Position numbers and translations under genes: made by a program. A model generated the notes under the pieces. The model was not told where the DNA came from, did no database searches, and saw only the letters and a list, made by a program, of their open reading frames with translations. Positions 1 through 64,000 of a stretch of 64,000 nt of DNA are shown one piece after another. How positions within the stretch are numbered: position 1 is the stretch's first letter; every line of letters starts with the position of its first letter. This DNA is from Zygnema cylindricum (lineage: Eukaryota > Streptophyta > Zygnematophyceae > Zygnematales > Zygnemataceae): assembly GCA_037447655.1 (NCBI GenBank), contig JBBHKE010001763.1:108961-172960 (forward strand), read 5' to 3'.

Positions 1-744
1 CTTTCACTGTCTCCACTTACAAGGGCAACAGTACAAGGGATATGCAGCTTCTAGTGAGAATAAGTACAAAGATTTTCAAAGTCCTCGTGACGTCACTTAA
101 GTGACGAATATAAAATTTAGATACGGCATAAGATAACCTGCATTACGGATCTGTTACCGGTAACCAGGTTTCCGATCCAGTGCAGCAGGAAAAAAAGTTT
201 TAAAAGTATGAGGTTCGTGACCACACTAAAGTAGGGATGGAACATAATTTTCCTTATTTGAACCAACACATGGATTAATGAAGTGGGATGACGAAAGACT
301 TTTGAAGAAAATTTTAATATCACACATGAAAGTGATAGGCTTGGAGTATGAAAATTTTGAAAAAAAGGACGACGTGACCTAGCCTTTGGACCAATGGCCA
401 TTGTCTAGGCATTACGTCCAATAGAATACGGCATAGATTTAAAATATAAGCAGTGAATTCACTGCAGTGCTCCTGAAACTTTTAGAAACATGAATAAGAG
501 TGATCTTCGACGTATAGGGAACATGACAACGGGAACATTCACCTCTGTCACTTTCCCTTCGCTCTCTTGGGCCCTCCCTCCTCGCCCTCTCCCTCTAAGA
601 GAACTTTTCAAAATAATAAATAAGGGTGATCTTTGACACGTAGGGAACACCACAATGTGAACATTCGCCTCTCACTTTCCCTTCTCTCCTGGCACCCCTC
701 TTTTTCTCTCCCACTCCCCCTCTCTCTCCCTCTCCCTCTTTCAG
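1..744. other. non-coding stretch with a short tandem duplication
   Basis: I see no convincing exon here. A segment beginning near 475 (GAACTTTTAGAAACATGAAT) recurs in diverged form near 599, giving a direct duplication with a period of about 125 bp; both copies end in a CT-rich tract, and the second tract runs into the splice acceptor at 744. The segment is probably an intron of the gene whose last exons follow. Confidence 0.4.
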
Positions 745-1302
745 GTGACAATTGACACACTTGTGCAACGTTTGGGAGACGCTATGGCAGCCGGCTTTTT
801 TCGTCTTTTAGGAAGTGGACTAAAACTCGGGCCAGCAGGAATGGCCGCCTTCTCTATTCCGGTAAGTTTTTATTTTTTGTTTTGTCCCTTTTTTTCTTTT
901 CCTTTTTAGCAAACAATCATTTTGGGCTTTTGATTCAGGCGTATCTTTTGGGTGTTTTCTTATACAATGTTTTTTTTTCTTCAAGTTGTTTCCACTGAAG
1001 TAGACTGGTTTGTTGAAATGTGTTCTAACATCCCTCGATGCCGTCTTAATCATGTTCCTTGTATGATTGTTGATGTCTATTTTTGTTTTTCCTTTTATAA
1101 CGGTTTTTTTCCTTAACTGAAGTTATTTTTCCTTGCATCTCTGTCGATGACTATTTTCCCTTTCTTAAGGTGGATTCTTTTCTTAACCAGATTTAGTTTT
1201 TCCTCGCAGCTCTGTGTTCTTTGGCTTATGTCGGGATATTACCTCGGGCGACGACAACAAGCTATGGCTTTGGCTCGGGCAGCAACTCCATGGCCCAGAT
1301 GA
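745..1302 (+). CDS. 3' end of an NTT/TLC-like nucleotide transporter (two last exons)
   Basis: Two exons are inferred, 745-861 and 1210-1302. The first follows a pyrimidine tract ending in CAG and ends at CCG|GTAAGT; the second follows CCTCGCAG and ends at TGA 1300-1302. The junction is phase 0 and both exons stay open, giving 69 residues. The protein contains IDTLVQRLGDA, like the conserved IDTxVxRxGDA stretch before the last membrane segments of ATP/ADP (TLC/NTT, COG3202) transporters. It then has a hydrophobic stretch (AAFSIPLCVLWLMSGYYLG) and a short basic tail. Such carriers exchange nucleotides across plastid-type envelopes, but here only the C-terminus is visible and the substrate cannot be told. 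The upstream exons lie before or near the window edge. Family assignment is from memory of the motif. Confidence 0.45.
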
Positions 1303-1303
1303 A

Positions 1304-1475
1304 AAAGTACATGTACAAAAGTACAAAAGGTACAGTATGTACAAAGGTTCAAAATGTACAAGGCATGCGAAACGTATAAAATTTACAAGACGACAAGATC
1401 TACAAGTACTGGAGGTACAAAAGTCAAGAAGAGAAAGTACAAGAGTACAAAAAGTAACAAAACTATAGATGTGAA
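1304..1475 (+). repeat. GTACAAAA-type degenerate simple repeat
   Basis: Directly after the stop codon of the transporter-like exon the sequence repeats short units of the kind GTACAAAAG about a dozen times with variation. It probably lies in the 3' UTR of that gene. No coding potential is claimed. Confidence 0.5.
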
Positions 1476-2105
1476 AATGGTGGAGAGAAAAGGGACGCAG
1501 TTTTAAGATGCGGTTGTTTTTTCACTTTTTTTGAGAGACACATTTAGGCGAGACATCTTCAAGAAGATGAAACTGAGGCCGTTTAATTTTTTCTCGATGA
1601 GATCTCGTCTAGCGAACATTTTCACATCGGTAACTCTGCGAGAGGATGATGAAATTTTGGTCTCTCTGTTCAAAATCTTGCTGGATTTTCCTCCGTTTTC
1701 TTGTCGCAGACGGATCCGGCAATGCATCCCGCAGTTTTTTTTTTTTTTACGGTTTTTTAGGGAGAGGGAGAGAGATAGGAAGGGATAACTTTTTTTCTTT
1801 TTGTTAAAAGGGTTTATATCGCGGAAAAAATAGGAAAAAATTAGGTGTTATCGTCATAGATTTAGCAAGCTGCTTCCCTTGTTTATACGCTTTTCTTTTC
1901 TTTTAGCCTTCTGCCTTCGTTTTTCTGGCGTATATTTCGGGCCGAGGGAGTTATAGCCAAGATGTAGGGATTTAATCAAGTTTTATTAAATATAGTACAT
2001 TTTGTTGTATGAAATATTTGTTGATCTATAAATTTGTTTCAAATTGAAGAGTTTTGACTACGATTGAACGTTCTTTACTTTCAACAATTGGAGACTACAC
2101 TACTA
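1476..2105. other. intergenic, no feature recognised
   Basis: AT-rich sequence between the transporter-like gene and the TA target site of the large DNA transposon. Short overlapping open frames occur on both strands but have no recognisable protein features. Confidence 0.4.
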
Positions 2106-3837
2106 CACCGCCAATCGTTATTAGCGTGTAAGTTTTTTTAGCGTATAAAAAAATTTACCGTGGTGTACGCTATTCACGATTTTGAAAATTTTGGAAAAAA
2201 TCATACATTCTAATTGTTTGGTTATAGTAATTTGGATCTTTGAAAAAAAAAATGTCGGTCGCAAACATGTTTACACTAATAAAAGTAGCCGTACAATTTA
2301 ATTCAGATCGTACGCCGTCACGTAACAGTGTAAATCATTCCAACGTACATGTCAGAATATTTCAGCGCAGTTAGGCGTCATGTATTCGCCGTTAAGTATA
2401 CAACTTTGATAAAGTTTTACGGAGTGTAATTTCTACGCATGTATCGATTACGCAACGCTTGCTGTTTCAACGGTTGGTCGCTTTTCTGTTTTACGTCGAC
2501 AATGTACGGTAATAAGGGTTCTTTACTCTAATAGTGTCGCGACGTCTGTTTAATTAGCGTGAATTTATGCTAAAATGTGTGTTAATTCTAAAATGGATGC
2601 ATTTTCGTCTGTCTCCCTAACTTGTGACCGGTATTAGCGTTAATGTAATGACGTAATGGAGTAAACTTCTATTCTAAATTGGTCCCAACTGTACAATTTC
2701 ACCAACCACCTCGTCTCAAGCGTTTCGTGATTGGTCACCCATATTTACACGTGGACAATTTTATATCCACGCAAACATTACGGCTCCAACATGACGTGAC
2801 ACCAACCGCCTGTCATACCCGTCCCCATTCGAAAGCTGATCCGTAGGTACGTCAAGAAGCAGGCAGTTACCATGGCTCTTTCATGAAAATCGTCGGTCGC
2901 TTATCACGTGCATACCCCCTCTCAAAACTGACGAAAATTTTGAAACTTTCCCGCCTTCTTTGTGTCGTCTAAAATATTTGGACAGCTTGCTGTGACGCAG
3001 AATATTAAAATTTAAATTTTGACGCTCGAAGGTAAGGAGAATGGTTTCCCTCCCTTTTTCCCACAATTCGGCTTTTTATTTGGTATATATACTTGGCGTT
3101 TGGTCCAATATTGACACTGTCTTTCCGCATCCTTAGTTACCTTCACTTTTGCTTCTCTATTATTTGCTTTGTATCATCATTTGGACAAAAAGGCAGATCT
3201 ATTATTTGCAATATGTGGCCGATTACTTCTCATATTACCACATTTTTTGCAGCGAAAAACACCGCTACGACAGGTTTATTACCACCACTAACTGAAGAGG
3301 ACATGGAATGTACTGAAACCCAAGGACCAGACCCACCGAACGAAGGAAGGGGATCACCCGACGTGGACCCCCTCGTGGAAGGCGCTGTGACCGGAAATTT
3401 GGACCCACTGTGTGATAAATACGGGAACGTCGGGGTGTCGACCCGAAAAGTTCAGCAAGTGTCAATGAAGGTTACTCGATTGCGGGTAATCAATTGGATG
3501 ATCGCTGATTGTCACGCGAATAGAAAGGAAATGTTCATCTCGAGGACTGTGAAGATGTTTTCGCAACATTTTTCGGGAGGGTATCGTACAAGTAAGAGTT
3601 TTATCCATTTTCCCTACCTTTATGTAGCAACCCTCAGTTGCTTAATTTGTGTGTCGTTGTTTCCCATTGTTTGTAATTTAACTTTACATATTCAATAATT
3701 TATAAATTGATTATGCCCCCCTCGTATTTCATGTTTGTCCATGCCATATTCTTCCTCCTAACCATCTCGTGTATTTATGATGGTTTGTTATACAGCGTCG
3801 TCCAATTGCGCTTTGCTGTGTGTAAGAACGGTTGTAC

Positions 3838-3947
3838 CGGCGACGACATAGTGTCGTCGTCGGTATGCGAAAGTTTAAGTGTACTACATCCGAGATTCTG
3901 CGAATGTTGGAGAAATTGAAAAGCGACGACAGTCCGTCGTCGCTTTA
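3838..3947. repeat. hairpin cluster 1 (CGACGAC...GTCGTCG)
   Basis: Two short palindromes, CGACGACATAGTGTCGTCG (about 3841-3859) and AGCGACGACAGTCCGTCGTC (from 3922), lie 60 bp apart. The same pair occurs in the second transposon copy at 53763-53870. They belong to a series of AGCGACGAC hairpins found only inside this transposon. Confidence 0.7.
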
Positions 3948-4291
3948 AAGTTGGAAATTTCCAATGGAAACGTCGTCCGGTTAATCTTGTAATGTCTAAC
4001 GACGAAATGTTGCATACGCGACGATGTCCAATATTGAAGCCGTGTGGTAAGTGAAACGTGGAATTAAATTTGTTTTATCGTCGCCCCATCGTTGGAATTT
4101 TCAAACGCATCGGATAGGGTTTGAAGTAATTTCGTGCATGGCCATTCGTAATGTAAGTATCCCCCGCACGAAATAGTTTATTTTTACGTAATAAAAGTAA
4201 GGTTTTATGTCTGTACTGTTTACTGCACCCTCCACTCTTCGTAGCCGTGTCTTCTTCACCTCATTTTTACACGCTAATTTTAAGCTAAGCT

Positions 4292-6136
4292 ATGAAGGGC
4301 GGCAACAAGCAAATTAAGCGACCACGTACGGTGGTCGCTCATCGTCGTCGCTATCCTCCCCTTATTACAGCGACCGCGGAAGAGTTGGCGGGAGGCAGCA
4401 ATCCCGTTAGCCATTGGATGGGAAGGAAGAGAAAGGGAAGGAGGAGAAAGGGAAGGGAACGAAAGGGAGGCATGTGTTGAGGTGAGTAGGGTGGAGGAGG
4501 TAAACGATGAGGGAGGAAAGGGAGAAAAGGCGACGGTTGAGGAGGGGGAGAAGGAAAGAGAGGCGGGGGAAGCAATAGAGATGAGGAAAAGGAGGGTAAG
4601 AAGGAAATGTAGGGTTTTTGATGAGAGGGAGGAGGAGGAAAAAGGCGAGGTGGGGGGGGGAAACCCATTGACTGCGGAGGGGTGGGGGGAGGCGGTATTT
4701 TCTGAGGTAGGATGGGAAAAGGCGGCGACGGTTGAGGAAGGGGAGGGTAGTAAAGCGGGGGGAGGAGTAGCGAGGAGGAGTAAAAGGCTAAAGAGGAAAA
4801 TTAGGGTTTCTGGTGGGAGGGGGGAAGAGGAAGTTGGTGAGACGGGAGGGGACGCTGCTATAGGTGTGGAAGGAAGGGGAAAAGGGGCGATGGTTGAGGA
4901 AGGGGAGGGAAGTGAGATGGGTGGAGGAGTAGAGAGGAGGAGTACGAGGATGACAAATAAAAATAAGGTATGTGATGATAGGGGGAGGGAGGAAATAGGT
5001 GAGGCGGGAGGGGAGGCGGCGTTAGATGAGGAAGGAAGGGGAAAAAGGGCGATGGTTGAGGAAGGGGAGGGAAGTGAGGCGGTGGGAAGAGTTGAGAGGA
5101 GGAAGATAATAAAAAGGAAAGAGACGGTTTTTCATGAGCGGGAGGATGGGGAGGGAGTGAGGCACATAAAAGGTTAGAGAGAAGGAGGGAAATAAAACTT
5201 GGAAAGCGGAAAGTTAGTCAATGGAGTGATGAAGATTACGTCCCCTCGACTTCTTGTAGCGATGAGAGTATTGTGGAACCGCCGGTTGAGAATCTAGCCC
5301 CCGAGGAAGAACATCCCACGGATATTCGGGTATGGAAGGATGTGGATGAGCCCGCCACCGAGGACGAGCAAAGTCCGGATAGCGAGGGACGACAACAACA
5401 GGATGAATACGCTGATGATGACGACGTGTTTGAGGTGCCTCCATCATCGAATAGGGAGAGAGGCGTTGTATTGGGAAATCCGGGTCCTCAAGCTCCCTAC
5501 CGAGTTAAGGATCCTGATTGGTTTTTTCCTCCTCCCACGGGAGAGGAGGACATGGACAGTTTTGTGTCTCGGGTCGAGCACTTCATTCCGGTTGCCGAAT
5601 GGCCTGAACATTGGAGGTATGGTGAACCTTGCTCCCTAAACCCAAGGTAAAATTCGCGACCGGAAATTCTAGACATCCCCCCGGATGTTCCCGCTCATCC
5701 GACGTGGCTCTTCATCGACGGTGATGACCGAGGCTCGACGTTCGCCCACATACGGCAATTCGATTCGGCGGATCCACGGCATTCATGGATTGTTCACGAT
5801 GATCCCGCGTATCGCGTGAATGTTCCCCACCTATTGCGGCTTTACCATCCGTGGGACCCTCGTCTATACGCCGTCCTAAAGTATTGTCGAAGAACTCCCA
5901 AGGTAATAGCTTTGCGTGCGGCTCGTACCTTGATTCTACATAAGTTCTGAAATATTCGTGTGAGGCGACCCCGTTTATGCGAAATCCCATGGGTTCGGCG
6001 TCTGGTGACCCCACCTCCATCACCGACAAAAGAGGAATGGCGACGAACAATCGAGGCAGTCACTGAGCAATTGGCCGACCATCAAAAACAAGTGGCGATG
6101 CTCACTCGGGAGTTGTCTCAAAAAAAATTGCAGTAA
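4292..6136 (+). pseudogene. second transposon ORF, K/E-rich with coiled-coil end
   Basis: The frame starts MKGGNKQIKRPRTVV and runs through a long Lys/Glu/Gly-rich region with imperfect repeats (VEEGEGSE-type units). It continues into a conserved region (DWFFPPPTGEEDMDSF, then WLFIDGDDRGSTFAHIRQFD after an in-frame TAA at 5648), and ends after a second in-frame stop (TGA 5948) in a heptad-rich tail near 6030-6133. Frameshifts near 4400 and 5160 are evident by comparison with the second copy at 54215-55533. The whole ORF lies inside the first intron of the transposase, on the same strand. I recognise no family. Conservation of frame between the two copies argues that it once encoded a protein, perhaps a DNA-binding accessory factor, but that is inference. 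Confidence 0.55.
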
Positions 6137-6253
6137 TCGGTATGTATGTTACTTGCTAATTAATTCGAATTTCTTTTCTCTCTTCTTTTGTCGTCGCTAA
6201 CCCACACAGTCACAATTTTTTTTATTTTTTTAATTCGTCGAGCCTGTTCAATA

Positions 6254-6440
6254 TAGCGACGACAGAGGTTAATCCGTAAGCAGCGACGAATTCCAGTCGT
6301 CGCTGAACCATGAATCTTAGGGGAGTGAATTTTTACGCCATTCAGCCACAATAGATGGTCGTCGTTGAGTTAGCGACGACAGATTGTCTGTCGTCGCTGA
6401 ATTAGGCGACGACAATCTGTCGTTGCTAATTCAGCGAAGA
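6254..6440. repeat. hairpin cluster 2 (AGCGACGAC palindromes)
   Basis: At least four copies of AGCGACGA or its complement TCGTCGCT occur in 190 bp between the second ORF and transposase exon 2. They include a near-perfect hairpin beginning AGCGACGACAGATTGTCTGT near 6373, followed at once by another (GGCGACGACAATCTGTCG). Confidence 0.7.
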
Positions 6441-8416
6441 CCAACCTAAATGAGTTAATCATCTTCATAGGAATTCAATCACTATTTTTTTTTGTTTCAT
6501 TACTCCAATCGCAGAGTACCTGAAAGCGAGACGGTGGTGGGTAGAAAGGGTGGCGCTACTCAAAGGGATAAGGGAGACTACTCTCATCTTATCTTCCGCG
6601 GGATTTGGAAAGAGGAGTGTGGCGGTAACGAAGGCGTTACCGGGAAGGAGAAGGAAAAAGTTACCATGGGTTGTCAAGGTTCACGAGGAACTAGTGGAAG
6701 AATTTTTCCGATTCCAAAAGGCGGGATTGAAAATGTCGACTATCATTGTGGGGAAAATGGCAAATCACATCATCTTCGATATGAAGAAAGAGGGTGCGCC
6801 TGAATTTTTCGACGAGAATTGTGAAGAGATCAAGCCAAAAATCAGTCGGCGTTGGATTCAACGCTTTTTTGAAAAGCATAGCATCGTCACCCGTGCTCAA
6901 AAAGGGAAACTACAACTAAGTCCGGAGAAGGAGGAGTAAATTGAAAGATCCGTGGCATATCACATGGGCGTACTAAAAAGGGGATTCCAATCAGGTATGC
7001 TTCATATTTCCATTCCATTTATTGCCTCTTGACATATTAAGTTTTGTATTTTGTTTCCCCTTTCATTGAACTTACTTGTGTTTTGTTTTCTATTGCGTTT
7101 CTCTATTTTGTTGGTGGATTATAGGTCTCTTTAACGAGTATTTGGTGGAGAACATGGACGAGACGCATTTCATTGTAAATATGGACAGCAAAAAGACATT
7201 AGGCTTTCGCGGCGACGAGGTTGTTAGATACGCGGACGTTGCGGGCGGCGGAGAGTCCATGACATTGATGGTACGACTCACGGGGGGTGTGAATGCCCGA
7301 ATAGAGGCTCCAATGTTAATATAAACCAACCGAGCTCGTAATTACCCAATAAAGGGCCTTCCCGACGATGTACCGGGTAAGTTTCATTAAATTTTAAATC
7401 CTTCGATGTATGTTCATCTCCCTTATAAACCACTAATCTTTACGCAATACTGTATATGAATACATATTTTGCCCTTTTTTATTGGTTCTTAATGCTCCCT
7501 CCTCGTCCTTTTCCTCGTCATTTAATATTTCTCCCTCTCCCTCCTTTTCCCTCCTTCATTAAATCCCCCTCACGTAATTCACCCCTTCTCCCTTTCCTTT
7601 TTTTTTTTTGTAGGAGTTTGCTACCGAACCGGCCTCAAAGGATGGAATGATAAAACCGTATTCCCGCACTAAAGAAGCAGCGCCGGAGGTGCGTAGCACG
7701 ACCTAGCTTTGGAGGCGCGATGAAGGAGCGGACAGCGCCGCAGGTGCGTAGCACCTCCAAGGATAGAAGAGCCGAGGTCTTACCAAGGAGACGGCGAAGG
7801 GCGTGAAAAAATAATATTCCTCGACAATTGTGGCGGTCACAACAATTCCGAGGAGTTAAACCAAGTCTTACTCGCCAAGAGGACTATACTACACTTCTTC
7901 CCTCCTTGCGCGACTCACTTTGTGCAACCTGCCGACTCCTTCGTCATTTCGAAAATTAAAGAGGTTTGGTCCCGAAAATGGGAGGATTGGAAAACGAACG
8001 GCATCGAGAAGCATGCGTGGTCCCAACCGAGTGGCAAGGGTTGGTCCAGGAAGCTTGTCGGGCCCGGGAAGGCTTTTTTCCTTACGCTGGCTCGCGATTC
8101 ACTTCGCGAAGTCAACGCAATGAAGGACAAGAATGGGATGGGTTACGCACGTAAAGCTATGATTCAGTACGGATTGTCATTAAAGGACGGGAAATGGGAG
8201 GAGAGCATTCTCACACCGGAGTTACAAATTATCATCATGAAATGGCGGTGCCATTTCGAAGGCGATGAGGTGCCAATTCCCTCTATAGTGGCACGAGATT
8301 TTGTCCGAGGCATTCAAGATGCCGACACTCGAAAGATGAATTTCGCGATGACACGGACGCTGAATGGGAGACCGAAGATTTTGAGTCGTTTCATAGAGAA
8401 GTGGTGTAGTGTGTGA

Positions 8417-11400
8417 AGAGAGGACAAGGTTTAACATAAAATTATAAAACTAGTGTTGATTTGTTATAATTTTTTATTAGTAGTTTTGGATGGTTAGTGT
8501 GGTAATTGTATTTAGCGTTTATAAAAGAATGTTGGGAAAAATGTATCATTGATGATTTCAATATAATCATTTCCTTATCACTGTTCCATTTTGAAGTTTG
8601 TTGCTGTTTATGATCTATGGAGAAAGACTTCGATGACTTAACGTTTGTCAAACTTTGTCAATAAATTGTACCCTTTATGTTTTGGATATAATCGTGTCAT
8701 TATTTTTTTTTCGTTTTGAAGTTTGTTACTGACAATGATGTATGGAAAAAGAAATTGATGACATTAGATGTTACACATGTATTCAATGTGTTTAAGGCTT
8801 CGTCGATTACAAGTAATATTCCCGAGATGGCGACAAATACAGTCCATTCCTAGCTCTTTTTTGGCATTCAGACAGTTCTAGCGACGACACATTCTCATCG
8901 CTGAAGTGCACAAATTCGGCACAGATGTTTGCAATGTGTTTAGGGCTTCGTTGGTTACATGTGAAATTCTACGGATGGCGAAAAAAACAGTCCATTATTA
9001 TGTCAGTCCCGGCTTCAGACAGTTTTAGCGACCACACAGTTTCGTCGATGAGGTATAGAAAGTCGACACGATAATCCAGCAACGAGAACGTCTCGTCGCT
9101 AAATGGTAATTTTGATCGTAAACTAAATTCTAACATTCAGCGACGAAAATATTTTGTGGCTGGATGATACAACTTTGACTCTACTATAGATTGAAGGTAT
9201 ACATAGTCGCATTAAAAGTTATATCCCATAAATTACTTGTTTGTCACGAGCATAACGCGAATTTTTTGACCAAACAAATAAAATGTAATCCCAAGTTATT
9301 TTTTTCTTCGTTAATAGTATAAAATTTATACACTTCGCCTCTTAAGCTTGGTCCACGGTAATCACAAACAAGAATCAGAAATCATTTTTGTTTTTTGTAT
9401 TTCCTTATTTCATTTTCGGTCCTGGAATGCTTTTTATCTTATTTATTTCGACATCAGAATAACCTCGGATCATAACTTTTTAACAAGAAAAAACACATTT
9501 TAGAAACGTAGAGCAAACTAATATATAAGATACAAAAATCAAAAAACACAAATAATATACATAAACAGAAATGTGGATAATATAACATAAAACCATAAAC
9601 AACCGATTCCTTTGTTTTATATTGCTTTCACGGGGCACATAACAGTTGTACAAAAGTTGGAACCCTAAATATAAAATAATTCAAAACTGATCAAACGAAA
9701 TCCTATGTCGGATAATCACCAAATATACAACTCCAAGAAAACACAGAATATTATTCTTACCTACATTTCTCCATATTTAAACTATTTTTTTCATTTGTGT
9801 ACTAAAAAACTAAACTCAATAAACATCAAAGCAACCCATACCATACCTCTTTTAAAATCTCTCTTTTTTTCTTTCCCCCCTCTCCTCCCTCACCTCTACT
9901 CTTCCTTTCCACGCCTTCCCTCTTTCCTCTCCTCCCTCACTTTCACCCTATCGTTCAAAACTTATTCTTTTATACTTCAATAGTATGCCCGTTATCTCCA
10001 TTTGTAGAAGGAATATTGCATGTGTCACAACTGCAAATTAGACAAACAAAAAAAGTGAATCAATGAAAAATTAGGGACCACAACTAAGATAATTCGAATG
10101 ACAACAAAATAAACAAATAAAACAAAATACAACAAAAGGTAAAAAAAAAAACAGCTACGTAGAAACAAATTCGAGAGATCTACGAAAAGGGAATGGAATA
10201 GATTGAGGTCGAAGGGGCCGCATTTGAAGGGGGGGGGTGGGGAGGGGGGAGAAGGTAGACACATTGGGAGGGGTGCGATAAATACCTTTAGTGTGAGAAG
10301 GAGGGAAAGATATAAGAATATAGGGAGAGAGTGGGATTCAAGGATAGGGAGAAGCAGATTCACAAGGAGAGAGGGAGAGAGGGAGAGGGGAGAGGGGAGA
10401 GGGAGATTAGGAGAGAAAGAGGCAAAGGCAAAGAGGTAGAGGAGAAGGGGGAGAAGGAAAAGGGATAACAATACAAGTGGAGAACATGTACACAATTAAA
10501 GCGACACACACTGAGAAGGAGAGAGAGGGAGAGGAGAAAATAAAGAGAGTGCAACAAAGGTAGAGAGTGAGGAAAGGGGGGGGGGAGGGGGATGCGGAGC
10601 AGGGGGAAGGTGAGGGACACACAAACCGGAAGAGGGAACGCTATTCACCATAAAGTTAAAGAGATATTGAAGAGAGAAGGTGGCTGGACGAGGAAATGGT
10701 AGGTTGATAGGGTGGAACCCATGGATGAAATATGGAGCAGGCGGCGGAGTGTTCGTCTGCTTGGCGGTGAACAAAATAAAACATTTGTCAAAATAACGCC
10801 GTACAAATCCCACCAAAAAGCAGCTGGTTGTGATTCGCCAAAAACATATTCTTTTTTTTTATGGATTGTCTGTATTTATCGTTTTCTATCCCCAAATATC
10901 ACCAACGCCAAATGATGCTGTTTTATTCTAAAAAATACAAATAACAACCTTAATTTAGTGTTTTTTGGCACATCAACCCCGTATTAACATAAACGTTTAC
11001 TTTATTTTGTGTTCGACGCCATATTACAATAGATATTTATACTAAATGGGACCATCTTCACCTTAATACAATAAACTTTTACGTTAAATGGACCATAACC
11101 ATAAAATAGCATTAATACTAACTATAAGTGCTTACAAAGAACCTACTCGGTGTTGAAATTGTATATATATAGGTTACAGTTATACGCCGCCGCGACATTG
11201 CATCAGTTACGTTCATTTACTGAAAAAATGACTTTCCACAGACGAATTTGTTTGACGTTCACACTGTTGACAATACGGTTGTTGGTCTAATAAGTGCGAA
11301 CGTAATTTTTTAGGACCCGGATTGAACCCCTTCTAAGACCGCACATTCTCATGCGTCCGCGGCTATTAAACATAATAAATTGTACTTTTTACTTAAAAAA

Positions 11401-11597
11401 GTACAATTTTGTACGGCCTGACACTATCCGTACACCACACTAATTACATGATGACGTACTAGCGTTTTGTACGGTACCTCAAAATTAACCCTAAATAGAA
11501 TAAAGAAACAAATAGAATGAACTACGCTAATGGAGAATAAAAAAATAAAAAAGTGGGATGGAATTAGTGTACACAACGCTAATAACGATTGGCGGTG
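8417..11597. other. non-coding right part of the transposon
   Basis: AT-rich DNA after the transposase stop codon. It holds a third hairpin cluster (8876-9160, separate entry), a purine-rich GGGAGA-type tract at about 10203-10600, and the terminal 370 bp that match the right half of the MITE at 31724-32263. The long open frames on the purine-rich tract are low-complexity artefacts. Confidence 0.5.
8876..9160. repeat. hairpin cluster 3 (degenerate AGCGACGAC units)
   Basis: Four spaced, decayed units (AGCGACGACACATTCTCATC; a unit near 9024; CAGCAACGAGAACGTCTCGT near 9072; CAGCGACGAAAATATTTTG near 9138). Two of them are preceded by a similar stretch containing GTTTAGGGCTTCGT or GTTTAAGGCTTCGT, so the block itself looks tandemly duplicated. 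Confidence 0.55.
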
Positions 11598-11703
11598 AAC
11601 TGTACAGTAGGTGGAATTAAAGGACCACTATTGCACAGAACAGTTACTGTAGCGTCACATAAAGCTTTCGGTTTTGAAGGTCAATGGCCCTAAAAGTTTC
11701 TCA

Positions 11704-12482
11704 GGGTATGTCCCCATGTACTTGGAACTTAGCGAACTTACTTTGTATTTTAGCGCGGATCCGCCGGATCCGGTTTTCAAGTGTCCCTATGTGTAAGAAC
11801 GTACTAGTAACTTACATATGTGACGATTGAATACGTCAACAATACCTGTGACGGTTGTCAATGTCTACAATCTGTCATGTCGCACGTTTTTTTTTGGAAC
11901 TGCTTGTGACGTCGCATGTCTTATCGTGACATTGTAGACCTACCGCCTTCCAGCCTGTGCCGTTTCACGGTCGAAGAAGATGCGCTTTGCCTTCGCGTCT
12001 CTTGTCCGGTCGACGTGAAATGGCATCGGAATTTCGAGACCTCCTGCAAAAAAGAAAACCGTACTGGACGAAAACGGACAAAACCAAACAAATTGTGCAC
12101 TTTTCTTCTTCGTATTGAACGCAAACGGACAAAACATAGTGAATTTTGTACTATTCGTTGTCCTTGTAAATCGTATGATTTTTTTTGAAAATTATGGCAG
12201 GTGCGAATATATGTTCCTATTTGTTTATCGAAAATACCTAGTTTTAAAACACATCGCGCATGTGTTTTCAACCTAAGGTTGAAGATGACGTTTTTTGTTG
12301 TGGAAGTTGGTCGAAAAATACAAGACGACAAATTTTCATACATCCTAAGTTTGAGGATGACTCAAATTGTACTCTACAAATTTGCGATTCCTTCGTACGG
12401 TTGCGACTTAGGCAGTACGACGCTAAGTTTTACAAGAAAACGACAGGAAAAGACCCTCACTTATGCACATGGGGACATAACC
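11704..12482. mobile_element. PIF/Harbinger-like MITE, 3-bp flanks TCA
   Basis: The terminal inverted repeats are GGGTATGTCCCCATGTAC at the left and GCACATGGGGACATAACC at the right. The element is flanked by TCA on both sides (11701-11703 and 12483-12485). The ends resemble those of the TTA-flanked elements at 40798-41759 and 47795-49381. Open frames inside are short, without recognisable domains, and probably not coding. Confidence 0.6.
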
Positions 12483-13313
12483 TCAGATCCTTTTTTTTCC
12501 TTTGCTGCAATTGCCGCCGCATATCGCGCTTGTCGTGTACAATCACAACAACGCCATCGCAAAGGAGTGGCTGTTGACGTTGTTACAAATAGTGTTCGCA
12601 TCCCACACTCTAGGAAACGTGAGTCCGTATTGATGCACAATTCCGTACAGTTTGAAGAAAATATTGCTTTATTTAGTAATGGTAAAATTGTCTGAACATT
12701 CTTTTTACACAGTTCACACGAATAAAGGTGTGGTCCTTATTCCTTTCAATTGGAATCAAAGTAATGTGCCTCTATAATGTAACCACCTTTTTGGTCAAAA
12801 GATAGTCGAGCCGGTTTCTTCCCTCTCTTTCCCTCCCTCTCTCTCCCTCTCTCTCCCTCCCTCTCTCTCCCTCTCTCTCCCTCTCTCTTCCCTTTATTTT
12901 CTCGAGTTCTTTTTCGAACCACGTTTTCGGCTTCCTTTTCAATCACTTCCTCCCTCACACTTGGAAGGCTCAATTGGAACTCTCCGATTTGCGAGTGTCC
13001 AAAGCCATTTGGGAATTGTGAAAAGTAATGGCATGAGAATTAATTCCAATGTTTTGATATTTCTTTCAATTTAGATTCGAATCTCTTGGAATCGACTTTG
13101 GGATCTAGCTCATTGTTCAAATCCGAATCATAAACACCCGGAAATGCTTTAACTTCATGCATTTTATGGAAGTCTAGATATTTGATTAATTTCTACAATT
13201 TTGGAAATGTTGGTTTCAAATTTGCAAGGAAGTCCATATTGTGGCATTTTTCCACAAAAAAATATTATTTTTACCCCAAATTCCAAGATGGTGAATTGTC
13301 TGCTTTGGCCATC
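12483..13313. other. intergenic with (CTCTCTCC)n tract
   Basis: No gene recognised. A CT-rich simple repeat occupies about 12820-12895. Some of this stretch may be the decayed 3' part of the copia remnant whose integrase fragment lies just above it, but I could not identify reverse transcriptase motifs. Confidence 0.4.
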
Positions 13314-14330
13314 CTATAATTCATGATGAGTCTTATTGTCGAAACAAACGTAAGACGTCGATTGGAAAGGTAGCATCGCCTCATAAGATTTTTTTTTGTC
13401 CCGACGAGCCATCTTTTGCAATGTTCGACTTTTCCTCTCGACAATTCCATTTTGTTCCGGAGAGCATGGGGTGGTTGCTTGATGCCCTATCCTATACCAG
13501 CTATTATGACATGGCCGCTCACAACTGTTATGCAATTCCAAATTGTTGGTTCGTTAAATATTGACAAAGAAAGTGACACCGATGCACATATGGTGTGAGT
13601 GTGACCATAGTTGTTCAATTCGTATGAAATTTCATTTTTTACCGATTTTTACGTAGTATTTGTTAGTTTCATACTTTTCGTAAATTTCGTTTTGTTTTCG
13701 CTGTACAAAAAACTGTACAGAATTTTTCAAAAAGAGATGTTACATCATTTGAAACTTGAAATTTGATAATTAAAGGACAAAAAGTGTATGGAAACATACG
13801 GGTACATAGCCGGGTACGCATTTTATCAATTTTCCAAAATCTTTAAATGCGAATCGTACGTAGTATTCGCGCGTTCGTTTCGTGCGTTATATGTGAATTG
13901 AACAACTATGGGTGTGACTTCCCAAAACCGATGACGCATTCCTTTTCAGTTTTGTGGTCATCACCCGGAGAAACATGCAGGTTCAAAATTGAAATCATCT
14001 GTCCTCCATCACCCCTTCAAATTTTTTAGAGTCCATGGAATTGCCATGGCCTCCATAGCGACCACCACGGTCACAATCTTGTCCGCGCCGTCATTTTTTG
14101 CGCAGCAATTAGGGTTGATGTGTCCCCACTTGCTGCAAAAAATGACATTGTTTATCTTTATCCGAGCGAGTGGTTAAGGCATGCCGAGATTATTGCAAAC
14201 ACGTGAGATTATTGTAGTCAGGCTGCCAATTCTGATCCTTAGATCCGTCACCTGTTTCTTTCATTTACCTCCATCACCTTTAGGACCTCCTTCTCTACCG
14301 CCCCTTTTTGTCGTCGAGATAGTTAGCATC
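13314..14330 (-). pseudogene. decayed Ty1/copia retroelement (integrase and gag fragments)
   Basis: On the minus strand, 13314-13541 encodes a fragment with TPCSPEQNGIVERKSRTLQK, the signature around the catalytic Glu of copia integrases. About 550 bp further upstream in the same orientation (about 14096-14150) is a degenerate zinc knuckle, FCSKWGHINPNCC, in which the first Cys of the CCHC pattern is lost. The order gag then integrase is right for copia. The two pieces are separated by a MITE (13606-13910). No LTRs were recognised. Surrounding frames are broken throughout. Confidence 0.6.
13606..13910. mobile_element. 305-bp hAT-like MITE inside the copia remnant
   Basis: The inverted ends are CATAGTTGTTCAATTC and GAATTGAACAACTATG. 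The flanking 8-mers are AGTGTGAC (13598-13605) and GGTGTGAC (13911-13918), identical at seven of eight positions, which fits a hAT-type 8-bp target duplication. No coding capacity. Confidence 0.65.
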
Positions 14331-14856
14331 CGCGACATTGGGTGAGGTTGTAAAGGATCGATAATAGTCACAAATTCCACATCATTCTTATAGAAAAGCT
14401 TATAGAATCATCTCACAACTCAAAACACTCATATCGGCAATAAATATGTGTTTATCGGTACTTATACTCATTTATATTCTCTTTCTTTTGAGGGGAAGAT
14501 TCAAACAGCCGAGTCGTCTCGTCGAGGTCGGCAATCTCCTCGAGGCAAGCGAGAATAATATGCATAGGAGATGGGTGACAAAATCATAACTTCTTTGGCA
14601 GATCTAGGGAAAACGACCTGGACTCTTATCCTTATCCAACCCGGAAGTTCTAGGAATCGAAAGAAATCCACCTCGTAGAACAATAACTCCCAAAGTGACG
14701 GGAACCGTTCCTCTTACTTAAAGTCCGCTTTATCCACCCATCATTGAAACCCTAAATCTGGTGGTTTCTCCCCTATTGGAGTTCGATCCAATGGAGGAAG
14801 AGCTCCAAACCGTCAATAAAAAGGTGATTGAAAAAAAGGGAGTTGATTCAATGGTA

Positions 14857-15055
14857 CACCGATCATCATTATTAGTGTTAATGACAATCATTCGGTCGCG
14901 ACTATTTCTAGCCAAAAATCACAAAATAGAGTTAACAACATTATTTAAGGACGTGGACTACAACCTGCCACATCTCCTTGCACTAAATTAGTATTTTTAA
15001 CTCTAATTTCGCATTAACACTAATAAATCTTTAACGCTAATAACGATGAGCGGTG
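14857..15055. mobile_element. 199-bp TA-flanked MITE
   Basis: The left end CACCGATCATCATTATTAGT is inverted at the right end (GCTAATAACGATGAGCGGTG), and a TA lies on each side (14855-14856 and 15056-15057). The termini match the CACCGCCAATCGTTATTAGC ends of the 9.5 kb transposon, so this is probably a non-autonomous relative. Confidence 0.75.
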
Positions 15056-17109
15056 TAGTAGCTTCCGATTATATGTTGATGTTGTTGATGTTCTAGGAGG
15101 AACTCCCAAGGTGGGTTGATTGTTCCAAGAAATCCCAATTTGGACCAATAGGAGGAGACTACAAGTACTTGAACGTGCGCGGTGGTCCGAGGTTATGAGG
15201 GGAATTCCTCATTATTCAAAATTGCTAGTTAATCTACTCAAATATATTACATTGGGGTAACAATCACCGAGGTAGAAGAGAACATCACAAATCTAACTCA
15301 TCGACAAAGAAACAAGTCCACTCCAATTTTCCTTTCTTTAGAAAGAAACACAACTCCTCGACAAAAAATATTAGAGCGCATGAAAGGAGAAGTGGATACC
15401 AAAGTGGAGAGGAATGGAGACAAAAAAATTATCCCAGATCTAAAGGACAAATTTTCAAGGGTTTGGAATATGAGACCTCGCTACCATCGTTTACCATTGT
15501 CACGCGAGGCACAAAGTTTAAAAGGACAATCGGCTCATGAAATCTCAGTGACGTGGCCATTAAGACCACCCACAAGAGTAGCTCAATAGCGATGACAATA
15601 TCGTGTTATTAACTCTAACATTATATATATTATTATTTTTTATGTTATTTTTTATTTTATTATCATGTATTATATGTATTCACAGTGTAACATTACCATA
15701 CTAAGAAAAAAATTGAGCCTCGAGAGCTTGCGAGACAAAACGTATGAATAACATATCATATGGATAGTACGGAAATTAATGAAAAGATTCTGATATTATC
15801 AATAATCGACAGCAAACAAACGAAATAATCGACAATTATCAATTTTTGAGACTCCGAAAATCATATGTCAATGGTTGGAAAGATTTTTCAAGATATACTT
15901 TCACTACAGAAAAAGACAAAATACTTCACTTATTTCCAAATAAATTTCGGGCGAGAGATATATAGAAAACTTGAAAGTGTCTTGAAAAAAACAATACTCC
16001 ACAATTGACTATTAAAAAAGAGCAAATCCTAAATGATGACTAGAAGACAAAAAAAAATCAAACAATGAATAACTGTTGTAAGAGAAACCGCCCTAGTCTC
16101 CTAAAACTTATATACAAGCTAAAAAACCGTTTTTACTGTAATAAAATAACAAAAAACTAAAATCACAGACAACTTCAACTTTAATTCGGGTTCCGCTTTT
16201 TTAGAATCCCTTTCCGATGATTTTTGTATTTTTTTTCGGTCACTTATTTCCAAAAAAAGGGCAAACTCGCATAATGATACCTGCGTCACGTCACAACAGA
16301 TTAGAACTTTCTTGGAAGAAGGCATCTTATTTAAAAAAAAAACCATCTTAAAATCAAAAAGTAAAAAAGTATCTAACAATCTTAAAATTGAAATCCAGAG
16401 AATTTTTCAAACAACTGGGTTTATCCCCTCACAACATAATGCCTTGAAACAATATACCATCGTATTATTTTCACATTCAATGTTGATACTTTTATAACAA
16501 CAATAATAACAACAATAATAACAACAATAATAACAACAATAATAACAACAATAATAACAACAATAATAACAACAAACATAAAAATAACAACATTAATAAT
16601 AACAGTAATAATAATAACAATAGTGATAATAATAACAATAATAACGATAATAATAAGAATAACAAAAACAACAACAATAATAACAACAACAATACTGATA
16701 ACAATAATAATCAATAAGAACAGTAGTAACAAAAGTAAATAATGAAAGTCATCATTGTTTAACCTTTGGAACCGTTTCCCCAAATAAAAAATATTTCAAG
16801 TTCTTAAATTTGAACAGCAGAAGGTCAAAAAAACCTCACTTATAATTTCTATTAACAATTTTTTTCAAAAAAGATTATTTCTACTCTATTCTCAAGGTGT
16901 ATGCGTGAAAAAGTACCAAAAGTGAAAAAGAAACCCCAGAGACCAAAAAATTTGCAGTAAAATTGCGAGTAACTACAACACTTTATTGTTACTTTTTGTG
17001 ATATTTTTGTCACAGAAAAAGAACAGCATTAGTTACAATCTCCTTTCTGTACCTTACATTAATCTCTTGATGAAAAAATATATCAAAATAAGAAACTATT
17101 TCCACACTA
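15056..17109. other. intergenic, AT-rich
   Basis: No gene recognised. A short open frame at 15380-15589 has no recognisable features. From 16495 to about 16740 the sequence is a trinucleotide repeat (separate entry). The rest is A-rich and lacks splice-bounded open frames. Confidence 0.4.
16495..16740. repeat. AAT/AAC trinucleotide microsatellite
   Basis: About 245 bp of AACAATAAT-type repeats, nearly perfect in the first 80 bp and interrupted afterwards. It creates meaningless Leu- or Val/Ile-rich open frames on the minus strand. Confidence 0.85.
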
Positions 17110-17532
17110 CACCGTGGAAAGTCATTTAGAGTAAAGAAGTAAAGACGTTTTTAGAATTGAACTTACATTATTGTTGTTAATACTAATTTGGTTCACAACG
17201 ACCTGCCTGTTTTTTAACCGTTTAAAGAACTATACTGCTTCCATCATTTTTAGGGTTAAGGATTTAGTAGTGTTAATGCGAAATTAAAATATATAATACT
17301 AATTTAGTGCAACAAGATGTCACAGATTGTAGTAAACTCCCTTATACTCTTTTATGATTTTCAGCCAAAACAAGTAGCGACCGAATTAGAGTTATTAACT
17401 TTAATAACTTTGGGCGGTGTGGTGTTAAGAGAAAAAAAAATGGTGTATTTTTTTAACGCTGTTTTAAGTTCAAGAGCTATAATTTAGGGGCAGCGGTATA
17501 GGGTTAATTAACTCTAATAACTATACACGGTG
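17110..17532. mobile_element. composite of TA-flanked MITEs
   Basis: The segment starts CACCGTGGAAAGTC after TA (17108-17109) and ends CTATACACGGTG before TA (17533-17534). Inside, 17260-17419 is a diverged reverse-complement copy of the 14857-15055 MITE and ends TTTGGGCGGTG at 17419. The simplest reading is one MITE inserted into or next to another of the same group. Boundaries are less certain than for the other MITEs. Confidence 0.5.
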
Positions 17533-17844
17533 TACTCTGTTTAAATGCCATAAAAAATATCATGACCAAAATAAACGATTCAAAAGAAAAAAACTCCCAC
17601 TAAGCGAATTTTCACGAACTTGCATTCCTTCCAACACATTCCATACTTCCTTTCCCTTTTCAGTGTTTTTGACATTTGTAATGAAATAAAACACCCACTG
17701 TCGCATCAGACATCCAGGCATCCAGACATTCAACAATTCAAAAATCCTTTTCCGTTTATTTCTATTTTTCTTTCCTTCATTTCATTTTATGGCCTTTTCT
17801 TAATAACTTACTTTTTTGATCATGTCTTCACCTCCCAATGTCAT

Positions 17845-18864
17845 TTATCCGAACGTGTCTTCCTTCTTCGAAAGTCGTCTTCTCTCTCCCAAACTGCGAT
17901 AATTTGTTTCCAAAGTTGTCGGATTTCCCATTTTTTGCAACGCAAGAAGCTCCTTTCGAAGCCTTTTTCCACGCGATCCTCCACCACTTGTCTTTTCTCC
18001 TCCAATCGTCGTTTCTCCACCATTTGTTTTTTCTCCACTTTTTGTCTTTTCCCTCCCAGTTGTCTTTTCTCCACCATTTGTCGTTCTTCCACTATTTGTC
18101 TTTCCTCCAATACTTATATTTTCTCCAAAAGTATTCGCGTCCATATAGGGACTAAGTACATTCACATCTTTGCCTCCTTCGTCCTCCTTGTCCTGATAGT
18201 TACCTTCCGGATCTCTCCTGCCTTCAGTACCTCTCTTTGAATTCTCAACAGTTAAACCTTTTAATACAGAAACAGGTGGAGAGGTAGTAGGAATGAGGTT
18301 TCTAATGTCCATTTGTCTAATTCTCTGCTTCTTTTCAGTAACATGTTCCCCTCCTCCCTTCTCAAACTCCCTATTGGTCTCATTCTTCGGATTTGATAGT
18401 TCACTCTCTCCATTTCTCTCTCCCGTCTCTTTTGATGTCCTATTTCTAAAAGACCTCTCTGTCTTCTTGTTCTGTTTCTTTTGGACACTTTGACTTTGGT
18501 CGATGGTATTTGGATTAAGGAGAAGATTACATTTCGAGTCTATTTTTTCAATTTTTTCTAACTGAATTCCTCCCAAATTTTCCTCTCCTCCTACCTTGTG
18601 ACGTAAAGATCTACTTCGTTTGTTCGCCCTTTTCTCCCCTTGCAATGTTGGGCTTTCCATCTCTTCATCACTTCTAAAACCCATATTCTCCTCTTGAAAA
18701 GTACATCTTTTTGGTTCTTTTTGTTCGTTTATATTTTCGCAGACATGGTTCATGACACTGGTTCCAGCTTCCTCAAATTCATTACCAACAAGTTTTTTTC
18801 TTCCCTCCAGATTTTCTGACGAACACTTTTTTAAATATTCTAAACCACTTCCGACAGTCTCCAC
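17845..18864 (-). other. last exon of the GNAT gene: charged tail with GGEKT repeats
   Basis: The exon begins after TTTATGCAG and reads VETVGSGLEYLKKC; it ends with TAA at 17845-17847. It is rich in Glu, Lys, Ser and Asn. Near its end it has a hexapeptide-like array of GGEKT/GGETT units (about 18000-18115), followed by a basic segment (GKRLRKELLALQKM). No domain recognised. Confidence 0.65.
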
Positions 18865-21800
18865 CTGCATAAATTGTTAAAAAAAACAATGGTCAGGTTT
18901 ATCTATTGTTTCCAAAAAAGAAAAAATGCCTCACTATTTTTAAAATCTGTAACAAAATTCCCTTCTTAACAGATAAAACGATGAGTTTCTTGGTTTGAAT
19001 CAGGGAAAGTAAAGAGACGAGGAGGGCTATATTACGACATATGAAAAAAGTGGAAGAAAAAAGGAAGAAACTTGTCCATTAAAGCATCTAAAGAAAGTTA
19101 ATTTTACAGTTTCCGAGTTAATTTTACAGTTGCCCAGTAAATACAAACACATTTTTTAACCAAGGAAATTAAAGGACAGAAACATACAACAAAAAAATAT
19201 TTTACTTATTAATGGCCATACAACAGGAATATTCTGCCCCTCTTTTGTTTAACACACATAAGACATCCACTTTTAGCCAGTTAGTCTGTCAAATTTCATA
19301 AATAATGTAGCAAAAATACTCTTTTAGATCATGTTTCATAATGCTATTTTACAAAAAGGTTTTGCATGATATGTTACTTGTATCTTCACCGACATATCCG
19401 TTCCAAAAAATTTAAGCTTCCCATTTTGTAATATTCCATTCATTTTTCGTGCAATTTATTTATAAATCTAAAATCCCATCAACTTGCTTTCCCGTTTTCT
19501 TTAAAAATCAAAAACCACAGTTGTATACCTACATTATCCATTCCGCCCATAACTCCATTTGATGTGATTCTCATTCGTCTCATACTTCTCGGCTTTCGAA
19601 GCCCTTTCAGAAGTCCAATTTGACGATCCTCCACTCTAATTTTCTGTTCACCATCGGAATCGTGGTCCTTTTCTTTTGCCTCTTCCCTTGACTCCACTTC
19701 CATTTTTTGTTTATCACAGTTTTTCTGCCTCAATGCAGATGGGTTTTCTATCGCAGTAAAGTTTACTTCAGGGAATTCTTCTTCCTTTGCATCTATTCTT
19801 TTTCTCTTTTGAACCAAAACTGATCTCGTCCCTCCGTTTTGTTTGGAAACATTTTCTTTCAGATTTAATTTAAGAGTAAGTTTAGCTGATCCAGATCCTG
19901 AATCTCCAGAGGGTCCACAGCCGCTCTCCCTCACACCTCTCCTTTTCCCAATCAATTTTTTCCCATTTTGCAGGGCTTCATTACCAGTAATGTTTTCTTT
20001 CCATTCGCTATCGGTTTCATTTTCTTTGTTATCAATTTCTTCCTGTCTACCTTCCATATCTTCAAACTCTCCCACTCCCTCATAGACACTGTTTAACTTG
20101 TCCAGTTCCTCAGTTCTTCCCTCTAAGAGCATGTCAAAAATTCTATCTTTTTCCTCTTCCAACTGCCCGGAAAATTTTACTTTAAGCCTACGATGAGGCT
20201 CGGTTGGGATTTGACCGTCCTCTTCTGTCACTTTCTCGGTCGCAAAAGACCTCCGTTTCCTCATAACTTTCACATTCTCAACCCCTTCTTCATTAGAATC
20301 TAAAAGTTTAGGATCTACATTTTTAGAGTCTGCATTTTTAGAGTCGACATTTTTAAAATCTGTGTTTTGTCGGTCCGGTTGTTCCACCAAATCAGTGACA
20401 ATGTGTTTATTCTCGTCACATGTTTGACTTTCTGTTTCTCTCCCAATACCTTTCGAAGTTTTCTTAGTTTCTCCAATTTCCATGGTCTCTATCACATGCT
20501 TTCTTTTCTTTGAATGTTTTTGTGTCATTTTTTTGCTGTCATCCATTTTTTTTCCATCCACTGCTTTCTCGTCATCCACGCCAACTTCTGCGTCCCTTAA
20601 CTTCCTCTTTCTCCTTTTATGCGACTCTTCTTCTTCTGTTTCTTCTTTATTTTTTATCGCCTCAGAATCACTCATCTTCTCATCCAATGTTGATTCCCTG
20701 GTCCCCTCTCCTTTTCCCTTTCCTTCATCAACACAAATTTGTTTATTTTCCTTCTCAATGATTTCTCCAATTTCTTCCACACTTTGAATACCCTCTTCCT
20801 TACCTATTTTTCTTACACTTTCTTCTTCTAAATGATCAATTTCCGCCCTATCTACAGCATTGACTGTTTCTTCCACATCCACACTAACTGTCCCTCTAAA
20901 CTTCACTTTAAGCTTCTTTTGTGCCCCTTTAGTATATTGTAACCTAATCATCTCCTCGTCGACCTCTAAATCTTCAAATTTATCATTTACTTCTCTCAGT
21001 GGCTTTCCATGTTTACCCTTATTGACAAAGTCCATGCTTAACTGAGTATTTCCCATGTATGGCACATCCTCACACTGTCTTCCCTCTTCTGATTTTAAAT
21101 CTTCGTCGTCCAAACTCTCCACTTCCTCTCTTCCTCTCTTCTCCCCTTCATCCATTTCCTGTCCATCAAAATTTTTGTTACTTTCTCCAGCTTTCCTTTC
21201 AAATCCCCCCCTAAACTTCACCTTTATCTTCTTCATTGGCTCTCTATCTGACTCTTTCCTTTCGGTATCGCTCCCTCCTTCCTCTCTCTCTTGTCCGTCG
21301 CTGTTATGCAACAGTGCCACTTCGTCACGATCTTTTTTCTCCCCTCCATATTTCACGCCTTCAACCTCTCCTTCTCCTCCTGTTTCTTGAAATTCTCTTA
21401 TTCCCATATCGTTTACAGAATCCTTTACCGTCTCGTCCATGACTTCCTCAGTCAGGTTGAGGTTATCGCTTTTCTCTACTCTCTTTCCTCCCCCATCAAC
21501 CACAACAGGTCCTCTCCTGATTTTTACCTTTATCCTTCTATGCCTTTCTTTCTCCCCTGGGTTCAACTCCTCACCCACCTTTTGATTGCCTACAAAATTT
21601 TCTGCCTCATAACCCAATTCATCCTCGTTCTCCCTCTCCCTGCCCTCCTCCTCGTTCTCCTCTTCCTCCCCCACTTCCTCCTTTTCATCCTCTCCTTCCC
21701 CCCAGTGATCAGATTCCTCCAGTCTGTCCTCAGGTTCTCCAAAATCTCGAACATTTTCAAGCTCTCTATTGCTCATGGAAACCGTCTCCTCTTTATCCAC

Positions 21801-24800
21801 ACTAATTCCGGCCACCTCTGAAAAGTTCAATTTCTCGGTGTCAATTTCATCGATCGGTTCCTTGAGTTTCACTATTAATTTTCTCTGCTGTGTCTCCCTT
21901 TCCAACTGCTTTGTCCTTTTGATTCCAAAATCTTCAAAAGTGATGCCTTTATTCCCTTCTTTGCCTTGTGATTTACTCCTCAAATTTCCCAAATAACCGT
22001 TTGAAAAAAGGGAAATAGCCGTTTGAGATTTTTGAGGAGAAGTCAAAGGACGAATGGTTTTCTCAAGAGCCGATGATCCCGGAAAGACCAACATCTGAAG
22101 GTCATCCTTAAGTCTATTGAACTGCCAGAAAAAAAAAAAAAATAGTTAAAAAAAAAAAAACATCCACACCATCAAAGTTATTGTCCATCCATACCCCTTA
22201 CAAATTACTCCTTCCATCAAAAAATCCAACTTTGCCTAATCGGAAGATAATATGTTTAAATTACAGAGAACCTTTAGAACCCTATAAGTCCTAAAAAACT
22301 TCAAAAACCCTAAAAAGCCCTAAGAAACTGCACAAAACGGCGACAAAAACCACCTCCCACGGTTCACAAAAAAATCCTAAATCACCCAAAAAAACCAGGC
22401 TGCAATGACTTAATGAGCCCTAGAAACACCAAAACACCACCAAAAACACCAAAAAACACCAGAACGATACCAAAATAACACGCAGCAACAACTTTAAACA
22501 ACTCTAAAATCACAAACAAACGAGCATCAAACACCTAAAAAAAACCCACAAACGAACCTACTCTTATTCCCGGTCACGAATAAAAAGAAAATCACCCAAC
22601 CACGATTCATTGCAGATCCCTGAAAACACTGAAAACAGGTTGCAATAACTAAAAGAGCCCTACAAACACTAAAAAAAACACCAAAAACAGGCAGCAATAA
22701 CTAAAGGAGCCCTACAAACACTAAAAAACCACCGAAAACAGGCAGAGATAACTTACTCGTTTTTCGGGGACGTGAACAAAACCAAATCCGTCCAACCACG
22801 TCCCTTCGGCTCCTTCTGCCGCCGGAAGACAAAGGGTTTCCACTCGAAGACTTCCCAGGAGCCACTCAATGGCAGTCAACAAAGTTTTGCAATGGCCCTG
22901 AGGAGGAGATAGATAGGATGAGGAGATAGAATTGAGAAGATAGGATGAGAGGATAGGATTGAAGATAGGATAAGGAGATAGAATGAGACCATGGGATGAG
23001 AAGATAAAATGAAAGGACACTCAATGGCAGTCAACAAAATTTTGCAATGGCCCTGAAAAAAGGATAAAAGGATAAAATAGGATGAGGAGATAGAATTGAG
23101 AAGATAAGATGAGAGGATAGGATGAGAAGATAGGATTGGAGATAGGATAAGGAGATAGAATGAGACCATAGGATGAGACGATAAGATGAAAGGACACTCA
23201 ATGGCAGTCAACAAATTTTTGCAATGCCCCTGGAAAAGAGAATGATAAAAGGATAAAAGAGGATGAGAAGATAGAGTCGAGAAGATAGGTTGAGAAGAAT
23301 GAATTGAAAAGATGAGAGGATAGGATTGGGGATAGGACAAGGAGATGGAATGAGACGATAAAATTAAAGGACACCCAATGGCAGTCAACAAGGAAAAAAA
23401 TGAGATGAAAAGATAGGATAAAAAGATGAGAAGATAGGATGAGAAAATAGATGAGAAAATAGAATGAAAAGATAAGTTGAAAAAAAAAGGTGAAAAGACA
23501 AGATGAAAAACTAAGGTGAAGCTAGATGAAACAATTAAGATAAAAGATAAGATGAAATGACACAATAAAAGATTAAGAAAATAAGTTGAAAAGATAAGTA
23601 AAATGATAAGATAAAAAGAGAAGATGAAAAGATAACATAAAAGATAAGAAAAAAGGTAAGACGAAAGATAAGTTAAAAGATAATATGGAAAAATAAGATG
23701 AAAAGAAGAGCCAGGGAGAAGGATAAGACAAAACGATAAGCTGAAAAGATGAGATTTCAGCAATAAAGCATCTTTTCCAGCGGTAAAGCAGGTCAACACT
23801 ATACATATACGACGGACAAGAGACCAAGAAAACACGAGTTGCAGGTGCAATTGACCTTTACTTCAGGCACGACGATTTTAAAAAAAAAAGTCAACCATTT
23901 CAGTATTTCTTTCCAACACAATGTCAAAACCTAAAAATATTAGTCAAACATTCCAGTATTTCTTTCCAACACAATGTCAAAACCTAAAAAAAAATAGTCA
24001 ACCATTTCAGCATTTCTTTCCAACACAATGTCAAAACCTAAAAATATTAGTCAACCATTTAAGTATTTCTTTCCAACACAAATGTCAAAACCTAAAAATA
24101 TTAGTCAACCATTTCAGTATTTCTTTGCAACAAAGTGTCAAAACCAAAGGGCCCCTTACCTGTCGGCGTGCTGAGGTGGCGGTCGCCACAAGGGGCATTT
24201 CTGCAATTTCCTGGCCTAAAACTCGAATACAAGCCGCTGATACAACTTCGTCCCTGCAAAAGTACAACACAAAAGTACAGCACAAAAGTACAGAAAATAA
24301 GGAGTGTACAAAATTCAGAACCTGCATACTTACATGCAACACTCAAAAAGACATGGTAACATACACCGTGTTCAAAATAAGTCTCAATCATCAACATTCA
24401 GGAATAGAGTTCACCGACTAAATTCAACTCCAAATGATGAAAAGCGTACAAATATCTTTTAGGAAAAAAAAGTCATAACATCCCCTAAAACCTGTAGACA
24501 AAACACATCCATATATGCCCTTTTCCATGTACATAATTGGCATTGACCATTTTCTAATGGCAATATTCAGTCCATCCAGTTCGTCACTACTAGAGTTCAG
24601 ATTCCCACTCTCACTTTCGATCTCACTCTCACTTAAGACTTTCTCTTATTTCTCTCTCTCACTCTCATTGTCACTCTCACTCTCACAGTGTCACTCTCAC
24701 GCTCACTCTCACTCTCCCTCTCTCAATCTTAATCTCACTCTCTCTTAATCATACTTTCACCCCCACACTCACTCTCACTCAACACTTTTTCTCAGTCTCA

Positions 24801-25256
24801 CTCTCACTCTCTCGTGCGCTTTTTTTGGCCCAAGATCATAAACTAGTGTTTATAAAAGAAACTAAAAGAGATGACAACATGCTGTCACGCCTTCCAACAT
24901 TAAAGTTAGTATAATAGATTCTAATTCGACATTAATACCAATATTTTTTTCATTAACAGAGATATAAAATATCCTACGATTAAGTGATCAAGTAAAATGA
25001 ACAGAAGTGCGATAAAGGTGAAGACAACAAGCAAATAGTCCACAATCTCATAAACTCGAAGAAAAACGGAATCCCATTGCCCTTTTCAAACTGTAGAACC
25101 ATTCAGACATGCTTTTGAAAACAGAGATGATGTACAATAGGGTACAATAGGTGTTAACTTCAGAATTTTCTATGGTTTTTTTAAGAGATATTATCCCACC
25201 TTCGTTTGAGAACTGCACAATACATCCCACCAAAATCATGATCTCTTGTGTTCCGA
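17845..25256 (-). CDS. IDM1-like GNAT acetyltransferase with giant K/E-rich tail (5' end missing)
   Basis: Exons inferred on the minus strand are 25200-25256, 24160-24253, 22757-22897, 19533-22121 and 17845-18864 (stop). All junctions are GT-AG and in phase. The first three encode a GNAT domain in family order: DHDFGGMYCAVLKR, then RDEVVSAACIRVLGQEIAEM, then the acetyl-CoA-binding RRQGHCKTLLTAIEWLL, then LPAAEGAEGTWLDGFGFVHV. Exon 4 opens with FNRLKDDLQMLVFPGSSALE. This matches the C-terminal acetyltransferase of plant PHD-finger/GNAT proteins such as IDM1, nuclear factors that acetylate histone H3. Beyond the GNAT, exons 4 and 5 add about 1,200 charged residues. The expected PHD-finger exons upstream of 25256 were not found; decayed sequence, the gap at 26232 or a missed exon could explain this. 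Several introns are filled with satellites. Confidence 0.75.
19533..22121 (-). other. exon 4 of the GNAT gene: 863-codon charged exon with repeated KVKFRG motif
   Basis: After the last GNAT residues the exon is almost entirely Lys/Glu/Asp/Ser and probably disordered. A basic-hydrophobic motif recurs at intervals of roughly 90-200 residues: RKLIVKLKEP, RRIKVKIRRGP, KKIKVKFRGGF, KKLKVKFRGTV, RRLKVKFSGQL, LTLKLNLKE. Each copy is followed by an acidic spacer. A run VDSKNADSKNVDPKLLDSN is a small tandem repeat. It is one uninterrupted frame of 2,589 bp in AT-rich DNA, which argues for selection on the protein. I do not recognise the motif; nucleic-acid or histone contact would be a guess. Confidence 0.7.
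22122..22756. repeat. intron of the GNAT gene with ACACCAAAAACA-rich repeats
   Basis: The intron between GNAT exons 3 and 4 is A/C-rich. From about 22617 a unit of roughly 60 bp (GGCAGCAATAACTAAAGGAG type, then CCCTACAAACACTAAAAAA) is repeated about three times up to the splice donor at 22756. Earlier sequence carries looser CACCAAAAACACC repeats. Confidence 0.6.
22898..23760. repeat. GGATGAGAAGATA-type minisatellite that includes copies of an exon start
   Basis: The intron upstream of GNAT exon 22757-22897 is built of GATAGGATGAGAA units. Within it, pieces matching the first 30-40 bp of that exon recur: about 23022-23054, 23192-23231 and, shortened, 23371-23391 (plus-strand text ACTCAATGGCAGTCAACAAA). 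The period is about 175 bp for the better copies. The splice acceptor CAG before the true exon is only partly preserved in the repeats. Confidence 0.75.
23887..24145. repeat. 53-bp minisatellite, about five copies
   Basis: The unit begins near TCAACCATTTCAGTATTTCT, continues TTCCAACACAATGTCAAAAC and ends CTAAAAATATTAG. It repeats head to tail with few changes until about 24145. The array ends 15 bp from the splice donor of the GNAT exon 24160-24253. Confidence 0.85.
24590..24830. repeat. (CTCACT)n simple repeat
   Basis: CTCACTCTCACT-type repeat with interruptions, in the intron of the GNAT gene between exons 25200-25256 and 24160-24253. On the minus strand a short open stretch beside it (about 24495-24585) could be read as an exon but has no supporting similarity. 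Confidence 0.7.
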
Positions 25257-26006
25257 CTGCCATCCCAGAAAGAATACACCACCCACCATAATTAGTGTGG
25301 ATCAGGCCTAGTTTTATTACCAATTTCTGGTGTCCTACATTACTTCTAGCCTGGTCAAACTGCAGAAAAAATATTCACACTTTTGTGAGTAAAACGTGAG
25401 TTATTGTACGATTATTTATAGTTTTGTGAGTAAAAGTACGTACCTCCTGTTGCTCACAAAACTTGGCACAGTTTTTTTTTTCTTTTTGGTTTTTTTTTTT
25501 GAGCAATTTAACAAAAAGTAAATGTACTATTTTTGATACTGTAACGAGGATATTAAAACGAGCTGCCATGTGGATATGAAGTCCACAGGTTTTCCCTTAT
25601 TTCAAATTTATAGTTGACCCATTATTTACCCTAAAACTAATGGTAGGAAACCCCCAGGTAAACCCTTGATTTGCATTCACAATCTGACCTAAACCATGTT
25701 ATGAATCCCCATTTATATGCTATTTTTTCAGATCTAAAGCTTTCGTACGGAAGAAATGTATAAATGATGCACATTGTCAAAACTTGAAGAAATTTTGGAA
25801 CCGGTACACCAGCATTAAATATTTGTGATGTGGTCCACACTATTTGTTGGAGATTAAATATTACCACAAATTAAGAGATCGGTAAGCATAATTTTTCACC
25901 AGACCCGAATACAAAGAGCACAATTTCGGCAAAAACTCAACAAAAGACGAAGTCACCGAAAAAAAACCCGGCAAGAGTAGAAAGCCTTAAAGTAACCTAC
26001 AAAAAC

Positions 26007-26231
26007 TAGTGTTGGGTATCGGGTAGTTTCATATCGCGATAATTTCGATATTCGATATATCGAATATCGATCGAGCAGATTCCTCGATATATCGTACCGG
26101 GACCAACATAAATTATCGCGATATATATCGCAAAAATTGCATATCCGTACAGTCAGAGTACGGAAAACCGTACGAAAAAGAGTACGGAGAATCGTACGAA
26201 AAATCGTACGGATATTTTGCCCCCCCCCCCC
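26007..26231. mobile_element. hAT-like foldback MITE, truncated by assembly gap
   Basis: The sequence from TAGTGTTGGGTATCGGGTAG onward is nearly identical to the first 225 bp of the complete element at 31312-31723, up to its poly-C tract. It then meets ten Ns at 26232-26241. The C-rich, strongly folding centre of the element probably broke the assembly here. The DNA to the right of the gap is not the rest of the element. Confidence 0.75.
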
Positions 26232-26319
26232 NNNNNNNNNNCTTTCTTCTAGCCGACTGCCAAAAGCGACAGCCTCCTCTCTCTCCTAAGGCCTCTCGCG
26301 GAGGCCGGTCTGTCGACAG

Positions 26320-27079
26320 TGTGTCGGAGCCGAATGGACAGGGTGGTTTCGATACTCTCATCCAGGCCTGGTCGAAACTGAAAGCCGGCGGTACTCTGCG
26401 GTGTTCCGGACAACAAGGACTCGGACGGTCGACCGTCTACGGACAACAGGCCTTGTGGCGTCTCATGGCGGCCGAAAGTCAAAGCTGGTCCGGACCTACT
26501 CTCATAGCTTTGGTGGGACAGGTAAGCCGAGGCTGTGTGACAGCTGTCTGGCCGGAGGCGCTCTCCGGAATCCTCTCTCTCCTCCGACAGCGAAAACCGT
26601 CAGCCGATCTTCTTTCGGCGGTCCTTTCCATGTCTTCTGCTTGTGGGAAATTTCCAGCAGCTATTCTTTCGGCGTGGTCTGCGAGCCATTCAGATCTTCT
26701 TCGGTCGTTGATTGAGCAGAAACAGTCCGAGACTGAGGAGGGGGAGGACCAAGGGGTGGGACAATGGGGCCATGGAGGGGCAGGACAGAGCAGCTGTGGG
26801 AATAGAACAATGGGATTGTTGCTTGCGGTTTTGAAGAAGGATCACGGCTTGGGCAAGGATGAAGTGGTTACCGACAATGCGAAGGAGCTTGTGACAGTTT
26901 TGACGAGACATTTGACGAGCCACGGAGGTGGAGTGAAGAAGGAGCATTTGGAGGAGAGAGGTTCGCATGAGGAGATTCATGTGGGGCGAACCACGGACAA
27001 TAAGTATTTGAGTAGACGGCATGAGGGTAAAGAAAGTAGTGTCGTAGGAAGACCTGTGGGTAATAGCAGCAATGTGTAG
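26320..27079 (+). CDS. last exon of an unrecognised protein, 5' part lost at gap
   Basis: An open frame of 253 codons follows a plausible acceptor (GGTCTGTCGACAG, ending 26319) and stops at TAG 27077-27079. There is no ATG at its start and an in-frame stop lies just upstream, so it should be a 3'-terminal exon. The first 140 residues are Leu/Ala/Ser-rich and look helical (ADLLSAVLSMSSACGKFPAA, AWSASHSDLLRSLIEQ). The remainder is Gly/Glu/His-rich and probably flexible. The exon is much more GC-rich than its surroundings. A possible polyadenylation signal AATAAA occurs about 120 bp downstream (27202). I do not recognise the family; a helical-repeat protein is a guess. Confidence 0.5.
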
Positions 27080-29057
27080 GTGAGAAAAGGAAGCAAGAAG
27101 CAATGTGTAGGTGTAAAAGAGGAATTAGATTGTATTTTACGAACATAGAGTAGTGAGAGATGTTAACTCAGGGTACTTTTTGAGCACATATCCACTTTCA
27201 CTTAATAAATTACATTTTGAAATCGAACCTTTTTTATGCTAAACATTATAGGGAGCTGGTCTGAAAGAAAACAAGAAACAGATGTCCTGGCCAGTCTTAA
27301 TTTTGAGACCCTGATCCCTAATGGATACATTATCAAATGTTTTTAACCCAATCCAGCAGTAATGTTGCCATTTCTCTGAACGACGAGGACTGGTGAACCT
27401 CGGCCTTTTGTATTCGTCGGTATTTTTATGTGACAGTTTGTTGCAGGTCCCCACTCTTCTATGTTCAGTTATTGCAGCGGTTCCTTTCATGGCTATTGGG
27501 CGTCGTGGATAGCCGACGTGTCCTCGAACTTCTCAGCATGCTCCGCGGATCCTGAGGGGTGCAAGGGAATGCTTTTTATAGTTCTTTAGCCATGTTGAGT
27601 TTGGTACAGTATTTTATTGTTGGTTTTGTTCTTGTTGTTCCTTTCAATGTTGGCTTGCCTTTGTTTGTGGTTAGTTTCTTTCACAGAGTTTTGCCTTTTA
27701 GTTTTGCTTCCACCTGTATTCGCATTATGAGTTTCATTTTTGACTTTCTCGTTTGTTCCCATACACTTGGATGGTTTACCATTGTGCTTTCCTCATGAAG
27801 TCTCTTCACTTTGATGGCGATGGTCTCCTCTCCAGATGGGTAAGATTGGAGTATGGGTCTCTGGATTTGATTTGCCTTTTAATTTTGTTGTTTTTAAGGT
27901 TGATTGGGTTTAAATTCTGATTAAGTATGCTTGTTTGGTCTGTGCATCTATTCACCCCCTCTTTTTGATGTGTTCTCTAGGTATTCTGTTGTTTTGACAT
28001 GATATTTCTGTGTCACTTGCGTGCGGGATCAATTTAAAGTTCACAACATGTGTAGTGCAGATGTATTGATGCTAAAACCAAAAATTGTCCCCTACATCAA
28101 CAATAATCCCATTGCTATATCAATCTTATGATGCATTAATGCATCAAAACCCCAAAAATGTCCAAGATGATGGTATGTATTGGAATCTACAGATTTTCCT
28201 GTGCGAAATAATATGACTACAGCTTTGAAGGCTATCACAATAAGTTGATTTCGGACACATTATGTGTTGGTTTTATCAAATGCTGCTCCTTTACTGAGCA
28301 CTTTCATATCAGATAGGTATAAAAACATCATTTGCATGAAAGTGAATTTTTCTAGACAATGATGCAATTGTGATGATTCAGCAAGATATGAATATCGATA
28401 CAAGAATACTGAGAGTTGCAATATAAGTTTGGGTTATAGATTTTATAATAGATATAAGTGTTGAACAACGAAAACATGTGCAATGATGTTCAAACTTATT
28501 GGCTCGAGCGAGGTCAGAGTGCAGATAAAACTAATTGCTCACACTAGTGTAGGTAACGAGGAGTTTCAGCTAGGATGAGGTTGGTACAGAAGGACCGCAG
28601 TGTGCCAAAGCATCATACAAAAGTCAATAGAAGAAATGTGTGAAACAGGTTACACCTGCATTCCCATCATAACATCACTGCTCCAAAGTAATAGGCTTCG
28701 AAAATAGGAAAGACCAGAAACATAAAAGCATGTAAAGGACCACCTACTTTTCATAGCCGAAACCATACAAGAAACTCCACTTCTGGAGCTCGCTGTTACA
28801 AGCCTAATGCTCAAAGCCGTCTTCCTCTTTATGGAAGGAACTGAGAACAAACCTATCTGACACAATTCCGCCCTGCAAAGAGAACCGCACACATATACCA
28901 ATTTCTTTTGACACAGGCCTCTCTCGTTTACATATCAACCATGTTGCAACCTGAAGTTGCAACATCTTTATGCTTTAAAAACATACTATTTTTGCGTAAA
29001 AAGCTGGGAACGTGCATCTATGGCTGTCCCAACCACAAAATTTGTTTGGCACTATTT
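27080..29057. other. intergenic between two convergent genes
   Basis: Lies between the 3' end of the plus-strand exon at 26320-27079 and the 3' end of the minus-strand CobB-BtuF gene. A T-rich hydrophobic open frame (27559-27798) and one at 28650-28901 look fortuitous. The right part is probably 3' UTR of the minus-strand gene. Confidence 0.4.
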
Positions 29058-32000
29058 CTATTGGTACGGACGGAAATATTTGTGAAGATCTTCAGGTCGA
29101 CACCGTTGCCCTGGTTCCAAAACCAAACGCAGAGCCACCCCTGGTGCCAGCCTCGTTCTAATTCTTGATGGATGCAAAATCCGAGCCAAAATTTCTACGC
29201 CATCCACCAGTCGTGGGCCCGGTCTACTAAAATATGAATGTTCACAAATGAACACTCGTCCCATTTGAACAGCCGGCAAGGACCAAAATCCTGGGAGATT
29301 TGCCACATACTTCACCTGAAGAAGAGGTAAGAGAAGAAGCGCGAGACACCCAATCAGTCAACTTCAAGACCCAAGCCACACACATCTAACACGAAATTGC
29401 AGGAAAATTGCATAGTTCACTTTCTTGAAACAAAAACTGTCGAACGAATTACGTGCCCAGCGGAAGCAAACAACTAAGTTCACCTTCTTGCGCAGGAAAA
29501 TTAAAAGTTGACCTTTAGGTGATCAATTCGGCCTTCAAGTTTTGAGCCCAAATAAAACCATTGAGGAAGTCAGTCTCACCTCCAATAGCGAGCGTTGTAG
29601 GCTGGACGAACAAGGCGTCAAAAGGAGAACCTCAGGTGCATAAGCTGTAACTCTCTCCCATGTCACTTTCTCTGCAGGACTGCCTGCCTCCTGCAAGCCG
29701 TCGATTCCTCCTGCCATAACTTTCATCTCGGGGAGCCAATGACCACCAATCACAGGCGGGTATAGACCTTCCAGAGAGAGCACTCTCTGACGAGGCTCCC
29801 CAGCTATCGAGCGTGCCACTTGTCGCAGCCTTTTCCGAAGCGCTTCCACTAATGAAAAGGCTCGGGCTGCGAGTCCTACTGCCTCCCCAATAGTAACAAT
29901 GGAATCCAATACCTCCGAAATCTGCACTCAAATCCCAATAAGGACATTGCATTAAGACCACAGAAATGCACTGCTGCTGTGGAGGCTGGAACCACAGTTT
30001 AGGAAACCAAATCCAGACCCTAACTCACAAGACTTTACTAGCTTTACTAGCTACTTTCAGATATTGTAATTTTGTGTTGGGTGATTGTCAACAACATCTG
30101 GGATACCCCTGTCTGAAGAACTCTTTCGTTAACAATTCTGTAAAAAAACACAGCTACCTCACCCAAGGACCTGTTCTGCATTAAATTGCATCCACGCCCC
30201 AACTCTCTTCTCTTTCGAACAACTGCCATTTACACATTATTTCCGTACTATGCTTCAAAGAGTACATTTCCAGGGCAAAAAAAAAAAAGTGCGCACCGTA
30301 TGCGGTCTAAGGACCACGACTTCCGTGTCAGGGCTGTCGATGAGGTCTGCCTGAGCCAAAGCTTTGGCCACGTCATGCTTATCTACATCACACCGGGCAC
30401 ACGTGTCCTGCTCCAGAAACCACCATGGTAGGTAAGAAACCGCAACATTTTCCTCTCAGCTTGCAGACCGCAACTTTTGTATTCAGGCTACCTAAGCTTC
30501 TCAAAATAATTAGTGGAGTGGACGCATCAACTTAACACGGGCTGGACTGGAATATGTGACTGTTTATACTATTGCTAGGCATTTCAAGTCTCTGATTTTA
30601 CTCCTTCCAACTAGTATCCCAAGTATTCAGAATGAACACAATTCCACCGACAAGTCCACTTCGAAAATCCACATAACATAGCACCGCTATTAGCTTTAAA
30701 GACTCACACCAAAAAAACTGCCAGAATTATAAATCAGGCTTTGTTGTCAACGGCATTTTTCGCGCAGGAATCTAGATCTCACCTGTGTAAAAACCAGGTC
30801 TGGCTGTATCATGCGCAGTAGGCCGGCATCTACCTCAAAAGCACTTTCCCCCCTTTCTTGTAATCGTTTCATCTGCCCTCACAATCATTTCAGCCATGTT
30901 CACAGCTTAAGAAGACAGTTAAGAAAAAAAATCTGCTACTAAAAGATGAAAAACAATGCCTATATGTTCATCACATATGTACTTCGGTATGAAATTCGAT
31001 TATCAATGATAATCACAAAACATCATTAATCCAGGGAAACGGGATAACTATCAAACTTTCGTGTGACTGATATCAAATTTGTATTCACTTAATCAGCTCA
31101 AATTCACAACTTGATCTCCAATTTTGATTTGGATTCACATTCCAAATTCCAAAATTCAATCTCCGTATAGCTCAGCAACAAGGTGATGTACATAATCTGC
31201 CTACACCAGCACACATGGATTAAGATCTCTACAGCCTATAAAAAATAACTCCTCAACACTGATGCAAAGAGGATACCGATTCAAAATCATGGTTTCCTCA
31301 AGCCTACACAATAGTGTTGGGTATCGGGTAATTTCATATCGCGATAATTTCGATATTCGATTTATCGAATATCGATCGAGCAGATTCCTCGATATATCGT
31401 ACCGGGACCAACATAAATTATCGCGATATATATCGCAAAAATTGCATATCCGTACAGTCAGAGTACGGAAAACCGTACGAAAAAGAGTACGGAGAATCGT
31501 ACGAAAAATCGTACGGATATTTTGCCCCCCCCCCCCCCCCAACTGAGCGCGGGGGGGGGGGGGGGTGGTTTGAAAAAAAATTGTAAAATTTTCATTTTCG
31601 ATATATCGGCAATATATCGCGATAATTTGAAATTCGATATATCGAAGCGATATATCGAATATCGGGTACATGAAATTCGATATATATCGAATATCGGCAA
31701 TGGGTCCTCGATACCCAACACTACACCGCCAATCGCTAGTAGCGTGTAGGTTTCATTAGCGTATACAAATAATTACCGTGGTGTACGCTATTTAAGAATT
31801 TGAAAATTTTGGAAAAAATCATACATTCTAATTGTTTGATTATGGTAATTTGGATCTTTGAAAAAAAAAATGTCGGTCGCAAACATGCTTACACTAATAT
31901 AAGTTTTCGTACAAAATCTGACAAATCGTACACACATCGTACATTCACACGGTCGAAACGCGGCTGTCGGACGAATATGTGCGAGCGGGATTTTTTACGA

Positions 32001-35000
32001 CCTGGTTTTTTTTCCTTTTTAGAACGCACATTCTCATGCGTCCGCGATTACTAAAACTAATTTATTGTAATTTTTAACTTAAAAAGGTACATTTATGTAC
32101 AGTCTGACAATGACCGTACACCACTCTATTTAAGAGACAACGTCCTGAATATAACCCTAAATAGAATAAAGAAAAAAATAGAATAAACTACGCTATTTGA
32201 GAATAAAACAAAAAAAAAGCGGGACGGGATTAGCGTACACAACGCTAATAGCGATTGGCGGTGTACTACACAACTGCATCTGAGTCACTAACATCAATTT
32301 GACCCTTCAAATGCAGGATAGAACTTAGCATAATAGGTCGTGCAATCAAATATACACAATTCCAAAAACATCATCCAATATCAATATAAAAGACGAGATC
32401 AGAAGGTTGACAGCGTCTGTGACATACCAATGCATCTACATCCCTACTTGACATTGTCGATGTGTCAATCTTGCTCCTGCTCACCTGTATTCACCCAAAA
32501 AACGCATATAAGAGCTCAGGTGTATCTCAATTGGCTGAAAATAATCATTTGAAGGTTTCCAACTCTCAACTTACAGTTCTTGTGAACCGACGGCACCATG
32601 GGTTTGGTGTCAACTACTCGGCAGAACAAGAAATCCAACAAACAGTATAAGACAAAGCCACTGCCAACAACACGAGTGAAAGACTTCTGAGTCAGGTTCA
32701 GAGGACATCCAAAAATTGCAACAATTGACACAACGGCAACTGCTGACGCCCTGCTTGCTCACCACATGACGGTTCTTATTGACATTCTCCGGGTAATCGC
32801 AGAGATTGGAAACACCCACCAAGCGCTCACCCACTCCTGTATCTCCCTTTGCATATTAGTTCCTTTTTCTCAATCATATTTGTTGTGAATCAGAATGGAC
32901 TTATTAAACAATGAACAAGAGAAAAGATAATTATCACCACGTGGTTGACCAGTGGCTGCTTGTAAAAACCACTCATCCAGGAAAGCGTGATTTCTATTCT
33001 GCTATATCCATTCCGCTTTGCAGAGTTAACATGCTTCAAAGGCAATGCTAATTCACCAACGTAGACCATAGAGTCACTCAAAGAAGCTAGAAGAGGTTAT
33101 CGGAACTTTTGACTGAAATTGTATTCACGCTGTAAGCAGTCAAGTGAGATTCGAAGGGAACAAAGTCTGGGACAATGCTTCGAAGAAACCCATGATCCTT
33201 CAGCCAAATAGGTAAGAATTGAAAAAGTAAAGAACTCACCGAGTTCCATAAGAATCTCTGTCGCCGATGGAAGCATTGACACAATCCTCACAGGAACTGG
33301 GGGGTTTTCCAATGATGCCATGAGAAGCACTCTACCATTGCTGAAGTTCCCATGCGTCCTGTTTACATTCCCCGAAAATGCACTGACAGAGTTGTCCTCC
33401 ATACTAGCTGTTCCTCCATTTAATGTGGGGCCATATCTGGCATCTCCTTGACCTCTAGACTTATTAACATTTCCCCACTCTTCAGGTGAGGAAGGAGGGC
33501 CCTTCCAGGCAGACCCCTCCCATGTCTCCCCGACATCCGACGAGGAGGGTGTATCTAAATCGTCAGACAATGTACGCCCATGCTCCAATCCATTCCTGTA
33601 CCTCGCCTCATCCTTACTGCCGCTATCCCCAATCCTAAAGCTAACGCCCTCTCTTCCATTAGGAGGTTTTCCAAATTCCCTTGGTGGTGTGCCAAACATG
33701 CGCTCACTCTCCTCCCCTATAGTCCGATAGCTTGAGCCATGATGTCCATTTGCTTTAGGACGTTCTCTCCCTGTTCCCCCATTGCTCTGCACATCCTCAT
33801 CTGACGAGGTTTTGCTATCAGGACTGCCCCAAACTCCTGAACCCGCTGCCCTTCCATCCGGACTCTCTGCCCTTCCACTGATCGAACTTCTCTTGCCTCT
33901 TCTCCGATTTTGAAGGGATCCCCAATACTCAGACATAGATCGACGGATCCCTTTAGCACCTGCAAGATTCGAGGATTTTTTCCCTGGTAGAGGGTCCATG
34001 GAATCAGTTCGTGCAAAAAGAGGTTTTCCAAGCTTCTCAGCCTTTTCTTGACTATTCCAGTCCAATGAATTGCTCCCGGCCACACGTTCGCCTACAGGCG
34101 AAGCAGATCCCCGAAACTCCCACCTATTACTCTCACTTCGCCTTCTGGCATCCCATGACAGTGCAGGCATGGAAAATGAAGGTGGACCCACAGGTAGTCT
34201 CCATATGTCCCTTTCCTCTTCATCTGAACCGTGGCTCCACGGATCCCCGAGTGCTTCTGTAACTGCAGCCGCAGCAGCAGCACCGGCAGCAGCAGCTGCC
34301 ATTGGTCCAGAATCTGCTACAGCCGAAGCTGATGCCGCAGCCACGGCCGCAGCTTTCAAGGTGTCATCTCTGCAGGACGCCCAACCATCTAGAGGGAATC
34401 AAAATCTGCCACATGGTGGCTCTCGTACCCAAGAGTATGGATCAGGATCATGGACAATGGACAAATGCTTCCACATCAAAGGCTAATTCAGGAAGTAGTA
34501 GCTCTCCTACCAAAAAATGTGGATCCGAACCAGGCACGAATGCCTCGTGACGGCAGGTTTCCGTAACCATGAAAAGGAAAAATCTACACTTCCCTAGATC
34601 TACAATGACTAGACTAAGGCCATAAAAATATGTGGAACTGATGGGTCAAACATGATAACAAACTTTCATGATGCAAACCTCAAACAAAGGCAGCCTGTAG
34701 ACGACTGCAAAAACATATGAAACTGACGAGTCAAACAAAATAACCATCTTTCGTGATTCAAGCTCAAATGGAAGCAGAGTAAAGCACATGCCTGCATCGT
34801 GCCACAAGAGCATGTGCAGCCGAAGGATTGGACCCAAAGTGAAGGTGCACATAGGAAGCGAGAACAGCACCAGACATGTAACCACCCTCCTCTCGATTGG
34901 CATCGGTGCCAGCACACTGCATCTGAAACCTGCACAATATCCAAGGTCAGTACCTTCTGTCAACTTATGCAAGTCTTTAGTCCATCCCATGACTTGCGGC

Positions 35001-38000
35001 ATGGAGTGCGCAAATGGAAGGTCACTAAAGGATGTAGGTTCATAATAGCTGCATTGTAAGCCATACATGATTTTGGTTGTAGTTCTACACATGAGACTGA
35101 CAGCCAGTCATTCTACAACACGTAAAAGTTTTAGCTGTTTCCACAATAATTATGCTATTTTCCCAATAAACTTGAGCACTTGATCCCACCACACTTACAC
35201 ACAAACACACAATCAACTTGGTCCAGAGAAGAAAGCGGCCTTTTGAGCCCATCAAAACCACGTAAAAGCTGGCTTTTCTTAGCTCAACATCACAACATCT
35301 AAAGAACAGCCATCAAGATTGTGCTTGGTATTCACCCTGTCTCTGGAAGACCACCCATTTGATCTCCGGAATCCCCTGGAGGAACCACTTCGCTAAAGTG
35401 ATAAAGTTGCCCTCGAATCTCCCCCACCTCAGGAGGGAAGATGCTGTTGTTTTCTTTTGGCATTACCTGCACCACGAAGCCCGTCACCACATGTTATTAC
35501 AGGACTGTATTGCTTCAACAAGCTACAAGTGACCAAATCACCCGAGTCCTCCCCAACTGACTAAGAATTACAGGAGCAAACTGATTATGCACCTCTTGAA
35601 AAAACCAGATTCACTTCAAAAGGGAAAAAATGGACCCTTCCTCGGCCATATTAACATCCAACAAACTTTCACACCATGTAGCCTCACAGTCAGCCTTGTG
35701 AAATGATACGCCTTTTACTTGTCATGTGCACACATTAAAGCCCCTCTGTCTAACGAAACCGCCTTATTATGACCTCTGCTTATTGCTTGAGAATGTGCAG
35801 TACTTAGGCTGAAGCGGGCACACTCCAGAAATTATAGAAAAAATTACATGAGAGCCTCTGACCTATCGTCCGAGAGAAGTCACACTCAAATGCTCAAAGG
35901 TCGTGAGACTCCAGGTTTAAGTGGTGCAAGTTAACATTGACTCCTATGGATTTGCAGTGACTTTGACATGGACAACCAAGTTAAAACTGTACAGAAAATG
36001 CGCCATCAAAGGGAATCCAATGCTGCAATAACTAACCGTAACATAGGCGAGCTTCATCTTGGAGACCATACGCGTCCAGAAGGGAAACACTCCACACATT
36101 GCATATCGCTGACCATCTCTTGCCTGTCACCCAAGAGGCCATGGAATGTTACAAATCACAAAAGTGATTTGACAATATAAAATGCAGATGGTGGAAAAAA
36201 ATACCCAAGGAATTTCCCACTGTCCTGGATTCGACTGCCTTTCCTCAACAAAGAGAGCCATTGAGAATCCAATGCTTTGACAGGCTTCATGGCCACGGTT
36301 CAAAGGAAGAACCCAGGGTGAACCGTCAAAAGACTACCTGTTTGAGTCATCACAAGAGCAGATCAAAATAAACCAAGAAATACGTACACAAACAGAACAA
36401 AAAAAACTTAGGAAATATTTCCACTCTCTCCAGCATACAAAGCCATCACCAGCGTGGTTGAAAATATACCTCAACTCCTTGTGACAGGTACATAAGACCG
36501 CCACACTCGCCATATATAATCCCACCAGCTGCTGCAAATGCACGCATTGCATAAAGCATACGAGTATTTTCTGTAAGTTGTTTTCCATGGAGCTCTGGAT
36601 AACCTCCTCCAAGATAAATTGCATCCAAGCGTGGGGGAAGTCCATCATACATAGGAGAGAAGAAGACTAGTTCTGCTCCGGCATCTGGCGACAGCCCATG
36701 CCAATCCCAAATTATCAACACTTCCCATTAACCTGGCTGCCAAGTGTTTGACATAATACTACACCATTTTCCTACCCAATGTCTGATAATAATACTACAC
36801 AGTTTTGCTACCCATATCAACCGCTAATTACATATACAGTGACAGAATGACGATTCTTAGCCCTCGCTTTTCACGCCAGCACACAGGCTGTCACCAAAAA
36901 CCCTCTCCGAAACAGCTGATCCTACCACAATTCCCTGTTTCACTCCCAACCCATCCCCTTTTTCTCCATAAGAACAAATTTCTTGATTAGGTTGCATTGC
37001 AGCTTACACTTCCAGGTGTTGCTAGTTAAGCTCACTTATTAACCTAGAGGCATTAAGCCAATATTGTCACTGTACAGGTAAAAGGGATTCTCCTATTTTG
37101 TACGCACCTCTAAGCAAAGCCAAGTTCTCGTGATAGTAGAAACAAAAAGCCGAATCTCGTGCGACTCCAATTCGTACCAACTTCCCCATTCCCAAGGGCA
37201 ATGGAACTCCCGCCCCTTCTCCCATCTCCTCTTCCTCCCCAGAACCTTCCCCCTCGTCATGATCATCTTCAGTCCCTCCAGAGCCCAAAAGTTTACGAGA
37301 CATAGATTGTTGCAAAGATTTGACCTCCCCTGCTTGCTCCAATATGGAATTCAGATCAATGCACTCCTCCATAAGATCTGCCAGCTTGTCTATAAGGCCA
37401 GCCGGCATGTTATCTTCTCCAGGCATGCACAATCCTAGGTGCCTCTCAGGAACTTCTAAACCCGCTGTTTTGGGTAAACCTCCTAAAACCTTTGCTGCAA
37501 CATTGCTGCCTGTGACCGCGTCTTGTAACCATTTCAAATGCACCATGCTACCAACCTGCATATAAGTCACAGGGACACAGGCAGACGTCACAGACTGACA
37601 TGGATTGCTCCAGAACAATGGCAGAAACCGAGAGCCTTTGCCGTTACTCTAACTTTCTAGGGTTGTGCACATAGTCTCCATGGGGTAAAACGAATAAAAT
37701 GAGGTATTATTCACTTCACCAAACTGATACCCAGGTTTGATAGTTGGCAAAGTCTAAAACCAAAGAATGTCAAATGCAGAGCTAGAGATGCCATCATCAT
37801 TCATGCATTGGCCTTTAGGGGATCCAAAACACCGATAAGGAGTTGTAACAAAAAAAAATGATAGAGGCTTGAAATTGCCTGGCAGAAGGAACATTCTTGT
37901 GGGCAACAAGAAGATCCTTCTGCTTCAAATTGTGTCTGATTGTAGAGTATGTCCTTTGTTCATGGGGTATCTATTATGATTTTCAACACTAGTCATGACC

Positions 38001-40362
38001 AGCTTTATCTTCCCAAAAGAAGTTACACATAAGAGAAAGAAATGCAGGAGCAGCATTAAATTTCAGGCAGAAAATTGATAACTGACATTTCGATTAAGGA
38101 ATCGGCAAGCTTGTGATTCACTTGATAGACAAATTACAGTGTGCCAAAGACACTGAAGAAATAGTGTCGTTTTAACATTACTGTAGAGTATCCTCTTAGC
38201 TTTAATGGACCTGGGATCCTTACCTTGTTAAAAATGACACCTGCAATCTGGAGCTCAGGATCGAACGAGGTGTACCCATGCACCATGGCTGCAGCACTGC
38301 GAGCCATGGCTCCAGCATCCAGCACAAGGATGACAGGAGCTCCAAGTATTTTTGCCATTTCAGCAGTCGAGCCTATCTCAGAGACCCCGTCACGCCCATC
38401 AAAGAGACCCATGACACCTTCTACTATCGCGAGGTCCGTATCCTCAGAGTTGCGCAAGAAACACTGCAGATTCACCTCCCTGTTTCCATCCATGCCAAAA
38501 CATCTTGTCACTGTGTAAGTACAGAAGAAAATGCGTGTGTTAACCCATTTATGATTCCCAGTGATTTTCAGCTCTTTTAAACACTTGCAGAGAGCAATGC
38601 TTTGATACGGCAACACAGCTCTTGGCCAGCACAGTACTAGGAACATTGACGCAGTTGCACAAATTATTGCATATATATAGAATATGGAAGCTCAAAGGCA
38701 GAGAAAAATCCAAGCTGCCAGCTACAATTGACTCGAGAACCTCAAATAGAGGCAATGACGTTGCACTTGCCTCCTCAAAGGGAAAATGCAAGCAAATGCT
38801 ATGCATGAGCTTGTTCAGACTGGATACAGAATGCATAACAAGAAGGTGAACTGACAAGTGCCACCCCTATACTACTTATTTGACATTGGCTTTGGTCTGT
38901 TAATCTCAAGCAGTTAAGCAATTCATAACACTAGCATTGAGTAGAATGCATGCTGTAATTGCAGCTTGGCCTTCCAATTCAGGAGAAGGAAAAACAAGAG
39001 GCACAATTCCTGCGACAACTTAAACAATCGCCGCCACTCGTCTATTTGGCATGGACTGTCGTGTGAAAGGACCAAGCTGGAAAAAAGTACTGCACCTTGA
39101 CAACATCCACCCGTCTAGGTTGAGAGATTCTCTCCCAGAAGCAGCTTTATGGTGCATAGGATCCAGAAAATCTGCCCCGAAAAGCCACAAAAGACCGCGT
39201 GAAGAGAAGCAAAGGCCACTACAGTTACGTAGTCAACCCTAACTTCAACATTGACTAGCATAATCATTAGACACGGACTTAAACACATTGTGAAATTAGG
39301 CATTGTACAGCCATACCCTAGCCATGGTAGTAGGGCTCGTCTCACAGGTTCTTCAATTGACACTATATGAGTTAACAAAAAAATACAGTTTACTTTAATA
39401 GCTTACTAGCTGCACCCTGAACCCCTAAATATCACCCTCTTGAGTGTGCTCTAGCTCCCCGAATGGAATCTCTTATGGCTGAATTGTTTAGAGTGCTCAG
39501 TACTGACTCTGACAAATTGTCCTTTCCAGGCAGAGCAAGTTGCGAAATAGAAGCCCGTTACCTCCTCGACCCTCTGGCTATCCTGCCAAGCTTTTCTAGA
39601 AGTAAACAACTAAACTATGTGCAAACTTCCAGCCTGTAAAGCTCACCTGGACCAACTTTGAAAGGCTGCACGCTTAAACCACGGCGGCGAAAAGCTGCCA
39701 TCAATCCAATGGCGACACATGTCTTTCCAACACCGCTGTGAGTACCCCCAATCACGATGCTCTTCATTGGACTAAATGCTTCTTGCTTTACTGTTGGTCA
39801 CTGGCTGGCCTCCAGGCAACCCCGGCTGGCCCTCCCTCGCTTCAGCCGTCAGCTGGAAGGGACGCTCCTGATGGAGCCATGAGAGGGCCTGGCAAAGCAA
39901 AAGAGGCCCCTAGCTGCTCTCGTTCTTCAGCTCTCCTGGCCTTCTCTCTGCAGCATGCAAACTGCATCTTCTGCCAAAGCTGTACGGATAATATCTTCAG
40001 CCTGAAAGAGACAAGCTTCAGCAAAAAACAGTCTTGTCTTGCAAGGCACAATTTGATACTGGAGTTACTGAGTACAGTTTGGTACACTCTATAACAGTAC
40101 AAGACAGTACAATTCAGTACAATACAGTTCTGTACTGAAACTCCTTGTAGCAATACGAGAATCCTCGATCGGTCACGTGGTTATATACAAAATACAGTGC
40201 ACCTGCACGCAAATTTGCCCGTGAGATTGTGAACTCCAACGAACGGGTAACGGAGGAGCAATTACCCGTCGTCTTTCGAGGGCCCGGGCTCGTAGGCCTA
40301 GTATTCGTAAGCATGGCAATCGCAAACGTGGCATGCGATTCATTGCTTCCTCGTACGGCCAT
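29058..40362 (-). CDS. CobB/CbiA-type cobyrinate a,c-diamide synthase fused to BtuF-like B12-binding domain
   Basis: Sixteen minus-strand exons are inferred: 40203-40362, 39647-39790, 39096-39171, 38224-38503, 37108-37555, 36470-36684, 36037-36123, 35336-35466, 34792-34929, 33240-34369, 32763-32836, 32428-32484, 30783-30872, 30297-30407, 29580-29921 and 29058-29315 (TAG). Every junction keeps phase, giving 1,246 residues. Layout: possible targeting peptide (1-60), P-loop amidase domain (about 62-300), class I glutaminase domain (about 350-558), disordered linker (560-915), BtuF-like domain (921-1246). CobB/CbiA enzymes use ATP and glutamine to amidate side chains a and c of cobyrinate or hydrogenobyrinate; BtuF-type domains bind B12 or ferric chelates. 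All junctions are GT-AG except the one joining the two halves, which needs a GC donor. If it is not used, there are two adjacent genes. Both halves appear intact. Confidence 0.8.
31312..31723. mobile_element. 412-bp hAT-like foldback MITE in an intron of the CobB-BtuF gene
   Basis: The ends are TAGTGTTGGGTATCG and CGATACCCAACACTA. The interior is dominated by ATCGATATATCG-type inverted repeats and a central C-tract/G-tract stem. The 8-bp flank CTACACAA (31304-31311) recurs at 32266-32273, beyond the adjacent TA MITE, so the target duplication is intact once that second insertion is removed. Related copies lie at 26007-26231 and 51558-51900. Confidence 0.85.
31724..32263. mobile_element. 540-bp TA-flanked MITE derived from the 9.5 kb transposon
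   Basis: Inverted ends CACCGCCAATCGCTAGTAGC and GCTAATAGCGATTGGCGGTG are flanked by TA (31722-31723 and 32264-32265). The left half matches the left end of the 2106-11597 element and the right half matches its right end, so this is an internal deletion derivative. Its target TA is the last dinucleotide of the hAT-like element at 31312-31723. Confidence 0.85.
33240..34369 (-). other. linker exon between the CobB and BtuF halves
   Basis: One 1,130-bp exon begins with an Ala-rich stretch ([17 protein letters not shown], then more poly-Ala), continues about 330 residues rich in Ser, Gly, Arg, Glu and Asp with no domain, and ends with the first strand and helix of the BtuF domain ([20 protein letters not shown]). 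It is probably disordered. The first in-frame ATG is at 34300-34302 ([14 protein letters not shown]), a possible start for a separate BtuF gene. Conversely the frame is open up to a good acceptor (GTCCTGCAG, ending 34370), and a CobB reading without this splice would stop at 34764. Confidence 0.65.
34792..39790 (-). other. CobB/CbiA half of the fusion: ATPase plus glutaminase domains
   Basis: Residues run in the order of bacterial CobB/CbiA. P-loop [10 protein letters not shown] (39647-39790); [20 protein letters not shown] (39096-39171); [14 protein letters not shown] and GVIFNKVGS across the 38224/37555 junction; [33 protein letters not shown] across 37108/36684. Then the glutaminase: [22 protein letters not shown] with nucleophile Cys430, [22 protein letters not shown] with His493, and [20 protein letters not shown]. 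The usual RGHEFHYS motif has Gln in place of its first His; the second is kept. Exon 37108-37555 adds an acidic insertion ([20 protein letters not shown]) between the two domains. CfbB, which acts on Ni-sirohydrochlorin, belongs to the same family, so the substrate cannot be fixed from sequence. Confidence 0.85.
40203..40362 (-). other. candidate first exon with organelle-targeting-like peptide
   Basis: From the ATG at 40360-40362 the frame reads [18 protein letters not shown] and continues Thr/Ser/Arg-rich with no acidic run. It ends GTGCAG|GTGCAC in phase 1. This fits exactly with an acceptor ending CAACAG at 39791, two bases before [15 protein letters not shown]. Composition is like a plastid or mitochondrial transit peptide. 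The acceptor lacks a strong pyrimidine tract, so the alternative is a start at Met 39765-39767 directly before the P-loop domain. An upstream in-frame ATG (40479) would lengthen the peptide. Confidence 0.4.
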
Positions 40363-40797
40363 CGCCAGTGTACCACGCCACGCGTGCAGGCTAAACCAAC
40401 CGACGATAGAAGTCTGCCTCAGGAGGTAAATCGCGCAGAGTGCGCACAGCCGCGCGGAACGCAGGAACCAGGTCATCAAAAATAGTAGCGATCTACATTA
40501 TCGGCCATGCTGGCCTGTCACTGGGCCCTGTGATTTGCTCCCCAAATGACGTGTACATTTCCAGTAACCTAGATACGGAAAGGCGAAAGTGTAGGCAAGG
40601 AAAGCCAATGACGAAAATTTCCGCGAAGTTGTTCTTTCATTGAAAACTCCAAAATTGAATTAAGAACTACAGTACCAGTTCTGATTTCAAAAGGAACCTC
40701 CTTGCGCTACTCGATACCGCAGATCAGGCGGGTCTGCGATACTCGATAGCAGCAGGCACAACGTAGCGCATCGCGGTATAGCGAACAACAGAACTTA
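40363..40797. other. upstream region of the CobB-BtuF gene
   Basis: This should hold the 5' UTR and promoter of the minus-strand gene if the candidate first exon is right. I see no clear TATA box or other recognisable element. The minus-strand frame stays open from 40362 up to an ATG at 40477-40479. Confidence 0.3.
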
Positions 40798-41759
40798 GGG
40801 TACTTTCGCATGTGCTAAAGTTACAGTTATTTTCTGTCGTTTTCCTCCGTAACTTAGAAAAAAAAGATAAAATCCGCAGCCGTACCGGAAAAATGAAATT
40901 AACACCATACAAGTTGCGTTACCTTACAACTTTAAATGTACTGCAATTTGTCGTCTAGTGCGAAGCAGTTTGTCGTCTAGCGCATTTCGACCCAATTTCG
41001 CGTCCTTCCAGCTCATCTTCAAACTTTATATCAAATCACCTCGCAAGGTAATTTTAAATAAAGTTCCATGAGGTAAACGAATAGGCAGATGCTGTCGCAC
41101 GTGCCGGAAGTTTTTTACTATTTTTGAGCGCGAAGACCAAAAAAAATACCCACCGCACATTTCCAGCCTGTGCGTTACTTTTTTTCGTGCGCTTTTTTCC
41201 GTACAGTGGCCGTGGAGGGGGTTTCGACCAACGGACGCCATTTCGCAAAAGCGAAGTCCGTGAGAGCGCCTCACTCTCTCTCCCTCTCCCACTAACAAGT
41301 CTATATCACAATTATTGCAATGAAAAAAAGGAAGAAAGGTATAAAATGAAAGATCTATAAAAAATATTTCTTTTGGCTGTCTTTTAGCTTATTTTGGTGG
41401 TAAGTAGAGTGAGAAAGGACGGAAAAACAAAATCGGGAAACCATGGCGGGATGTTTTGGAATTTGTGACGTCGACGCTATCAAAAGTATGCGTGACGTCA
41501 AAATGTCACAAACCCTAAACATCTACAATGTCACAAGTAGCTATACGTCTACAACGGTCTCTATTTTGTAAACATCATTAATTATCGCGAGTTTTGTACT
41601 CGTCTACAATCATCACAAATAATACCCACGTCTACATCCGTCACAATCTAAAGTTACGATTTCATTTCTTTACATACGATAGCTATAAAAGTTGTACATA
41701 AAATCTTCGTTAAAAAACAAAGTAACAAGACTAAGTTTCGGTTACATGCGAAAGTACCC
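40798..41759. mobile_element. 962-bp PIF/Harbinger-like MITE with TTA target duplication
   Basis: Perfect 16-bp inverted ends GGGTACTTTCGCATGT and ACATGCGAAAGTACCC are flanked by TTA on both sides (40795-40797 and 41760-41762). Short open frames inside (about 41026-41360) have no recognisable domain. It is the intact relative of the element at 47795-49381, whose interior it matches. Confidence 0.85.
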
Positions 41760-43086
41760 TTAGGGCGTAGTCCAGACTGTAAAAACTAAAAACGTACAAT
41801 ATCTGGACAACTCGTGCACTACACCGCGAATCGTAATTAGAGTAAAGAAAAATTTAGAGTAAAAACACAAAAAAAATATAGTTATGAACGCTAATTTATG
41901 AGATATAACTTCTTCACAGAGGAAGTTTACTCTACTTTATTTAAGTCCTCTATATTGGGTTATGTCGGCAATAATTATCAGCGCTGTAATTATGAACTTT
42001 AAATTATGTATATGTCCAAAAACTATCAGTCCGTATAGTTTGACGTCATTATGACGTTAGTACTATTTGTCGCGCTGAATGTCAACTACGTCGGAACCAC
42101 CGTCGAAGGTTAGATGTAAATTATGCGCAGTAACATGGTTAGAAATCAACATTGATGTACGAATGAATTGCGCCTGCAGTTCGGATGTAAACATCACTTC
42201 CGTTACGTTGTTTGGATTTTCGTATGACAAAAGTACTTTCAAACTCTAATAACGTCGCACTTTGGTGGTTATATTAAAGTTATTTTACTTCAATACGGCG
42301 TCTTAACCCTAATAAAGTTTCTTTCAGACAACGAATTTGGAAAATGAACATGTATTACAGTTAAGTTTAACTCTAAATGGGTCCCAATATGAAGATATCT
42401 TAACGAATTGACGTAGCGCGACATATTATTCGACGACCACAATTACACGTGGCTAGTTTATTAACCATAGGAACGTCATTCATGCAAAACAACGATAATA
42501 CACAAACCGTTTGTCGTTTTGGTCTATTTTTTATGAGAACTCCGTACATCCAATAAGCTGCATCGTTTTCACAACTCTTTCGTATAATTTTTCTGAGCCA
42601 ATTTTACAAATTCCCACTTCGTTAATAAGTTTTTAAAAAAGGTGAGATTTCAAATTTAACACCAAATATTAAAATCTAATTTTTGAACCCACCCTCTTTT
42701 CACAATGGATTCCCTAGTTTTTTTTACCTCCCACTTTTATAATTTTCCCATATACATTGTACGTTCGAACAAACAATGGCATTATCGATTTAGATTTTTG
42801 ATTTGCGTTTGATCTTGCATCTGACTCTAATTGTTGCCTATACTTTTCCCCTAGGAAGAGTTGCTTAGAATTAGAAGATATGTGGAGATTTTCAAGAATG
42901 TGAAGTAACTACGCGTCAAGATATAACGACATATCTCACATCCCTACACATGTTGTTGAAGTGGTGATCGGGGTGTGAGATCCGAAATGGCGAGTGGTGG
43001 AACTGATTTACCACGTGTGGAGCCTCTCGTGGAATAATCTTCAAGCGGAGATGAGAACACCATGGGGGAGATTTGGGGAGTCACCC

Positions 43087-44271
43087 TGTTGAAATTGAAG
43101 TATTTTCTAGGTCTATAGATTGTAAAATAAAAGGCAAAGAGGAGACACCGACAACTCTTCCCTCAAGTCCCCACACTTGTCGCAATCACTGAAGACTTGA
43201 GGAGGAGTTAGATCCATGGTTGCCTAGGTTGTCCAAAGAGGACAGGAAGGCGAATCTTGATAGAGTTACCTAAAAGTTATGATGGACCTAGGATTTGATC
43301 CGGGTACGTGCCGTCCGTCAAATTACCCATTAACTTTAACCTATAAGTTTAGGATTAGTGGTAAGATATGACAGGTTTGATAAATATTTATTTTGTTACA
43401 CGTAGACTAATTCATTTAACGAGAAATAGATACGTAATGCATAGATACAGTTTTAAATAGTACAATGTATGGTTTAATGTATTATATGAAACAGATACCG
43501 CGCATTTGTTTTGAACGCGAAACAAATACCGCGCGTATATTTTCAACGACTATAGTTGTATCCAGTTTTGATCGGACGACCACGATACGCGCCGCGATCA
43601 CGGAATATGTACTTTTGGCGTTTTAATGTCATCGCCATGTCATGTGACACATGGCGCGACAACGTTGGATTTCGGCAACTCCGGAGGTTACGGGAACAAA
43701 TCCGGATATGACATGTGTCGACATTTTGGCCATGTCGTACGAAGGTCGTACAAAAAGTACACCGTCACATGTAATTTTCTGTACGACACAGTAATTTGAT
43801 TGGTGCCGTACGTCATTTGAAAGAGTTTTAGACAGAGATAGGACTTATAAAATTTAGTAGGTAGCAGCCTCTCTCCGAGAGAGCTCATGTACAAAAGGTC
43901 ATCTTTGACCATTCATAACTATCAATTTACTTGACCATTTTCAGTGATTCTTTTGGTTGCGGACTCAAGGGAGTCCAGGCTACAAAGGGGTGTAGTCTGT
44001 CAGAGTGTTTGCTTGCAAGGGTGGCTGCATTTCTAAGGGAAAGTCAAAGTGGGTGAATGTGTCCAAAACTCATATTTTAACTTTGCATTCTGTGGTGGAA
44101 CTGAGCACACAGAAAGTCTTATTTCACAGGGGTGAAGCTATAATGTGTTTTTGATTGTTAAGGGGTCAGTCATTTGGGTTTATATCAACTTAGAGTCGGC
44201 ACTATCTAGATTAGCTTTTTTTGGATCTGCGATTTATGTGGGCAATGGAGCACACAGCACACAGAGTTTCA
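43087..44271. mobile_element. solo LTR of a copia relative, TSD CACCC
   Basis: It starts TGTTGAAATTGAAGTATTTT and ends GAGTTTCA. The 5-bp sequence CACCC occurs immediately before (43082-43086) and after (44272-44276). The interior shares landmarks with the complete copia LTRs at the right of the window, for example TATTTTCTAGGTCTA, the CTTGTCGCAATCACTGA stretch and AGAGAGCT...GTACAAAAGGTCA. No internal region remains, so the two LTRs of the parent recombined. Confidence 0.8.
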
Positions 44272-44276
44272 CACCC

Positions 44277-45186
44277 TACAGTTATTAACCCGCTGTGGTC
44301 CAGTCGGAAAAAACAACATGTTACAACCAAAAGGGATTGTTTGCGAGTTTCATCCCCAACACTATCAGGAAGTTTCCCAAACATTTTTCGGGAAGCTATT
44401 TTTGTAGTAAGTTTTCATAAAACTCTTCTCCTTTTTACTTCATCATCCCACCTTTCGAGTATAACTATTTTTTTAGTGGTTTTTTAGGATTTAAAATCTG
44501 TTACACTCTCATTTTTGTCGATTTATGTTTTTTTATATTACCTTTATACACATTGTTGCCATTTTTTTACACAATTTTGCAATTTTTCAATTTAATTTCA
44601 GTTTTGAGTTTAATATTATATTTTCAAATTCTACCCTGTTTTCAATAGTTTCAATTGTTGTTTCAATTTTGATTTCCGTAAATCCATTTTGATTCCAATT
44701 TTTTTCTGTTTACATTTTTTTTATATTACCTTTCTACACTTTGTTGTCGTTTAGTGGTTTTTGCCATATTTTTTACACAATTTTACAATCTTTCATCTTA
44801 TTTTCAGTTTTCAGTTGAATATTATATTTTTCAGTTTCTATTCCCTTTTGAGTTTCAGTTCCTATTTATGTTTTGATTTCTGTAAGTCCATTTCGATTCC
44901 ATTTTTTTCCGTTTATACTTTCTCCTATTGCCTTTCTACACGTTGTTGTCGTTTACAGGTTTTTACCATTTTGTTTACACAATTTTGGAATTTTTCAATT
45001 TATTTTCAATTTTTTGTTGAATATTATATTTTCAGTTTCTATTCCGTTTTTAGTTTCAGATGTTGATTCATTTTTGATTTCTCTAAATAAATTTCGAATC
45101 CATTTTTTTCAGTTTACCTTTTTTATAACAAAGCCAAACCTATAATTGAAAAAAAAACATTTTTTTTGTACTTTAAAGTATAACCA
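44277..45186. other. T-rich stretch, no gene
   Basis: From about 44500 the sequence is strongly T-rich with loosely repeated pieces such as TACACATTGTTGCC / TACACTTTGTTGTC / TACACGTTGTTGTC at about 200-bp spacing, which indicates an old tandem repeat. Open frames here are Phe/Ser-rich artefacts. Confidence 0.5.
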
Positions 45187-45850
<664 letters not shown>

Positions 45851-45905
45851 CACCACTAACCCTATTTTACATCTGATGTTTTCTACTTTTTCTCTTTATC
45901 TACAG

Positions 45906-47428
45906 AGTATCAAAAAGCAAAGAGATGGTGGCTCGAACGGGTGGCCATAGTAAGAGGTATAAGAGATACGCCTAATAGGTTGTGGCGGTAATGAAAGTAT
46001 TACCGGGTAGGGGAAGGAAGGAAATGGCTTAGGTGACCGTTGTTAACCAAGAATTACTCAAGGATTTTCGTCGATTAAAAAAGGCGGGTATGAAACTTTG
46101 TACGACAAATGTACAAGAGATGGCGTACGCCATCATTATACATTTGGACGAGGAGCATGCGCCAAACTTTTTTGACAAATTCAGACGTGAAAACACTTCA
46201 CGAATAAATAAAAAGGTGGATCCAAAGGTTTAATGAGAAACACAACATCGTTATCCGAGCCCAAAAGGGCAAAATACAATGTAGTCCGGAAAAAAATGAA
46301 CACATTGAGAAAACTGTGGCGTATCAATCGGGTGTTATGAAAAGGGGCTTCCTTTTCGGTAAGATTTATACTTTATTGCCATTTGTGTCATTGTAATGTT
46401 TTTTTTTTGTCAAAATTGTTGCTTTTATCACACCTAAAGTAGTTGTTTTTTCTTACTCAACTTTATTTCATTGTTGTTGTCTTCATTGCGTGAACTGGGT
46501 GAGTTTGACGAAGATTTAGTGGAAAACATGGATGAGACCCATTTTATATTAAATATGGAAAATGGGAAGACATTAGGCTTCCGTGGCGATCAAGTCGTGA
46601 AGTATTTAGACGTTGCGGGTGGAGGCGAATCCATTATTTTGACGGTGCGTCTCACTGGAAGGGTGAATGCACGGATGAAATCACCCATGCTTATTCTCAC
46701 AAACCGTAATAGGAGTTACCCTATTGGCAATCTCCCCGACGATATTCCAAGCATACATCCTCTTGTTCGTTTATTTTTAACTTAAATTGTTTGTTTTTTC
46801 TCTCTCCCTCTCTTCTCCCCTCTCCCAATCTTTTCCTCGCTCCCCCTCTTCCCTCTCCTCTCTGCCCCCTCTTCTCACCATTCCCTCCTCCTCTCTCCCT
46901 CCCTCCCCCTTCTTCCTCTCTTATCCCCTTTTCATCCTACCCCATTTCTCTCTCCATTCTCCCTCTCCCTCTCCATTTCCTCTCTCTGCCCCCTTTCCTT
47001 CCCCCTTTGGCCATTCTTTTCCCCTCATCTCTTTCACCCCCCTCCTCTTTCTTTCCCTCATTCATGTTTTTTATTTTAATGCCCTATTCTTTTTACATTT
47101 AACCAATAACAATTGTGTGCTATCGCACCGGTCCAAAGGGATGTAATGACAAGAGAGTCTCCCCCCAATGGTATGAAGATCGGAGGTCGTATTAAGTCGA
47201 TCCCTACGGTCCAGAAAAAATAGTGTTCCTCGATAATTGCGGCGGATATAATATGTCCAATGAGCTAAACCGTCTTTTGGTGTCCAAAAATTCGGTTTTA
47301 CAATTCTTCCCAAATGGTAAAATTTTGCCCATTTGTGTTGATATATTGAGAGGGTTTAATCATTTTAACACCGAAATACCATATTTTAGTGAAATACGAA
47401 TAAAAAAGGAAAACATGCCCCTTAGCTA
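45906..47428 (+). pseudogene. transposase pseudogene of the pogo-like family, copy 3
   Basis: After the acceptor TTATCTACAG the frame reads KAKRWWLERVAIVRGIRD, aligned with exon 2 of copy 1. The next pieces are QKGKIQCSPEKN, KRGFLFG followed by GTAAGA (46358), and exon 3 with ENMDETHFILNMENGKTLGF (46471-46785), which keeps the first catalytic Asp. After a CT-rich intron (46790-47100) come CYRTGPKG and the second catalytic Asp in IVFLDNCGGYN (about 47220-47255). The region of the third Asp is gone or unrecognisable after 47320. Stops and frameshifts are frequent. Several codons are intact here where copy 1 has stops, which helps to identify those stops as mutations. Confidence 0.75.
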
Positions 47429-47794
47429 GAGTTATCGATTTTGATTCCACTGACGGACATTTCAACCACTATTAGAACTTTTGCAAAATTAGAAAACGAA
47501 CTTTACGGGTTAAACATTATGTTAAACTCTCTTATTAATGTTAGGCGTTGGAAACACAATAATATATCGATCAATTTTCGTTATGGGTATAGTCATTTGT
47601 GATTATTTTTCTTTTTGAAGGCAGTTAACTTTGGCTTTTTGTCCGTAATTAGATATTTGTTTTTGTTAAAGTTTTTTGTGTTGTTTTAATCATGTAAACT
47701 TAGCTTACATTCTTGTGTCTCTAAATGTTTTTTAGTTTTACCCCTTTTTGAACACAAATAGCTTTAATATCGCAAGCTTTGCAAGAAATACTTA
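47429..47794. other. no feature recognised
   Basis: AT-rich sequence between the transposase pseudogene and the TTA-flanked MITE. It is probably further decayed transposon DNA. Confidence 0.3.
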
Positions 47795-49381
47795 GGGTGT
47801 GTTCTTATGTGTTAAAATAAGGATTATTTCTTTTATATTTCGTCCAAAACAGAGCCTTCAACGAGAAAACCTTTCGCCGCACAAGCAAATTGTGAAAATC
47901 AAAGTACAATTTACTTCACATTGAAACTTAAAAATGTACCACGAATTGTTGTTTTGCTCTTTTCGACCCATTGTCACGTCATTCCAAAGTAATGGTTGAA
48001 CCATAAATAGGATTATGGTTTTGCACTTGTTGTAAAATTTTAAAATATCTTCATGAAACGCCGAGTACAAAGAAAAAAAAAACACTTTCCTTACCCAACT
48101 TGTACGAATTTGTTCTCCTTACAGGGGAAATGGGGTGGGTTTTGAGCAACCGATGCCATTTTACAAAAGCAAAGTTTGTGATGACGCTTCTCTCCCTCTC
48201 TCGCTCACGATATCAATTTTATCTCTCACTTTTGGAACGAACCAGAACAATATTGGTATGCCATGAAATAGACTTGAAAAGTGATTATTTTGACTACCCG
48301 TATTTATAACTTGATGGCGAGTCGAGTGATAAAAGTTGAAAAAACTAAATCGGTAAACAATGGGCCAAAGTTATTGAATCAGTGACGTTGACGTTGTCAC
48401 AAGTGAGCATGACGTCACAATGTCACAAAACCCTAAATATCTACAATGCCACGGAAAACTAGACGTCTACAACTGTTGTTATTTTGTATAAGGCCTGTTC
48501 TCCATTAGGCGGTCCCAGTAAATATGCGGATACGTCTATTTTTGGTGTTTACTGGCACGGCCTTCCATTATGTCGTGCCAGTAGACTTGGTTTCTCAATT
48601 ATGATTGGCACCACATGAGTTAATTTCATATTCTTAAAATCTATAAATATTATTCAAGCTGAAAATCTGTACATAGTATTTGTACGGGCGGAGGTAGTTA
48701 GTGATTAGTACGAAAATTTTGCGACCAAATTTTAATTTTGAAATTGAAAATCAAAATTTCGAAACGGAATGTCAAAAAGGCGGCGCAAATTTTTAAGGTT
48801 AGCGGATGTCAGAAGGAGCGTGCGAAGATATTTTGGTCGACCTTCGTATACCGTGGCGGAAGGCACATGGCGTGTACGACGTGTTCGATTCTCATCGCCT
48901 ATTCCTGGTGGATTGTTTTTTTAATTTTCACGTGTACCAATGGTACTCGACCAGTGCGAAGAAATTCACCTCGAGGAGGAGAGTCTCTTCAGCTGGACGA
49001 TGTGCTTGATTGCTTCGCGAATCTTTAAAAAGTGAAAAATCCAACGGTCGATATTTACGCCTTTAATATTAGAGCCACCCAGTAAACATGTTTCGTCATG
49101 TTTCATCTGACAAAAAATAAAAAATGGTACAAATCTGTACAAAATCGTACGGCGTCCAGTAAACAACCTCACTTTTCCTTTAATGGAAGTTCACCCTAAC
49201 GTAAAAAATTGTCGCGAGTTGTGTATTTGTCTCCCACATTCACATATTGTACTTACGTCTACAATCGTCACATTTTAATGTAACGATATTTGCTTTCGAA
49301 TAGAGGAACACTCTGAAAAGTAGTACGGAGAATCTTCACTACAAACAAAATAGCAAAGTTGCTTTTACATGGAACATACCC
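47795..49381. mobile_element. PIF/Harbinger-like MITE, TTA duplication, with a nested element
   Basis: The left end GGGTGTGTTCTTATGT and right end ACATGGAACATACCC are flanked by TTA (47792-47794 and 49382-49384). Interior segments match the 962-bp element at 40798-41759, for example the stretch around TGACGTCACAATGTCACAAA. The element carries a 705-bp insertion (48492-49196), removal of which restores alignment. Confidence 0.8.
48492..49196. mobile_element. element X copy 1, TAA duplication, with coding-like segment
   Basis: It starts GGCCTGTTCTCCATTAGGCG, ends TAATGGAAGTTCACCC and is flanked by TAA (48489-48491 and 49197-49199). It is inserted in the MITE at 47795-49381. Within it, 48806-49009 (+) reads MSEGACEDILVDLRIPW followed by GVYDVFDSHRLFLVD and FHVY. 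The second copy keeps a similar peptide (GMYDVYGCDRLFKVD), so this piece probably comes from a real protein, perhaps the parent transposase. I do not recognise it. Confidence 0.75.
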
Positions 49382-49606
49382 TTATTTTTTTTATATTATT
49401 TTGTACAATACCTTAGGGTAACATTCCACTAGACAAAAAATGTGGTTCGTTACTGGACGTCGTACGTTTTCGTACAGCGCCGTACAGAGTCGTACCATAA
49501 TTTTTTTTTTGTCAGACGAAACATCGTTAATGGAAAGTTGTTTAGAGGCTCCAATGATGTAGGCGTAATTCTTGACTGTTGGATGTTTCACTTTTTGAGA
49601 TCCGCG

Positions 49607-49690
49607 AAGCAATCGCGCACAGCATCCAGTGGGCCCTAGCTCTCCTCGCGAGGAGAGTTGGGGCCCACTGGATGATGGGCGCGATTGCTT
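49607..49690. repeat. 84-bp near-perfect palindrome
   Basis: Arms AAGCAATCGCGC...ATCCAGTGGGCCC and GGGCCCACTGGAT...GCGCGATTGCTT surround a centre of CTCTCCTCGCGAGGAGAG. The arms differ by only a few bases. It lies inside element X copy 2. Confidence 0.85.
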
Positions 49691-50048
49691 GATGTTTACT
49701 ATTAGTACACGTGAAAAAGCAAAAAATTATCTACTTTGAACAAGCGATCGCAGCCATACACGTCGTACATGCCCATGTGCCTCTTGCCACGCTGGATGCA
49801 GGTCAGCCAAAATAATCGTCTCACGTTCCGTCTGACATCCACCGAGATTCAAAGTTTGCCGCGATTGTCAAATTTTTCCGCTTCTTTTTGCCATTCTGTT
49901 TCGAAATTTTGATTTCGATTTTCAAAATCAAAATCTGGCCGCAAACTTGACGTACAAATCATTATCTACCTCCGGTCGTATAGATATTTTGTTTTGACTT
50001 TCCGTTTATAATTTTTTTTAAGATTTTTAGAATTTGGACTCTAGCCTA

Positions 50049-51078
50049 TGTAGAAATAAAAGGTTATTTTAGTATTTTCTAGGTTTTGCAAAATGCAGAA
50101 AAGAAGCCGAGGCAGTCTGCCTCTAACTTCTCTCTTCAGCTCCCACACTTGTCGTAGTCACTGAAGGTTGAAGAGGGAGCTAGAGCCATGGCTGCCTATG
50201 CTGATTAGAGATAGAGTTACGGGTTGTAGATTTTGGTAGATTTACTAAAATGTAAATTGACGGACCTAGGGTTTGAACCTGGTACCTACCGCCCGTCAAC
50301 TTAGCCTGTAGCCTTAGCCATTTAGTCTGCCATCATGCTTGAAGATATATAGTTTGATAGGTATTTAAATGTTAACACGTAGTCTATTTCATTTAACGGA
50401 TCTTTAAACATAGACACACTTTGTAAAGTACGGCGTACGAAACATCCGAAACGAATACTGCGCATTTTGTTTAGAAAGCGAAACAAATACTGCGGAAGTA
50501 TTTATGACGGTCACGATTGTAATCCGGCTTAATCGGACGGCCACGAAGCATGCCGAGATCGTGGAATAGGTTTTCGGCGGTTTGCGGTTGACGTCACGTC
50601 AATTGCCACGTGGCAAAATCACATTGGATTGCGACATCTCTTGGGATTCCAAGAACGAATCCAAAAATGGCATGTGTCGACTTGTTGGCCATGTTGTACA
50701 ATATCCGTACATAAAGTACATCGGCACTTGTACCTTATGTACGATACACTATTATGATTGGTGCCGTACTTCAGTAGATAGAGTTTAGAGAGAGATAGGA
50801 CTTAGAAAAATTTGATAGATTGGACCCTCTCTCCCAGAGAGCTTCTGTACAAAAGGTCAACTTTGACCCTTCATAACTTACTGCTCAGGGGAGCAAATTC
50901 AGAGATTCTTTTTGCTATAGACTCAGGGGAGTCTTGCCTTTAGAGGGGTGAAGGTGGTCTGAGTTTTTGTTTGCCAGGGTGGCAGTTATTCTTGCTGAAA
51001 CACAAAGGGGTCAGGGTTATCCTAGAGGCTTCGTGTGAGCTGCCTACTCTGAGGTCCTATGGAGGTCTCAGAGTTACA
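50049..51078. mobile_element. 1,030-bp solo LTR, TSD GCCTA
   Basis: It starts TGTAGAAATAAAAGG and ends CTCAGAGTTACA. GCCTA lies immediately before (50044-50048) and after (51079-51083). It aligns along its length with the LTRs of the copia element at 56247-62694. It is inserted in element X copy 2. Confidence 0.9.
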
Positions 51079-51557
51079 GCCTATGTGGAGCCAATCATAA
51101 TTGAATTCGGTTTGTTATTGGCCCGACAAAATGGAGCGGATTTTCTAGTAAACGTTGTTAATAGACTTGTCTGTACATTTGCTGGGACTGCCTAATGGAA
51201 TGTTACCCTTATTAAGTTATTCAAGATCTATGAACATCTTCTCGGGTGTTTTTTCCCTCCCAAATTAGAACTGCAATGATTGAAAAGGATTTAAAAGACG
51301 GCGAGGGAACGCTCCAGTGTAAAACGCCTTCAGATACGCGGTCTGGATGTTGGTGTCCGTAGCGAAATGTTATCTTCAGTTATGCGATTTGATGAGTTGG
51401 CTGTGGTATGCAATCCTATGAGTCTAGTCTGGATTCACACGTGACATAATATTATTTTTTGCTTAGCTGTACACGCTTGAACTGATTTTTTATTGTATCG
51501 TTGCTTGACGCCTATTTTAACACTAGGAAACAATGTACTCCGCGTAAATGTAAATAG

Positions 51558-51900
51558 TAGTGTTGGGTATTGAGGACCTATTGCCAATATTCGATATATA
51601 TCGAATTTCAGTTACTCGATAATGGATATATCGCTTCGATAAATCGAGAAGATAAATATCACGATATTTTGGCGATATATAGAAATATTTTAGTATTATT
51701 ATTATTATTTTTGACCCCCCCCCCTCCCCGGGCGGCGCACGCTCAGTGGGGGGGCGGGGGGAGGTAGGGGGTGGTACGATTTCCGTATGATTTTACGTAC
51801 AAATACCTGTATATATATATCGAGGACCCTGATTGATCGATATTCGATATATCGAATATCGATATTATCGCGATATGGTTTCACCCGATACCTGACACTA
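51558..51900. mobile_element. hAT-like foldback MITE, third copy
   Basis: It begins TAGTGTTGGGTATTGAGG and ends CCCGATACCTGACACTA, with flanking 8-mers GTAAATAG and GTAAATAT. It is in reverse orientation relative to the copy at 31312-31723 and has the same C-tract/G-tract centre (about 51714-51770). Confidence 0.8.
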
Positions 51901-51989
51901 GTAAATATGACTCACATTAATATTTTTGTACACTAAAGACACCTGCTATGTCATACGTGGTGACATGGACGACAGAGGGGATAAAGTTA

Positions 51990-52024
51990 GGGCGTGTCCC
52001 CATGTAACCGAAACTTTGAAACGC
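51990..52024. mobile_element. left end of a Harbinger-like MITE, cut by the next transposon
   Basis: GGGCGTGTCCCCATGTAACC follows TTA (51987-51989), like the left ends at 11704 and 40798. After 35 bp the sequence passes directly into TA plus the left end of the second pogo-like copy, so that transposon landed in this element. The other end should lie beyond the right limit of the window. Confidence 0.5.
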
Positions 52025-53124
52025 TACACCGCCAATCGTTATTTGCGTGTAAGTTATTTTAGCGTATAAAAAAATTTAACGTGGTGTACGCTATTTAAGA
52101 ATTTGAAAATTTTGGAAAATTCATACATTCTAATTGTTTGGCTATGGTAATTTGGATCTTTGAAAAAAAAAATATCGGTCGCAAACATGTTTACACTAAT
52201 AAAAGTAGCCGTACAATTTAAATCAGATCGTACGTCGTCACGTAACAGTGTAAATCATTCCAACGTACATGTCAAAATATTTCACCGCAATTAGGCGTCA
52301 TGTATTCGCCGTTAGGTATACAACTTTGATAAAGTTTTACGGAGTGTAATTTCTACGCGTGTATCGATTACGCAACGCTTGCTGTTTCAACGGTTGGTCG
52401 CTTTTCCGTTTTACGTCGACAATGTACGGTAATAAGGGTTCTTTACTCTAATACTGTCGCGACGTCTGTTTAATTAGCGTGAATTCATGCTAAAATGTGT
52501 GTTAATTCTAAAATGGATGCATTTCCGTCTGTCTCCCTAACTTGTGACCGGTATTAGCGTTAATGTAATGACGTAATAGAGTATACTCCTATTCTAAATT
52601 GGTCCCAACTGTACAATTTCACCAACCACCTCGTCTCAAGCGTTTCGGGATTGGTCGCCCAAATTTACACGTGGACAATTTTATATCCACGCAAACATTA
52701 CGGCTCCAACATGACGTTACACCAACCGCCTATCATACCCGTCGCCATTCGAAAGCTGATCCGTAGGTACGTCAAGAAGCAGGCGGTTACCATGGCTCTT
52801 TCATGAAAATCGTCGGTCGCTTATAACGTGCATACCCCCTCTCAAAACTGACGAAAATTTTGAAACTTTCTCGCCTTCTTTGTGTCATCTAAAATATTTA
52901 GACAGCTTGCAAAATTAAAATTTAAATTTTGACGCCCGAAGGTAAGGAGAATGGTTTCCCTCCCTTTTTCCCACAATTGGGTTTTTTATTTGGTATATAT
53001 ATCTGGCGTTTGGTCCAATATTGACATTGTCTTTCCGTATCCTTCCGTTACCTTCACGTTTGCTTTTCTATTATTTGCTTTGTATCATTATTTGGACAAA
53101 AAGGCAGATCTATTATTGCAGTGG

Positions 53125-53503
53125 CAGATTACTTCTCATATTACCACATTTTTTGCGGCGAAAAACACCGCTACGGAGGGTTTATTACCACCACTAACTG
53201 AAGAGGACATGGAATGTATTGAAACTTAAGGACAAAACCCACCGAACGAAGGAAGGGGATCACCTGACGTGGACCCCCTCGTGAAAGGTGTTGTGACCGG
53301 AAATTTGGACCCACCGTGTGATAAATACGGGAACGTCCGGGTTTCGACCCAAAAAGTTCAGCAAGTCTGAACGAAGGTTACTCGACTGCGAGTAATCAAT
53401 TGGATGATCGCCGATTGTCACGCGAATGGAAAGGAACTGCTTATCCCGAGGACTGTGAAGATGTTTCCGCAACATTTTTCGGGGGGGTATCGTACAAGTA
53501 AGT
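53125..53503 (+). pseudogene. transposase exon 1, copy 2, disrupted
   Basis: It corresponds to 3213-3591. It shows ITSHITTFFAAKNTATEGLL and LPPLTEEDMECIET followed by a stop at 53227, and a different frame later reads INWMIADCHANGKELLIPRT and HFSGGYRTSK. It ends at a GTAAGT donor (53500-53505). A stop and a frameshift make it non-functional. Confidence 0.6.
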
Positions 53504-54214
53504 GTTTTATCTATAATCTTTACCTTTATGTAGCAACCCTCAGTTGCTTAATTTGTTTGTCGTTGTTTCCCATTGTTTGGATATTAATTTTACATATTCA
53601 ATAATGTATAAATTGATTGTGCCCCCCTCGTATTGCATGCCATATTCTTTTAGGGATAATATTTTGCCATATTCTTCCCCCTAACCATCTCGTGTATTTA
53701 TGATGGTTTGTTATACAACGTCGTCCAATTGCGCTTTGATGTGTGTAAGAACGTATGTACCAGCGACGACATAGTGTCGTCGCCGGTATGCATAGATTTA
53801 AGTGAACTGCATCCGAGATTCTGCGAATGTTGGAGAAATCGAAAAGCGACAACAATGCGTCGTCGCTTTAACGTTGGAAATTTCTAATAGAAACGTCGTC
53901 CGGCTAATATTGCAATGTCTAACGACGTAATGTTGCATACACGACGACGTCCAATATTGAATCCGCGTGGTAAGTGAAACGTGGAATTAAATTAGTTTTA
54001 TCATTGCCCCATTGTTGGAATTTTCAAACACATCGGATAGGGTTTGATGTAATTTCGTGCATGGCCATTCGTAATGAAAGTATCCCCCGCACGAAATAGT
54101 TTATTTTTACGTAATAAAAGTAGGGTTTTACGTCTGTACAGTTTACTGCACCCTCCACTCTTCGTAGCCGCGTCTTTTTCACCTCATTTTAACACGCTAA
54201 TTTTAAACTTAGCT

Positions 54215-55533
54215 ATGAAGGGCGGCAACAAGAAAATTAAGCGACCACGTACTGTGGTTGCTCAACGTCGTCGCTATTTTCCCCTTATTACAGCGACCGT
54301 GGAAGAGTTCGCAAGGCAACGCGAGGCACCAATCCCGTTAGCCATTGGATGGGAAGGAAGAGAAAGGGAAGGAGGAGAAAGGGAAGGGAACGAAACGGAG
54401 GCATCTGTAGAGGTGAGTAGGGTGGAGGAGGTAAACGATGAGTGGGGAAAGGGAGAAAAGGCGACGGTTGAGGAGGGGGAGAAGGAAGGAGAGGTGGGGG
54501 AAGCAGTAGAGAAGAGGAAAATGAGGGTAAGAACGAAATGTAGGGTTTTTGATGAGAGGGAGGAGGAGGAAAAAGGCGAGGTGGGGGGGGGGGGGGAACC
54601 CATTAACTGCGGAGGGGTGGGGGAAGGCGGTTTTTTCTGAGGTAGGATGAGAAAAAGCGGCGACGATTGAGGAGGGGGAGGGTAGTAAAACGGGGGGAGG
54701 AGTAGCGAGGAGTAAAAGGCTAAACAGGAAAATTAGGGCTTCTGGTGGGAGGGGGGAGGAGGAACTTGGTGAGGCGGAGGGGACACGGCACCAGGTGTGG
54801 AAGGAAGCGGAAAAGGGGCGATGGTTAAGGAAGAGGAGGGAACTGAGACAGGTGGAGGAGTAGAGAAGAGGAGTACGAGGATGACAAAAAAATATAAGGT
54901 ATTTGATGATAGGGGGGGGGGAGGAATAGGTGAGGCGGGAGGGGATGATAGGGGGAGGGAGGAAATAGGTGAGGCGAGAGGGGAGCAGGCGTTAAAAGAA
55001 GAAGGAAGGGGAAAAGGGGCGATGGTTGAGGAAAGGGAGGGAAGTGAGGAGGTGGGAAGAGTTGAGAGGAAGAAGATAATTAAAAGGAAAGAGTCGATTT
55101 TTCATGAGCGGGAGGGTGGGGGAGGGAGTGTGGCACAGAAAAGGTTAGAGAAGAGGAGGGAAATAAAACTTCAAAAACGAAAAGTTAGTCAATGGAGTGA
55201 TGAAGATTACGTCCCCTCCACTTCTTGTAGCGATAAGAGCATTGTGGATGGGGAGGAACCGCCGGTTGAGAATCTAGCCTCCGAGGAAGAACATCCCACG
55301 GATATTCGGGTATGGAAGGATGTGGATGAGCCCGCCACCGAGGACAAGCAAAGTCCGGATAGCGAGGGACGACAACAAGAGGATGAATACGCGGATGATG
55401 ACGACGTGTTTGAGGTGCCTCCATCACCAAATAGGGAGAGAGGCGTTCTATTGGGAAATCCGGGTCCCCAAGCTCCCTACCGAGTTGAGGATCCTGATTG
55501 GTTTTTTCCTCCTCCCACGGGAGAGGAGGACAT
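54215..55533 (+). pseudogene. second transposon ORF, copy 2, cut by copia insertion
   Basis: It begins MKGGNKKIKRPRTVVAQRRR and continues through the K/E-rich repeats with a frame break near 54635. It is then open from 54797 through SQWSDEDYVPSTSC and DWFFPPPTGEEDI to the copia insertion. Compared with copy 1 it shows that the K/E-rich and the acidic/conserved parts belong to one reading frame. Function unknown. Confidence 0.6.
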
Positions 55534-56246
55534 TGTAGAAATTAAATGTCCATTTAAAGTATTTTCTAGGTCTAAATAGAAATATAGAAAGAAGCCGAGG
55601 TAGTCTACCTCTAACTTCTCTATCCAACTCTCAAACTTGTCGCAGTCACTGAGAAATTGGAGAGGGAGCTAGAGCCATGGCTACCTAGGCTATCCAGAAG
55701 TTTACGGGGATTATATATTAGTTAGGGGTTTATTTACTAAAAAGAAAGTGCAGGCTACAGGATTAGATCGTGGTACCTACAGGAAAGCAGACAGCCGGTA
55801 GCCGGCAGCCTTAGCCGTTAAGTCTAGAACTAGTGTTACATATTGTATGGTTTGATAATTAATTAAACATTATCAGGTAGGATAATTCATTTAACTGTAA
55901 CTGTTTACGGGATACATAGATCCATAATTATAAAAGTACGGATTGCGGTACGGATAAGAAACCAATACTGCGCATTTGTTTCTTTAAAGAAAATAATACC
56001 GCACATGTATTTATTACGGCTATGATTAAATATGAATTTAATCGGACGGCCGGAATTAACGCCGAGATCGCAGAAGAGGATTTCGGCGGTTTGTGGTCAT
56101 CGCCACATCGGATGACACGTGGTGGAATTACATTGGATCGCGGCATCTCAGAGGATTACGAGAGCGAATCCAAATATACCACGTGTCGACATTTAGGCCA
56201 TGTCGTACAGTGTTCGTACAGAAAGTACACCGACAGCTGTACTTTT
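55534..56246 (+). mobile_element. outer copia element: first part of its 5' LTR
   Basis: It starts TGTAGAAATTAAATGTCCAT directly after the broken DNA transposon and aligns with the inner element's LTR up to CAGCTGTACTTTT, where the inner element is inserted. The LTR resumes at 62695. The two parts sum to about 1,050 bp, the expected length. Confidence 0.85.
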
Positions 56247-57294
56247 TGTAGAAATTAATGGTCCATTATTGAGTATTTTCTAGGTCTAAATAGAAAGAAG
56301 CCGTGGCAGTCTACCTCTAACTTCTCTCTCCAACTCTTAAACTTGTCGGAGTCACTGAGAAATTGGAGAGGGAGCTAGAGCCATGGCTACCTAGGCTATC
56401 CAGAGGTTTACGGGAAATATATATTAGTTAGGGGTCTTTTAACTAAAAGGTATGTGCGGGCCACAGGATTTGATCCTGGTACCTGCCGGATGGCAAACTG
56501 CCGATAGCCGGTAGTCTTAGCCATTAACTCTAGAACTAGTGTTACGTACTATATAGTTCGATAATTAATTAAACATTATCAGTTTGGATAATTCATTTAA
56601 CTGTAACTATTTACGAGATACATAGATCCAGTAATATAACAGTACGGATAACGGTACGGATAAAAAACCAATACCGCGCATTTATTTCTTTAATGAAACG
56701 AATATCGCGCATGTATTTATTACGGCTACGATTAAATGTGAATTTAATCGGACGTCGAAATTAACGCCGAGATCGCGGAAGAGGATTTCGGCGGTTTGTG
56801 GTCATCGCCACATCGGATGACACGTGGCGGAGTTACATTGGATCGCGGCATCTCCGAGGATTACAGGAGCGAATCCGGACATACCACGTGTCGACATTTA
56901 GGCCATGTCGTACAGTGTCCGTACAGAAAGTACACCGGCAGCTGTACTTTTGTGTACGGAACTGTAATCTGATTGGTTCCGTACATCAGTAGATAGAGTG
57001 TGTGAGAGAGATAGGACTTAGAAAAAATTAGGAGATAGGACCCTCTCTCCTAGAGAGCTTCTGTACAAAAGGTCAACTTTGACCCTCCATAACTTACTAC
57101 CCAGGGGAGCAAATTCAGAGATTCTTTTTGCTATCGACTCAGGGGAGTTTTGTCTTCACAGAGGTGAAGTTAATGAGAGTTTTTGTCTGCCAAGGTGGCA
57201 GTTATTTTTGCTGAAACACAAAGGGGTCAGGGTTATCCTAGAGGCTTCTTGGAAGCTGTCCACTTTAAGGACTTATGGAGGTCTCACAGTTTCA
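56247..57294 (+). repeat. 5' LTR of the inner copia element
   Basis: The LTR bears the promoter and start of transcription of the element, though I do not recognise a definite TATA box. It contains AGAGAGCTTCTGTACAAAAG and direct landmarks shared with both solo LTRs. On the minus strand it has TGGCTAAGAC and a T-arm-like AGGATCAAATCCT near 56470-56525. The sequence after it is AGTTATGGGCCCACCC, not the initiator-tRNA primer site TGGTATCAGAGC common in copia elements. Confidence 0.9.
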
Positions 57295-60200
57295 AGTTAT
57301 GGGCCCACCCTCTAGGGTACCAATCTTTAATGGAACTGGCTTCATATACTGGGAAAGTATGATGATAGGAGCTCTATGCGAAAAAAGGTTTTGGGGGATA
57401 GTGAGTGGACGGTTGGGGCGTCCATCAAGTCTTGGAATTCCTCCAGGGTTTGGAGGAAGCAGATTCACCAGAAAAGAGGATCCACCTTCAACGGAGGAAA
57501 CAAAAGAAGGAGAGGTGGTGAACAAAGGAAAGGAGAAGGAGGTGACCACACCAATAACAACTGGTTCGACATTCATGTCACCTATTCCGAGGAACGAGAA
57601 AATGATACTGAAACCTGGGACTTCAACAATATGGCGGCAAAGCACTTCATCCTACACCATCTCATTTAAGGACTTGCATGTCAACATTTGCAGGTAGAAA
57701 AGGCATCCGATCTTTGGATGGCTCTAATAGAGATGTACCGAAGTGGTACAATTCAGCAACAACAGTTGGCTGATCAAAAAGTTAAAGAGTATGTATACAA
57801 AGGGGGGAAGATGTTGGATTTTTGCAATGAGCTTGCTACAAACTTCATGGAGCTAGAGAGTGCGGGAAAAGATTTTAGTGAAAAAGAAAAGATTAACTGT
57901 TTACTGATGAAGTTACCCGATGAGTTCGAGAACATAGTCAACCGTGTGCAAGACTTGCCAGACTCAAGGTGGATATGGAACTCAGTGGTAGGGATGATTC
58001 TCGTTCGGGAGAATACGATTGAGATCCGAAGGGGAGGAAAGAGTGGCCAAGCTTTGGCAACTGCGACTGATTGGAGGAACAAGGAGTCTTGAAAACCGGT
58101 CGGAAACTATGGGGGGAGGGAGCAGAAAAATCAGACCGACGAGTTGGGACCAAGGGCTCCCAAAGGTTTATGTCATTTTTGTAAGAAACTTGGGCATTAT
58201 ATGGTAGAGTGCACCAAGCTAACCGAGCTTCGGTTAAAGGAGGGGCAGACCGGTGGTACCGCGAGAGGAAAGAAAAAGGCCCTTGTGACACAGGTATATG
58301 AGGGGGAATCCGAGGGAGAGGACAATGAGCTCTTTTTGGATGTGGAGTTGGAGGCGAAAAACGAGGTTGAAATTCCACGAAGGCAGAATTATGCTTATGG
58401 TGGATTGAAAGGTGAAGCAGGCTGGATTATAGATTCAAGTGCCTGCATGCACATGTGTAACGATAGGCACCTGTTCACTAAGATAAGAAATATTCCCACC
58501 GTAGAGATAGAGTACGGGGATGGGAGGATAGTCACCACTACTCTTGTAGGATCAGTAGATTTGAAAGTGTTAGTAGAAGGAAAGACATCTATAGTAACAT
58601 TCTCCGATGTATTGTTTATTCCGGAGCTGAACAAAAACCTCATCTCTACATCTGTATTAGATGATAAGGATTTTTTTACTAGCATTAGGGAAGGAGTCTT
58701 TACTGCTAGTTTTGAGGAGGATGTCTATTTCATTGCTGAGAAAGGTAGCCATGCGATGTTTAGGCTGGTTTTAAATAATGAAAAGAAGAAACTTTATTAT
58801 GCTGGTGTTCATGATATTATGATGTGGCATAAGAGGCTTGGGCATGTGAATCTAGATAAGTTAAGAGAGATGTTAAAGATGGGAGTGGTGGAAGGGATTC
58901 AGTTCAGTGAGAGTGATAATATAAGTGATTGTAGTGGATGTGCTCAAGGTAAAACACACAGATTACCCTTTCCTAAAACAACCACCTATAAGGGAGAAAA
59001 AATTCTAGATCTAGTACACACAGATATTTGGGGACCAGCTAAAGTGCCCTCACCGGGGGGGAAGAGATTTATGATGACTATCACTGATGATTGGTCTCGG
59101 TATTCTCGAGTGTATTTTTTGAAAAACAAGTCCGAAGCTCACGATGGTTTTAGACAATATAAAGCATGGAGCGAAAAACTTCATGAAACTCCAATCAAGA
59201 GAATAAGGAGTGACACTAGTGGAGAGTATACTTCTAACCAGTTTGAGGATGTTTTGAGGGAAGATGGGGTCCAACACCAAAAGACAGTTCCAGAAAACCC
59301 GGAACAGAATGTGGTAGCTGAAAGGTTAAATAGAACACTAAGTGATAGTGCTAGAAGTATGTTGTCAGATAAGAAGATAGGAAAAAGGTTTTGGGCAGAA
59401 GCAATGAACTCTGCTAATTACCTCAAAAATAGAGTTCTTACTTCAGCTATAAAAGATCAAACACCTTATGAGAGATAGACAGGCCGGAAACCAGACTTTT
59501 CTCACTTAAAGGTTTTCGGCAGTCAAGTATTCAGTCTAAATACAGATTCGTCTAATTGGAAGGTATATCCTAAAGGAAAACCGGGATACTTATTAGGATA
59601 TGATGAGGATGTTAAAGGATATAGAGTTTATGATATAAAAAGGGAAGATATAATCTTAGTAAAGCATCTAGTAGTTATGGATGAAGGAAAGTCTGTGGAT
59701 CCCTTCAAATATACAAAGTCAGTAAAAATCAGATGTGAGTCAGAAAATTCTGATGACTTTGAGCTTCCTAACTATCCAAGTTTTAGAGAACATGACATTC
59801 TTGCAGATACAAATCAGACCGAAAAAGACTCGGCTGTGGAAACTCCAGTGACAACTCTACCCGAAGCGGAAGACGTGGTGGAAATTGATTCGGAATCAAG
59901 GGATAGGGGAGAAGCCGAATTTGTTCGAAAGGATCCACGAGAACCATCTATTCCGACCTCAGATTTTGAGGGGGGAAGGAGAAGTAGCAAAAGACTAGAA
60001 GAAAAAGAGGTTAATAACAAGGTAACTAAACTATCTCATCAAGATGAACCTCAAACTTATGGAGAGGCGATGACTTGTACAGAAAGAAACTGGTGGAAGA
60101 CAGCCATCAATGAGGAGATGGCCTCAATTATGGCAGCTGATACTTGGGAGCTGGTGGATTGTCCACCTAACCGAAAACCAATCGGCTGTAAGTGGGTTTT

Positions 60201-61632
60201 TCAAATTAAAACTCAACCCAGATAACACAATCGAGCGCTATAAGGCTCGACTAGTAGCAAAGGGATTTACACAAAAGGAGGGAATTGACTACGAGGAAAC
60301 CTTTGCCTCGGTGGTCAGATTTCCCTCTGTCAGCATACGTCTCAGCCTGACAGCAGCGGAAGACATGGAAGTGCACCAGATGAACATCAAGACAGCCTTT
60401 TTGCATGGAGAATTGGAAAAGGAGATCTTCATGCGACAACCTGAAGGTTTTGTGGAGGAAGGAGGGGAGAGTAAGGTATGTCGGCTGATTAAATATTTTT
60501 ATGGTTTGAAACAGGCAACCCGACAGTGGAATAACAAGCTTGATGAGTTTCTTACCGGTCTGGGATATATCGGGATCAGCTCAGATCACTCAATCTATTT
60601 TTTCGAAGATGAGGAAGGTTTTATATTTATTGCAATTTATGTTGATGATTTGCTTGTTTTAAGTAAATCAATGGAAAAAATTATTAAACTGAAAACCGAT
60701 CTTAAGGGGAGATTTGAAATGAATAATATGGGGGAAGCAAATTATATTTTGGGAATTCAAGTAGAGAGAGACCGAAAAAGAAAAATTATAAGATTGACTC
60801 AAAAGGAAGCAATAGGGAACACGCTTGAAAATTTTCAAATGGATAAAGCTAATAGTTGTACAACTCCAATGGAGTTGAAGAAAGGAAGTGAGGGGAGTGA
60901 GGAAGAAGGAGTCATAGTCTTAGACGAGAAATTATCTCCTGAAGAAAAGAATTTCATGTCGACTATTCCTTACATGCAAGTAGTGGGAAGTCTAATCTAT
61001 TTTATGAATTTTACCCGGCCGGATTTAGCTGCAACTGTAGGAGTGTTGAGTAGAAGTCTAAATGCTCCCACTAAGAGGGATTGGGAGGCAGCTAAGAGAG
61101 TCCTTAGATATTTGATAGGAACTAGGGATCTATGGTTGCATTTGGGTGGGGAGAATACTGACATCACTACTTCGAGTGATGCTAGTTATGGTGATGCTTC
61201 GATGAGGAGATGTACTTCTAGATATGTATTATATGTGGGTGATGGGGCTTGCTGTTGGAGTAGCAAACAGCAAAAGTTATTGCTCAGTCCACCATGGAGG
61301 CTGAGTATATGGCCTCTTGCTCAGCTGTAAAAGAATTGATGTGGGTCAAATCTTTGCTTGGTGAGCTTGGTCACCTTAAGAGTGGTGTGCAGAAAATATT
61401 TTGTGATAATCAGGCAGCAATCGCTATTTCTGCCAATCCTAAACATCATTTTAAAGCCAAACACATGGACATCAGACTCAACTTTGTTAGAGAGAAAGTA
61501 GAAAACAAAATAATCAGTTTAGAGTACCAACCAGATAGTGAGATGGTAGCAGATATGATGACCAAACCCGTGCCTTCCCCTAAGATAATTTTCTGCAGGG
61601 AGAAGTGTGGTCTGAAATTAAAGATTGACTAG
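57295..61632 (+). pseudogene. copia gag-pol polyprotein, disrupted
   Basis: Gag starts near 57300 (PSRVPIFNGTGFIYWESMMI) and shifts frame near 57600. One frame then runs to 60225 with in-frame stops at 57667, 58090 and 59476. Landmarks in order: zinc knuckle CHFCKKLGHYMVEC (about 58171-58211), protease site WIIDSSACMHMC with Ser for the usual Gly of DSGA (about 58425-58460), and integrase HHCC region from WHKRLGHVN (58827). Next come the integrase catalytic segments HTDIWGP, RSDTSGEY and PENPEQNVVAERLNRT. Reverse transcriptase follows in another frame (60200-61290) with YVDDLLVLSK (60638), and RNase H returns to the first frame (SDASYGD, then MEAEYMASCSAVKELMWV from 61294). Ends at TAG 61630-61632. 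Confidence 0.9.
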
Positions 61633-61645
61633 AAAATAAAGGGAG

Positions 61646-62694
61646 TGTAGAAATTAATGGTCCATTATTAAGTATTTTCTAGGTCTAAATAGAAAGAAGC
61701 CGAGGCAGTCTACCTCTAACTTCTCTCTCCAACTCTCAAACTTGTTGAAGTCAGTGAGAAATTGGAGAGGGAGCTAGAGCCATAGCTACATAGGCTATCC
61801 AGAGGTTTACGGGAAATACATATTAGTTAGGGGTTTTTTAACTAAAAGGTATGTGCCGGCCACAGGATTTGATCCTGGTACCTGCCGGCTGGCAATCTGC
61901 CGATAGCCGGTAGTCTTAGCCGTTAACTCTAGAACTAGTGTTACGTACTATATAGTTCGATAATTAATTAAACATTATCAGTTTCCATAATTCATTTAAC
62001 TGTAACTTTTTACGGGATACATTGATCCAGTAATATAACAGTACGGATTACGGTACGGATAAGAAACTAATACCGCGTATTTATTTCTTTAATGAAACGA
62101 ATATCGCGAATGTATTTATTAGGGCTACGAATAAATGTGAATTTAATCAAACGGCCGGAATTAACGCCGAGATCCCGGAAGAGAATTTCGACGGTTTGTG
62201 GTCATCGCCACATCGGATGACACGTGGCGGAGTAACATTGGATCGCGACATCTCGGAGGATTACACGAGCGAATCCGGACCTACCATGTGTCAACATTTA
62301 GGCCATGTGGTACAGTGTCCGTACAGAAAGTACACCGGCAGTTGTACTTTTGTGTACGGAACTGTAATCTGATTGGTTCCGTACATCAGTAGATAGAGTC
62401 TATGAGAGAGATAGGACTTAGAAAAAATTAGGAGATAGGACCCTCTCTCCTAGAGAGCTTTTGTACAAAATGTCAACTTTGACCCTCCATAACTAACTGC
62501 TCAAAGGAGCAAATTCAGAGATTAGTTTTGCTATCAACTCAGGGGAGTCTTATCTTCACAAGGGTGAAGTTGGTTAGAGTTTTTGTCTACCAGGGTGGCA
62601 GTTATTTTTGCTGAAACAGAAAGGGGTCATGGTAATCCTAAAGGCTTCTTGGAAGCTGTCCACTCTGAGGACTTATGGAGGTCTCACAGTTTCA
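61646..62694 (+). repeat. 3' LTR of the inner copia element
   Basis: It is nearly identical to 56247-57294, with scattered substitutions. It starts TGTAGAAATTAATGGTCCAT after a purine tract and ends CACAGTTTCA, followed by the duplicated CTTTT. It would supply the polyadenylation region. The substitutions between the two LTRs mean the insertion is not recent. Confidence 0.9.
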
Positions 62695-64000
62695 CTTTTG
62701 TGTATGGAATTGCATTTTGATTGGCTCTGTACATCAGTAGATAGAGTCTGTGAGAAAGATAGGACTTAGAAAAATTACGAGATAGGACCCTCTCTCCCAG
62801 AGAGCTTCTGTACAAAAGGTCAACTTTGTCCCTTCATAACTTACTGCTCAGGGGAGCAAATCAGAGATTCTTTTTGCTATCGACTCAGGGGAGTCTTGCC
62901 TTCATAGGGGTGAAGTTGGTCAAAGTTATTGTCTGCCAAGGTAGTAGTTTTTTTTGCTGAAACACAAAGGGGTCAGGGTTATGCTAGAGGCTTCTTAGAC
63001 GCTGTCCACTCTGAGGACTTATAGAGGTCTCAAAGTTTTAGGTTATGGGCCCACCCTCTAGGGTACCAATCTTTAATGGAACGGGCGTCATATACTAGGA
63101 AAGTATGATGATAGGAGCTCTATGCGAAAAAAGGTTTTGGGGGATAGTGAGTGGACGGTTGGGGAGTCCATCAAGTCTTGGAATTCCTCCAGGGTTTGGA
63201 GGAAGCAAATTCACCAAGAAAGAGGATCCACCTTCAATGGAGGAAACAAAAGAAGGAGAGGTGGTGGACAAAGGAAAGGAGAAGGAGGCGATCACACCAA
63301 TCAACTGGTTCTGCATTCATGTCACCTATTCTGAGGAAAGAGGAAAATGATTCTCAAACCTGGGACTTGAACAATATGGCGGCAAAGCACTTCATCCTAC
63401 GCCATCTCACTCAAGCACTTTTATGTCCTCATTTGCAGGTAGAAAGGGCATCCGATCATTGGATGCCTCTCATAGAGATGTACCGAAGTGGTACGATTCA
63501 ACAACAACAGTTGGCTGATCAAAAAGTTAAGGAGTATGTATACAAAGGGGGGAAGATGTTGGATTTGTGCAATGAGCTTGCTACAATCTTCATGGAGCTA
63601 GAGAGTGCGGGAAAAGATTTTAGTGAAAAAGAAAAGGTTAACTATTTACTGATGAGTTCGAGAACATAGTCAACCGTGTGCAGGACTTGCCGGACTCAAG
63701 GTAGATATAGAACTCAGTGGTAGGGATGATTCTCGTTCGAGAGAATACGATTGAGATCCGAAGGGGAGGAAAGAGTGGCCAAGCCTTGGCAACTGCGACC
63801 CATTGGAGGAACAAGGAGTCCCGAAAACCGGTCGGAAACTATGGGGGGAGGGAGCAGAAAAATCAGACCGACGAGTTCGGACCAAGGGCTCCCAAAGGTT
63901 TGTGTCATTTTTGTAAGAAACCTGGGCACTATATGGCTGAGTGCACTAAGCTAACTGAGCTTCGGTTAAAGGAGGGGCAGATCGGTGGTACCCCGAGAGG
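62695..64000 (+). mobile_element. outer copia element: rest of 5' LTR and gag, runs off window
   Basis: From 62700 the LTR continues (GTGTATGGAATTGCATTTTG) to about 63040, ending CAAAGTTTTA instead of TTCA. The internal region follows with GGTTATGGGCCCACCC, as in the inner element. Gag-like frames (GALCEKRFWGIVSGRLG near 63115; MYRSGTIQQQQLADQKVKEY near 63478; CHFCKKPGHYMAEC near 63904) are broken by frameshifts near 63350 and 63655. A short internal deletion also removes a few residues relative to the inner copy near 63650. The remainder lies beyond 64000. Confidence 0.85.

Follow-up and report, generated by a model that had tools for sequence, protein, structure and literature searches.

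The window, a 64,000-nucleotide stretch of a Zygnema cylindricum contig (JBBHKE010001763.1), carries on its minus strand a gene that runs from 39767 to 29058. Hand splicing with checks of phase gives 15 exons, whose phases agree throughout and which encode 1185 residues with no internal stop (Table 1). The protein begins with a CobB/CbiA amidase, continues through a low-complexity linker of about 360 residues, and ends with a COG0614 (Fe/B12-type) binding domain. A preliminary description of the locus, made from the sequence alone, had reported a single eukaryotic gene with the motifs of both domains in order on sixteen phase-consistent exons. The single gene, the motifs and their order are confirmed on the minus strand, and all exons join in frame with no frame-breaking splice site in the model; their number is 15. 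An extra exon at 36337-36205 was rejected, because including it breaks the frame and the CobB homology.

Table 1. Exons of the fusion gene and the intron between its halves (window positions).
Feature	Position	Strand	Content
Exon 1	39647..39767	-	start codon at 39767 (modelled), P-loop
Exon 2	39096..39171	-	contains NLDGWML
Exon 3	38224..38503	-	contains GSTAEMAK
Exon 4	37108..37555	-	CbiA domain end, acidic insert, glutaminase domain start
Exon 5	36470..36684	-	GGGYPE; glutaminase nucleophile Cys in GECGGLMYL
Exon 6	36037..36123	-	splice model
Exon 7	35336..35466	-	splice model
Exon 8	34792..34929	-	glutaminase His; ends at GC donor CAG|GCATGT
GC-AG intron joining CobB half to linker	34370..34791	-	splicing removes in-frame TGA at 34766-34764
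Exon 9	33240..34369	-	linker including low-complexity sequence, then binding-domain start
Exon 10	32763..32836	-	splice model
Exon 11	32428..32484	-	splice model
Exon 12	30783..30872	-	PDLVFTQ
Exon 13	30297..30407	-	DTCARCD; completes conserved TQDxCxxC motif
Exon 14	29580..29921	-	GGHWLPE, PCSS
Exon 15	29058..29315	-	...LHP, stop codon

Splicing and the second gene copy

Thirteen of the 14 introns are GT-AG, and the one between the two halves is GC-AG. If the latter stayed unspliced, the CobB frame would stop 26 bases past the donor. The start of the linker beyond this joint was matched in 7 of the 117 homologues examined, all from land plants: Marchantia (two species), Riccia (two), Physcomitrium, Ceratodon and Selaginella. 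In these seven the linker directly continues the CobB end. Removal of the GC-AG intron was accepted because the linker is kept in the land-plant homologues and the GC donor is kept in a second genomic copy.

This second copy lies on contig C1110 (12849-24629, equivalent to window 40671-28001) and is 96-98.6% identical. It keeps all 15 exons, every splice site and the reading frame, with CAG|GCACGT as its GC donor. The copies differ at 23 of 3558 coding bases, 17 synonymous and 6 non-synonymous (dN 0.0018, dS 0.0217, dN/dS about 0.085); the linker by itself (residues 503 to about 868) accounts for 5 synonymous and 2 non-synonymous differences. The gene is under purifying selection, and the C1110 copy is possibly the other haplotype. 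In intron 11 it lacks some 895 bp that the window has (31490-32384). A clean transposon insertion was rejected as the source of this difference, since part of the repeat remains in both copies.

The two halves, their relatives and their descent

Against the NCBIfam CobB equivalog the CobB half reaches 460.3 bits, over the curated cut-off of 254, and the Pfam scores of the protein are 106.7 (GATase_3), 65.3 (CbiA) and 54.2 bits (Peripla_BP_2). The query keeps each of the 12 CobB positions that do not vary among 116 bacterial rows, and has the P-loop Lys, GPDFxDP, the VEG/FDG acids, and the GATase Cys and His. No solved CobB-like structure was found by sequence search at E 0.001. Bacterial CobB/CbiA (NF002204, TIGR00379) has both domains, the motifs and the active-site residues in common with the algal protein, and the eukaryotic clade nests inside it; the algal CobB differs in being fused to a binding domain and in occurring in a type of organism not known for corrin ring synthesis. 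To our knowledge, eukaryotes import B12 and do not build its ring. DsrN and CfbB belong to the same amidase superfamily, yet DsrN forms a separate clade, and the query stays below the cut-off of the CfbB Ni-sirohydrochlorin amidase profile (378.4 bits versus 560).

In a search with the whole protein, the 7993 candidates with the most shared words were scored and 956 passed; the best 120 of these 956 are described here. Among the matches listed, the fusion is present in streptophytes, chlorophytes, a haptophyte, oomycetes, dinoflagellates and Triparma. Marchantia, Riccia, Spirogloea, Physcomitrium, Chlorokybus, Myrmecia and Diphasiastrum are among the highest-ranking matches that carry all three Pfam domains, and after them come more chlorophytes, Pavlova, oomycetes, Triparma and others; Spirogloea, Chlorokybus, Mesotaenium and Tetraselmis are presumed assignments from gene-name prefixes. 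For Selaginella, Mesotaenium, Prorocentrum and Polarella the binding-domain Pfam is not listed, yet the region aligns by direct comparison (in Mesotaenium over a short stretch only). Three rows (P0111, P0112, P0117), which are bacterial-type CobB-CbiC fusions, were placed with the bacteria in the counts. Among the best 120 of 956 matches, many of which are unnamed, none is named as a bacterial fusion of CobB with the binder. The recurrence of both domains in related genomes had been put forward as a check on the gene, and the fusion does occur in streptophytes and chlorophytes, beyond the bacterial matches. Longer fusions, which add Kelch repeats and a DUF5522 (PF17653) segment, occur in P0036 and in further rows from oomycetes, dinoflagellates and metagenomes; in oomycetes the Kelch and DUF5522-type parts sit behind the binding domain, the order in P0036 being taken from its sequence.

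The nucleophile Cys is kept in 105 of the 120 listed rows and replaced in 15 (kept in 102 of 117 without the three bacterial-type rows). Gly, Ser or Ala takes its place in P0002, P0004, P0010, P0011, P0061 and P0067 (Riccia, Diphasiastrum, Selaginella and two unnamed rows); Selaginella has Ala, Diphasiastrum Ser and Riccia Gly, and the adjoining motifs remain. The residue after LFDG (query CobB position 103) is Arg or Lys in 78 of 117 eukaryotic rows; at this position bacterial rows have Ser or Tyr in 101 of 116 and Arg in 4 of 116, with two rows outside the top six residues tabulated. This may reflect a change of specificity.

The second half has the PF01497/COG0614 binding-protein fold, with a Pfam match. 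E. coli BtuF is periplasmic. The algal domain is far from it in profile score (PRK03379: 32.9 bits versus a cut-off of 234), and by eye it has no periplasmic signal peptide, being internal to a fusion that begins at the CobB core. E. coli BtuF is not known to carry the four-Cys set of the algal domain. The four Cys are shared with a signal-less-looking COG0614 'cobalamin-binding protein' of Chloroflexota, Nitrospirota, Streptomyces and others, which stands alone in bacteria. Eighteen bacterial relatives were aligned and share 41-51% identity with the query. Of these 18, 10 begin at the first strand, 3 have up to about 11 extra residues and 2 have more, while the models of the remaining three begin inside the domain; the N-termini were judged by alignment, not with a signal-peptide predictor. 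From their sequences, these bacterial kin look cytosolic. The preliminary description had seen a clash of compartments, with cytoplasmic synthesis joined to periplasmic uptake. The clash is weakened, as 13 of the 18 kin start at or near the domain, and the gene for such kin is found within cobalamin operons in some genomes.

Eighteen binding-domain positions were tabulated, and 50 of 50 bacterial rows agree at nine of them: four Cys, TQD, one Trp and one Gly. The query retains these nine, as do Spirogloea, Chlorokybus, Myrmecia, Trebouxia, Tetraselmis and each of the three oomycetes tabulated. Erosion is seen in Marchantia, Riccia, Physcomitrium, Ceratodon, Diphasiastrum, several trebouxiophytes and Pavlova, partly in Selaginella, and at one position in Chloropicon. 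Pavlova uses B12 (PMC4850488), so the erosion does not simply track the presence of METH.

Loss of the glutaminase Cys and of the binding four-Cys set was compared in 97 rows including the query, with 20 gapped matches and 4 without the binding domain set aside. Both are kept in 73 rows, the Cys is kept and the set broken in 15, both are lost in 8, and the set alone is kept in 1. A linked loss (raw Fisher p 2.6e-5) was rejected as not significant on the tree, where the Cys changes 6 times and, in 6 independent pairs, the second trait agrees in 1.7, disagrees in 0.3 and is equal in 3.9.

At 80 bacterial loci of the binding gene, a cob gene is nearby in 9, a PP-loop ATPase in 8, any marker sought in 27 and none in 53, the marker queries having been drawn from those same 80 loci. 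NCBIfam names CobU, CobT, CobS, PduO, CobD, CobQ and CobB among the neighbours, and CobB is over its cut-off in 16 of 25 genomes with such loci. A cobB gene is nearby at only 3 of the 80 loci, one of them archaeal and on the opposite strand. In Chloroflexota, which supply most of the nearest matches, cobalamin gene context is almost absent. The PP-loop ATPase, another amide-forming family, lies beside or near a B12-type binding gene at L037, L043, L051, L052 and L059, a pairing that echoes the eukaryotic fusion; the protein at L043 distantly resembles Dph6, under the Dph6 cut-off.

Separate trees were built for CobB (38 eukaryotic and 47 bacterial rows) and the binding domain (34 and 50). In each the eukaryotic rows lie on one side of a branch, with SH-aLRT 99 for CobB and 98 for the binding domain. 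Spirogloea is the nearest row or its sister in both, and Chara, Mesotaenium and Closterium come next in the CobB tree. This placement marks the window as nuclear DNA from a streptophyte alga that is closest, in the trees, to zygnematophytes. Such trees had been suggested as a way to see whether the halves share a donor. They give one eukaryotic clade per half and name no donor group, because the bacterial rows were chosen as nearest matches to the query.

For DsrN, 118 genomes from the phylum to which Nitrospira moscoviensis belongs were searched for dsrA; 46 were over the cut-off, and 27 of these 46 were searched for CobB. Nine CobB homologues encoded no farther than 10 kb from dsrA were taken as DsrN; seven of them lie within 4 kb of it and two some 9-10 kb away. 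In a 54-row tree with these nine as outgroup, eukaryotic CobB lies inside bacterial CobB and shares a 29-row clade (100/98) with two named cyanobacteria; it does not group with DsrN (separating branch 100/100). The published DsrN phylogeny also sets DsrN apart from bacterial CbiA/CobB (PMC10504309). The names, the cyanobacteria and nearby CbiC fusions suggest that the bacterial CobB rows around the eukaryotic clade serve cobalamin.

Possible functions of the fusion

The source assembly (352.8 Mb, 2689 contigs) contains METH on two contigs, with a frame and 42% G+C that fit a native gene, and a methylmalonyl-CoA mutase split by introns. On the presence of these two genes, the alga is very likely a B12 user. 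A CobS search of this genome gave no match, though a gene split into short exons could escape it.

We favour, at about even weight, a cytosolic corrinoid-handling fusion in which a CobB amidase tethered to a binder would serve salvage or repair, with glutaminase and binding motifs relaxed or repurposed in land plants that lack METH. A corrinoid that reached the cytosol would be held by the binding domain. The CobB domain would spend ATP and glutamine on amidating those a/c acetate side chains that are free in incomplete or hydrolysed corrinoids, and the linker would let the ligand pass from one site to the other on its way to METH or the mutase. Both the capture and the a/c amidation would take place in the cytosol. 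A corrinoid or another tetrapyrrole, the ligand originally suggested, is likely. The organelle proposed with it is improbable: the CobB core opens the protein, and of the 96 eukaryotic rows in which the P-loop Lys can be read, 77 have no more than 20 additional residues at the N-terminus (19 have more), so that a transit peptide would not fit in most. In the liverworts, mosses and lycophytes listed the gene is retained with eroded motifs; in METH-less land plants, where erosion affects the binding motif and in some cases the glutaminase Cys, the ancestral role may have been relaxed or changed. The replacement of the Cys in 15 of 120 rows, with 6 changes on the 97-row tree, suggests that amidation is dispensable in some lineages. 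More tentatively, the fusion could be an ancient, unrecognised corrin-modifying binder-amidase of the eukaryotic cytosol that restores amides on scavenged or damaged corrinoids, pre-dates streptophyte diversification and turned to another tetrapyrrole in METH-less land plants.

The same replacements, with neighbouring motifs intact in Selaginella, Diphasiastrum and Riccia, would suit a corrinoid chaperone or sensor, in which both domains bind the corrinoid (and ATP) and amidation is vestigial. This is less likely than the favoured reading, for the query and the great majority of rows keep the Cys and the query has every tabulated invariant CobB position intact. A siroheme or sirohydrochlorin amidase, DsrN- or CfbB-like and recruited for a plant tetrapyrrole, is less likely still. 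PMC10504309 treats DsrN, which is homologous to CbiA/CobB, as an enzyme that amidates siroheme, and the listed liverworts, mosses and lycophytes retain the gene although land-plant METH is reported only from hornworts in a survey of 13 B12 proteins (Dorrell et al. 2024, PMC11439496). Nevertheless, the CobB half falls outside the nine DsrN rows, the CfbB score is under its cut-off, and the bacterial kin of the partner domain adjoin cob genes in some genomes.

Two readings of the locus itself were also weighed. It is very improbable that two adjacent genes are present, a CobB gene ending at TGA 34766-34764 and a binding protein with its own start. The need for a GC donor at the junction, with a plain frame that stops so soon after it, would fit such an arrangement; but the linker continues the CobB end in the seven land-plant models (Marchantia to Selaginella), the C1110 copy retains the donor, and the CobB-binder fusion recurs in several groups of eukaryotes. 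In favour of bacterial contamination or a pseudogene, each half has close relatives in bacteria; the chance of either is negligible given 14 introns, an open frame of 1185 residues, two copies with low dN/dS, and a place among streptophytes in both trees. The argument made earlier from introns against contamination is thus borne out, with purifying selection and the trees added to it.

Both domains are already known, and databases already contain eukaryotic proteins that join them. The preliminary description knew of no eukaryotic enzyme of this layout; no description of a CobB-binder fusion was found in the literature searched, which subscription papers and preprints lay beyond, and the layout is not unique in databases. 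In a word search, cobyrin, CobB and BtuF are absent from the main text of the survey PMC11439496. A CobB-like predicted protein has one partial mention in a haptophyte transcriptome paper (PMC4057078). CBA1, the algal B12 uptake protein, is eukaryotic and B12-related like the fusion, whereas many of its homologues are said to bear signal peptides (PMC11439496; CBA1 was compared by description only). The presence of the fusion in several eukaryote groups suggests that some may modify B12-like molecules beyond importing them. Retained from algae to lycophytes, it adds a testable enzyme to the eukaryotic B12 map, and its retention in METH-less plants poses the question of why the gene persists.

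Other sequence in the window

Related A+T-rich palindromic repeats lie at 26027-26230, running into unknown bases, and at 31204-31752; both contain the 24-bp tandem unit AGAGTACGGAAAACCGTACGAAAA (26155-26212 and 31460-31517). By eye, the long frames at 57269-61327 and 7724-8413 resemble a Copia-type gag-pol remnant and a DDE transposase remnant, respectively. A (TATC)n array of 160 copies occupies 45197-45850, and a 346-bp unit is present in two tandem copies at 62339-63038.
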